Part shown: piece by piece, positions 1-31,720 of the stretch
Position numbering within the stretch: the first letter of the stretch is position 1
Layout: the number at the start of each line of letters is the position of its first letter
From: a virus
Virus record (IMG/VR): IMGVR_UViG_3300036886_000438
Location: 1 to 31,720 of that record
Strand: one strand, 5' to 3'
Length of the DNA: 31,720 bases
Position numbers and translations under genes: made by a program
The notes under the pieces: generated by a model
The model's database searches: none
Told to the model about the DNA's origin: nothing
Seen by the model: the letters and a program-made list of their open reading frames with translations, nothing else

Positions 1-593
1 TTTGCATCACTACCATTAATACCGGAAGCAAGAGTATTCTTGATCTTAACGATATCACGGGTTGCGATCTCAAGAGTACCAGTAGGAGTACCGGTATACT
101 TGACTGCTTTTTGACTCAGGTTCGCGGAAACACCAACTGCTGCACCAATGAGACGCAGGAAAAACTTATCTTCAAGTTTCTCAAGTACGGGAACCGACTT
201 GTCTTCGATACGTTTCGTAATCTTATACTGATAGGCCCGAAGGTCTTCAACAGTAATCTGAAAACGATTGGTTGCGAAGTTGATTACGGGAATGATATAA
301 CGCTCACCCTTGACGTATGAACCATTAGGCTCGCCAAGGTTATCGACGCCGACAGCTGCTGCCGAAGGTTCGATTTCACGAATCAAATACAGAGAATTGT
401 CATTAATGTTTCTCTGACAATCAGAAGTCGTAATAGGCTCCTGAGGTATAATCGCCCTTGAAAACGCAGCTTCCATAAGCTCGGTCTTAACATACTGACG
501 ACCTGCTTCTGTGAGCTGTGCCTGTCCTTCTACGGTAGCAATTTTTTCGAGGAAGGCCTCGTTAAACTGTATCGATGATAGATCACGCAACAT
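1..593 (-). CDS. Major capsid protein, N-terminal part (runs off window)
   Basis: The reading frame starts at ATG 593-591 behind an AAGGAG site and stays open to the window edge, giving 197 codons. The N-terminal half reads like a phage major capsid protein. An N-terminal arm (about residues 1-45, containing LEKIATVEG) is followed by an E-x-GRQYVKTELMEAAF-like helix, then a region with PITTSDCQRN, VKGERYIIPVINFATNRF and a helical segment around VPVLEKLEDKFFLRLIG. The position at the end of the block protease, scaffold-like protein, decoration-like protein, capsid fits a head morphogenesis module. The HK97-type fold is expected for this role but cannot be proved here. No prominent promoter is seen just upstream, so it is probably transcribed with the preceding genes. 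Confidence 0.7.
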   Translation of the reverse strand, partial: MLRDLSSIQFNEAFLEKIATVEGQAQLTEAGRQYVKTELMEAAFSRAIIPQEPITTSDCQRNINDNSLYLIREIEPSAAAVGVDNLGEPNGSYVKGERYIIPVINFATNRFQITVEDLRAYQYKITKRIEDKSVPVLEKLEDKFFLRLIGAAVGVSANLSQKAVKYTGTPTGTLEIATRDIVKIKNTLASGINGSDA

Positions 594-646
594 AGTTGCT
601 CCTTGTTAATTTGAATTAGTTTTTTATAGACTGAAACACTCAGTTT

Positions 647-671
647 AATGGGGTCGTTTATGGTTCACGAC
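647..671. other. Intergenic hairpin between capsid and decoration-like genes
   Basis: GGGTCG and CGACCC form an inverted repeat around an 11-base loop in the 99-bp gap between the two genes. It lacks a T-run on the minus strand, so it is not a standard terminator. It could be an RNA processing or stability element that sets relative capsid expression. Confidence 0.35.
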
Positions 672-692
672 CCTAACCATTTTAATCAAAAA

Positions 693-1151
693 TTACTTCG
701 TTACGATATACGGAGAAACTGTACGATATATAATATAACCAGCAGCAGTATTAACTTCTTCTGCTCGTGCAACGACTTCGTAATTACCAGCCGAAGATGC
801 TGTTGCTACTGTTATAAGTTTTCCAAGAGACGCCGTGTCGCTGGAAACGATAAGAAAATCACCCTGAGCGATAGTACCAGCATAACCTGCGCCGTCAACC
901 TTAACTCTGCATCCTATAGTTTCAAGGGATGTAATACGACCAACCTCAACATCATTCGATTCATACTTATCGAGTGATGCGCTTCCGATAACAAGTTTGT
1001 TAACTTTTGCTTTTACGGTATTAGCAACGTTCAAAAGAGATCCGTCCGCCTCTACTTGTGCCCAGATACCAGGAGCGGCAACAAAGGTAGTAGGATCAAT
1101 TTGACGAGAAACACGTTCAAGCTTCTGCATTGGTGTAAGTAGTTCCAACAT
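693..1151 (-). CDS. Probable capsid decoration/head protein
   Basis: 152 residues with a good AAAGGAG site upstream of ATG 1151-1149. The sequence is rich in beta-forming residues, Gly, Ala and Val. It has an N-terminal helix-like stretch (LTPMQKLERVSRQ) and then alternating strands such as GDFLIVSSDTASLGKLITV and NYEVVARAEEVNTAAGYIIY. Small beta-rich proteins encoded directly before the major capsid gene are often capsid cement proteins (the lambda gpD and DUF2190 types). Here that role is inferred from position and composition, because no diagnostic motif is visible. A minor head or tail protein is the alternative. Confidence 0.45.
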   Translation of the reverse strand: MLELLTPMQKLERVSRQIDPTTFVAAPGIWAQVEADGSLLNVANTVKAKVNKLVIGSASLDKYESNDVEVGRITSLETIGCRVKVDGAGYAGTIAQGDFLIVSSDTASLGKLITVATASSAGNYEVVARAEEVNTAAGYIIYRTVSPYIVTK

Positions 1152-1169
1152 GATAAATCTCCTTTAAAG

Positions 1170-1676
1170 TTATGATAATATACTGTCAAACATTCCGTTT
1201 TTGTCTTTACCTGCCGTTTTTGTTAAAGACGGCTTTTCCTGTTCATTAAAAAAAATGTTACCTGTTTTTCCACCACTTGCAAGCTTGACTGCTTCTTTTA
1301 AAATTTCAAGTTTATCACTTGTTTTGCTCATAAGTTCAGCAACTTTTTCATGGACTTCGTGTTCACCTATCAGTCCATTATTAGCCATATCTTCTATGAT
1401 ACTCTGAACTTCAGCAGCTTTCTGCAATTGAGCATTTTTTTCTATAGCTGCATCAAAGGCGGACTTTAAATCAATTAAACACTTTGAAGCTATCTTCATC
1501 ATCTCCTGAACAGAATTATACACTTTTTCACTATACTGATATGATGCTACCTTAGCTAACCCTTCTGCTACCTGGACCGCCTTTGATGCATCAAAAGATA
1601 TTTTATTTTCGGCAGACTTTTCCATTGGTATTTGATCAAGGATAAGTCTGCCTATATTAGTGTCTTTGAAAACCAT
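1170..1676 (-). CDS. Unassigned helical head-module protein
   Basis: 168 residues, predicted almost entirely alpha-helical with heptad-like spacing from about residue 28 to 135. The family is not recognised. It contains several hydrophobic-x-Lys-x-Ala motifs (LAKVASY, MMKIASK, HEKVAEL, LTKTAGK) of the type shared by other proteins of this block. It lies 12 bp downstream of the scaffold-like gene and 18 bp upstream of the decoration-like gene, so it is co-transcribed with head genes. Scaffold, internal head protein or chaperone are all possible. Confidence 0.55.
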   Translation of the reverse strand: MVFKDTNIGRLILDQIPMEKSAENKISFDASKAVQVAEGLAKVASYQYSEKVYNSVQEMMKIASKCLIDLKSAFDAAIEKNAQLQKAAEVQSIIEDMANNGLIGEHEVHEKVAELMSKTSDKLEILKEAVKLASGGKTGNIFFNEQEKPSLTKTAGKDKNGMFDSILS

Positions 1677-1688
1677 AACAGCTTTCAG

Positions 1689-2621
1689 TTAGTTTAGAAC
1701 GCCAGCTGCCTTAAGAACCTTTACTGCTTCAACAACTTTAGGATCTTTTGCAAGCTCGGCAACCTTTTCCTGTTCAGTTTTCTCTACAGAAGCAACTTTT
1801 TCCTGTTCTATTGCTTCGGCCACAGCTTTATGCGCCAATTCACGACCTTCGGCATCAGCATCAGCGGCAAGTTTCTCAACTTCAATATACTGTTTTGCGC
1901 CAAGAACTATCTCATCACGGGTAAGAGACTGTTTGTTTGCAATCTTCTCAAGAACATCAACTGGCTTCTCTTCACTTGCGGTTTTCGTAATGCTCTTATC
2001 GGTGATGTTATAACCTTCAAGAAGACCGGCGTTATCAAGGATATTGAGAGCCTGTGCATACTCTGCGTCAGCTGCGTCTTTTTCAAGAGTTTGCTGGAAA
2101 GAACGTGCGATTAGTTCACCAACCTTTACCGCTTCATCTGAATTAAGCTTCTCTGCTGCGGTTGCTGCAGTTTCCATTTTTCCACCTTCTTTACCACCCG
2201 CTCCACGAGCTGCAGCTGCAACTGCTTCATCGGTACGGTTAAGACTATCAGCGGTGATGGCGGTGCCTTCACCGGTAGCAATAGCTACAGGTGTATTAAT
2301 ATCACCCTTGAGATGAGGAAGCATACCGGCTGCCTGACGCGCAAGGTCAGTACCTGCAACGGCTAGCTGAGGATTTGCTACGCCGTCAGTTGCCGCAGCA
2401 ACTTCTGGAGAAACAGCAGTAACGTTTTTACCAGGAAGTTCTTTTTCACCTTCAGCTACAGGGGCTTTTCCACCAAGACCAAGCTCAGCTGCGAGCTTGT
2501 CAAGAATGGAACCTTCTGACTTTACTGAAGTTTTCGCAGAAGCCGACTTACTGTGACCAGTCTCTACGATGCTCATGTGCTCTTCAAACGTGCTTTTTCG
2601 AGTTTCCACAAAAACCTCCAT
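1689..2621 (-). CDS. Acidic, Ala/Glu/Lys-rich protein, possible scaffold or prohead core
   Basis: 310 residues of strongly biased composition: Ala, Glu, Lys and Gly dominate. Long helical stretches lie at about 20-40, 140-185 and 225-310. Coiled-coil-like C-terminal repeats include EQEKVASVEKTEQEKVAEL. At least six LxKxA or ExKxA motifs are present (LDKLAAE, ITKTASE, LEKIANK, VEKLAAD, QEKVASV, QEKVAEL). It is encoded between the maturation protease and the capsid, the usual place for a scaffolding protein that the protease later destroys. Function is inferred from position and composition only. ATG 2621 is preceded by a purine-rich stretch; an ATG at residue 16 (MSIVE) is an alternative. Confidence 0.5.
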   Translation of the reverse strand: MEVFVETRKSTFEEHMSIVETGHSKSASAKTSVKSEGSILDKLAAELGLGGKAPVAEGEKELPGKNVTAVSPEVAAATDGVANPQLAVAGTDLARQAAGMLPHLKGDINTPVAIATGEGTAITADSLNRTDEAVAAAARGAGGKEGGKMETAATAAEKLNSDEAVKVGELIARSFQQTLEKDAADAEYAQALNILDNAGLLEGYNITDKSITKTASEEKPVDVLEKIANKQSLTRDEIVLGAKQYIEVEKLAADADAEGRELAHKAVAEAIEQEKVASVEKTEQEKVAELAKDPKVVEAVKVLKAAGVLN

Positions 2622-2648
2622 TTTAGTTTTAAAAAAACTTGTTGTTAT

Positions 2649-2667
2649 CTGTTTAATATTATAAATT
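2649..2667 (-). promoter_or_regulatory. Candidate minus-strand promoter (TATAATATTAAACA type)
   Basis: On the minus strand this reads TTTATAATATTAAACAG, in the 101-bp gap upstream of the scaffold-like gene. It resembles AT-rich elements upstream of other minus-strand units at about 8489, 21760, 23174 and 30746. The assignment rests on recurrence and position. Confidence 0.35.
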
Positions 2668-2722
2668 GTTAAACTGTTAATTACAACCTTTAAATAAATA
2701 ATACAATGGTATTAAATTAATG

Positions 2723-4315
2723 TCAAACTTTTTTTAAACTTTTTAAAAGCTTTGTTGCGTAGTGATGTCCGGCTGTAATTCCTGCAACTCCAATTGCTGA
2801 TGCTTTTAAAGGATTTGTTCCCGCTCCAGGATACAGACTGGTCCCTTTCTCATAAACTGACTTTTGATTATACGAATTAGATATATATGAAGCTGGAGCC
2901 AAAGCCAAACCACCTATAATACCGTAGCCTAATGAACCACCAAGATTAACACCAGCAGCTTCCTTTATTATATGTCCTGAAAAATGTGTATTAGGTAAAC
3001 CGTTTGCGTATTCAGAAGCCGACGGAAGAATATTATTTTTATCTTTTCTTTTATCAATCTCGTTATAAATTGCCCACAATGCGCTTCCGCCAAGCAATGT
3101 TTTCAACCATGGTTTATTAAAAATTGATATTAAATCACCTGGACCATACCCCATTGCTTTTAATTTTAAACCGGCATACAAAGCAGCAAGAGCAGTCAAC
3201 GCAGGATCTACTTTCATTTCTTTCTTTTCAGTTGTATTCCAAGGAAGAGCTTCTGCTGTTTTAATAATTATAGTTTGCATCCTAGGATTTAACATTGAAG
3301 GATAACAACTACGGTCATTCAGATATGGTGTCAATATTTTACCAAGAGTATCGCTGAAATCTGAATTAGATATATTAATAGGGGTAGGAGTTATATCTGA
3401 TTTTGTATCAAATATAATTCCACTGTTTTCAAGATTGTCAGCCAAGTCTTTTTCTCCAATACGAACTAAGACTATTCTCTGAAATTCAACTGGCTTTGGA
3501 TGAATACCAAGACCCAGCATCGTCGAGAAAATAGTTTCAAGAGGAAGTCCTGAAGACATTGAGTTAAGAAGATCTTTTGGAAGCTGCGGTTCTGCTGAAA
3601 TAGTATTTACAACTTTATCGTCAATTGATTTTTTAAGTGCGTCAAGTTCAGGAGTTTTAATTACAATACCATCTATATCATTATTATTTTTTGATTCAAA
3701 AGCCCCTGGAATGTTTTTATCCATCTCTCCTTTTTTAGCGGCCATTGCTACCTTGTCAACCATCTCGTCCGTCACCCCCTCAACTTCCGCAATATCTGCA
3801 GAATAATTTATGAAACCGTTATGGGCTGCTTTACCTAAGACATAAGAAATTTTGTCAGCGCCCAAAAATACCTTGGATAGGTCGAAAAATCTAGGGAAAT
3901 CATTGAAGCAAAATACTTGCGTTCCGGGAAGTATTTTTTTACCAGTTTCTTTTGACCATTGTTCAGCTAATTCTTTTGTAACTATAACCATCATGTAATT
4001 TTTTAAATGTTTACAATATTTTGCTCGTGTCGAAGCTTTGTTGTCACATATAGAACATCTATCGTACTTAACCTTGCAGTTATGAGAAACCAATCCTGCA
4101 GCTATATAAGATTCATCATCTTCAACTTCAAAATTATAAGTTTGAATATTTTCTACTTCAGTAAATTCTACTGATTTAACTGAATATGAAAATGTTCCAT
4201 CATTATTTATTCTTATTGCGGTATTTCCTTCTTTTACTCTTTCTGAAATATATTGAGATAAATTTGATAATTTTTTATTACAATATGGAATTAATGATTC
4301 TGAATCAATGTCCAT
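2723..4315 (-). CDS. Intein C-terminal part plus C-extein of capsid maturation protease
   Basis: 530 residues. Residues 1-79 end in a standard intein C-terminus: YNFEVEDDESYIAAGLVSHN (blocks F and G, His78-Asn79), followed by Cys80 as the +1 residue. Residues 80-530 are the C-extein. It opens with a probable zinc site (Cys80, Cys87, Cys90, Cys101, with His103 nearby), followed by a helical region, Gly/Ala-rich hydrophobic segments near 365-385 and 455-475, and a basic C-terminus. The ATG overlaps the end of the upstream reading frame by 11 bp in another frame and has only a weak AAGG site, so the intein is split between two frames. This is either a true split intein made by coupled translation, a frameshifted intein or a sequencing error. 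After splicing with the partner frame the mature protein would be about 612 residues. Confidence 0.75.
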   Translation of the reverse strand: MDIDSESLIPYCNKKLSNLSQYISERVKEGNTAIRINNDGTFSYSVKSVEFTEVENIQTYNFEVEDDESYIAAGLVSHNCKVKYDRCSICDNKASTRAKYCKHLKNYMMVIVTKELAEQWSKETGKKILPGTQVFCFNDFPRFFDLSKVFLGADKISYVLGKAAHNGFINYSADIAEVEGVTDEMVDKVAMAAKKGEMDKNIPGAFESKNNNDIDGIVIKTPELDALKKSIDDKVVNTISAEPQLPKDLLNSMSSGLPLETIFSTMLGLGIHPKPVEFQRIVLVRIGEKDLADNLENSGIIFDTKSDITPTPINISNSDFSDTLGKILTPYLNDRSCYPSMLNPRMQTIIIKTAEALPWNTTEKKEMKVDPALTALAALYAGLKLKAMGYGPGDLISIFNKPWLKTLLGGSALWAIYNEIDKRKDKNNILPSASEYANGLPNTHFSGHIIKEAAGVNLGGSLGYGIIGGLALAPASYISNSYNQKSVYEKGTSLYPGAGTNPLKASAIGVAGITAGHHYATKLLKSLKKV

Positions 4316-5165
4316 TACCAGCCTTATGAATAATTTTATATAAAGAAGACGGTATATTACATGATATTAATAAATCTCTTGCTTGAAGCAATGCATTAAT
4401 ATTACATGAAGATATATGTACACCTTTATTATCACAAAATCCATCACCACTAATCCAAGCACCAATAAAAGAAAGTTTGATATTTTTATCAGAAACAAAT
4501 ATCTCTGGTGGTATTTTTTTATCATGAGATAAATGTGACATATACTTATCCATAAAACAAGCTAATCTTGTCGAATGAATATCTACAGACAACCCTTTAT
4601 TACTATTATGATGAGGCCTTATAGAACAAGTAGTTTGAGGAAAAAGTTCATTTATTAACTTTGGAACCTCTCTAGGTAAATCGTCATCTATATGACACGA
4701 TAATTGTATACTACACGGTTTTCCATTATTATAAATAAAAGATCCTTCAGCAAAATAATACCCCATTAATTTTGCCAACTTTTCATCTGATATGGATGAT
4801 AATCCATATTCACTATATTTTACTGGAAGATATTGAATATGGTCACCAATTTCTGAGTGTTCTATATGGGTCCAATCAAATTGTTTTAATTCAAATTGAT
4901 CTGGATTAGTGTAAGATCTTTCTTTATTTAAACTTGTTTTTTTAAAACATTTCATCATCATTGGATGATCTGCGGTAAGTTCTAATGGAACAGGGAGTCC
5001 CCTTAATTCAATTTTATATATTTTACCGGTATATTTTCTTCTATGTAATTCTGTTACTTTTTTCCAATTTCCGTTATGAGTAAAAACCAAATCATCAACT
5101 TTAATATCTTTAATTGGTTTATATCCATTAAAAGTTAATATTGGATATTCAGGATTTGTAAAACA
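4079..5165 (-). mobile_element. Intein with LAGLIDADG endonuclease, split over two frames
   Basis: The first intein residue is Cys162 of the upstream frame (codon 5165-5163), in MG-CFTNPEYPILTFNG (block A). Block B follows as LELTADHPMM. The two dodecapeptide endonuclease motifs are LAKLMGYYFAEGS (about 291-303) and LSFIGAWISGDGF (about 392-404). The last intein residue is Asn79 of the downstream frame (codon 4081-4079), followed by Cys. The total of 1087 bp is one base more than a multiple of three, so no single frame covers it. A closed frame would be about 362 residues, a usual size for an intein with an endonuclease. Confidence 0.88.
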
Positions 5166-5648
5166 ACCCATACTTACACTTACAGGTTCACCTTTTTCAA
5201 TTGCATCTACAACATCTTTTGTTTTTTCTATATCAATAGCTATAACAAGTTCAACTCTGTGAAGTATAGGATTCCAATGTGAAAAAACAACTTCACCAAA
5301 AGATTTGTTTGGGTCTTTGTTAGCATGGTGCTTGTAAAATTTTGCGTAGTACATGAAAGTAAGGTACCCATAATCCTGATCTGTTCCCATATCTGTTCTT
5401 AAAGATTTATGAGAAATTCCAGATTCTGGAAAACCATCACCATTTCTATTAGGTCCCCATACCATGTCACCAACAGCGTTAATTACTGCATAATATCTAT
5501 TATCAAGTCGTTTTAAATTAAGAATAAATTTCATTATTTCAGGACTGTAATTTCCTGAAGCAAGTTTATTCATGCTGTATAAATTATTAATTGATGATAT
5601 GTGTTCACCATATTCATCTTGAGAATCGAATGTTACATATTTTATCAT
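4305..5648 (-). CDS. Capsid maturation protease N-extein plus intein N-part and endonuclease
   Basis: 447 residues. Residues 1-161 are the extein. It has WGPNRNGDGFPESG near 64-77, FYKHHANKDPNKSFGEVVFSHW near 104-125 and ends EPVSVSMG. A His-containing strand, a second strand (HRVELVIAIDI), a helix and then G-x-P-x-S-x-SMG resemble the S78-type prohead proteases (His then Ser). His124 and Ser159 are my candidates for the catalytic pair. The intein starts at Cys162, two residues after that serine, and carries the LAGLIDADG endonuclease to the end at residue 447. The remaining intein and the C-extein are in the overlapping frame 4315-2723. Expected role: cleaving scaffold and head proteins during prohead maturation. 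Confidence 0.7.
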   Translation of the reverse strand: MIKYVTFDSQDEYGEHISSINNLYSMNKLASGNYSPEIMKFILNLKRLDNRYYAVINAVGDMVWGPNRNGDGFPESGISHKSLRTDMGTDQDYGYLTFMYYAKFYKHHANKDPNKSFGEVVFSHWNPILHRVELVIAIDIEKTKDVVDAIEKGEPVSVSMGCFTNPEYPILTFNGYKPIKDIKVDDLVFTHNGNWKKVTELHRRKYTGKIYKIELRGLPVPLELTADHPMMMKCFKKTSLNKERSYTNPDQFELKQFDWTHIEHSEIGDHIQYLPVKYSEYGLSSISDEKLAKLMGYYFAEGSFIYNNGKPCSIQLSCHIDDDLPREVPKLINELFPQTTCSIRPHHNSNKGLSVDIHSTRLACFMDKYMSHLSHDKKIPPEIFVSDKNIKLSFIGAWISGDGFCDNKGVHISSCNINALLQARDLLISCNIPSSLYKIIHKAGNGH

Positions 5649-5653
5649 AATAT

Positions 5654-5980
5654 TTAGGCGAGAGGTTGAGTGGAAAGAATGCTATAGGGATTTTGTTTTT
5701 TAACAACATTATTTTTATTTAAAGAATTTTCAATCTGTTGTAAAATAGCTGTCTGATCAAGCATTGTTTTTCTTTTTCTCTCTTCGTTAGCTATGTGATA
5801 TGTTGGCAACACAGCCCTTGATACTCGACCAATTGCTGAAGCTCCGCCTGCAATTAATCCAATTCCTCCTATTGTCAAAAAAGGATGCTTCTTAACGGTC
5901 TTATAAATCTTTTTTATAGCCTCACCATGCATCGAAGCATTCTTTTCAAAAGATTCTATTATATATTTTAGTTGTATCAT
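5654..5980 (-). CDS. Small membrane-like virion protein
   Basis: 108 residues. The N-terminal helix contains FEKNASMHG, followed by a basic stretch and one Gly/Ala-rich hydrophobic segment (FLTIGGIGLIAGGASAIG, about 35-52). The C-terminal half is polar and charged. It lies 5 bp upstream of the protease gene and 3 bp downstream of the preceding one. It shares the plan (Lys-x-Ala motif, then a Gly-rich hydrophobic segment) with neighbours at 5984, 6909 and 14155. The family is not recognised; an internal head or membrane-interacting ejection protein is possible. Confidence 0.5.
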   Translation of the reverse strand: MIQLKYIIESFEKNASMHGEAIKKIYKTVKKHPFLTIGGIGLIAGGASAIGRVSRAVLPTYHIANEERKRKTMLDQTAILQQIENSLNKNNVVKKQNPYSILSTQPLA

Positions 5981-5983
5981 AAG

Positions 5984-6643
5984 TTAATCTTTAGGATTAT
6001 TGCTAAACGATTTAAGACCACCACCAACAAGTGTTTTAACTGATTCCATATTACTTTTACCTGATTGCATATTAAGTAAATCAAGTATTAATTTATGGTC
6101 AACGCCTCCGAACTCATTGATTTTATTAACTATAGCTCCAGCAACAAGAGGATTTGCAGCAGCATTTGGAGCATAGGTTTTGATAATTTGAAAATAATCT
6201 CTTATTTTGTTTTGATCTACTTCTTGAAGTTGTGGTGTATACTTACTTAATTCAGAATAAGATTTATTCATTTTTTGTCGCTGAATTAATGGATCTACAA
6301 TTCCTTCTTTCCCGACCACACCCGCAGCTATACCAGCAGTAACTGCACCACTATTATTAAATATATTTTTCTTAAAAGAATCAAAAGGTTTTGTTTTAAA
6401 ACTGTCTTCCATTAAATTGGTGAACTCTCCATCACTAAGAACATGTTGAAAAACATCTGATTTAGGATCTTCTAAAATCTTTTTCATCATAGATTTTCCA
6501 AAACCCTTAGCATCATCAAGCATCCTTTTCTTAAGTAAGTCAGATACCCCTGCAGCTACTTTCTCAAAATCAATACCATTATATTCCTCTTGAGTAATAC
6601 TGCCTTTTTTTAAAAGATTATCTGCGGCTTCTTTAACATTCAT
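5984..6643 (-). CDS. Unassigned head-module protein
   Basis: About 219 residues from ATG 6643-6641. That start has GGGGT six bases upstream, whereas the ATG twelve bases earlier (6655) has no site. The protein is mainly helical. It has IDFEKVAAGVSDLL near residue 22, an Ala/Gly-rich stretch (SGAVTAGIAAGVVG) near 95-108 and a C-terminal helical region. It belongs to a run of tightly packed small genes upstream of the protease. No known domain is recognised. Confidence 0.5.
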   Translation of the reverse strand: MNVKEAADNLLKKGSITQEEYNGIDFEKVAAGVSDLLKKRMLDDAKGFGKSMMKKILEDPKSDVFQHVLSDGEFTNLMEDSFKTKPFDSFKKNIFNNSGAVTAGIAAGVVGKEGIVDPLIQRQKMNKSYSELSKYTPQLQEVDQNKIRDYFQIIKTYAPNAAANPLVAGAIVNKINEFGGVDHKLILDLLNMQSGKSNMESVKTLVGGGLKSFSNNPKD

Positions 6644-6660
6644 AATTGACCCCATTGTTT

Positions 6661-6909
6661 TTAATATAACGTTTTTGCTGAATTTGTATTAGGATTTAAT
6701 TTTTGACTATCACCTGGATTAATATTACTTGAAGGAGGAAGCTGCATCGCCCCTTCATTTTGCTTTAATGACTGCAGTTTATTTTTTTGCTGTGATTGTT
6801 TTATATCACTGGCGGTACCGGCAAGCATAGATGCGTTCATCATTGTATTTAGTAATGGAAAAGAAAGCTTCTCCATTTCTTTTGAAAAATCTTTTATCCA
6901 GTTTGCCAT
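6661..6909 (-). CDS. Small unassigned virion-block protein
   Basis: 82 residues. The N-terminal helix contains FSKEMEKLSFPL, then a Met/Ala-rich stretch (NTMMNASMLAGTA), then a Gln/Asn/Pro-rich, probably disordered tail. Its first codon overlaps the stop of the upstream gene (ATGA-like overlap at 6909), which suggests coupled translation. Function unknown. Confidence 0.5.
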   Translation of the reverse strand: MANWIKDFSKEMEKLSFPLLNTMMNASMLAGTASDIKQSQQKNKLQSLKQNEGAMQLPPSSNINPGDSQKLNPNTNSAKTLY

Positions 6910-7619
6910 TATCTCATTCCAAGGTTGTTTATATTTGATTTATCGTGATCACTTATTTCGTTTCCTGAGATATTACCATTCAATATATTATTTCTTAGCA
7001 ACGTGGTATAATTATCTCCTGAAACAGGTCTGGTTGCGCTTGATACGGCTTTATATCCACCATATCCAATACCGCCGAGAGCCGTACCCTTTACCGCAAA
7101 CCTGGTTACTTTTTCACCGAATGTAGGTTTACCGCCAAACTTCATTCCGCCAGCAATTGTCTTTCCTATGGTAGATGCCGCGTTTCCGGCAAAATTAGTT
7201 ATACCTTTTGTAACAGCTCCACCCCAACCTGCTTGTTTAGTCATTGTAATTTTTGAAAAATCATCATTTAATTTTTTATCGTCTTTATGTTTATGATAAT
7301 CAATAATAGAATTTCTTATATCCGGATGAAGAAATCCTGCTGTAGCTCCTGAAAAACCACCTATAATTGAAGCTGTATTAATTGGTAATGTTTTTAATAA
7401 ATTAGGATTTAATTTTTTTATAGCTGTCAGGGCCGCAAATGATAATCCTGCAGTTGCAAGCCCAGCACCTCCAGCCATTAATAATCTTTTACCTACATTA
7501 TAATCTTTCTTTTCAGAATCAGGCTTTATAACTTTTTTATAAAAACCTTTCTGGATACTATCTTTAGGTTTATCAATAGCATTTTTAACAGAAGACATTA
7601 TATTATCTTTAATACTCAT
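6909..7619 (-). CDS. Virion protein with Gly/Ala-rich hydrophobic segments
   Basis: 236 residues. The N-terminal 45 residues are basic. A hydrophobic segment follows at about 48-68 (LLMAGGAGLATAGLSFAAL), then another Gly/Ala-rich stretch at 83-97. After a charged linker comes MTKQAGWGGAV and Gly-rich repeats at about 140-195. It overlaps the stop of the gene upstream and the start of the gene downstream by single bases. The composition resembles internal virion proteins that contact membranes on DNA delivery, but that is a guess. The family is not recognised. Confidence 0.5.
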   Translation of the reverse strand: MSIKDNIMSSVKNAIDKPKDSIQKGFYKKVIKPDSEKKDYNVGKRLLMAGGAGLATAGLSFAALTAIKKLNPNLLKTLPINTASIIGGFSGATAGFLHPDIRNSIIDYHKHKDDKKLNDDFSKITMTKQAGWGGAVTKGITNFAGNAASTIGKTIAGGMKFGGKPTFGEKVTRFAVKGTALGGIGYGGYKAVSSATRPVSGDNYTTLLRNNILNGNISGNEISDHDKSNINNLGMR

Positions 7620-8470
7620 TATTTAACCGCTTCTTTAATTACTTTATCAAAAATATTAAGCGTTGAAATAAGGTTTGTACTCATTTCGTTAAAGGCGGCT
7701 ATTTTCATAATTGAATCTGAAAAAGAATGGACTGGTTGAAGCAGTTTAGATTTATGATTAATGTGCATTGATGATATTTTTGTAAATTCAGTGTTTACAT
7801 TATAATTATTGTCTTCAAGGTCTTTTTTAATCATATCGTAGGCCTGGGCTACTTTTGTAAAATCTCCACCTTTTTCAACTATACTTCGTGCTGCTATCTT
7901 TGAAATATCACCAAGAGAATCACCTTTTGCTACAAGAACCCTGGCATCATGCGCCATCTTATCAAAAGACTCCTCGGATATTTTCTCTTCAGAACATTTC
8001 ATTACCGCTACTTTATCTAAGAATTCTTTTAAAACCTTTCTATAATATAAGGCTGTTTCAAGTCCGGCGAACTTTTTTAAATTAGGAACTTCCGTTGCTT
8101 CATTATCTTCGTCGGCGTTTTCAAGTTCATTATTTTTAGTTTCAGCCGTAGAAAGTTTGGCCCTATAGTCTTCCGGAGGGGTGTTTAGTATGTTCATTGC
8201 TGTCTCACTTTCCCTTATAATTGGGATAATTGTATTAAAATCAGCTATTTTAAAAATTATATTTTTTTTATTCGTTGATGGGTCGTTAAACATACCAAGA
8301 TAAACGTTTTGGTTTGAATGTTCACAAATTCTTTTTAAAACTTCATCGTTTTCTATTTCAGCATTTTCATATAATTCAACAAGGTTATCATTCATATCTT
8401 TTCCGAATAACAAATAATCTTCGGAAACTTTATGAGAAAGATCTTTTATATGTTGGATTAAATCTGCCAT
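7619..8470 (-). CDS. Unassigned alpha-helical virion-block protein
   Basis: 283 residues, mostly helical and charged. The C-terminal half is dense in the shared motif: LKKFAGL, LDKVAVM, FDKMAHD, ISKIAAR, FTKVAQA, FTKISSM and IMKIAAF. An acidic, Asn-rich linker lies near 115-130. It is the first gene of a minus-strand run ending at the protease, and an AT-rich promoter candidate lies about 20 bp upstream. A head-neck or internal head protein is possible. No domain is recognised. Confidence 0.5.
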   Translation of the reverse strand: MADLIQHIKDLSHKVSEDYLLFGKDMNDNLVELYENAEIENDEVLKRICEHSNQNVYLGMFNDPSTNKKNIIFKIADFNTIIPIIRESETAMNILNTPPEDYRAKLSTAETKNNELENADEDNEATEVPNLKKFAGLETALYYRKVLKEFLDKVAVMKCSEEKISEESFDKMAHDARVLVAKGDSLGDISKIAARSIVEKGGDFTKVAQAYDMIKKDLEDNNYNVNTEFTKISSMHINHKSKLLQPVHSFSDSIMKIAAFNEMSTNLISTLNIFDKVIKEAVK

Positions 8471-8486
8471 TTTATTAATTTGAATC

Positions 8487-8507
8487 CTTGTTTATATTAT
8501 AATATTA
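8487..8507 (-). promoter_or_regulatory. Candidate minus-strand promoter (TATAATATAAACA)
   Basis: The minus strand reads TATTATAATATAAACAAGG just before the gene that starts at 8470. It is close to the TTAATATAGACA element found upstream of the spike and polymerase genes. Confidence 0.4.
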
Positions 8508-8538
8508 TCATTGATTGTTATAACTATCAACAAATAAG

Positions 8539-8567
8539 TTGAAATTGATATATATTAATAGTATAGT
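8539..8567 (+). promoter_or_regulatory. Candidate sigma70-type promoter
   Basis: TTGAAA, a 17-base spacer and TATAGT lie about 32 bp upstream of the plus-strand gene at 8599. It does not contain the ATGTTAT-N18-ATAACTATA pattern used by the other plus-strand units. Confidence 0.4.
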
Positions 8568-8598
8568 AATTACATAACTTCAACAAGGGTGGTTATTC

Positions 8599-9000
8599 AT
8601 GAGTGATACTTACAATTTCCAGACAGAGTTAAAAAACTCTATTTTCAATGCAGATCCTAAAATTGATCGTAAAGAACTGCTTGTCGATATTTTTAAATCT
8701 TATGTCGCCAAGTTATTTGAAAGAGTCCTTACAAAAGAAAAGCTTCCTTTTGATGCATTGGTACAAGTTAAGAATAATCTTATAAATGAATTCAGGCAAT
8801 CAGAACTTTCCGAATATCAAAAAACTGTAGAACAGTACGATGCATTATTTGACGAAACGGTAAAAGAAATACTAAGCCTCGCAGCATCAAGACACAAAGG
8901 AATGGATGCTGTAGCGCGAGGGATGCAGAACCTTGAAATAAACCCTGAAATATATATTAATGAAGCCTCAGGGCTTAAGATTCCTGTTAGTGCTTTGTGA
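8599..9000 (+). CDS. Unassigned small helical protein, plus-strand orphan
   Basis: 133 residues with an AAGGG-type site and ATG at 8599. It is predicted helical throughout, with a charged central region (FERVLTKEKLPFDALVQVKN) and a C-terminal EINPEIYINEASGLKIPVSAL. It is a single plus-strand gene between minus-strand virion genes. Its TGA stop sits exactly at the TnpB element boundary, and excision would regenerate the same stop from the other GTGA copy, so the protein is intact. No lysine-x-alanine motif is present, unlike its neighbours. Function unknown. Confidence 0.6.
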   Translation: MSDTYNFQTELKNSIFNADPKIDRKELLVDIFKSYVAKLFERVLTKEKLPFDALVQVKNNLINEFRQSELSEYQKTVEQYDALFDETVKEILSLAASRHKGMDAVARGMQNLEINPEIYINEASGLKIPVSAL

Positions 9001-9200
9001 ACTACCACGCCCACAAGGGGCGTGGCTTCCTACTTCCTAGTATCCGTAACCGGACTACTCAGTAGGCTCTTCCGGCAATTCCTGCCGTGTGTTATTAATC
9101 CAAAGCTTTTAATATTCTGTGCAGTATTAATATCCCTATCATGTTTTTCTCCGCAATCGCAAGTCCATTCTCGTTCTTTTAATTGCAGATTTTCATTTAT
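9001..9200 (-). ncRNA. Predicted omega (guide) RNA at tnpB 3' end
   Basis: In characterised TnpB elements the guide scaffold overlaps the tnpB 3' end and stops at the right end of the element, and the flanking host sequence acts as guide. Here the terminal hairpin CCACGCCC-loop-GGGCGTGG lies between the tnpB stop and the element boundary. The guide would then read into the 3' end of the plus-strand gene at 8599. The 5' limit is approximate. Confidence 0.45.
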
Positions 9201-10163
9201 TAGACCACATTTACTGCACAGTTTTGATGAAGGATCAAATCTTCCTATCTGAATTAAGTTTTTTCCATACCATTCAGATTTATAAGTAAGCATAGTTACA
9301 AACTCAGACCATGATGCATTACCTATAGCTTTTGCAAGACAATGATTCTTCATCATTCCTTTTACATTTAAATCCTCAATACAAATAGTTTGGTTTTCGC
9401 TTATAAGCCTTGAGGATAATTTATGTAAAAAGTCTTTACGTTGATTGGTTATTTTTTCATACTGCTTTGATAATATTAATCGTGCTTTTAATCTGTTTTG
9501 TGAACCCTTCTTAGTTCTTGATAGCCTTTTATTTAAAACATCTATACGTTTTAAATCATAAGAAGGGGCTGTTGTTTTTGTTCCATTAGAATCTGTTATA
9601 TATGATTTAAGACCGAGATCAATACCTATTGTAGACACTTCTTTAACTTTCTTTTTTAAAGGAGTTTCTTTTGAATCATCTACTAATATTGATACATAAT
9701 ATTTAAATGTTGGAGTTCTTGATACAGAAACAGTTTTAATTTTACCATTAAATTTCCTATGTAAAATAATATTTACATCGCCTATCTTTGGAAGGTAAAT
9801 TTTATTTTTATCGACAGTAACGCCCTGAGGATACTGAAAAGAATTTTTTCCATGCTTATTTTTAAAATTAGGAAAACCTTTCTTTTCACGAAAAAATTTG
9901 GTAAATGCATTATCAAGATTTCTTAAAGCCATTTGTAATGGTTGAGAGTGAACTTCTTTAAGCCAATCATGTTCAAATTTTTCATGTATAAGCATACCAG
10001 TAATAAGAGTAAAGCAAGATGGAGATTTTTTAGTTTCTTGATATGACTTTATTTTTAATGCCAAAGCCTGATTATAGATGTATCTAACACATCCGAAAGT
10101 TTTAGCGATCAGAACAGATTGTTCCTTATTTGGATATATTCTATATTTATAGGCTTTAAGCAT
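9030..10163 (-). CDS. tnpB: TnpB RNA-guided nuclease
   Basis: 377 residues, normal for TnpB. The N-terminus MLKAYKYRIYPNKEQ is typical. RuvC-I is GIDLGLKSY with Asp182, RuvC-II is CIEDLNVKG with Glu263, the zinc finger has Cys316, Cys319, Cys335 and Cys337, and RuvC-III is DRDINTAQN with Asp344. All catalytic residues are present, so the nuclease should be active. TnpB cuts the empty donor site next to its target-adjacent motif, which favours retention of the element. There is no strong ribosome binding site. The element needs a transposase in trans to move. Confidence 0.93.
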   Translation of the reverse strand: MLKAYKYRIYPNKEQSVLIAKTFGCVRYIYNQALALKIKSYQETKKSPSCFTLITGMLIHEKFEHDWLKEVHSQPLQMALRNLDNAFTKFFREKKGFPNFKNKHGKNSFQYPQGVTVDKNKIYLPKIGDVNIILHRKFNGKIKTVSVSRTPTFKYYVSILVDDSKETPLKKKVKEVSTIGIDLGLKSYITDSNGTKTTAPSYDLKRIDVLNKRLSRTKKGSQNRLKARLILSKQYEKITNQRKDFLHKLSSRLISENQTICIEDLNVKGMMKNHCLAKAIGNASWSEFVTMLTYKSEWYGKNLIQIGRFDPSSKLCSKCGLINENLQLKEREWTCDCGEKHDRDINTAQNIKSFGLITHGRNCRKSLLSSPVTDTRK

Positions 10164-10229
10164 ACTCTATAAGTATACTATAGTTATTATAGAATAACAA
10201 GTTTATTTTTATTATTGTAAATATTCGAT

Positions 10230-10451
10230 TCATCCACGGGCACAAGGCCCGTGGTTTTCTCTCGTGAGAATCATAAAATATGGTGCTAGTTTTGAGAAAA
10301 ATTCTGATAAAGCTGAAGTGTTTGTATCTTCAGCTTTTTTTACATGTTCTGGTAAAACCGCATCTTTAGGCGTATGTTTTTCCCACTTTTTAGCCATTTT
10401 TGGCTTATTGACCCACATCCATTTACGCTGTGCTTCGGAAGTAAAAGGCAT
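10230..10451 (-). CDS. Small phage protein with C-terminus altered by TnpB insertion
   Basis: 73 residues. The N-terminus MPFTSEAQRKWMWVNKPKMA, then KKWEKHTP, is like a common short phage protein type (PFxSxAQRRxxWAxxPxxAxxW). Residue 63 is the last codon before the inserted element; the final ten residues (RENHGPCARG) come from its left end. Without the insertion the frame would end Ile-Leu-Thr-Lys-His-stop, giving 65 residues and a 12-bp convergent overlap with the gene at 8599. FSKLAPYF matches the motif shared by virion proteins here. Function unknown. Confidence 0.65.
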   Translation of the reverse strand: MPFTSEAQRKWMWVNKPKMAKKWEKHTPKDAVLPEHVKKAEDTNTSALSEFFSKLAPYFMILTRENHGPCARG

Positions 10452-10460
10452 AATGCCCCC

Positions 10461-11303
10461 TTATGCTGCTAAAGTGTTGATTATATTTTCATCTTTTATT
10501 AAATTAATTCTGTATGGCAATTTGATTAATTTTTCTTTTCTTAATTCTTCTATTGTTTTTAGATATTCTTTATGGGAGACGAAATAGTCCCAATCTTCTT
10601 TTGTACTATATGGGCCATAAAAATTATGAAACAGTTTATGTATTAACGCCTGTACAACAATAACATTTGTTTTTTCATATTGTAATTCTTTATTTTTATG
10701 AACAGGTATAATATGATGAACACTTAATTTTCCACCCCTTATTCCTGTTAATTCACATATGTAATTTCTTTCTGCTATTACTTCTTTAAAGAAAACCCTT
10801 TCTTCGGTCCACATGCGATCCTCTTTTAGTTTTGATCTATCCGGAATCCAACGAGGACTTTTAGGTCCAGTATCACCCTTCTTTAATAAGGTAGGTATTC
10901 TGCCTTTGCTTATTGCTATTTTCATAATTTCACTTCTACTTTTTATACCAACAGTTTCTTTTAAAATTTTAATAATTTTAGTATACGGTATTTTAAGAAT
11001 TTTACTTATTTCTTCTGCAGTAAATTCTTTTTTATATAAATCTTGAATCTCTTTATATTCTAATCCGTTTGGATCTACATATGTATTGTTGTGTTTAAAT
11101 TTCAAAGATTCTTCAACACTCCTTAAACCAATAGTTCTTTTTATTAAAGCTTTAATAGCACTACGATTAGAATTATATAAAGGTGCTATATCGCCAGGGG
11201 TTTTACCTTGCCTATAAAGTTCTTGAATTTTTTCTATATTATTACCCCATTTTAAAAATTTTGGATAATTATTTTTTCTTTTTATTAATTTAATAGGATT
11301 CAT
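10461..11303 (-). CDS. HNH homing endonuclease with helix-turn-helix repeats
   Basis: 280 residues from ATG 11303-11301, chosen because GGGGGTG lies just upstream; an in-frame TTG at 11315 is less likely. Two helix-turn-helix-like repeats lie near 20-62 and 82-122 (KTPGDIAPLYNSNRSAIKAL and FTAEEISKILKIPYTKIIKI). A Cys/Gly turn (CELTGIRGGKLS) is followed by the HNH core VHHIIPVHKN (His196-His197), Asn213 and His222, with His226 nearby. This is a free-standing phage homing endonuclease. Its start overlaps the terminase stop by 14 bp. Such genes are often lodged beside terminase genes and give their region an advantage in mixed infections. Confidence 0.85.
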   Translation of the reverse strand: MNPIKLIKRKNNYPKFLKWGNNIEKIQELYRQGKTPGDIAPLYNSNRSAIKALIKRTIGLRSVEESLKFKHNNTYVDPNGLEYKEIQDLYKKEFTAEEISKILKIPYTKIIKILKETVGIKSRSEIMKIAISKGRIPTLLKKGDTGPKSPRWIPDRSKLKEDRMWTEERVFFKEVIAERNYICELTGIRGGKLSVHHIIPVHKNKELQYEKTNVIVVQALIHKLFHNFYGPYSTKEDWDYFVSHKEYLKTIEELRKEKLIKLPYRINLIKDENIINTLAA

Positions 11304-12930
11304 TTTCACCCCCAACTAAATATTTTGAATATTCTCCCCTAAGTATACTCATAGCTATTCTACTGAACATCCAACTGTGAAAAGCGTCATCCGCGACTAC
11401 GTGTGAATATAGCATTTGTCTAGTCCTCTCTGAATATTCACTAAATATACCTGTAAAGTCAGGTTGAAATTCTTTAAACTGTTCGTATTTGAAAAAATTA
11501 ACTGTAGAGTTTTTTATTTCCATAATAAGATCAGTCATAACCCTTGTTCTATGAAATATATAATGTCCGAGGGTCTTTGACCAAATTATCTTTTTTTTAA
11601 TTGTTCCGTGCTCTTGTGCTTCAGCAAATTTTAATGGACCAAAAGCCTCAGCCATCATAGCATTTGATGTTCTACCATCACCGGTGTCTGCAATAGTTAG
11701 GTTGACATTAAACTTTCTTATTATTCTTATAAGATCTGCAATTTGTGAAATCGGTTCTGACAATCTTCCGGAATATTTTTTCATAAAAATTGTTTTATAT
11801 CTACCTTTTATAAATGCTCCAATGCAAAGCACTGTCCAAGAAACCCCACTTGCTAAATGCGTACCTTTGCCCCAATCTATTCCTGCTGTAATTATATGAG
11901 TTCCTTTTAGTAAAGGATTCATATCATAAGTATTTTCAGTAATCATATCATAGTCTTCACAACAAGATACTAATTCTGGAACAGATATTGGATGTCTAGA
12001 AGCTGCATATGGTAATGCTAAAATTTCATTAGAATATTTTTCTACAGAATATATTGATTTAGTATCAATTACATTTATTTTCCAAGCTAATGGATTTTTT
12101 ATGTTATCGATCCAGGGTAATACCACTTGAGGAAGACGAAAGCCGTCGATTTGACCACCCTGATTCATTGAAATCCATTGACCGTTCTCGTAAAATATTC
12201 TTTTACCACACTTACGACAACACAAAAATTCAGGTCCGATATTGAGTTCGTCAACGTAGTTATATTTATTACATGCCAAACACTTTACGATCCATTCTGT
12301 TTGGCTACTTTTATCCCAGTACCTTTCCATTGTATTTTCAATTGTCTTTGGGGTTCCTGCATATATTTTACAATTAAATAAATGCATAGGAAGATTTGGG
12401 TATCTTTCAGCCATGTTTTGCCATTTAGCAAGTGAGTGTCCCATTGATTGTTCACAAACAGGAATATGATCTTGGCAAATATCCTGAACCTCATCGAAGA
12501 CAACTGTGTCGCTTGATATTCCACGAACGGAGTCAGCTGTATGAAAAGCAGATCTTAAATAGATTTTGCTTCCATTAGAAAATTCTTTATAGGTTACCTG
12601 GTCTTTAGTTTGTGTAGTAAGAAAATTTTCTTTTATAACAGGCGACCCCCTTATAGTTCCATCAAGTTTGTCTGTTGAAAACACAGAGGTTTGTACCCCA
12701 GTTGGCGAGACGTAAAGTGCATGGTAGTCCCTGTATTTTAGACATGGGAGAACGGTCTTAAAGGCTACAGTTGTCGATTTGTGTGTTTGTCTTCCAAACT
12801 TAAGAAGTATAGCATTTGAAGGTTTATTATAAATTGGATATAGGTGCCTAAATTTTTCATATGGTAAATTAAGAGGTGCTCCATCTAAATAAAATATATT
12901 ACTGGCAAATACAATTGGACTTACTAACAT
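11290..12930 (-). CDS. terL: Terminase large subunit (GpA-like)
   Basis: 546 residues. The ATPase has Walker A at about 44-54 (KFGRQTHKSTT) and Walker B at 142-147 (TVVFDE). A zinc ribbon follows (Cys217, Cys220, Cys238, Cys241, then GQWISMN), typical of lambda GpA-like terminases. The nuclease domain has Asp352 (AGIDWGKGTH), Asp415 (TIADTGDGR) and a late acidic pair in VVADDAFHSW. It translocates DNA into the prohead and cuts it. It starts one base after the stop of the upstream gene and overlaps the HNH gene at its 3' end. All key residues appear intact. Confidence 0.92.
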   Translation of the reverse strand: MLVSPIVFASNIFYLDGAPLNLPYEKFRHLYPIYNKPSNAILLKFGRQTHKSTTVAFKTVLPCLKYRDYHALYVSPTGVQTSVFSTDKLDGTIRGSPVIKENFLTTQTKDQVTYKEFSNGSKIYLRSAFHTADSVRGISSDTVVFDEVQDICQDHIPVCEQSMGHSLAKWQNMAERYPNLPMHLFNCKIYAGTPKTIENTMERYWDKSSQTEWIVKCLACNKYNYVDELNIGPEFLCCRKCGKRIFYENGQWISMNQGGQIDGFRLPQVVLPWIDNIKNPLAWKINVIDTKSIYSVEKYSNEILALPYAASRHPISVPELVSCCEDYDMITENTYDMNPLLKGTHIITAGIDWGKGTHLASGVSWTVLCIGAFIKGRYKTIFMKKYSGRLSEPISQIADLIRIIRKFNVNLTIADTGDGRTSNAMMAEAFGPLKFAEAQEHGTIKKKIIWSKTLGHYIFHRTRVMTDLIMEIKNSTVNFFKYEQFKEFQPDFTGIFSEYSERTRQMLYSHVVADDAFHSWMFSRIAMSILRGEYSKYLVGGENESY

Positions 12931-12931
12931 A

Positions 12932-13972
12932 TTAACTTAAATCCCCCTTTATATCCCCCAACACCTCTGGCATATCTTGAATCCTCGCAATCTTCTCCTC
13001 TTCCCCTTCCGTGAAATCCAATTCCAGCTGTCCCATCTTATCAAAGAAACTCTTAGTATCTTCTCCGCTTTCCGGCATTGCTTCATTTGCTTTCAGGAAT
13101 ATGTCAAACCATCCCTTGGCCATCTTTACCCTTTGTTCTTCTACGTTCTTCTTTAAAACGTTGTTCTGATTAAAATCCCCAAACTGTCCAACCCCATCTT
13201 CTTCTTCAACCTGTATACTTTTCGTCATATTCATTGCTTCATAATATTTATAATAACTATCAGTTTTAACCTTGCTTAAAAAATCTTTAGCAGTAGGAAC
13301 CTCAACCGTTTTATTATATCCAATTTTCCATTTTATATAATTGGTATTATGAAACGTAATAGGAACATCTGCTCCATCATCCATTTCTTCTCTTATATGT
13401 ACTTCGGTATCTCCGCCTCTCATTTTTTTAACTATAAGCATGTTATCTCTGAAGGGTATGCAATATTCAAGGGCGTCTTTGGCTGTTAAATTTTCGGTCT
13501 CCCAGAACATTCTTTTATAAAGTTCCAATGTATCGACTCCTATTTTCTTTTTATATTTAAAAGAAATAATATCGCATATCTCTTCAACTGAATCATTATT
13601 AAAAAGAAGTATATTTACAAGGCACATAATGTCCTTATATTTATTAATCCATAAGCAATTATCGCACCAATGAAAATGTCTTGGGTCAGTTTTGTCTATA
13701 TCTCTTCTTAATATGAAATCATAAAACTCGAACACTCCGAGTTGTTTGAGCCATTGTGCATGTATCTCGTTAGTGGAATCAAAAATTCCTTTTGACTCAA
13801 TTAACTCCTTAAGTGATTCTGGAAGCATAACCTTTAATTCGTTAAAAATATCTACAACCTGTGTTTCGGTTATAAAATAACCGAACTCCTTAAGTTTATT
13901 AATTATAAATTGAATGTCCTTACTGAATAATAAGAAGGTTATTATAAATTTTTTAAATGGAATTGTTGCCAT
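12932..13972 (-). CDS. Unassigned protein upstream of terL, possible terminase partner
   Basis: 346 residues. The N-terminal half is helical and could contain helix-turn-helix units (LKEFGYFITETQVVDIFNEL; NDSVEEICDIISFKYKKKIG). A Cys/His cluster (RHFHWCDNCLW and CLVN) is near 95-115. The C-terminal third is acidic and probably flexible, with SFFDKMGQLELDF. It ends one base before the terminase start, so the two are co-transcribed and probably coupled. The position matches a terminase small subunit or DNA-recognition partner, but the length is unusual and no family is recognised. Confidence 0.45.
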   Translation of the reverse strand: MATIPFKKFIITFLLFSKDIQFIINKLKEFGYFITETQVVDIFNELKVMLPESLKELIESKGIFDSTNEIHAQWLKQLGVFEFYDFILRRDIDKTDPRHFHWCDNCLWINKYKDIMCLVNILLFNNDSVEEICDIISFKYKKKIGVDTLELYKRMFWETENLTAKDALEYCIPFRDNMLIVKKMRGGDTEVHIREEMDDGADVPITFHNTNYIKWKIGYNKTVEVPTAKDFLSKVKTDSYYKYYEAMNMTKSIQVEEEDGVGQFGDFNQNNVLKKNVEEQRVKMAKGWFDIFLKANEAMPESGEDTKSFFDKMGQLELDFTEGEEEKIARIQDMPEVLGDIKGDLS

Positions 13973-14121
13973 AATATTCCTATTACAATATACTATATTT
14001 TTATCATATATGCTTTTTTAAAAATAATCTTGTATTTATATATGATAAATGGTACTATCTATTATAGATTATACTATATTACTAACATAATTTCATTTAA
14101 ATTATAAAATTGGAGGTTATT

Positions 14122-14154
14122 GTGGAAAAGACCGCAAAACAGGTTGCGACCTAA
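14122..14154 (+). other. Upstream in-frame 10-codon segment ending in TAA
   Basis: A strong GGAGG site (14112-14116) precedes GTG 14122. The frame encodes VEKTAKQVAT, meets TAA at 14152-14154 and continues in the same frame with TTG. It looks like the true N-terminus of the next gene, cut off by one stop codon, or a leader with stop-start reinitiation. Confidence 0.6.
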
Positions 14155-14478
14155 TTGCTTGCGAAAATAGCCCAAGAAAACGTTAATGTTGCTGAAAAAT
14201 ATGTAAAACCTCTTGAAAAGAAAGCCTCCGACAAGTTTGAAGAAATTCGTCAAAACGCATATAAAAACGAGATTGAAAAACTTGGTTTTAATATTCCTCC
14301 ATCGGTATCAGCCAATGTAGGCAAAGGTGCTACGTGGGTTAAGAATATTGCCAAGCAGGGTTTTCAGGTGGCTAAAGGTGTTGTTCAGAAAAATCCTGTT
14401 GCCGCTATTGCCGGTGGTGCTGGGCTTGCTGCAGGCGCAGGTGGTATGGCTGTTGCTAATTCGATGAACAAAAAGTAA
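14155..14478 (+). CDS. Small membrane-like protein, N-terminus separated by a stop codon
   Basis: 107 residues if started at TTG 14155, which has no ribosome binding site of its own. The real start is probably GTG 14122. The sequence begins LLAKIAQENV, has LEKKASDK and IEKLGFN, then a C-terminal Ala/Gly-rich hydrophobic stretch (AAIAGGAGLAAGAGGMAVA). It resembles the minus-strand virion proteins in carrying EKxA motifs plus a Gly-rich segment. A GC-rich hairpin follows the stop. It could be expressed by reinitiation at TAATTG or be a recent nonsense mutant. Confidence 0.55.
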   Translation: MLAKIAQENVNVAEKYVKPLEKKASDKFEEIRQNAYKNEIEKLGFNIPPSVSANVGKGATWVKNIAKQGFQVAKGVVQKNPVAAIAGGAGLAAGAGGMAVANSMNKK

Positions 14479-14497
14479 TATCTGCTTAAATATCCTC

Positions 14498-14530
14498 GGG
14501 CCGTCTTATTATAAGATGGCCCAAATTTTA
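14498..14530 (+). terminator. Hairpin terminator after the 14155 gene
   Basis: GGGCCGTCTT and AAGATGGCCC form a 10-bp stem (one G-U pair) with a 5-base loop, followed by AAATTTTAT. The T-run is weak. Confidence 0.6.
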
Positions 14531-14541
14531 TCCTAATTTTT

Positions 14542-14577
14542 ATGTTATTTTTTACAATAATCTGGTATAACTATAAT
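14542..14577 (+). promoter_or_regulatory. Phage bipartite promoter, copy 1 (structured RNA 1)
   Basis: ATGTTAT, 18 bases, ATAACTATA, with TGGT just before the second box. It is one of five copies with identical spacing. It lies about 30 bp before the structured RNA that ends at a terminator at 14897. Confidence 0.7.
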
Positions 14578-14579
14578 AG

Positions 14580-14897
14580 AGAGATATAAGTATTAACGTC
14601 AAATAAAAATGATGAATGTCGTGCTCCAAAAAAAGGGTTGATTATTAGTTATAACGGTTCTGCTAACCGTAACTAATAACCGTGCGGCTAATGAAAAGAA
14701 ATGGGACTGCAAACCCATCTATGATCATTAGTAGACAATCTAAAGTCTGAAAAATTAGATATGCTTGCTCCGGCTGAAACAAATGGAGGTAGTCTTGCAG
14801 ACTACGCGGAGATTTAACTTAAAAAGAAGCCTGACCAGCTAAAACACGGTATTCATCATTAAATTTTAAAGCACACAGCTTATCGTGTGCTTTTTTT
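14580..14897 (+). ncRNA. Structured RNA 1, candidate template RNA of the RT cassette
   Basis: A 500-bp gap between genes holds an independent transcription unit: promoter at 14542, terminator at 14868-14897 and no convincing reading frame. A 16-bp stem with two G-U pairs (14608-14623 with 14845-14860) closes the RNA. Inside are: a bulged 14-bp hairpin at 14643-14678; a two-tier hairpin CTAATGA/TCATTAG with inner ATGGG/CCCAT (14688-14731); and CTCCG/CGGAG enclosing GTAGTC/GACTAC (14768-14811). Complementary ends enclosing hairpins upstream of a retron-like reverse transcriptase is the plan of a retron msr-msd RNA. No known RNA family was recognised, and the priming guanosine cannot be fixed from sequence alone. 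Confidence 0.65.
14868..14897 (+). terminator. Rho-independent terminator of structured RNA 1
   Basis: AAAGCACAC and GTGTGCTTT form a 9-bp stem with an 8-base loop, followed by a T-run. Confidence 0.85.
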
Positions 14898-14908
14898 ATT
14901 TATCATCA

Positions 14909-14944
14909 ATGTTATTTTTCTAAAATTAGTGTAATAACTATATT
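14909..14944 (+). promoter_or_regulatory. Phage bipartite promoter, copy 2 (RT operon)
   Basis: ATGTTAT, 18 bases, ATAACTATA, then TTGTAAG. It lies 40 bp upstream of the TTG start of the DHH gene and drives the DHH-RT-RNase H operon separately from RNA 1. Confidence 0.72.
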
Positions 14945-14983
14945 GTAAGAATATTAATTTATTTTTTTAAACTTGGAGGATTA

Positions 14984-16081
14984 TTGCCTACAAATCATAT
15001 TTTTTTTCATAATGATGTCGATGGTATTATGTCGGCGGCATTTTATATGTTTTATAATGAAAAACAAAGGTGCCGTTTATACCCAGTTGATTCTTTGACG
15101 AGAGGTGAAAAATTTAATACATTTTTTAATAATATTATAAAATCAAAAAACGACAAAGACATTATAGTCGATTATCAATATCATAAAAATGCCGATCTTT
15201 GGATTGATCACCATTTCAATCATGACTTCGGGGATTGTATTGTTCAGAATGAAAAAGTTTATTATAACCCAAAATCACCATCGGCTACAAGTCTTGTAAA
15301 ATCGTTTTTTGATCCAGATTGTAATATTTTCGACACTCTTCTTAAAGATGTAGACATTATTGATTCTTGTGCTTATAAAAGTGTAGATCAGATATTTAAA
15401 GACGCCAGGGCCATTATGCAATTAAGGGCATATCTTGAACAAAATTATCTTGACGATATGATCTACTGCAGAATAGTCGAAATGATCGATACCTGTGATA
15501 TGGACATTGATGACGCAATGTACAGATTAAGGATTGGATCTTATTATATTAGAGAAGTTTTTAAAAGAGCCATTAAAATAAAAAACTCAATGATAATAAG
15601 TAAAAAAATATCAATTACAAATCAAAAAGTTATTAAGCAATTTCCAACTTATTCTGAATATCTAATAAATCCAGAAATAAAATATACTATTAGATTAACA
15701 AATATCGGTAATGGAAATATTAAATTTTCTGTCGGTTACAATCAATGGCATGAAGAGAAAAATGAATTTAATCTTGGTAAACTGGTTCAGCTTAATTATA
15801 TCCCGGTTAGTGGCGGACATTTTGGTATAGGGGCCGGGGTTGTAAAAGAAACTGATCTTGATAAATTTATTGATTATATTTCAAAAATATTAAATGAAGA
15901 GGATGATAATATGGAGAAGTACGCTGTCGATAAAAATGATATGATAGAAAAAGAGGCTGAAAAACTTGTTAAAACCGGTGAAGTTAAAAACATGTCTGAA
16001 GCAAGATTTGCAGTATTAAATAGTAAACCTATTAGTGATGATTTGGAGGATTCCAGTGAACGATCTGGTAAAGACCAATAG
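14984..16081 (+). CDS. DHH-family phosphoesterase/exonuclease
   Basis: 365 residues. It starts at TTG 14984, placed by GGAGG eight bases upstream. Motif I is HNDVDGI (His9, Asp11, Asp13), with Asp63 in IIVDYQY, the DHH signature at 75-77 (WIDHHF), the acidic motif DVDIIDS near 122-128 and a DHHA1-like SGGHFGIGAG at 276-285. These are the metal-binding and substrate motifs of RecJ, NrnA and oligoribonuclease-type enzymes, which trim single-stranded DNA or short RNA from the 5' end. The tail from Met310 (MEKYAVDKN, then SEARFAVLNSKP) has its own GAGGA site and ATG at 15911, so a separate 56-residue product is possible. The 3' end overlaps the reverse transcriptase start. Confidence 0.88.
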   Translation: MPTNHIFFHNDVDGIMSAAFYMFYNEKQRCRLYPVDSLTRGEKFNTFFNNIIKSKNDKDIIVDYQYHKNADLWIDHHFNHDFGDCIVQNEKVYYNPKSPSATSLVKSFFDPDCNIFDTLLKDVDIIDSCAYKSVDQIFKDARAIMQLRAYLEQNYLDDMIYCRIVEMIDTCDMDIDDAMYRLRIGSYYIREVFKRAIKIKNSMIISKKISITNQKVIKQFPTYSEYLINPEIKYTIRLTNIGNGNIKFSVGYNQWHEEKNEFNLGKLVQLNYIPVSGGHFGIGAGVVKETDLDKFIDYISKILNEEDDNMEKYAVDKNDMIEKEAEKLVKTGEVKNMSEARFAVLNSKPISDDLEDSSERSGKDQ

Positions 16082-17135
16082 TAATTTTGATTTTAAATAT
16101 ATGTTTGGAAAAGACGTAAGGGATGTCGATGATATTCTTGCCAACAAGGAACAGCACATAAGAAGGTTTACTATTCCAAAAAGGGATGGTACCACAAGAA
16201 CCATTATCGCTCCAGATTCAAATTTAAAATATATACAAAAAATGATTTATTATAAATTTCTTAAAAAATATTCATACAGCTCAGCGGCAAATGGTTTTAT
16301 ACCAAAGCGTGGCATAGTTACAAACGCTGTCCCACATGTAGGGGCAAATTCTGTTGGTAAGATAGACATAGCAAAATTTTTCGATTCCATATCAACGAAC
16401 CATTTAAAAAATTGTTTATTTGGAAACGAGAACGTCTGCAGATTTTGCAATAAATATACAAGAATGCTAGATGGTAAATGCCACCCATCTTTGTATAAAA
16501 ATAAATTACAAAAATTCGATTTCAGGTGTGAGGAGTTAAAGGCGGTGTTTATTCCTGAGTATTGTGAAAAGACTGGATATCAGTCTTTGTTTAAAAGGGT
16601 TATAGACGCCTGCACTTATAATGGCTATACGGCGCAGGGGTTTCCTACATCTCCAATGCTGGCTAATGTGGTTATGAGAGGTTTTGACAAGGCAATCTTA
16701 AAACATTGTGCTGAGAATAATATCACCTATACACGCTATGCCGACGACCTTGCATTCAGCAGTAATACATTAAACGCAAATGAATTGATGGAAAAGACCA
16801 AAAAGAAAGCCTATGCTCTTTTGTGGGCTTTTAACTTTAATCCAAAGCGCGAAAAAACGAGATATAAAAATAAAGCTACCAGAATGAAGATTTGCGGAAT
16901 TGTAGTTAATAAAAAACCAAGTATACAAAAAAGTGTAGTAAAACAATTCAGGGCCAAGGTACATCATGCCCTGGTTAAATATCCTGAAAGAACAACAAAA
17001 TCAAGGTTAAGGGCACTTAAGGGATGGGCTTCGTTTCTTATGTCTGTGGATAAATCAAAGGGTGAAAAATTTATGAATCAGCTTGTAGCCTTTGAAAATA
17101 ATAAGTTTCCAAAACTAGAAGCGGTACAGTCTTGA
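16056..17135 (+). CDS. Retron-like reverse transcriptase
   Basis: 359 residues from GTG 16056, selected by GGAGG at 16045-16049, which lies inside the DHH gene. RT motifs in order: PKRDGTTRTI (about 41-50), NGFIPKRGIVTNAVPHVG (79-96), motif A IDIAKFFDSI with Asp104, motif B QGFPTSPMLAN (194-204), the catalytic RYADDLAFS (Tyr228-Asp231), motif D region and KICGIVVNKKPSI (278-290). NAxxH, QGxPTSP and the late G-x-VVN-KK are features of retron-type enzymes. SP in motif B argues against a diversity-generating retroelement. Between motifs A and B lies an insertion with cysteines at 128, 131, 142, 158 and 170. No maturase or endonuclease domain is present. It should copy a structured RNA into DNA. 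Confidence 0.92.
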   Translation: MNDLVKTNSNFDFKYMFGKDVRDVDDILANKEQHIRRFTIPKRDGTTRTIIAPDSNLKYIQKMIYYKFLKKYSYSSAANGFIPKRGIVTNAVPHVGANSVGKIDIAKFFDSISTNHLKNCLFGNENVCRFCNKYTRMLDGKCHPSLYKNKLQKFDFRCEELKAVFIPEYCEKTGYQSLFKRVIDACTYNGYTAQGFPTSPMLANVVMRGFDKAILKHCAENNITYTRYADDLAFSSNTLNANELMEKTKKKAYALLWAFNFNPKREKTRYKNKATRMKICGIVVNKKPSIQKSVVKQFRAKVHHALVKYPERTTKSRLRALKGWASFLMSVDKSKGEKFMNQLVAFENNKFPKLEAVQS

Positions 17136-17668
17136 ATTTCACTGTATACACCGACGGTGGTTGTTCAGGAAACAAAAGAGACTGTGGTTGCTATGGTGCC
17201 TGGGCCTATATAATATTAGATGCAGGAAATAATATTATAACAAAAAACAACCATATTGTATGTAATACAACTAATAACAGGGTTGAAATGATGGCTGTTA
17301 TTCAAGGGCTAAGGGCACTATATACGTACAGTGAACTATGTTATGGTGGATCTAGATTTAATGACTGTACGGTTATAAGTGATTCAAAGTATGTTGTTAA
17401 TAATTTTAATGAGTATGTTCTTGAATGGCAAAAGAATGGATGGAAAAAGTCTGGTGGTGATAGTGTCATTAACATTGACCTTTGGAAAGAGATTTGCTTG
17501 TTGTCCCCTGAGTTCAAATCTTTCCAGTTTAAGTGGGTCAAAGGACATTCAACCAACAAGTTTAATCAGGAGGCGGATGCCCTTGTAAGAGACTTGTTAT
17601 ATCAACCGGATGGGAGTTCAAAGTGGAAGCAGAAAAAGACAAACGATCAGATGGGTTCAACAGAGTAA
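17132..17668 (+). CDS. rnhA: Ribonuclease HI
   Basis: 178 residues starting at TTG 17132, which overlaps the TGA of the reverse transcriptase (TTGA), so translation is probably coupled. The active site is complete: Asp8 in YTDGGCSGN, Glu52 in NNRVEMMAV, Asp84 in ISDSKYVV, His139 in WVKGHS and Asp149 in NQEADALV. It degrades the RNA strand of RNA-DNA hybrids. Retrons normally borrow the host enzyme, so a dedicated copy directly behind the reverse transcriptase points to a shared task such as removing template RNA. The C-terminal 20 residues are polar and overlap the next small gene. Confidence 0.93.
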   Translation: MNFTVYTDGGCSGNKRDCGCYGAWAYIILDAGNNIITKNNHIVCNTTNNRVEMMAVIQGLRALYTYSELCYGGSRFNDCTVISDSKYVVNNFNEYVLEWQKNGWKKSGGDSVINIDLWKEICLLSPEFKSFQFKWVKGHSTNKFNQEADALVRDLLYQPDGSSKWKQKKTNDQMGSTE

Positions 17669-17775
17669 TTGATGCTACAGGCACATTTTTAAAGGAAATA
17701 TTTCCTCATGCCTGTAAATTTGTAGAAATGATTAAAAATAAGTTTTCGGTTCCACAAAAAGACAATAAGAAATAA
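17623..17775 (+). CDS. Small 50-residue protein at the end of the RT operon
   Basis: GTG 17623 has GGGAG seven bases upstream and lies in a different frame inside the RNase H 3' end. It encodes 50 residues: a charged N-terminus (EAEKDKRSDGF), a helix (NRVIDATGTFLKEIFPHACKF) and a basic tail. It continues the overlapping style of the operon and ends just before structured RNA 2. No family is recognised; an accessory or regulatory peptide is possible. Confidence 0.55.
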   Translation: MEAEKDKRSDGFNRVIDATGTFLKEIFPHACKFVEMIKNKFSVPQKDNKK

Positions 17776-17787
17776 TTTAAATATCAA

Positions 17788-18030
17788 CATACAGAAGGAG
17801 AGAAGTTTTTCTCAGCCAGTGTGTTTCGCGCTGGATTATAATGTAGTATCTTGATCTCTCTGTACAACCTTCTTTGTCGAGAGATCAAGCCTTCTACCTG
17901 TTCCCGTGTTCTCTACATGAACACGGGACGGACAGGTAGGTTTAAGCACCTACCTTGTCCCCGACCCCAATCGGTACTGTCTGTGTGAATGATATAATAA
18001 GATTGCCGATTCCGACCCGGCAGTCTTTTT
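17788..18030 (+). ncRNA. Structured RNA 2 with alternative helices
   Basis: It fills the 334-bp gap after the RT operon. CATACAGA (17788-17795) pairs with TCTGTGTG (17980-17987) to close the fold. Inside are the hairpins GAGAA/TTCTC, CCAGTGTG/CGCGCTGG and TTGATCTCTC/GAGAGATCAA, and a long hairpin CTACCTGT-T-CCCGTGTT / AACACGGG...ACAGGTAG. Segment B (17930-17940) can pair with A (17894-17904) or with C (17949-17960), each as about 10-11 bp with one bulge, so two folds exclude each other. It ends in a strong terminator. It could be an operon-3' regulatory RNA, or an alternative template RNA for the reverse transcriptase. Confidence 0.6.
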
Positions 18031-18033
18031 TTA
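17999..18033 (+). terminator. Rho-independent terminator of RT operon / RNA 2
   Basis: AAGATTGCCG and CGGCAGTCTT form the stem (one G-U pair), followed by TTTTTTT. Confidence 0.88.
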
Positions 18034-18044
18034 GCTATTAAACG

Positions 18045-18080
18045 ATGTTATTATTGTAAATTTTATGGTATAACTATATT
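18045..18080 (+). promoter_or_regulatory. Phage bipartite promoter, copy 3
   Basis: ATGTTAT, 18 bases, ATAACTATA, then TTGTGATG. It lies 30 bp upstream of the gene at 18110. Confidence 0.72.
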
Positions 18081-18109
18081 GTGATGATAAACTTTTAAAG
18101 GAGGCTTAT

Positions 18110-18358
18110 ATGGCAAGAGCAGAAATGAGAATTGAAGAAGTTAACGGAGTGTGGGGTTTTACTCTTATCATTAACGGAAATAAATATGGTCACTATCCGT
18201 TTAATGGTGTTGATGATAAAGCTATTGCTCAACAGATTATTTCCATGTCTATTGATGCCGCAGATTATGGAAGCAGCGAAATTTCTTTCAGTTTGTTAAA
18301 AACAACACTAACAACTACTGAAATGGTTGAAGACCTCGAAGCAACAATGTCGAAATAA
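18110..18358 (+). CDS. Unassigned 82-residue protein
   Basis: The start has AAAGGAGG upstream. The N-terminal half alternates strands (EMRIEEVNGVWGFTLIINGN) and the C-terminal half looks helical (DDKAIAQQIISMSIDAADYG). It is acidic overall. It is the first gene after promoter copy 3, followed by a 41-residue gene and structured RNA 3. The compact alpha/beta size would suit a small phage takeover or regulatory protein, but no family is recognised. Confidence 0.65.
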   Translation: MARAEMRIEEVNGVWGFTLIINGNKYGHYPFNGVDDKAIAQQIISMSIDAADYGSSEISFSLLKTTLTTTEMVEDLEATMSK

Positions 18359-18433
18359 ACAGCTTATGGCGATGTAACCCAAAAGCGAAAACACGGTTAC
18401 TTACAATGTAGGTTATAAAACAAGGAGAATTTC

Positions 18434-18559
18434 ATGAAGCGCAAGAAAGCATCAAAACAATTGGAAGTTCGTGTATCTGATTACGAGAAGACAAAACAAA
18501 ATGACCCAAACGGCGGAATCGGTTTTAATAAGCCTGGGTCGATGTCTGGGAGGAAATAG
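18434..18559 (+). CDS. Small basic 41-residue protein
   Basis: ATG 18434 follows AAGGAG with good spacing. The product begins MKRKKASKQLEVRVSDYEK and ends GSMSGRK-TAG, so it is strongly basic at both ends and probably unstructured in the C-terminal half. A DNA- or RNA-binding role is conceivable from charge alone. Between it and the previous gene, GTAACC and GGTTAC form a short stem near 18375-18398. Confidence 0.6.
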   Translation: MKRKKASKQLEVRVSDYEKTKQNDPNGGIGFNKPGSMSGRK

Positions 18560-18564
18560 TTAAT

Positions 18565-18606
18565 TTTGACATCCACCCACGAATTTATTCATGGGTGGAT
18601 GTCAAA
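18565..18606. repeat. Long perfect palindrome, IS605-end-like
   Basis: The 14-bp arms TTTGACATCCACCC and GGGTGGATGTCAAA are perfect, and inside the loop GAAT pairs with ATTC. There is no T-run, so it is not a typical terminator. The arm sequence resembles subterminal hairpins of IS200/IS605 elements, but no transposase or second end is visible nearby. Confidence 0.6.
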
Positions 18607-18662
18607 CAGAAGAATCGTGTTGTTAATTTAAAAGTTTTTTGAATATTTTAATAGTAAAAAAT

Positions 18663-18833
18663 AAGAAATTACACTTGGCGGAAATGGTACTTAGACGCTG
18701 CTCTTATGAGGTGTGACCCTTAACTGGGAATATCGAGTCGAAAGGCAATCAACATAAGCTAAGACTTTTAGTAAAAGCTGAATCCATGCGGCGATCCGTG
18801 AAATTCGGATCAATAGCGGGAGTGTGATTTCTT
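18663..18833 (+). ncRNA. Structured RNA 3
   Basis: AAGAAATTACACT (18663-18675) pairs with AGTGTGATTTCTT (18821-18833) over 13 bp with one G-U pair, closing a fold of about 170 nt. Inside are GATCCG/CGGATC with a 7-base loop, CTTTT/AAAAG, CTC/GAG and a GACCC-GGG region. A terminator follows at once. It has no plausible reading frame. It is not a canonical tRNA, 6S RNA or group I intron as far as I can tell. It may be the 3' part of the transcript from promoter copy 3, or have its own weak promoter at about 18619. Confidence 0.6.
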
Positions 18834-18837
18834 TAAT

Positions 18838-18864
18838 AAAAGACTGGTTTATCAGTCTTTTTTT
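18838..18864. terminator. Bidirectional terminator between convergent units
   Basis: AAAAGACTG and CAGTCTTTT form the stem, with T-runs on both strands. It ends structured RNA 3 and the minus-strand gene stopping at 18863. Confidence 0.85.
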
Positions 18865-19207
18865 ACCTATTACTTAAAGCGGTCATGTTGGCGGATTTTC
18901 CATCGTAGGTTGGTTTTGGTACAGCCACATCTTTAACATCAGTGACTGGCTTGGATTGTTCTTTTTGAATTGCCTTGTTAACTATCGCAGGAGAATTAAA
19001 TGGTTGCGGCGCAGGGCTTCGTAATACACTAGACTTAACTTTGGGTGTAATACGATCCCTGTCTGCCGCCATTTTTATTTGATACCTATTTCCATTTCTA
19101 TCTTTGTGGGGAAGTTTAATAACATATCCAACAACTTTAGGGTCTAAAGCCATGCTTGCGAAAGCTTTTAATACTTCGTCGGAACTTCTTGCAAGTTTAT
19201 TAAACAT
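18863..19207 (-). CDS. Unassigned small virion-block protein
   Basis: 114 residues beginning MFNKLARSSDEVLKAFASMA, which carries the shared motif at the extreme N-terminus. A short strand region (VVGYVIKLPHKDRNGNRYQIKMA) is followed by a Pro/Lys-rich, probably disordered C-terminus. It starts directly after the stop of the 744-residue gene, so the two are co-transcribed. Function unknown. Confidence 0.5.
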   Translation of the reverse strand: MFNKLARSSDEVLKAFASMALDPKVVGYVIKLPHKDRNGNRYQIKMAADRDRITPKVKSSVLRSPAPQPFNSPAIVNKAIQKEQSKPVTDVKDVAVPKPTYDGKSANMTALSNR

Positions 19208-21442
19208 TTATTTTACAGCCATCTTAATATTATCTAGGCCTTTAATTACATCTTCAAGACCGGTAATTGAATTCTTTGTGGCAGTCTCGTCTATATCACT
19301 TAACCCAAGCCTTGATGCCACAAGAAGCTTTGATAATTCACAAACAACCTTTCTCATTTCATCTATGTTCTCAATGTAGTTTCCAAGACTTTCTTCGTTA
19401 ATAAAATTAAGCGAAAGTACAGCGTCAACGGTATTTGGATCACTTATAACGCTAGCTTCTTTTACAAGGTCTTTCCTGAGACCATAGGCTATTTCATGTA
19501 AAAGACCCTTTACTCTTGCTGTCTTTTCCTGCCCATCAAAAACATTATTATTAATATAGTCATCATTAACACCATAGATAAAAACATTTTTATCGATTTG
19601 TTCATAATTACTGAATTTAGTAAGCGCGGTTGCCATAGCTTTATCTGAAGCTTCTTTATCCATTCCAAGTATCTTTAAAACATTTTTTATATCGTTTGTA
19701 CTTAAGATACCGCTATTAAGACCGGCTATTTTTTGAATTGCTTCAAAAGGTTTGCCTGAAACCCTATATCCAAGTTCTTTACCGTCAGATACTACACAAA
19801 GTGCAACCTTTGTAATATTTGCTTTCTCATACATCTGCTGTACCGACTTGTCTGGACGCATAAACTCTTTTCGATTAAGCGGCTTAATAAACAATCTGTT
19901 TATAATAATTGAACTTTCAGGTATAAGATAAATATTTTTTGCCTTACCTACAACCATTTTATAAACAGGGTTGTTAACCGAAGAAACTTTTTGTACCGAA
20001 GCTACGTTGGCTGGAATACAGACGTTATCTACAGATACGTAAACATGAGAATCATTGACTAGAAATTTCTTGAAATTGCCATCGATTCTTATACATTCAT
20101 AGGCTGAACCAGCACCATAGATAATAAATATACCTTTATCGTAATTACTTCCATACCTGCTGTTCTCAAGCCATGCGCTTTCAGGACGATTTTCTTTACC
20201 TTGTTCCATAATACTGAAACCGGCAAAAAGCTTATCTGAACCATCACCTTTATTGGCCGGGTTTGAATTAATGAAATCATCGGTAGTTACAAGTGATAAA
20301 GCTTTTACTGCTTTTTCAACTGAATCTGGAGTATTGAACATTCCAGTTCCATAGAAACCAATACCGGTTTTATCATAATCATCAAAATCACTGTAATATT
20401 TACCGTCCATTGAGAAGAAAATCTGATCTCTTCTGTTTCGTACTGCTTTGAGTTTCTCTTCCTCTGAAGAATTTGAATCTATAGCTTTTTCACCACCACA
20501 AGATATACAATTATCGCAATTAAATTTTTCCTTATCAACCATATCAATAACAATACCTGTAATAGGTTTGCCTATTTTTGTGGCTATAAATCTTTCTGAG
20601 GCATTGTCACCGCTACTGATAAAATCCTCCATTGAAGGATATTCATATAGCCTTAATTCAGCCACACAGGGGGCTGTTAAAGGAACAAGCTTGGACGTAT
20701 CGAGTAGTTCTGTATCAAGAGCTGTAACAGCCTTCTTGGCATTAATAACGTTGTTTAAATCAAGTGTTCCCTGATAATGTGTTTTTGGAGTAACCTCTTC
20801 TCTTTGAGAATCTTTAAGTTCTACAATACTTGTAATAAGGTCGCCAGTATTATCATGAAAGGAATTATTAATATCAGGCATACCTACAAGCGTTTCACTT
20901 AGTTTAACAAGGTCTTCTTTTTTAGCTAATTCTCTCCAATGAGACATTTTAGCGAAAGGAGGGTATATAGATTCCTCGGAAGCGTCATAAAGATTGATTG
21001 ATTGTTTAGGAATAATATTTCCAGGGGTTTTAATAAGCTGATGTCCACGAGCCATGTCCCAACGGTTTTCAAGGGTAGCTATTTGGTCAGACATTAATAT
21101 TTTTTTAACATTATCTTCACTTGCTGGCATGTAAACATCTTCTTTATTGTCCTTATGTACAAATACATCAAACGGGCTAAGTTTGAATTCTTTGACTATA
21201 ATAGGGAAATTGATTTGTTTTCCATTATAAAAAACAACAACGCTACCCTTGGCATAACCTTGGTTTTCATCCACGTCCTTAACTATTACGTTAACGCCTA
21301 TTTCTTTAGGAAGGAAATCAACATCTTCATAAAAGTTTTTAAGAATGGATTCGTTCCATTCACTGATATCTTTTGATAGTTTAAATTCTGCCAACTTTTC
21401 AAAAGATGGTTTTTGAATGACCGAATCTGTAAGATTAATCAT
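19208..21442 (-). CDS. Large unassigned structural protein
   Basis: 744 residues with an AAAGGAAAT-type site. The N-terminus contains SFEKLAEFKL, then beta-rich regions with VFVHKDNKEDVYMPASED, a Trp/Pro-containing stretch (ENRWDMARGHQLIKTPGNII) and a CxxCxxC cluster (FNCDNCISCGGEKA, about residues 310-325). The C-terminal 200 residues are helical with repeated motifs (IQKIAGL, MDKEASD, QEKTARV, LVKEASV). The location between tail-spike and head genes suggests a tail, baseplate or portal-vertex component. No family is recognised, and a portal is not excluded. Confidence 0.5.
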   Translation of the reverse strand: MINLTDSVIQKPSFEKLAEFKLSKDISEWNESILKNFYEDVDFLPKEIGVNVIVKDVDENQGYAKGSVVVFYNGKQINFPIIVKEFKLSPFDVFVHKDNKEDVYMPASEDNVKKILMSDQIATLENRWDMARGHQLIKTPGNIIPKQSINLYDASEESIYPPFAKMSHWRELAKKEDLVKLSETLVGMPDINNSFHDNTGDLITSIVELKDSQREEVTPKTHYQGTLDLNNVINAKKAVTALDTELLDTSKLVPLTAPCVAELRLYEYPSMEDFISSGDNASERFIATKIGKPITGIVIDMVDKEKFNCDNCISCGGEKAIDSNSSEEEKLKAVRNRRDQIFFSMDGKYYSDFDDYDKTGIGFYGTGMFNTPDSVEKAVKALSLVTTDDFINSNPANKGDGSDKLFAGFSIMEQGKENRPESAWLENSRYGSNYDKGIFIIYGAGSAYECIRIDGNFKKFLVNDSHVYVSVDNVCIPANVASVQKVSSVNNPVYKMVVGKAKNIYLIPESSIIINRLFIKPLNRKEFMRPDKSVQQMYEKANITKVALCVVSDGKELGYRVSGKPFEAIQKIAGLNSGILSTNDIKNVLKILGMDKEASDKAMATALTKFSNYEQIDKNVFIYGVNDDYINNNVFDGQEKTARVKGLLHEIAYGLRKDLVKEASVISDPNTVDAVLSLNFINEESLGNYIENIDEMRKVVCELSKLLVASRLGLSDIDETATKNSITGLEDVIKGLDNIKMAVK

Positions 21443-21457
21443 AATTGATTTCCTTTT

Positions 21458-21751
21458 TTATAATTCAATTGGCGGTGTATTTATCGCGCTTATTATAAGT
21501 GGTCCAGGTCCTGGTGGTGTTACACACGATGCCACGTTTCCAAGAGCAAAAGCCGCTATAACTAAAGGTGATTCAAAGGCCTTTGATACAGCGTAAGAAA
21601 TTGTATTTGCTAAAGATTCAGCTCCTATCTCAGGGGTTAATTCAGTAGGATTTTGTATTAAAGTTTTTTGATTTGTTATTAAAAATTCTTTAACAAAAGG
21701 AACCAAATATTGTCCCAATGGCGATAAAGGTGCTCTTAATATAATTGCCAT
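21458..21751 (-). CDS. Small unassigned virion protein, tail-associated by context
   Basis: 97 residues, hydrophobic and helical in the centre (ISYAVSKAFESPLVIAAFALGNVASCV), followed by a proline/glycine-rich turn TPPGPGPLI and a short C-terminus. It lies between the spike gene and the 744-residue gene, so it could be a spike tip or tube/baseplate adaptor. It lacks a clear signal peptide. An AT-rich promoter candidate lies just upstream. Confidence 0.5.
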   Translation of the reverse strand: MAIILRAPLSPLGQYLVPFVKEFLITNQKTLIQNPTELTPEIGAESLANTISYAVSKAFESPLVIAAFALGNVASCVTPPGPGPLIISAINTPPIEL

Positions 21752-21756
21752 ATTTT

Positions 21757-21783
21757 ATCCTACTATATATTATAATACAATAT
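21757..21783 (-). promoter_or_regulatory. Candidate minus-strand promoter
   Basis: The minus strand reads TTGTATTATAATATATAGTA before the gene starting at 21751. It is similar in composition to the other minus-strand elements but lacks the final ACA. Confidence 0.3.
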
Positions 21784-21800
21784 AATTCATTTAAGTTCAA

Positions 21801-23156
21801 TTAAATTGAATAGAATGTAACATTATCAGGATTGTCTCCTTTTGCCGGTAAAGCAACATTTTTACTTTCAAAACCTTCGGGTCCCGTTGAATTATAACCA
21901 GTTTCAAAGGTAGGTATATTAACCAAAGGAGCCGGTGCCCCTATAGCCGTTACCATACACATCGTTGCTTCGTTTTGTTTAAACCAGTCAAGGAAATTTT
22001 TAGTAACAAGTTCTTTTCCATTTACCCTAAAACCTTTATTCGCCTTTATATCAATACCATTTTTTGGGTCCAATACTATTGAATTATTACTTACGTCACT
22101 ATCACCATGAGTTAATGTAATTTTTCCTGAAGATTTCATTGTAAGATTTCCGTCAGAGTCTATAGATAAATGAAATCCATGCGTATTGCCCTCCAATACT
22201 GATTTACCTTTACCTGCAGCCCTTATATCCACCGATCCTTTTTCATCAACTGTTAAACTAAATCTGTTTCCAAAATTACCTGTAACTGCGCCGTAATTAC
22301 CAGTTGGTATTTCCTGTTCTAAATCAATTACATCATCTATTCTTAGGTTAATAAATTTTCCAGGTTCCCCTACCTCAAGTGTAACTCTTGATTTATTATT
22401 ATTTATAATTTTTGTAAAAAGCACATCCTTGCTTTTCTGAACATAATCATGATTGTTGTTTGGACCAAACCATGGTGCGAAAGTTCCTTCACAGGTAGAC
22501 ACCCAGTTTTTAATGTCCATTGATTGGGAAACGAATCTTCTGTAAATTATAGGGAAATCTTCATCGGTTGTTCTGTTAACCTGGTCTTCTAAACTTGAAC
22601 CTGAAAACATTCCAAAATGTTCTTTTGACGTATAATAAGGTCCGTTTGCGGCTATAGTTTTTATATGATTTTGAGCCAATGTAAACTGTGAATCCTGGTT
22701 GATACCATAACCGAAGCCCTTAATAAGAATAAAATTAGACCCCGAAACCAACCTGGTTGAACCATCATCATCTATAGCTAATCCTGCACCATTATTCTTA
22801 TTAACAAACGTTAATGTGTCGCTGTGATGGGTAAGGGGATTTTCAACTTTTATATTTAAAAGAGATCTTTCGTTATAAAGTCCTATAATATGATTTGTGC
22901 CAGCAATATTACACGGCCCGACAAACTTATTTTGTATTCCATTTTCAAAATTAAACATCATTGATAGTTTTACGTAATCACCTATCTTGTAATTTTCAGA
23001 CAAACCTGGATGGTGAATTGCTGTGGCTGGAACGTTACTTAGAAGACTATCGTTAGGTGTTTTATGGACAAATACTTCATACGTTTCAGAATCGGCAAGA
23101 TATTTTATAATCTGTCCGCTGCAGATAACCTGAACTGGGGTGTATGTAACTTCCAA
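21801..23156 (-). CDS. Tail/baseplate central spike protein
   Basis: 451 residues. The N-terminal 100 residues look like an OB-type beta barrel (VQVICSGQIIKYLADSETYEVFVH ... IGDYVKLSMMFNF). From about residue 275 to 390 there are regular short beta repeats with x-D-x-x-G turns (FSLTVDEKGSVDIRAAG, LSIDSDGNLTMKSSGKITLTHG, SIVLDPKNGIDIKANKG), as in gp5/VgrG-like spikes. The end is Gly/Pro-rich. This supports a membrane-puncturing spike of a contractile or similar tail. An AAGGAG site lies upstream. Confidence 0.65.
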   Translation of the reverse strand: MEVTYTPVQVICSGQIIKYLADSETYEVFVHKTPNDSLLSNVPATAIHHPGLSENYKIGDYVKLSMMFNFENGIQNKFVGPCNIAGTNHIIGLYNERSLLNIKVENPLTHHSDTLTFVNKNNGAGLAIDDDGSTRLVSGSNFILIKGFGYGINQDSQFTLAQNHIKTIAANGPYYTSKEHFGMFSGSSLEDQVNRTTDEDFPIIYRRFVSQSMDIKNWVSTCEGTFAPWFGPNNNHDYVQKSKDVLFTKIINNNKSRVTLEVGEPGKFINLRIDDVIDLEQEIPTGNYGAVTGNFGNRFSLTVDEKGSVDIRAAGKGKSVLEGNTHGFHLSIDSDGNLTMKSSGKITLTHGDSDVSNNSIVLDPKNGIDIKANKGFRVNGKELVTKNFLDWFKQNEATMCMVTAIGAPAPLVNIPTFETGYNSTGPEGFESKNVALPAKGDNPDNVTFYSI

Positions 23157-23173
23157 GGAAGCTCCTTATTAAT

Positions 23174-23185
23174 TGTCTATATTAA
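23174..23185 (-). promoter_or_regulatory. Candidate minus-strand promoter TTAATATAGACA
   Basis: The identical 12-mer lies upstream of the polymerase gene (30746-30757). Here it is about 20 bp before the spike start. Confidence 0.45.
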
Positions 23186-23236
23186 GTATAGTTTTAAGGC
23201 GTTTGTTTTTCAAGAACTCAATTTTAGGGTGTTTTT

Positions 23237-23272
23237 ATGTTATTTTTTGGCATAATCTGGTATAACTATATT
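23237..23272 (+). promoter_or_regulatory. Phage bipartite promoter, copy 4
   Basis: ATGTTAT, 18 bases, ATAACTATA, then TTGTAGCAG. The spacer's last 10 bases are nearly identical to those of copy 1. Confidence 0.72.
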
Positions 23273-23318
23273 GTAGCAGTATACATATTACAACCATCAC
23301 AACAAAACAGGAGGCTGT

Positions 23319-23453
23319 ATGAATCTCTATCTCAAAATCGGTACCTACGCAGGAACGGCAATCGCGGCGCTTACGCTCGGCTATTTGGGCCGTGGCATCA
23401 TCGAAAAGGCCAAAGCGGATAAGGCCAAAAATACCAACGACACGAAAAATTAG
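23319..23453 (+). CDS. Small GC-rich membrane protein
   Basis: 44 residues from ATG 23319 with CAGGAGG upstream. An N-terminal hydrophobic helix (YAGTAIAALTLGYLGRGII) is followed by a charged tail (EKAKADKAKNTNDTKN). A bipartite promoter precedes it and a strong terminator follows, so it forms a one-gene unit inside the minus-strand block. Its codons (GCG, CTC, GGC, GCC) are clearly richer in G and C than those of the neighbours, which suggests recent acquisition or selection for high expression. A holin-like or membrane regulator role is possible but not shown. Confidence 0.7.
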   Translation: MNLYLKIGTYAGTAIAALTLGYLGRGIIEKAKADKAKNTNDTKN

Positions 23454-23469
23454 TTGTTGTGGTGGTATT

Positions 23470-23501
23470 AAAAAGACACGTTATGAGCGTGTCTTTTTTT
23501 T
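23470..23501 (+). terminator. Rho-independent terminator of the 44-residue gene
   Basis: AAAAAGACACG and CGTGTCTTTTT form the stem with a 7-base loop, followed by a T-run. On the other strand it may also serve transcription coming from the minus genes. Confidence 0.88.
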
Positions 23502-23518
23502 ACCTATGTTAAACATTA

Positions 23519-24361
23519 CTATTTCTTTTGATTAAACTGGTCTTGTTTTTTATTAGGTTGTTCTTGTTTCTTATCTGTCTGTTCTTGTTTTTGATTTCTT
23601 TGTTCTTGTTTTGGTTCTGCTACCACTTGTTCACTACCACTTTCCATTTGTTCAAGACGGCTATAATAATCCGGCATTGTTGACAAGTGGTCTATCGAAA
23701 TTTTCTTAGCAGTAATTATGTCTGATGTATGTTCTAATTCAGATTGAATTCCTTTGTCGAGTTGCTCCGGATCAATTTGCGACATATCTATTTTCTTATT
23801 ACCAGAATCACCACCTCTTAAAAACATTACATATTTTCCAGCCAAAGCGTAAGCCATCGATTCTGCTTGATGGACATCAAACCCCTGTTGTTCTGCGAAT
23901 TGATGAAACGAATTATCGTCAGGGGTAGGGTTCTGTGCAAAGAAATCTATTATTGCCGTAATATCAGTCGAACCAGTTCCGGGTCCTGCGCCGCCTTGAT
24001 TATTAACATTTCCAGCATCCTGTTGCGCATTTCCTGTTTCAGCGTTTCCGTCTTTCCCGTTTCCATTATTTGGTCCATTAGCTTCAGGATTTTTTCCTTC
24101 GTTACCTTTTCCAAACGGAGGAGTTTCTTTTTTTTCTCCTTCAGATTTTTTTCCAGATTCAGATACTTTTCCATTTTCTTTTTTATCATTATTTCCGCCC
24201 TGATTTTTAGTATCTCCAGGTCCGTTTTCTTTTTTAGGAGGGAAGCCCTTTCCTCCACTATTCTTCTCGTTTGCAGCCTTTGGTTTATCTCCCTTAGGCT
24301 GAGGGAACTGTCCTGCATTTTTCTCAATCTCCTCTGTTAATTTTTTCATTAAACTGTTCAT
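23519..24361 (-). CDS. Disordered protein with DUF5661-like domain
   Basis: 280 residues. The N-terminus MNSLMKKLTEEIEKNAGQ carries the shared motif. Residues about 18-135 are a low-complexity Gly/Lys/Asn/Glu/Pro stretch. A folded central domain follows: DDNSFHQFAEQQGFDVHQAES, a hydrophobic helix, then GIQSELEHTSDIITAKKISIDHLSTMPDYYSRLEQ (about 205-245). This second part matches my memory of the DUF5661 pattern (G-x-x-x-E-x-EHT-x-D ... A-x-x-I-x-xDHL-x-x-x-P-x-YY). The end is a Gln/Lys repeat (KQEQ, NKKQ). It lies 20 bp downstream of the polymerase gene. Role unknown. Confidence 0.6.
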   Translation of the reverse strand: MNSLMKKLTEEIEKNAGQFPQPKGDKPKAANEKNSGGKGFPPKKENGPGDTKNQGGNNDKKENGKVSESGKKSEGEKKETPPFGKGNEGKNPEANGPNNGNGKDGNAETGNAQQDAGNVNNQGGAGPGTGSTDITAIIDFFAQNPTPDDNSFHQFAEQQGFDVHQAESMAYALAGKYVMFLRGGDSGNKKIDMSQIDPEQLDKGIQSELEHTSDIITAKKISIDHLSTMPDYYSRLEQMESGSEQVVAEPKQEQRNQKQEQTDKKQEQPNKKQDQFNQKK

Positions 24362-24381
24362 ACATTCTCCTTTAAAGTTAA

Positions 24382-27300
24382 TTAATAATTGCCAGTTATA
24401 AACTTATTTAATGGATGCGATTTATCAGACGAATCTGATTTCCACCCTTGTGTTGTTGCTTCCATTAACATTGTATCAAGTCTGTTATGGCTTAATCTTG
24501 CAAGCCAGTCTTCTGATAGTTTAGGCTTTGCTTGTATTCCCTGAGGAACAAGAAAAGGTTCATGTTTAATAAGATCTTTATTTATAACAATTCTTTTAAA
24601 CCCATATCTATCTAAAGTATCTATATCTTTATGGGTCACTTTTGTTCCGGCTTTTAAATGTCTATAATCCTGTGAAAGATATGTTCCCAACGAGTCCTCT
24701 ATATCTACTTCTTTTTTATTGTTATCATTATAAAAATTAACCGAAGTTAATGGAGCGACATCACCTTTTACAAAATCATGGTTGGAGCCTGGGTCAAGAA
24801 TTCTTGTAGTGTTGGTAAGCCCTCTTACGATAGTTTCTATATCTCTCTTATCCAATTTTTTATCAGTTATATCGCTTATCTGATCTACAAGAAATTTCTG
24901 TGTTTCAGGCATCCCTTTATATTTAAGTATATCATGGGCGGATGGTGTTCCGGAAGATAAAAGATCTCCAGGTTTTACTCTGTCTCCTTTTTTAACTATC
25001 GGTTCATTGTTTGAGTCTATATACCTTACTTCTTTTTTGTTTCCGTTATCAAGAACAACGTCCCACCCGCCAATGGTTGATTTCTTTATATCTTCAACCT
25101 TACCATCAATGTTTGCAAGTGTGGCTTTGTCAGGATTACTTTTAGCAAACTTTAAAGTATCGAATAATCTATCAAAAACCGTACCACCAGCTTTCTTTTT
25201 TATATCAAGTCCTCCACCTGTATGAAACGCCTTCATTGCCCAGTTAAGGGCAGGTTCTGTTACAGTATGGGCAGACATGATACCAATACTGTCACCTATA
25301 TTGTGTTTCTTTTTATTATAATCGGTACCATATGAATAACTTGAGAATCCATCGCCTGGAGTTGGGTCAGTTAAGGGTGATTGAACAAAAATTGTTTTTA
25401 TTTTATTTTTATTTAACCTGTTCACAACATCAGAATCTACAAGTTCGTTTCTTTTAGCTATTATTTTACCACCGGTAGTTTTAACGTCCTGTGCAATAAA
25501 TCTATTTGATATTCCTTTTTTATCATCTACATGATATTCTATACCTTGGTGGTCAACCGGTTCTTCAGAATTAATCATTGTTTCATAAAGGGAATTAGTA
25601 AGGTCTTTAGTCATCCATCCAGGTAAATAAGACGAAATTGATTTCTTAATATTACCGCCACGGGCACCATGAGCAGCAGACCAATATTCCGAAGTATTAA
25701 GACCTTCAGAATAAGAACTAGTTATAGGGTTTGCTATTGGATGTTCGTTGGCATCTACAACTATTCCAGGCATAAATGTTATAGCAGAAGTATTTTCAAC
25801 ACCCTTGCCACCACCAGACTTCATGGCAATACCAAGCATAGTGTGTTCACCAAGATTTTCTTTAATTGTTTTACGTCCTTTATCTAATACGTCAGCATAA
25901 GCTTTTATAATAGATTTTTTATCACCTTTTACTATTTTTTTATTAGCTTCATCAACCAGTTCTTTTTTAAGGTTTTTATCAGATATTGTATCGGAAACTC
26001 CAAGCGTAAAACCAAAATCTGTGGCATAATTACTTCCAACATCTTTTATTTTATCAGCAAGACCTAATGCTATTTTACCATTATGTTTTTTAGTAACATC
26101 TCTTAACCAATCCTCAGTATTATTTTTAGTTAATTCAACATCCCATTTTTTAGAATCATCTGGAACAACACTATTAATCTCATGCATACCAAACGGCGCT
26201 TTTATTTTTCCTATTTGAACAGAATCACCATGGTCGAATTTGTGTTGCCTGTAAGCTTCACGAGCCTGTTCTATTGTATCAAAATGTAACATTGTATCTA
26301 TTCCACCCTGCCCTCTAGAAACAAGCCATGATCCAACAGACATATCCATCGATGGTTGATTAAGAACTGTATCATAACCTACTTTTAACATACTCGCTGA
26401 TGGTTTCATTGTTTCGGCCTCAGCTATAGCTTTACTTGATATTGGAGAATGTATCTGCCAATTATCACCATCAATATCGGAGCTCGTGTTGTTGACAAGT
26501 GTTACAGAGGACGTTTCTATCGATTTACCCTCAGTCAATTTTGGTTTATATGCAATCATATTCCATCTGTGAAGTGACGGTGCTCTATTTGCAATAACAA
26601 GCCTTTCATCAGAAACAACCTGTCTTGCTCTTTCAAATATAGATGTATCGTTTTCAATTTGTTTTTGTGCCTCAAGCGGACTGTATCCCCACGATACCAT
26701 TTTTTTCATTATAAATGGTTTAAATATTTGTGTAGCCATTTCTTTAGGGATACCAATTTCATCTCCATTAAGATTTGGATTTAAAATAATCGTACTTCTT
26801 CCAACCAAGTCTTGTCTTCTTCCAAGAACCTTGTCCTGATAGAACCCTTCTTTAGTCTGTTTTTTTCCACCGTCTATCTGTGATATAAAGCCCTTCTTAT
26901 CATGAACTCTATTAAGATATGATGTGGGTTCCTGCAACCCCGTAACTGATTTTAAATCGCTATAAAGCTGACCTCTTGCCTCTGCTAACTGCAGGTTTTT
27001 TATATCTTCATCGTTTATAACTTTATCAAGTTCATGTTTTAAATCTTTCAGAGCAATGGCAGTATGTGCCGTCTGTTGGTATAAATCATTAACGTCAGAC
27101 GTTATTACGGCGTTGCCTTCACCCATTGAAAAAATAGGTCTGTATTTTGAAGGTGGAACTAATACGTTTTCTATTAAGTAATCGGTTGGTTTAGTACCAT
27201 TCTTATCAAAAACTTTAAGGTATTTTATTTTTTTATTAAGCCTATTTATTTCAGTTGCGTTAGTGGTTTTATCTAATATGTCTGTTGCTTGTTTAAGATC

Positions 27301-30300
27301 GTCTTTTACATTAATTTTTTTCAAAAGTATTTCAACTGCTGGTCCACCAGAAATTGAATTAGGTGAACCTGGAGAAACAAGTTTTCCTGTTCCTTTTTCA
27401 ACAAATTGTTTCCCTGTTATAATTCCTTCAAGTTTTATTAAAGGTATATCGGTAAGTATTGAGGCTGCGGTAGCCGTAATAGGATTAAGTGTTTTTTCAG
27501 GTAATTTAAAATGAGTGTAATTATCTCCAAAAATTCCACCAGCCTTTACTGGGTCAAATAAACCTTCTCTCATAGGTGCTAAATCTTTAAATCTATAAGT
27601 GTCAGTTGGTTTTAAAAGTTCACCTTTTGATTTTTCAATTATCTCGGCATCAGTCATAGGATTAAGTGTAAAAGTCTTACCTTTTTGTTCTACATTGATT
27701 CCTGAACCATTCATCATTGCAAGCATTTTGTCCCATACAAAAGCTTTCTTTGGGGTCGGTAAAGATTGTCCGGTTTCCATTGCTTTCCAATATTCATCAT
27801 TTCTTTGACCTTTAATGGAAAACATCTCTTTAATATTTTCATTGGCACCACGGGCAATCAATGCGGCTAATTCCATTCTTCCTAAATTTTTTGCCCCAGT
27901 TTCTCCACCGGTTACGGGTTGTTCGTTTGAATCATAACCTTCCCTGTAACGAGCAGAATACTTGTGGTCAACCTTATGTTCAAGCTTTAATATGTGTGAC
28001 ACTCCGGTTGCAACAGGATTCTTATAAGGTTTTTTAGTTACCGGATCTATAAGAATATCTTTATCGGAAAGATCGTTTGCTTTTAAATCTTCCATTATTC
28101 TTGTTGAATTATCACCAGGAGTAAAATTTTTTATAGGATATTGTTTACCTGTTTTCTCTGCTATTTTACCTGCTGCGCTTTCAAGTATTTGAGATGTATT
28201 AATACGGTTTGAAACACCAAGGGGACTCATGGTAAGATCTATATATTTACCGGTTTTTGGATCAAAAGGCATTTGGTCGTCAGGAACTATTTTTGAAACA
28301 ATATGTTTATTACCGTGAAGACCAGATATTTTATCAGCTTCTTTAAGTGGTTCTTCTGTCTTTACATTGACAACAATACTATTACCTATCTTCTTTACAT
28401 CAGTAACTATTCCGATATGGTCATTTTCCCACCTAATGGCATTGTCCGCCATATCTCTTTTAAGCTGTTTGTCTAATCTACCTATGGCTAAGTCGTCAGC
28501 TGTAGGGCTCTTTTTTTCTAAATGTGCTATTACAATATCTCCATGTTCTACTGTTTGTCCTGGTAATATAACACCCTCTTTATCAAGCTTTGATTTATTT
28601 TTAGATGTTAATTCTTCAGGATAATAAGCTTTATATTTATTTGCTGAAAAAACACCCTTTGATGTACGCTTTGCCTTTAAGTCATATATGTGCTGAGATG
28701 TAAGTTTTTTTGCCGCAGATTCAGACATTATAGCTGAATCTTCAAAGTTATATCCACGATAAGGAAGATATGCAACTCTTAAATTTGTACCTAAAGCAAT
28801 CTGGCCATCTTTTGTAAAATTATTATCAGCAAGAACATCTCCAGTTTTAACAACATCACCAATTTTTACCTTGGCTTCATTATTAAGAAAACTTTCTGAA
28901 TTAAGAGAAAAGTTATTATACAAATGAACTTCATGTTCTTTTTTGTGATTATCTTCAATTATAATTTTATCATCGGTTATACTTTTTATCGTACCATTAA
29001 TAGGTGATTTGGGAAGGGCTATTATTCCACCAAGAGATTCAGCTAGTGGTTTGTCATGTTCGTCTAATATTTTAAACAACGGCTTTTCACGATATTTTAA
29101 TGACAAAGCCTGTTCCTGCATCTTTGCCGCAGTTAACCCTCTATTACCCTGAATTGAATCAAGAAAAGGAATTGAATTAACGGAAGTATCAAACATTCCT
29201 ATCGCATTTGGAACTATATAATCAACATCCTTTTTATTAACTTCAACAAGCTTGCCTGCTTTTACTGCTTTTATAGTATTTGCTATAGCTTCAGGTTTTC
29301 CGTTTTTAATTACAAATTGATCAGGGAAAGCAACATTTTTATTATACACATCTATTGGTCTTAATAATGTTTTTTTACCATCTGAATTTAAAAACTTTGA
29401 ATAAAGATCATTTCCAACTTTAATAGTATCGATAGTCGTATGTGTTGCAATTCCTATATTTCCACCTTCGGGTGTATGTAATGGGTCCACAAACGAAAGT
29501 TCACTGTTTGATATCTGCCTAGCCTCATTTGTTATGGCATTGGCAGACCCTACTCCACCATCACCCATGACGGTAAATTTAGTTCCTTCACCCAACATGG
29601 CAATAGGGTTGACCTGGCTTGGTGGGCTGGATAAGCTGCTATTTGTAATAACTCCGGTAACAAAAGGATTAAATGATTGTGGGCTTAAAGATCGTTTAAT
29701 TGACCTATTTTTATTAAGTTTATATCTTATGTTGCCTATTATTTTATCTGAATTTTTAACAAGCTTTTCCCTCATATGATCTTCAACATCGTAAAAAGAT
29801 TTGAATATGAGAGATTCCCTATCATCGGGTTCAACTACACCCCTATTTATGTCGAGAATTTTCTTTGAGGCGTCCAGTATAGCTTCTTTATTAACCTCCT
29901 TAAAAGGCTTCCCAAGCGTTATTTCGGTTACATCAGGATCGAGTTCGGTAGCAAACAACCTTTCTTTTATTTGTTTTGATACATCAAGGTGGTTTAATTC
30001 TTTTGTTGGTTGTTTACCAAACACAGCTTCATATAACTTATTTTGATTTATATCCTGGTGTTTATCATAAGCCTGTGAGTTTGAACTAAATACATCTTTA
30101 CCCCATGAATCAGACATTTCTTTGTCAGTAACACCTATAGTTCTTAATGCATTAATTAATGGAACATTTTTTGTTCCATAGGTCATCATGAATATTTTGT
30201 TTTCAGGATCAAATCCAAGTCTGAAATTATTATTAAAACCTCTTTCAAAATCTATTGTTTTATCGACATTAAAAAAAGAACTTATTTCTCCATTCTTCTG

Positions 30301-30717
30301 TCGCTGTGTATAAACACCAGGTTTTAACCTCGCTTGTTTTGTAAATTGATATTCGACGCCGCCAACCAAAAAAGAACCCCTATCGGTAATCTTTGGAATA
30401 TCCGCTATCTTCATGTTTTCAACAGAGTCTATTACCTTGTTGGTTTTTTTATCTATTAATTGAAGATCTGCCCGTAAATCATTGGCCCATGTCTGCCCTT
30501 TATTACGTACATCTTTTTGCTGGGCAACATTTTTATTATCATATTTTTCAACAACCTTTATATTGTTAGCTCTTAATTTAATATCGTCATTTTCAACAGA
30601 GTTTAGAATTGTATCAATGGTATTTTTGACAGTAGAATTAATAATTACATTATTTCTAGTGTCACTATCCATATTCATAAGTTGATTCAATGTGAATTGA
30701 ATTGGATCTTTTGGCAT
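24382..30717 (-). CDS. Fused beta-beta' multisubunit-type RNA polymerase
   Basis: 2111 residues in one chain. The beta part (about 1-1030) has FVDPLHTPEGGNIGIA (409-424), LPYRGYNFEDSAIMSE (651-666) and ADKISGLHGNKHIVSKI (794-810) with DDQMPF. The beta' part (about 1040-2111) has the N-terminal EGLFDPVKAGGIFGDNYTHF without zinc-ribbon cysteines, LGRRQDLVGRSTIILNP (1298-1314), NRAPSLHRWNM (1377-1387), the catalytic SSDIDGDNW (Asp1414, Asp1416, Asp1418; cellular NADFDGD) and NWAMKAFHTGG (about 1825). All catalytic elements are retained, but the chain is much shorter than cellular beta plus beta'. It transcribes phage genes from its own promoters. It heads the virion gene block, so packaging in the particle is possible. 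No sigma factor is encoded in the window. Confidence 0.93.
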   Translation of the reverse strand: MPKDPIQFTLNQLMNMDSDTRNNVIINSTVKNTIDTILNSVENDDIKLRANNIKVVEKYDNKNVAQQKDVRNKGQTWANDLRADLQLIDKKTNKVIDSVENMKIADIPKITDRGSFLVGGVEYQFTKQARLKPGVYTQRQKNGEISSFFNVDKTIDFERGFNNNFRLGFDPENKIFMMTYGTKNVPLINALRTIGVTDKEMSDSWGKDVFSSNSQAYDKHQDINQNKLYEAVFGKQPTKELNHLDVSKQIKERLFATELDPDVTEITLGKPFKEVNKEAILDASKKILDINRGVVEPDDRESLIFKSFYDVEDHMREKLVKNSDKIIGNIRYKLNKNRSIKRSLSPQSFNPFVTGVITNSSLSSPPSQVNPIAMLGEGTKFTVMGDGGVGSANAITNEARQISNSELSFVDPLHTPEGGNIGIATHTTIDTIKVGNDLYSKFLNSDGKKTLLRPIDVYNKNVAFPDQFVIKNGKPEAIANTIKAVKAGKLVEVNKKDVDYIVPNAIGMFDTSVNSIPFLDSIQGNRGLTAAKMQEQALSLKYREKPLFKILDEHDKPLAESLGGIIALPKSPINGTIKSITDDKIIIEDNHKKEHEVHLYNNFSLNSESFLNNEAKVKIGDVVKTGDVLADNNFTKDGQIALGTNLRVAYLPYRGYNFEDSAIMSESAAKKLTSQHIYDLKAKRTSKGVFSANKYKAYYPEELTSKNKSKLDKEGVILPGQTVEHGDIVIAHLEKKSPTADDLAIGRLDKQLKRDMADNAIRWENDHIGIVTDVKKIGNSIVVNVKTEEPLKEADKISGLHGNKHIVSKIVPDDQMPFDPKTGKYIDLTMSPLGVSNRINTSQILESAAGKIAEKTGKQYPIKNFTPGDNSTRIMEDLKANDLSDKDILIDPVTKKPYKNPVATGVSHILKLEHKVDHKYSARYREGYDSNEQPVTGGETGAKNLGRMELAALIARGANENIKEMFSIKGQRNDEYWKAMETGQSLPTPKKAFVWDKMLAMMNGSGINVEQKGKTFTLNPMTDAEIIEKSKGELLKPTDTYRFKDLAPMREGLFDPVKAGGIFGDNYTHFKLPEKTLNPITATAASILTDIPLIKLEGIITGKQFVEKGTGKLVSPGSPNSISGGPAVEILLKKINVKDDLKQATDILDKTTNATEINRLNKKIKYLKVFDKNGTKPTDYLIENVLVPPSKYRPIFSMGEGNAVITSDVNDLYQQTAHTAIALKDLKHELDKVINDEDIKNLQLAEARGQLYSDLKSVTGLQEPTSYLNRVHDKKGFISQIDGGKKQTKEGFYQDKVLGRRQDLVGRSTIILNPNLNGDEIGIPKEMATQIFKPFIMKKMVSWGYSPLEAQKQIENDTSIFERARQVVSDERLVIANRAPSLHRWNMIAYKPKLTEGKSIETSSVTLVNNTSSDIDGDNWQIHSPISSKAIAEAETMKPSASMLKVGYDTVLNQPSMDMSVGSWLVSRGQGGIDTMLHFDTIEQAREAYRQHKFDHGDSVQIGKIKAPFGMHEINSVVPDDSKKWDVELTKNNTEDWLRDVTKKHNGKIALGLADKIKDVGSNYATDFGFTLGVSDTISDKNLKKELVDEANKKIVKGDKKSIIKAYADVLDKGRKTIKENLGEHTMLGIAMKSGGGKGVENTSAITFMPGIVVDANEHPIANPITSSYSEGLNTSEYWSAAHGARGGNIKKSISSYLPGWMTKDLTNSLYETMINSEEPVDHQGIEYHVDDKKGISNRFIAQDVKTTGGKIIAKRNELVDSDVVNRLNKNKIKTIFVQSPLTDPTPGDGFSSYSYGTDYNKKKHNIGDSIGIMSAHTVTEPALNWAMKAFHTGGGLDIKKKAGGTVFDRLFDTLKFAKSNPDKATLANIDGKVEDIKKSTIGGWDVVLDNGNKKEVRYIDSNNEPIVKKGDRVKPGDLLSSGTPSAHDILKYKGMPETQKFLVDQISDITDKKLDKRDIETIVRGLTNTTRILDPGSNHDFVKGDVAPLTSVNFYNDNNKKEVDIEDSLGTYLSQDYRHLKAGTKVTHKDIDTLDRYGFKRIVINKDLIKHEPFLVPQGIQAKPKLSEDWLARLSHNRLDTMLMEATTQGWKSDSSDKSHPLNKFITGNY

Positions 30718-30745
30718 TTTTTGAACCTTTTGGATTATGTAGACG

Positions 30746-30757
30746 TGTCTATATTAA
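30746..30757 (-). promoter_or_regulatory. Candidate minus-strand promoter TTAATATAGACA
   Basis: It lies about 30 bp upstream of the polymerase start. It is an exact match to the element upstream of the spike gene. The surrounding AGACGTGTCT is a small palindrome. Confidence 0.45.
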
Positions 30758-30797
30758 TATACCATAGAAAATGATTTTAAACAATATTAAAAACCTG

Positions 30798-30833
30798 ATG
30801 TTATTTTTACAAAAGTTATGTAATAACTATAGT
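30798..30833 (+). promoter_or_regulatory. Phage bipartite promoter, copy 5
   Basis: ATGTTAT, 18 bases, ATAACTATA, then GTGTAGAAG. It is divergent from the polymerase gene and lies about 50 bp before the plus-strand gene at 30885. Confidence 0.72.
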
Positions 30834-30884
30834 GTAGAAGTATTTAAAATATTAATATTTAAAACTTAAACAAAAGGAGTTTGT

Positions 30885-31466
30885 ATGAGATGCTACGAAT
30901 TCGATCATGCCAAGCTAAACAATGGTATGACCGTAACGTCTGACGAACAGTTCGGAAAGGTTGTTTTTCTGGGAATTAATAACCAGAAAAGTAAAGCCGT
31001 TAAAGTAAGTATGGATAAAAACAATCCAGCTACTATTAATGAAGACAGTAAAATGGTTGATGCTTGGCCAAGAGTTGTATGGACTAAGAAGAAAACAAAT
31101 TTTATTGTATTTCAGAAACCTCTACGATCTTCAAAAGATGTGCTGTTAAGAATAAACACATCATCATCAGCTTCTGATAGTGTAATTAATGGGTCGTGGC
31201 GTATAAGTGACGGTGATCCAGAAATAATTTTTACTGCCAATGGTCGTCGAAAATTAACAAGATTTTGTGATGACGTTATTAAATTGAAGCCTGGAGATTC
31301 TGTTGTTTGTAATCTCGAAGGCGATAATAAAGAATATGAACTCATAAATGAGTTCGGTAAACTACGGATGTATGACGAAGAAGGTGGACTGTTACAAAGC
31401 CCGGAAGTTAATGGAAACTTAAAAACTGTTCATGAAGTCCAGCAGACAGAGAATGTCGCTGCGTAA
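30885..31466 (+). CDS. Unassigned 193-residue protein
   Basis: ATG 30885 follows AAAAGGAG. The sequence is beta-rich with MTVTSDEQFGKVVFLGINN, then WPRVVWTKKKTNFIVFQKP, a Ser-rich linker (NTSSSASDS) and a domain with RRKLTRFCDDVIKLKPGDSVVCNLEG, which looks like a small barrel with a helix. It shows no lysine-x-alanine motif, is on the plus strand, and has a bipartite promoter. It is therefore probably a non-virion, infection-stage protein. Family not recognised. Confidence 0.6.
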   Translation: MRCYEFDHAKLNNGMTVTSDEQFGKVVFLGINNQKSKAVKVSMDKNNPATINEDSKMVDAWPRVVWTKKKTNFIVFQKPLRSSKDVLLRINTSSSASDSVINGSWRISDGDPEIIFTANGRRKLTRFCDDVIKLKPGDSVVCNLEGDNKEYELINEFGKLRMYDEEGGLLQSPEVNGNLKTVHEVQQTENVAA

Positions 31467-31558
31467 GAATCGGATATAATGTGTTGTATTTGACTTATAG
31501 ATAATATAGTAAATAAGTACCACCCATCCTTGATATAATTTAAAAAAAGGAGGGCTTT

Positions 31559-31594
31559 ATGTTTGCAGTAATGATTATGCTCATCATGTGGTGA
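31559..31594 (+). CDS. Tiny 11-residue hydrophobic peptide gene
   Basis: AAAAAAAGGAGGG precedes ATG 31559, and the frame encodes MFAVMIMLIMW then TGA. An ideal ribosome binding site directly ahead of an 11-codon frame, a terminator-like hairpin 10 bp after the stop and a larger gene downstream resemble a leader peptide/attenuator arrangement. Four methionines and a final tryptophan stand out. A chance frame cannot be excluded. Confidence 0.4.
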   Translation: MFAVMIMLIMW

Positions 31595-31604
31595 TTGTAA
31601 TGTG

Positions 31605-31640
31605 TGTGGGGTGGACATAAAATCCATCCCACATTTTATA
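31605..31640 (+). terminator. Terminator or attenuator hairpin
   Basis: TGTGGGGTGGA and TCCATCCCACA form an 11-bp stem (one G-U pair) with a 7-base loop, followed by TTTTAT. It lies between the 11-codon frame and the gene starting at 31652. Confidence 0.6.
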
Positions 31641-31651
31641 ACGGAGGGTAG

Positions 31652-31720
31652 ATGTCTAATTTTTTTAACTTTTCAAAAAACAAAAAAGAACAGTCTTATT
31701 CAATTAATCAAAAAAATGTA
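31652..31720 (+). CDS. Start of a further plus-strand gene (runs off window)
   Basis: ATG 31652 follows CGGAGGG. The 23 visible codons encode a Phe/Asn/Lys-rich start (MSNFFNFSKNKKEQSYSIN). Too little is present to assign a function. Confidence 0.6.
   Translation, partial: MSNFFNFSKNKKEQSYSINQKNV

Follow-up and report, generated by a model that had tools for sequence, protein, structure and literature searches.

The window, a stretch of 31,720 nucleotides of viral DNA, contains an operon in which genes for a DHH phosphoesterase, a probable small acidic protein, a reverse transcriptase (RT), an RNase HI and a 50-amino-acid ORF are followed by a structured RNA (RNA 2), all on the plus strand. 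The features of the locus are:

14604..14899, plus strand: RNA 1, a structured RNA that forms a unit of its own, with a promoter-like box (14544) and a terminator
14911..14941, plus strand: promoter-like box GTTATTTTTCTAAAATTAGTGTAATAACTAT before the operon, recognized by motif recurrence
14984..16081, plus strand: DHH/DHHA1 phosphoesterase, 365 amino acids, TTG start behind GGAGG, assigned by motifs and predicted fold
15911..16081, plus strand: probable small acidic protein (MEKYAVD...), the C-terminal part of the DHH ORF, with an in-frame ATG
16056..17135, plus strand: retron-type RT, 359 amino acids, GTG start behind GGAGG, assigned by profiles, fold and clade
17132..17668, plus strand: RNase HI, 178 amino acids (Pfam RNase_H, E=2e-29; D-E-D-H-D intact)
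17623..17775, plus strand: small ORF, 50 amino acids, GTG start; it overlaps the RNase H gene, and nearly all members have a small ORF at this place
17786..17989, plus strand: RNA 2, a retron-like non-coding RNA with a P1-A-B core and a CCCCGAC motif (minimum free energy -89.8 kcal/mol, z -8.2 against shuffles)
17788-17795 with 17980-17987, plus strand: P1 closing helix of RNA 2 (complementary ends)
17797, plus strand: candidate priming G of RNA 2, just 3' of the 5' P1 arm
17800-17813, plus strand: hairpin A of RNA 2 (structure prediction)
17816-17834, plus strand: hairpin B of RNA 2 with a UUU triloop (structure prediction)
17959-17965, plus strand: CCCCGAC motif of RNA 2 (sequence)
18000..18032, plus strand: intrinsic terminator of the operon/RNA 2 transcript, AGATTGCCG...CGGCAGTCT followed by a T run

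The first-pass annotation of this DNA had described consecutive plus-strand genes for the DHH enzyme, the RT and RNase HI, and we confirmed these together with all the motifs it named. The gene overlaps it claimed are likewise present in the sequence, at 16056-16081 (DHH/RT) and at 17132-17135 (RT/RNase H). It had overlooked a fourth ORF (17623-17775). Judged from the sequence, the GTG at 16056 is most likely the start of the RT, instead of position 16035. The 50-amino-acid ORF yielded phmmer matches in phages L001, L007, L011, L014 and L026, and inspection located an ORF at the same position in L005, L010, L012, L057, L063, L129, L153, L154, L159 and L160.

Distribution and boundaries of the cassette

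The cassette is present in about 19 distinct phages, always at the same site between the terminase/346-aa genes and the 744-aa gene, and the order DHH-RT-RNase H is kept in these other phages. Sixteen contigs have a close terminase and extend 3 kb or more on the cassette side; every one of them carries it, and it occupies the same locus in four more divergent phages. The occurrence of the gene trio together with RNA 2 in about 18 phages besides the present one rules out a chance arrangement. The constant core across the members consists of the RT and RNA 2; the presence of RNase H and the activity of the DHH enzyme vary, with RNase H missing in L063 and dead in L154 and the DHH enzyme dead in L061.

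Outside this lineage of large environmental phages, a bacterial genome scan with a 13-sequence RT alignment found only RTs of about 30% identity, none of them close, and an earlier genome scan with a 3-sequence RT alignment gave no matches. Among 138 distant viral and bacterial RT loci, none had a cassette-type DHH gene, RNase H gene or terminase nearby. The phage records searched contained no match to the DHH protein and RTs of at most about 28% identity. The cassette, which adjoins the packaging genes, seems to belong to the basic equipment of this phage lineage and not to be a passing defence island. Defence against rival phages had been one of the functions suggested at first; the fixed position of the locus, at one place in every lineage member that could be checked, speaks against a mobile defence island.

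The promoter-like box in front of the operon recurs in the window at 14544, 18047, 23239 and 30800, in each case on the plus strand. In 14 of 18 phages the DHH gene is preceded, at a distance of 60-145 nt, by the motif GTTATTTT-N13-15-TGTAATAAC or a variant of it, and most relatives have a terminator-like stem at the place equivalent to 18000-18032.

The annotation had taken the RNA upstream of the DHH gene, RNA 1, as the RNA of the system. RNA 1 folds better than its shuffled versions (z -4.6) and ends in a terminator (14868-14899), after which come the second promoter-like box (14911) and the DHH gene. It had no blastn or nhmmer match in the relatives checked and belongs to no Rfam family. 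We therefore rejected RNA 1 as the retron RNA; being a separate transcription unit, it is probably located outside the cassette. The conserved and relevant RNA is the downstream RNA 2, in which the predicted structured RNA with complementary ends was indeed found. Another structured element, RNA 3 (18640-18870, z -3.3), was unmatched in the relatives and also lies outside the cassette.

The cassette proteins

The RT contains the motifs NAxxH, QGFPTSP, YADD and ICGIVVN, with ICG at the place where VTG is expected, and a four-cysteine insertion of the form CxxC-x9/10-C-x..-C. It matched Pfam RVT_1 with E=6e-19. The best PADLOC profile was RT_XIII (219 bits), followed by RT_III-A (199 bits), and among the NCBIfam models the retron St85 profile scored 201 bits versus 62 bits for group II. 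The best sequence match in the PDB was the Ec86 RT. In a Foldseek search all top 18 matches were retron RTs, and retron folds ranked above the DGR RT; since TM-scores were about 0.5 with large r.m.s.d. values, here as for the DHH enzyme, we used the ranking and not the geometry of the superpositions. The earlier description of the RT as retron-like is thus borne out by profiles, PDB sequence search, fold search and NAxxH.

In a phylogenetic tree, 14 cassette RTs form a single clade with support 100/100; because of long branches and an open backbone, only the unity of this clade was used. NAxxH and YADD were found by motif search in 13 of 13 cassette RTs and by inspection in later relatives, where region X reads NAWQH in L159 and NAQNH in L160. 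The region Y motif VTG is absent from the cassette RTs and is replaced by ICG, VCG or TCG, or by CN in L159 and L160. Two of 16 validated retron RTs also depart from VTG (PMC6868368), so its lack lowers the case for retron membership but does not exclude it.

An origin from a diversity-generating retroelement (DGR) or a group II intron would suit the location in a phage and an RT of the same superfamily, and the DGR of BPP-1 resembles the cassette in that a phage RT (Brt) acts on a neighboring RNA. Brt is, however, far off in the tree, the profiles and fold ranking given above place the RT outside both families as far as such methods can tell, and RNA 2 is present only once in a 174-kb record and hence forms no template/variable repeat pair. 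We rejected both readings as extremely improbable.

With known retrons (Ec86/Eco1 and others; the nearest PADLOC profile is type XIII), the cassette shares the RT family, NAxxH and predicted fold, a short cassette with a partner enzyme, and an RNA with complementary ends and an msr hairpin of 8-9 bp with a 3-nt loop. It differs from them by the RNA located 3' of the RT, the replacement of VTG by xCG or CN, the four-cysteine insertion, its own RNase HI, a DHH partner, a template part that is not a single long hairpin, and the fixed position in a core phage locus. Known retrons act as tripartite anti-phage systems (PMC8989520, PMC12548924), and since the cassette RT is closest to these, superinfection exclusion or abortive defence could be considered, with the DHH enzyme or a small protein as a toxin restrained by an RT-msDNA complex. 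A PADLOC scan of the DHH protein, the RNase H and two neighboring small proteins, however, matched no effector family or type XIII partner. Moreover, the locus is a core phage trait without the variation typical of defence islands, the DHH enzyme is catalytically dead in one member, and the bacterial genomes held no close match. This function is distinctly unlikely.

The catalytic D-E-D-H-D residues of RNase HI are intact in the window and in 15 of 16 other aligned cassette copies, the exception being L154. A dedicated RNase HI had been proposed initially. It is not strictly dedicated: five of six long phage records have no RNase HI that was found besides the cassette copy, but in L063 the cassette lacks the gene and the only RNase HI found is unlinked, and L154 has lost the catalytic residues. 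Both cDNA length and defence of retrons hinge on the RNase H1 of the host (PMC8989520), and an RNase H encoded next to the RT is sensible in this light. Alternatively, RNase HI and the DHH enzyme might be ordinary enzymes of phage replication or nucleotide salvage that merely share the operon with the RT. The sole copy in most long records and the RNase HI encoded elsewhere in L063 are what such a general need predicts; the overlapping genes, their identical order across very divergent members and the retention of a catalytically dead RNase H homologue in L154 argue against it. We regard this explanation as possible but somewhat doubtful.

The DHH protein carries the sequences HNDVDG, IDHH and SGGH, corresponding to the HxD.DG, DHH and GGH motifs. 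Its Pfam DHH match is weak (E=0.0027, below the Pfam cut-off), but the fold predicted by AlphaFold (pLDDT 86) is clear. The best PDB match is PggH (7d62; Foldseek E=1.4e-14, profile E=3.6e-12), followed in order by pAp phosphatase, DhhP, GdpP, nanoRNase and RecJ. With PggH, pAp phosphatase, nanoRNase A, GdpP and DhhP the phage enzyme has the fold and catalytic motifs in common, whereas its identity to these DHH/DHHA1 phosphodiesterases is only 12-17% and both the extra C-terminal MEKYAVD segment and the RT operon set it apart. The characteristic motifs (HxDxDG, DHH, GGGH) are kept in all members checked except L061, where the active-site motifs are lost and the protein itself is retained. The DHH enzyme had been recognized correctly from its intact motifs in the window; its catalysis, however, is not universal and, given the loss in L061, appears dispensable.

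Judging by the reading frames, the MEKYAVD segment is probably translated separately as a small acidic protein. Its internal ATG was found by motif search in 11 of 13 aligned DHH ORFs, most members have a GAGGA/GGAG-type ribosome site, and in L063 the protein is encoded by a free-standing ORF.

The fold neighborhood of the DHH enzyme (PggH, pAp phosphatase, DhhP, GdpP) also suggests a counter-defence role, in which it would destroy the alarm nucleotides (cyclic or linear oligoadenylates, SAM-AMP) used by CBASS or type III CRISPR systems of the host, with the RNA-DNA acting as a decoy that ties up host sensors or retron effectors. The DHH-family protein NrN, which is tied to SAM-AMP signalling, has the same PggH/GdpP neighborhood (PMC10600005), and a jumbo-phage survey proposes such a role for phage DHH enzymes (PMC7824862). 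Counter-defence genes are, however, usually patchy in distribution, whereas the cassette is fixed in all members checked; in addition, L061 keeps the DHH protein without an active site, and the DHH gene is translationally coupled to the RT. Counter-defence is therefore conceivable, with the balance tilted against it.

RNA 2 and its retron features

RNA 2 was recognized in 18 cassette phages, all of which have the P1-A-B core; in L061 it was not recognized, although this phage carries the cassette. Because a MAFFT alignment of the whole RNA misaligns the variable hairpins, pairs were counted in the P1-A-B core only. Across the 18 phages, double-sided changes occur at 18 of 20 core pairs, including every one of the seven pairs counted in P1, and this covariation far exceeds that of shuffled and slid controls. 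The arms were hand-picked from single-sequence folds, so the high percentage of paired positions partly reflects selection; the double-sided changes and an unpicked triloop scan are free of this effect. The latter found a 7-bp stem with a 3-nt loop at the place of hairpin B in 17 of 18 phages. Hairpin B itself has a stem of 8-9 bp and a 3-nt loop, often UUU, in 17 of the 18.

Features described for msr elements are complementary ends of about 8-30 nt and hairpins of 7-10 bp; RT-Eco1 requires an 8-bp stem with a UUU loop and RT-Eco3 a 9-bp stem with a 3-nt loop (PMC6868368). RNA 2 matches such an element as bound by known retron RTs, and by analogy binding by the cassette RT is predicted. A G lies within a few nucleotides 3' of the P1 arm in all 18 phages (by inspection). 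AG follows P1 in most members and only G in L159 and L160; of the AGC/CAGA-type context expected around a retron priming G, AGC itself occurs only in L016 and L063. The CCCCGAC motif is located 31-39 nt from the 3' end in 16 of 18 phages.

In validated retrons, the non-coding RNA lies 5' of the RT. In all 18 phages RNA 2 instead comes after the RT, the RNase H and the small ORF, on their 3' side. In most members its template part forms two to four hairpins whose sequences vary greatly, and thus differs from the single long msd hairpin usual in retrons. In L063 there is one short hairpin, and the whole RNA measures 88 nt, leaving about 30-40 nt of template.

The location at the terminator-closed 3' end of the operon would also fit a structured 3' UTR with a role in RT binding or mRNA protection; the RT would then make DNA without a template or from a different one, as is the case for some DRT enzymes. 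The very short RNA of L063 and the high variability of the template part in length and sequence point in the same direction. P1 combined with an 8-bp hairpin and 3-nt loop is, however, a retron msr signature, CCCCGAC keeps a set distance from the 3' arm in most members, and the RT is far nearer to retron RTs than to DRTs. We consider a 3' UTR of this kind unlikely.

A search of viral contigs with the 19-mer of hairpin B gave one false match, inside a coding gene (L004), and the 17-mer of the CCCCGAC hairpin gave two, which have one coding sequence in common (L029/L030).

Proposed mechanism and possible purpose

Based on the observed genes, their conservation and fixed position, and the covarying structure of RNA 2, we propose with moderate confidence that the cassette is a phage-domesticated retron variant that makes an RNA-primed cDNA for the phage's own cycle. 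A single transcript would run from the promoter box at 14911 to the terminator at 18032 and have RNA 2, the template, in its 3'-terminal part. Hairpin B (8 bp, 3-nt loop) would serve the RT as its binding site on RNA 2, while the P1 helix would set G17797, just 3' of the 5' arm, as the 2'-OH primer facing the template start just inside the 3' arm. Synthesis would proceed through CCCCGAC first and then through the variable hairpins. RNase HI would strip the copied RNA, and the DHH enzyme would clear or trim short RNA products, a role suggested because dinucleotides and very short oligonucleotides are the substrates of its nearest relatives of solved structure. The purpose of the product is the least certain part of the proposal: the RNA-DNA particle may serve the phage during its own infection, either by supporting replication or packaging or by neutralising host defence.

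Several observations run against the domesticated-retron reading, namely the 3' placement of the RNA, the change of VTG to xCG/CN, the unconserved AGC context of the priming G, a template other than a single long hairpin, the very short RNA of L063 and the unrecognized RNA 2 of L061. The proposed processing is not universal, given that two members have a missing or dead RNase H and one has a dead DHH enzyme.

Retrons are familiar as anti-phage systems of bacteria and make use of the host's RNase H. Here the roles are reversed: a phage lineage keeps a retron-type RT together with a template RNA, and in most cases an RNase H, beside its packaging genes. Should the cassette produce an RNA-linked cDNA, it would clearly exemplify retron chemistry at work for a virus, and the purpose of such DNA would be directly testable. 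A broader and more tentative idea is that retron-type RNA-DNA forms a standing component of the phage life cycle, in replication, packaging or genome shielding, for which the virus itself supplies the template RNA, the RT and the RNase H; retroelement chemistry would then be a core phage function rather than a part of bacterial immunity. The system would also be of practical interest for producing single-stranded DNA in cells, since its RT has a new cysteine insertion and comes with both a template located 3' of the gene and an RNase H encoded alongside.

An RT is likewise conserved across a lineage of large phages in the Staphylococcus aureus jumbo phages MarsHill, Madawaska and DC4, where it is not part of a DGR and its function is unknown (PMC10638138). 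These RTs are about 27% identical to the cassette RT, contain VTG and fall outside the cassette clade.

Operon layout and reverse transcriptase

The cassette lies in a single plus-strand operon (14911–18032 of the window), whereas the adjoining phage structural genes are encoded on the minus strand. Its features are the following:

Features of the operon
14911, plus strand: promoter-like box, operon start
14984–16081, plus strand: DHH phosphoesterase
16056–17135, plus strand: retron-type reverse transcriptase (RT)
17132–17668, plus strand: RNase HI
17623–17775, plus strand: ORF of 50 aa
17786–17989, plus strand: RNA 2, structured RNA
18000–18032, plus strand: intrinsic terminator, operon end

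With these genes present in the window, and with all catalytic motifs listed for DHH, RT and RNase HI in the first-pass annotation found in the sequence, its observation of the cassette is confirmed. The terminal segment of the DHH ORF (MEKYAVD...) is opened by an in-frame ATG at 15911, usually preceded by a ribosome-binding site. Since this segment is conserved among relatives and forms a free-standing ORF in one of them, its separate translation into a small protein (15911–16081) is probable. A short EKxA- or DELEKLG-like motif is found near the start of or inside many proteins of this phage (many minus-strand ORFs as well as the MEKYAVD segment); it might serve as a signal for capsid targeting or be related to a protease. 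Upstream of the operon, at 14123–14158, a GTG after a ribosome site is followed by an in-frame TAA ahead of a 107-aa ORF (14155–14478); the latter may represent a broken gene or one with a TTG start.

The RT scored 219 bits with the PADLOC profile RT_XIII. The proposed comparison of retron and group II profiles gave 201 bits for retron St85 versus 62 bits for group II (NCBIfam) and thus agreed with a retron-type enzyme. In the fold comparison, retron RTs took ranks 1 to 18, and Ec86 is the nearest solved RT. A phylogenetic tree placed the cassette RTs (n = 14) in one clade with full support. The NAxxH and YADD motifs together with a CxxC...C...C insertion were found in 13 of 13 RTs searched. 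The VTG triplet is absent; the cassette RTs carry xCG at this position, or CN in the two most divergent ones. In contrast, S. aureus jumbo-type phages such as Staphylococcus phage SA 1306 Kay (L034) encode an RT with both NAxxH and VTG, 27% identical to that of the window.

RNA 2 and other structured RNAs

RNA 2 folds with a z-score of -8.2, and its architecture is common to 18 phages. The core comprises P1, a helix formed by both ends of the RNA, followed by hairpins A and B. Core pairing amounts to 98.9% of cells in the 18 sequences versus 61% in shuffles, the former figure being inflated by our choosing the core arms by hand from single-sequence folds. Double-sided changes occur at 18 of the 20 core pairs, and the covariation score is 1.05 (0.27 shuffled, at most 0.18 slid). 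Without any choice of arms, a scan located a 3-nt loop closed by 7 or more base pairs at the corresponding position of 17 of the 18 RNAs; about 10% of shuffled RNAs had such a stem anywhere in their first 120 nt. The loop of hairpin B is UUU or a near variant (UUC, AUU, GUU, UUA, UAA, CUU, AAU). The complementary ends and the 3-nt-loop hairpin agree closely with the retron features described in a review, i.e. complementary ends and msr hairpins of 7–10 bp; the stem bound by RT-Eco1 has 8 bp and a UUU loop, that bound by RT-Eco3 9 bp and a 3-nt loop (PMC6868368). The motif CCCCGAC is located 31–39 nt from the 3' end in 16 of 18 RNAs and, by analogy, would lie near the site where cDNA begins. 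The remaining template part is strongly variable.

The RT catalytic motifs and the P1-A-B core are retained throughout, except for the RNA of the viral contig L061, in which RNA 2 was not recognised. In contig L063 RNA 2 measures only 88 nt but keeps P1, A and B. The cassette of L063 lacks RNase H, the only copy found being elsewhere in the record; in contig L154 the RNase H residues D, D, H and D are gone, and the DHH protein of L061 has lost its catalytic motifs. Judged from these losses, RT and RNA form the core, with DHH and RNase H as frequent helpers.

The first-pass annotation had assigned the upstream RNA 1 (about 14604–14899; z = -4.6) to the system. We rejected this candidate: RNA 1 is a separate unit with its own promoter-like box and terminator, neither blastn nor nhmmer gave a match among the relatives compared up to then, and RNA 2 surpasses it on each count. 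The proposal of a retron-like, self-contained phage system stands, but with RNA 2 in place of RNA 1.

The promoter-like box GTTATTTTTnnnnAATnnTGGTATAACTAT occurs in five copies (14544, 14911, 18047, 23239 and 30800), on the plus strand only, each preceding plus-strand units oriented opposite to the structural genes. RNA 3 (18640–18870; z = -3.3) is structured and ends in a terminator; it had no match in the relatives checked or in Rfam. In the 181-kb relative L129, a further copy of this box comes after RNA 2 (reverse complement, about 3000–3250) and precedes another short unit, which has internal repeats and ends in no obvious gene but does contain a terminator. Phages of this lineage may carry several small RNAs.

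Proposed mechanism

By analogy with retrons, we propose that the RT binds hairpin B of RNA 2, is primed by a G beside P1 and copies the 3' part of the RNA. RNase HI would then strip the template RNA, in parallel to host RNase H1, which removes the template in known retrons (PMC8989520). DHH is closest to enzymes acting on dinucleotides or very short oligonucleotides (PggH, pAp phosphatase, DhhP, GdpP, nanoRNase). Its task could be to clear RNA fragments, or its substrates could be signalling nucleotides.

Distribution and role

Viral contigs were searched with the RT, DHH and terminase, and the cassette was found in about 19 distinct phages (the longest record measuring 208 kb). The locus wraps round the contig ends in one record of 181 kb, as expected for a circular or permuted genome. 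Its position is constant, with the terminase and 346-aa genes on one side and, where the contig reaches far enough, the 744-aa gene on the other. Of the contigs whose terminase shares 54% identity or more, 16 extend for 3 kb or further on the relevant side, and all 16 contain the cassette; close-terminase contigs without it end before the locus. Among the best 80 of 250 terminase matches, to which the scan and hence this count of close relatives refer, the cassette was never found alongside terminases of 30–36% identity. Bacterial genomes yielded only RTs of about 30% identity, none with cassette partners. Because of the constant position, its presence in 16/16 close relatives and these distant, partnerless bacterial RTs, the cassette belongs to the fixed gene content of a single phage lineage. 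An optional defence island, as which the locus might also be read, is disfavoured by this fixation, and the earlier suggestion of a defence module is probably wrong. More likely, in our view, the cassette serves the phage's own cycle, whether in a basic function or in counter-defence.

A minus-strand gene at 9030–10163 reads by eye like an IS200/IS605-type TnpB; it has inserted where the terminase region gives way to the structural genes. Two minus-strand ORFs at 2723–5648 contain intein-like parts (Hint/LAGLIDADG in 4305–5648, an intein splicing domain in 2723–4315) and may together represent a single gene that an intein interrupts. In three contigs (L007, L009 and L010) RNA 2 is followed by a long insertion whose first ORF resembles a radical SAM protein (CDNKCKHC); in L010 the insertion moves the 744-aa gene to about 3 kb away.
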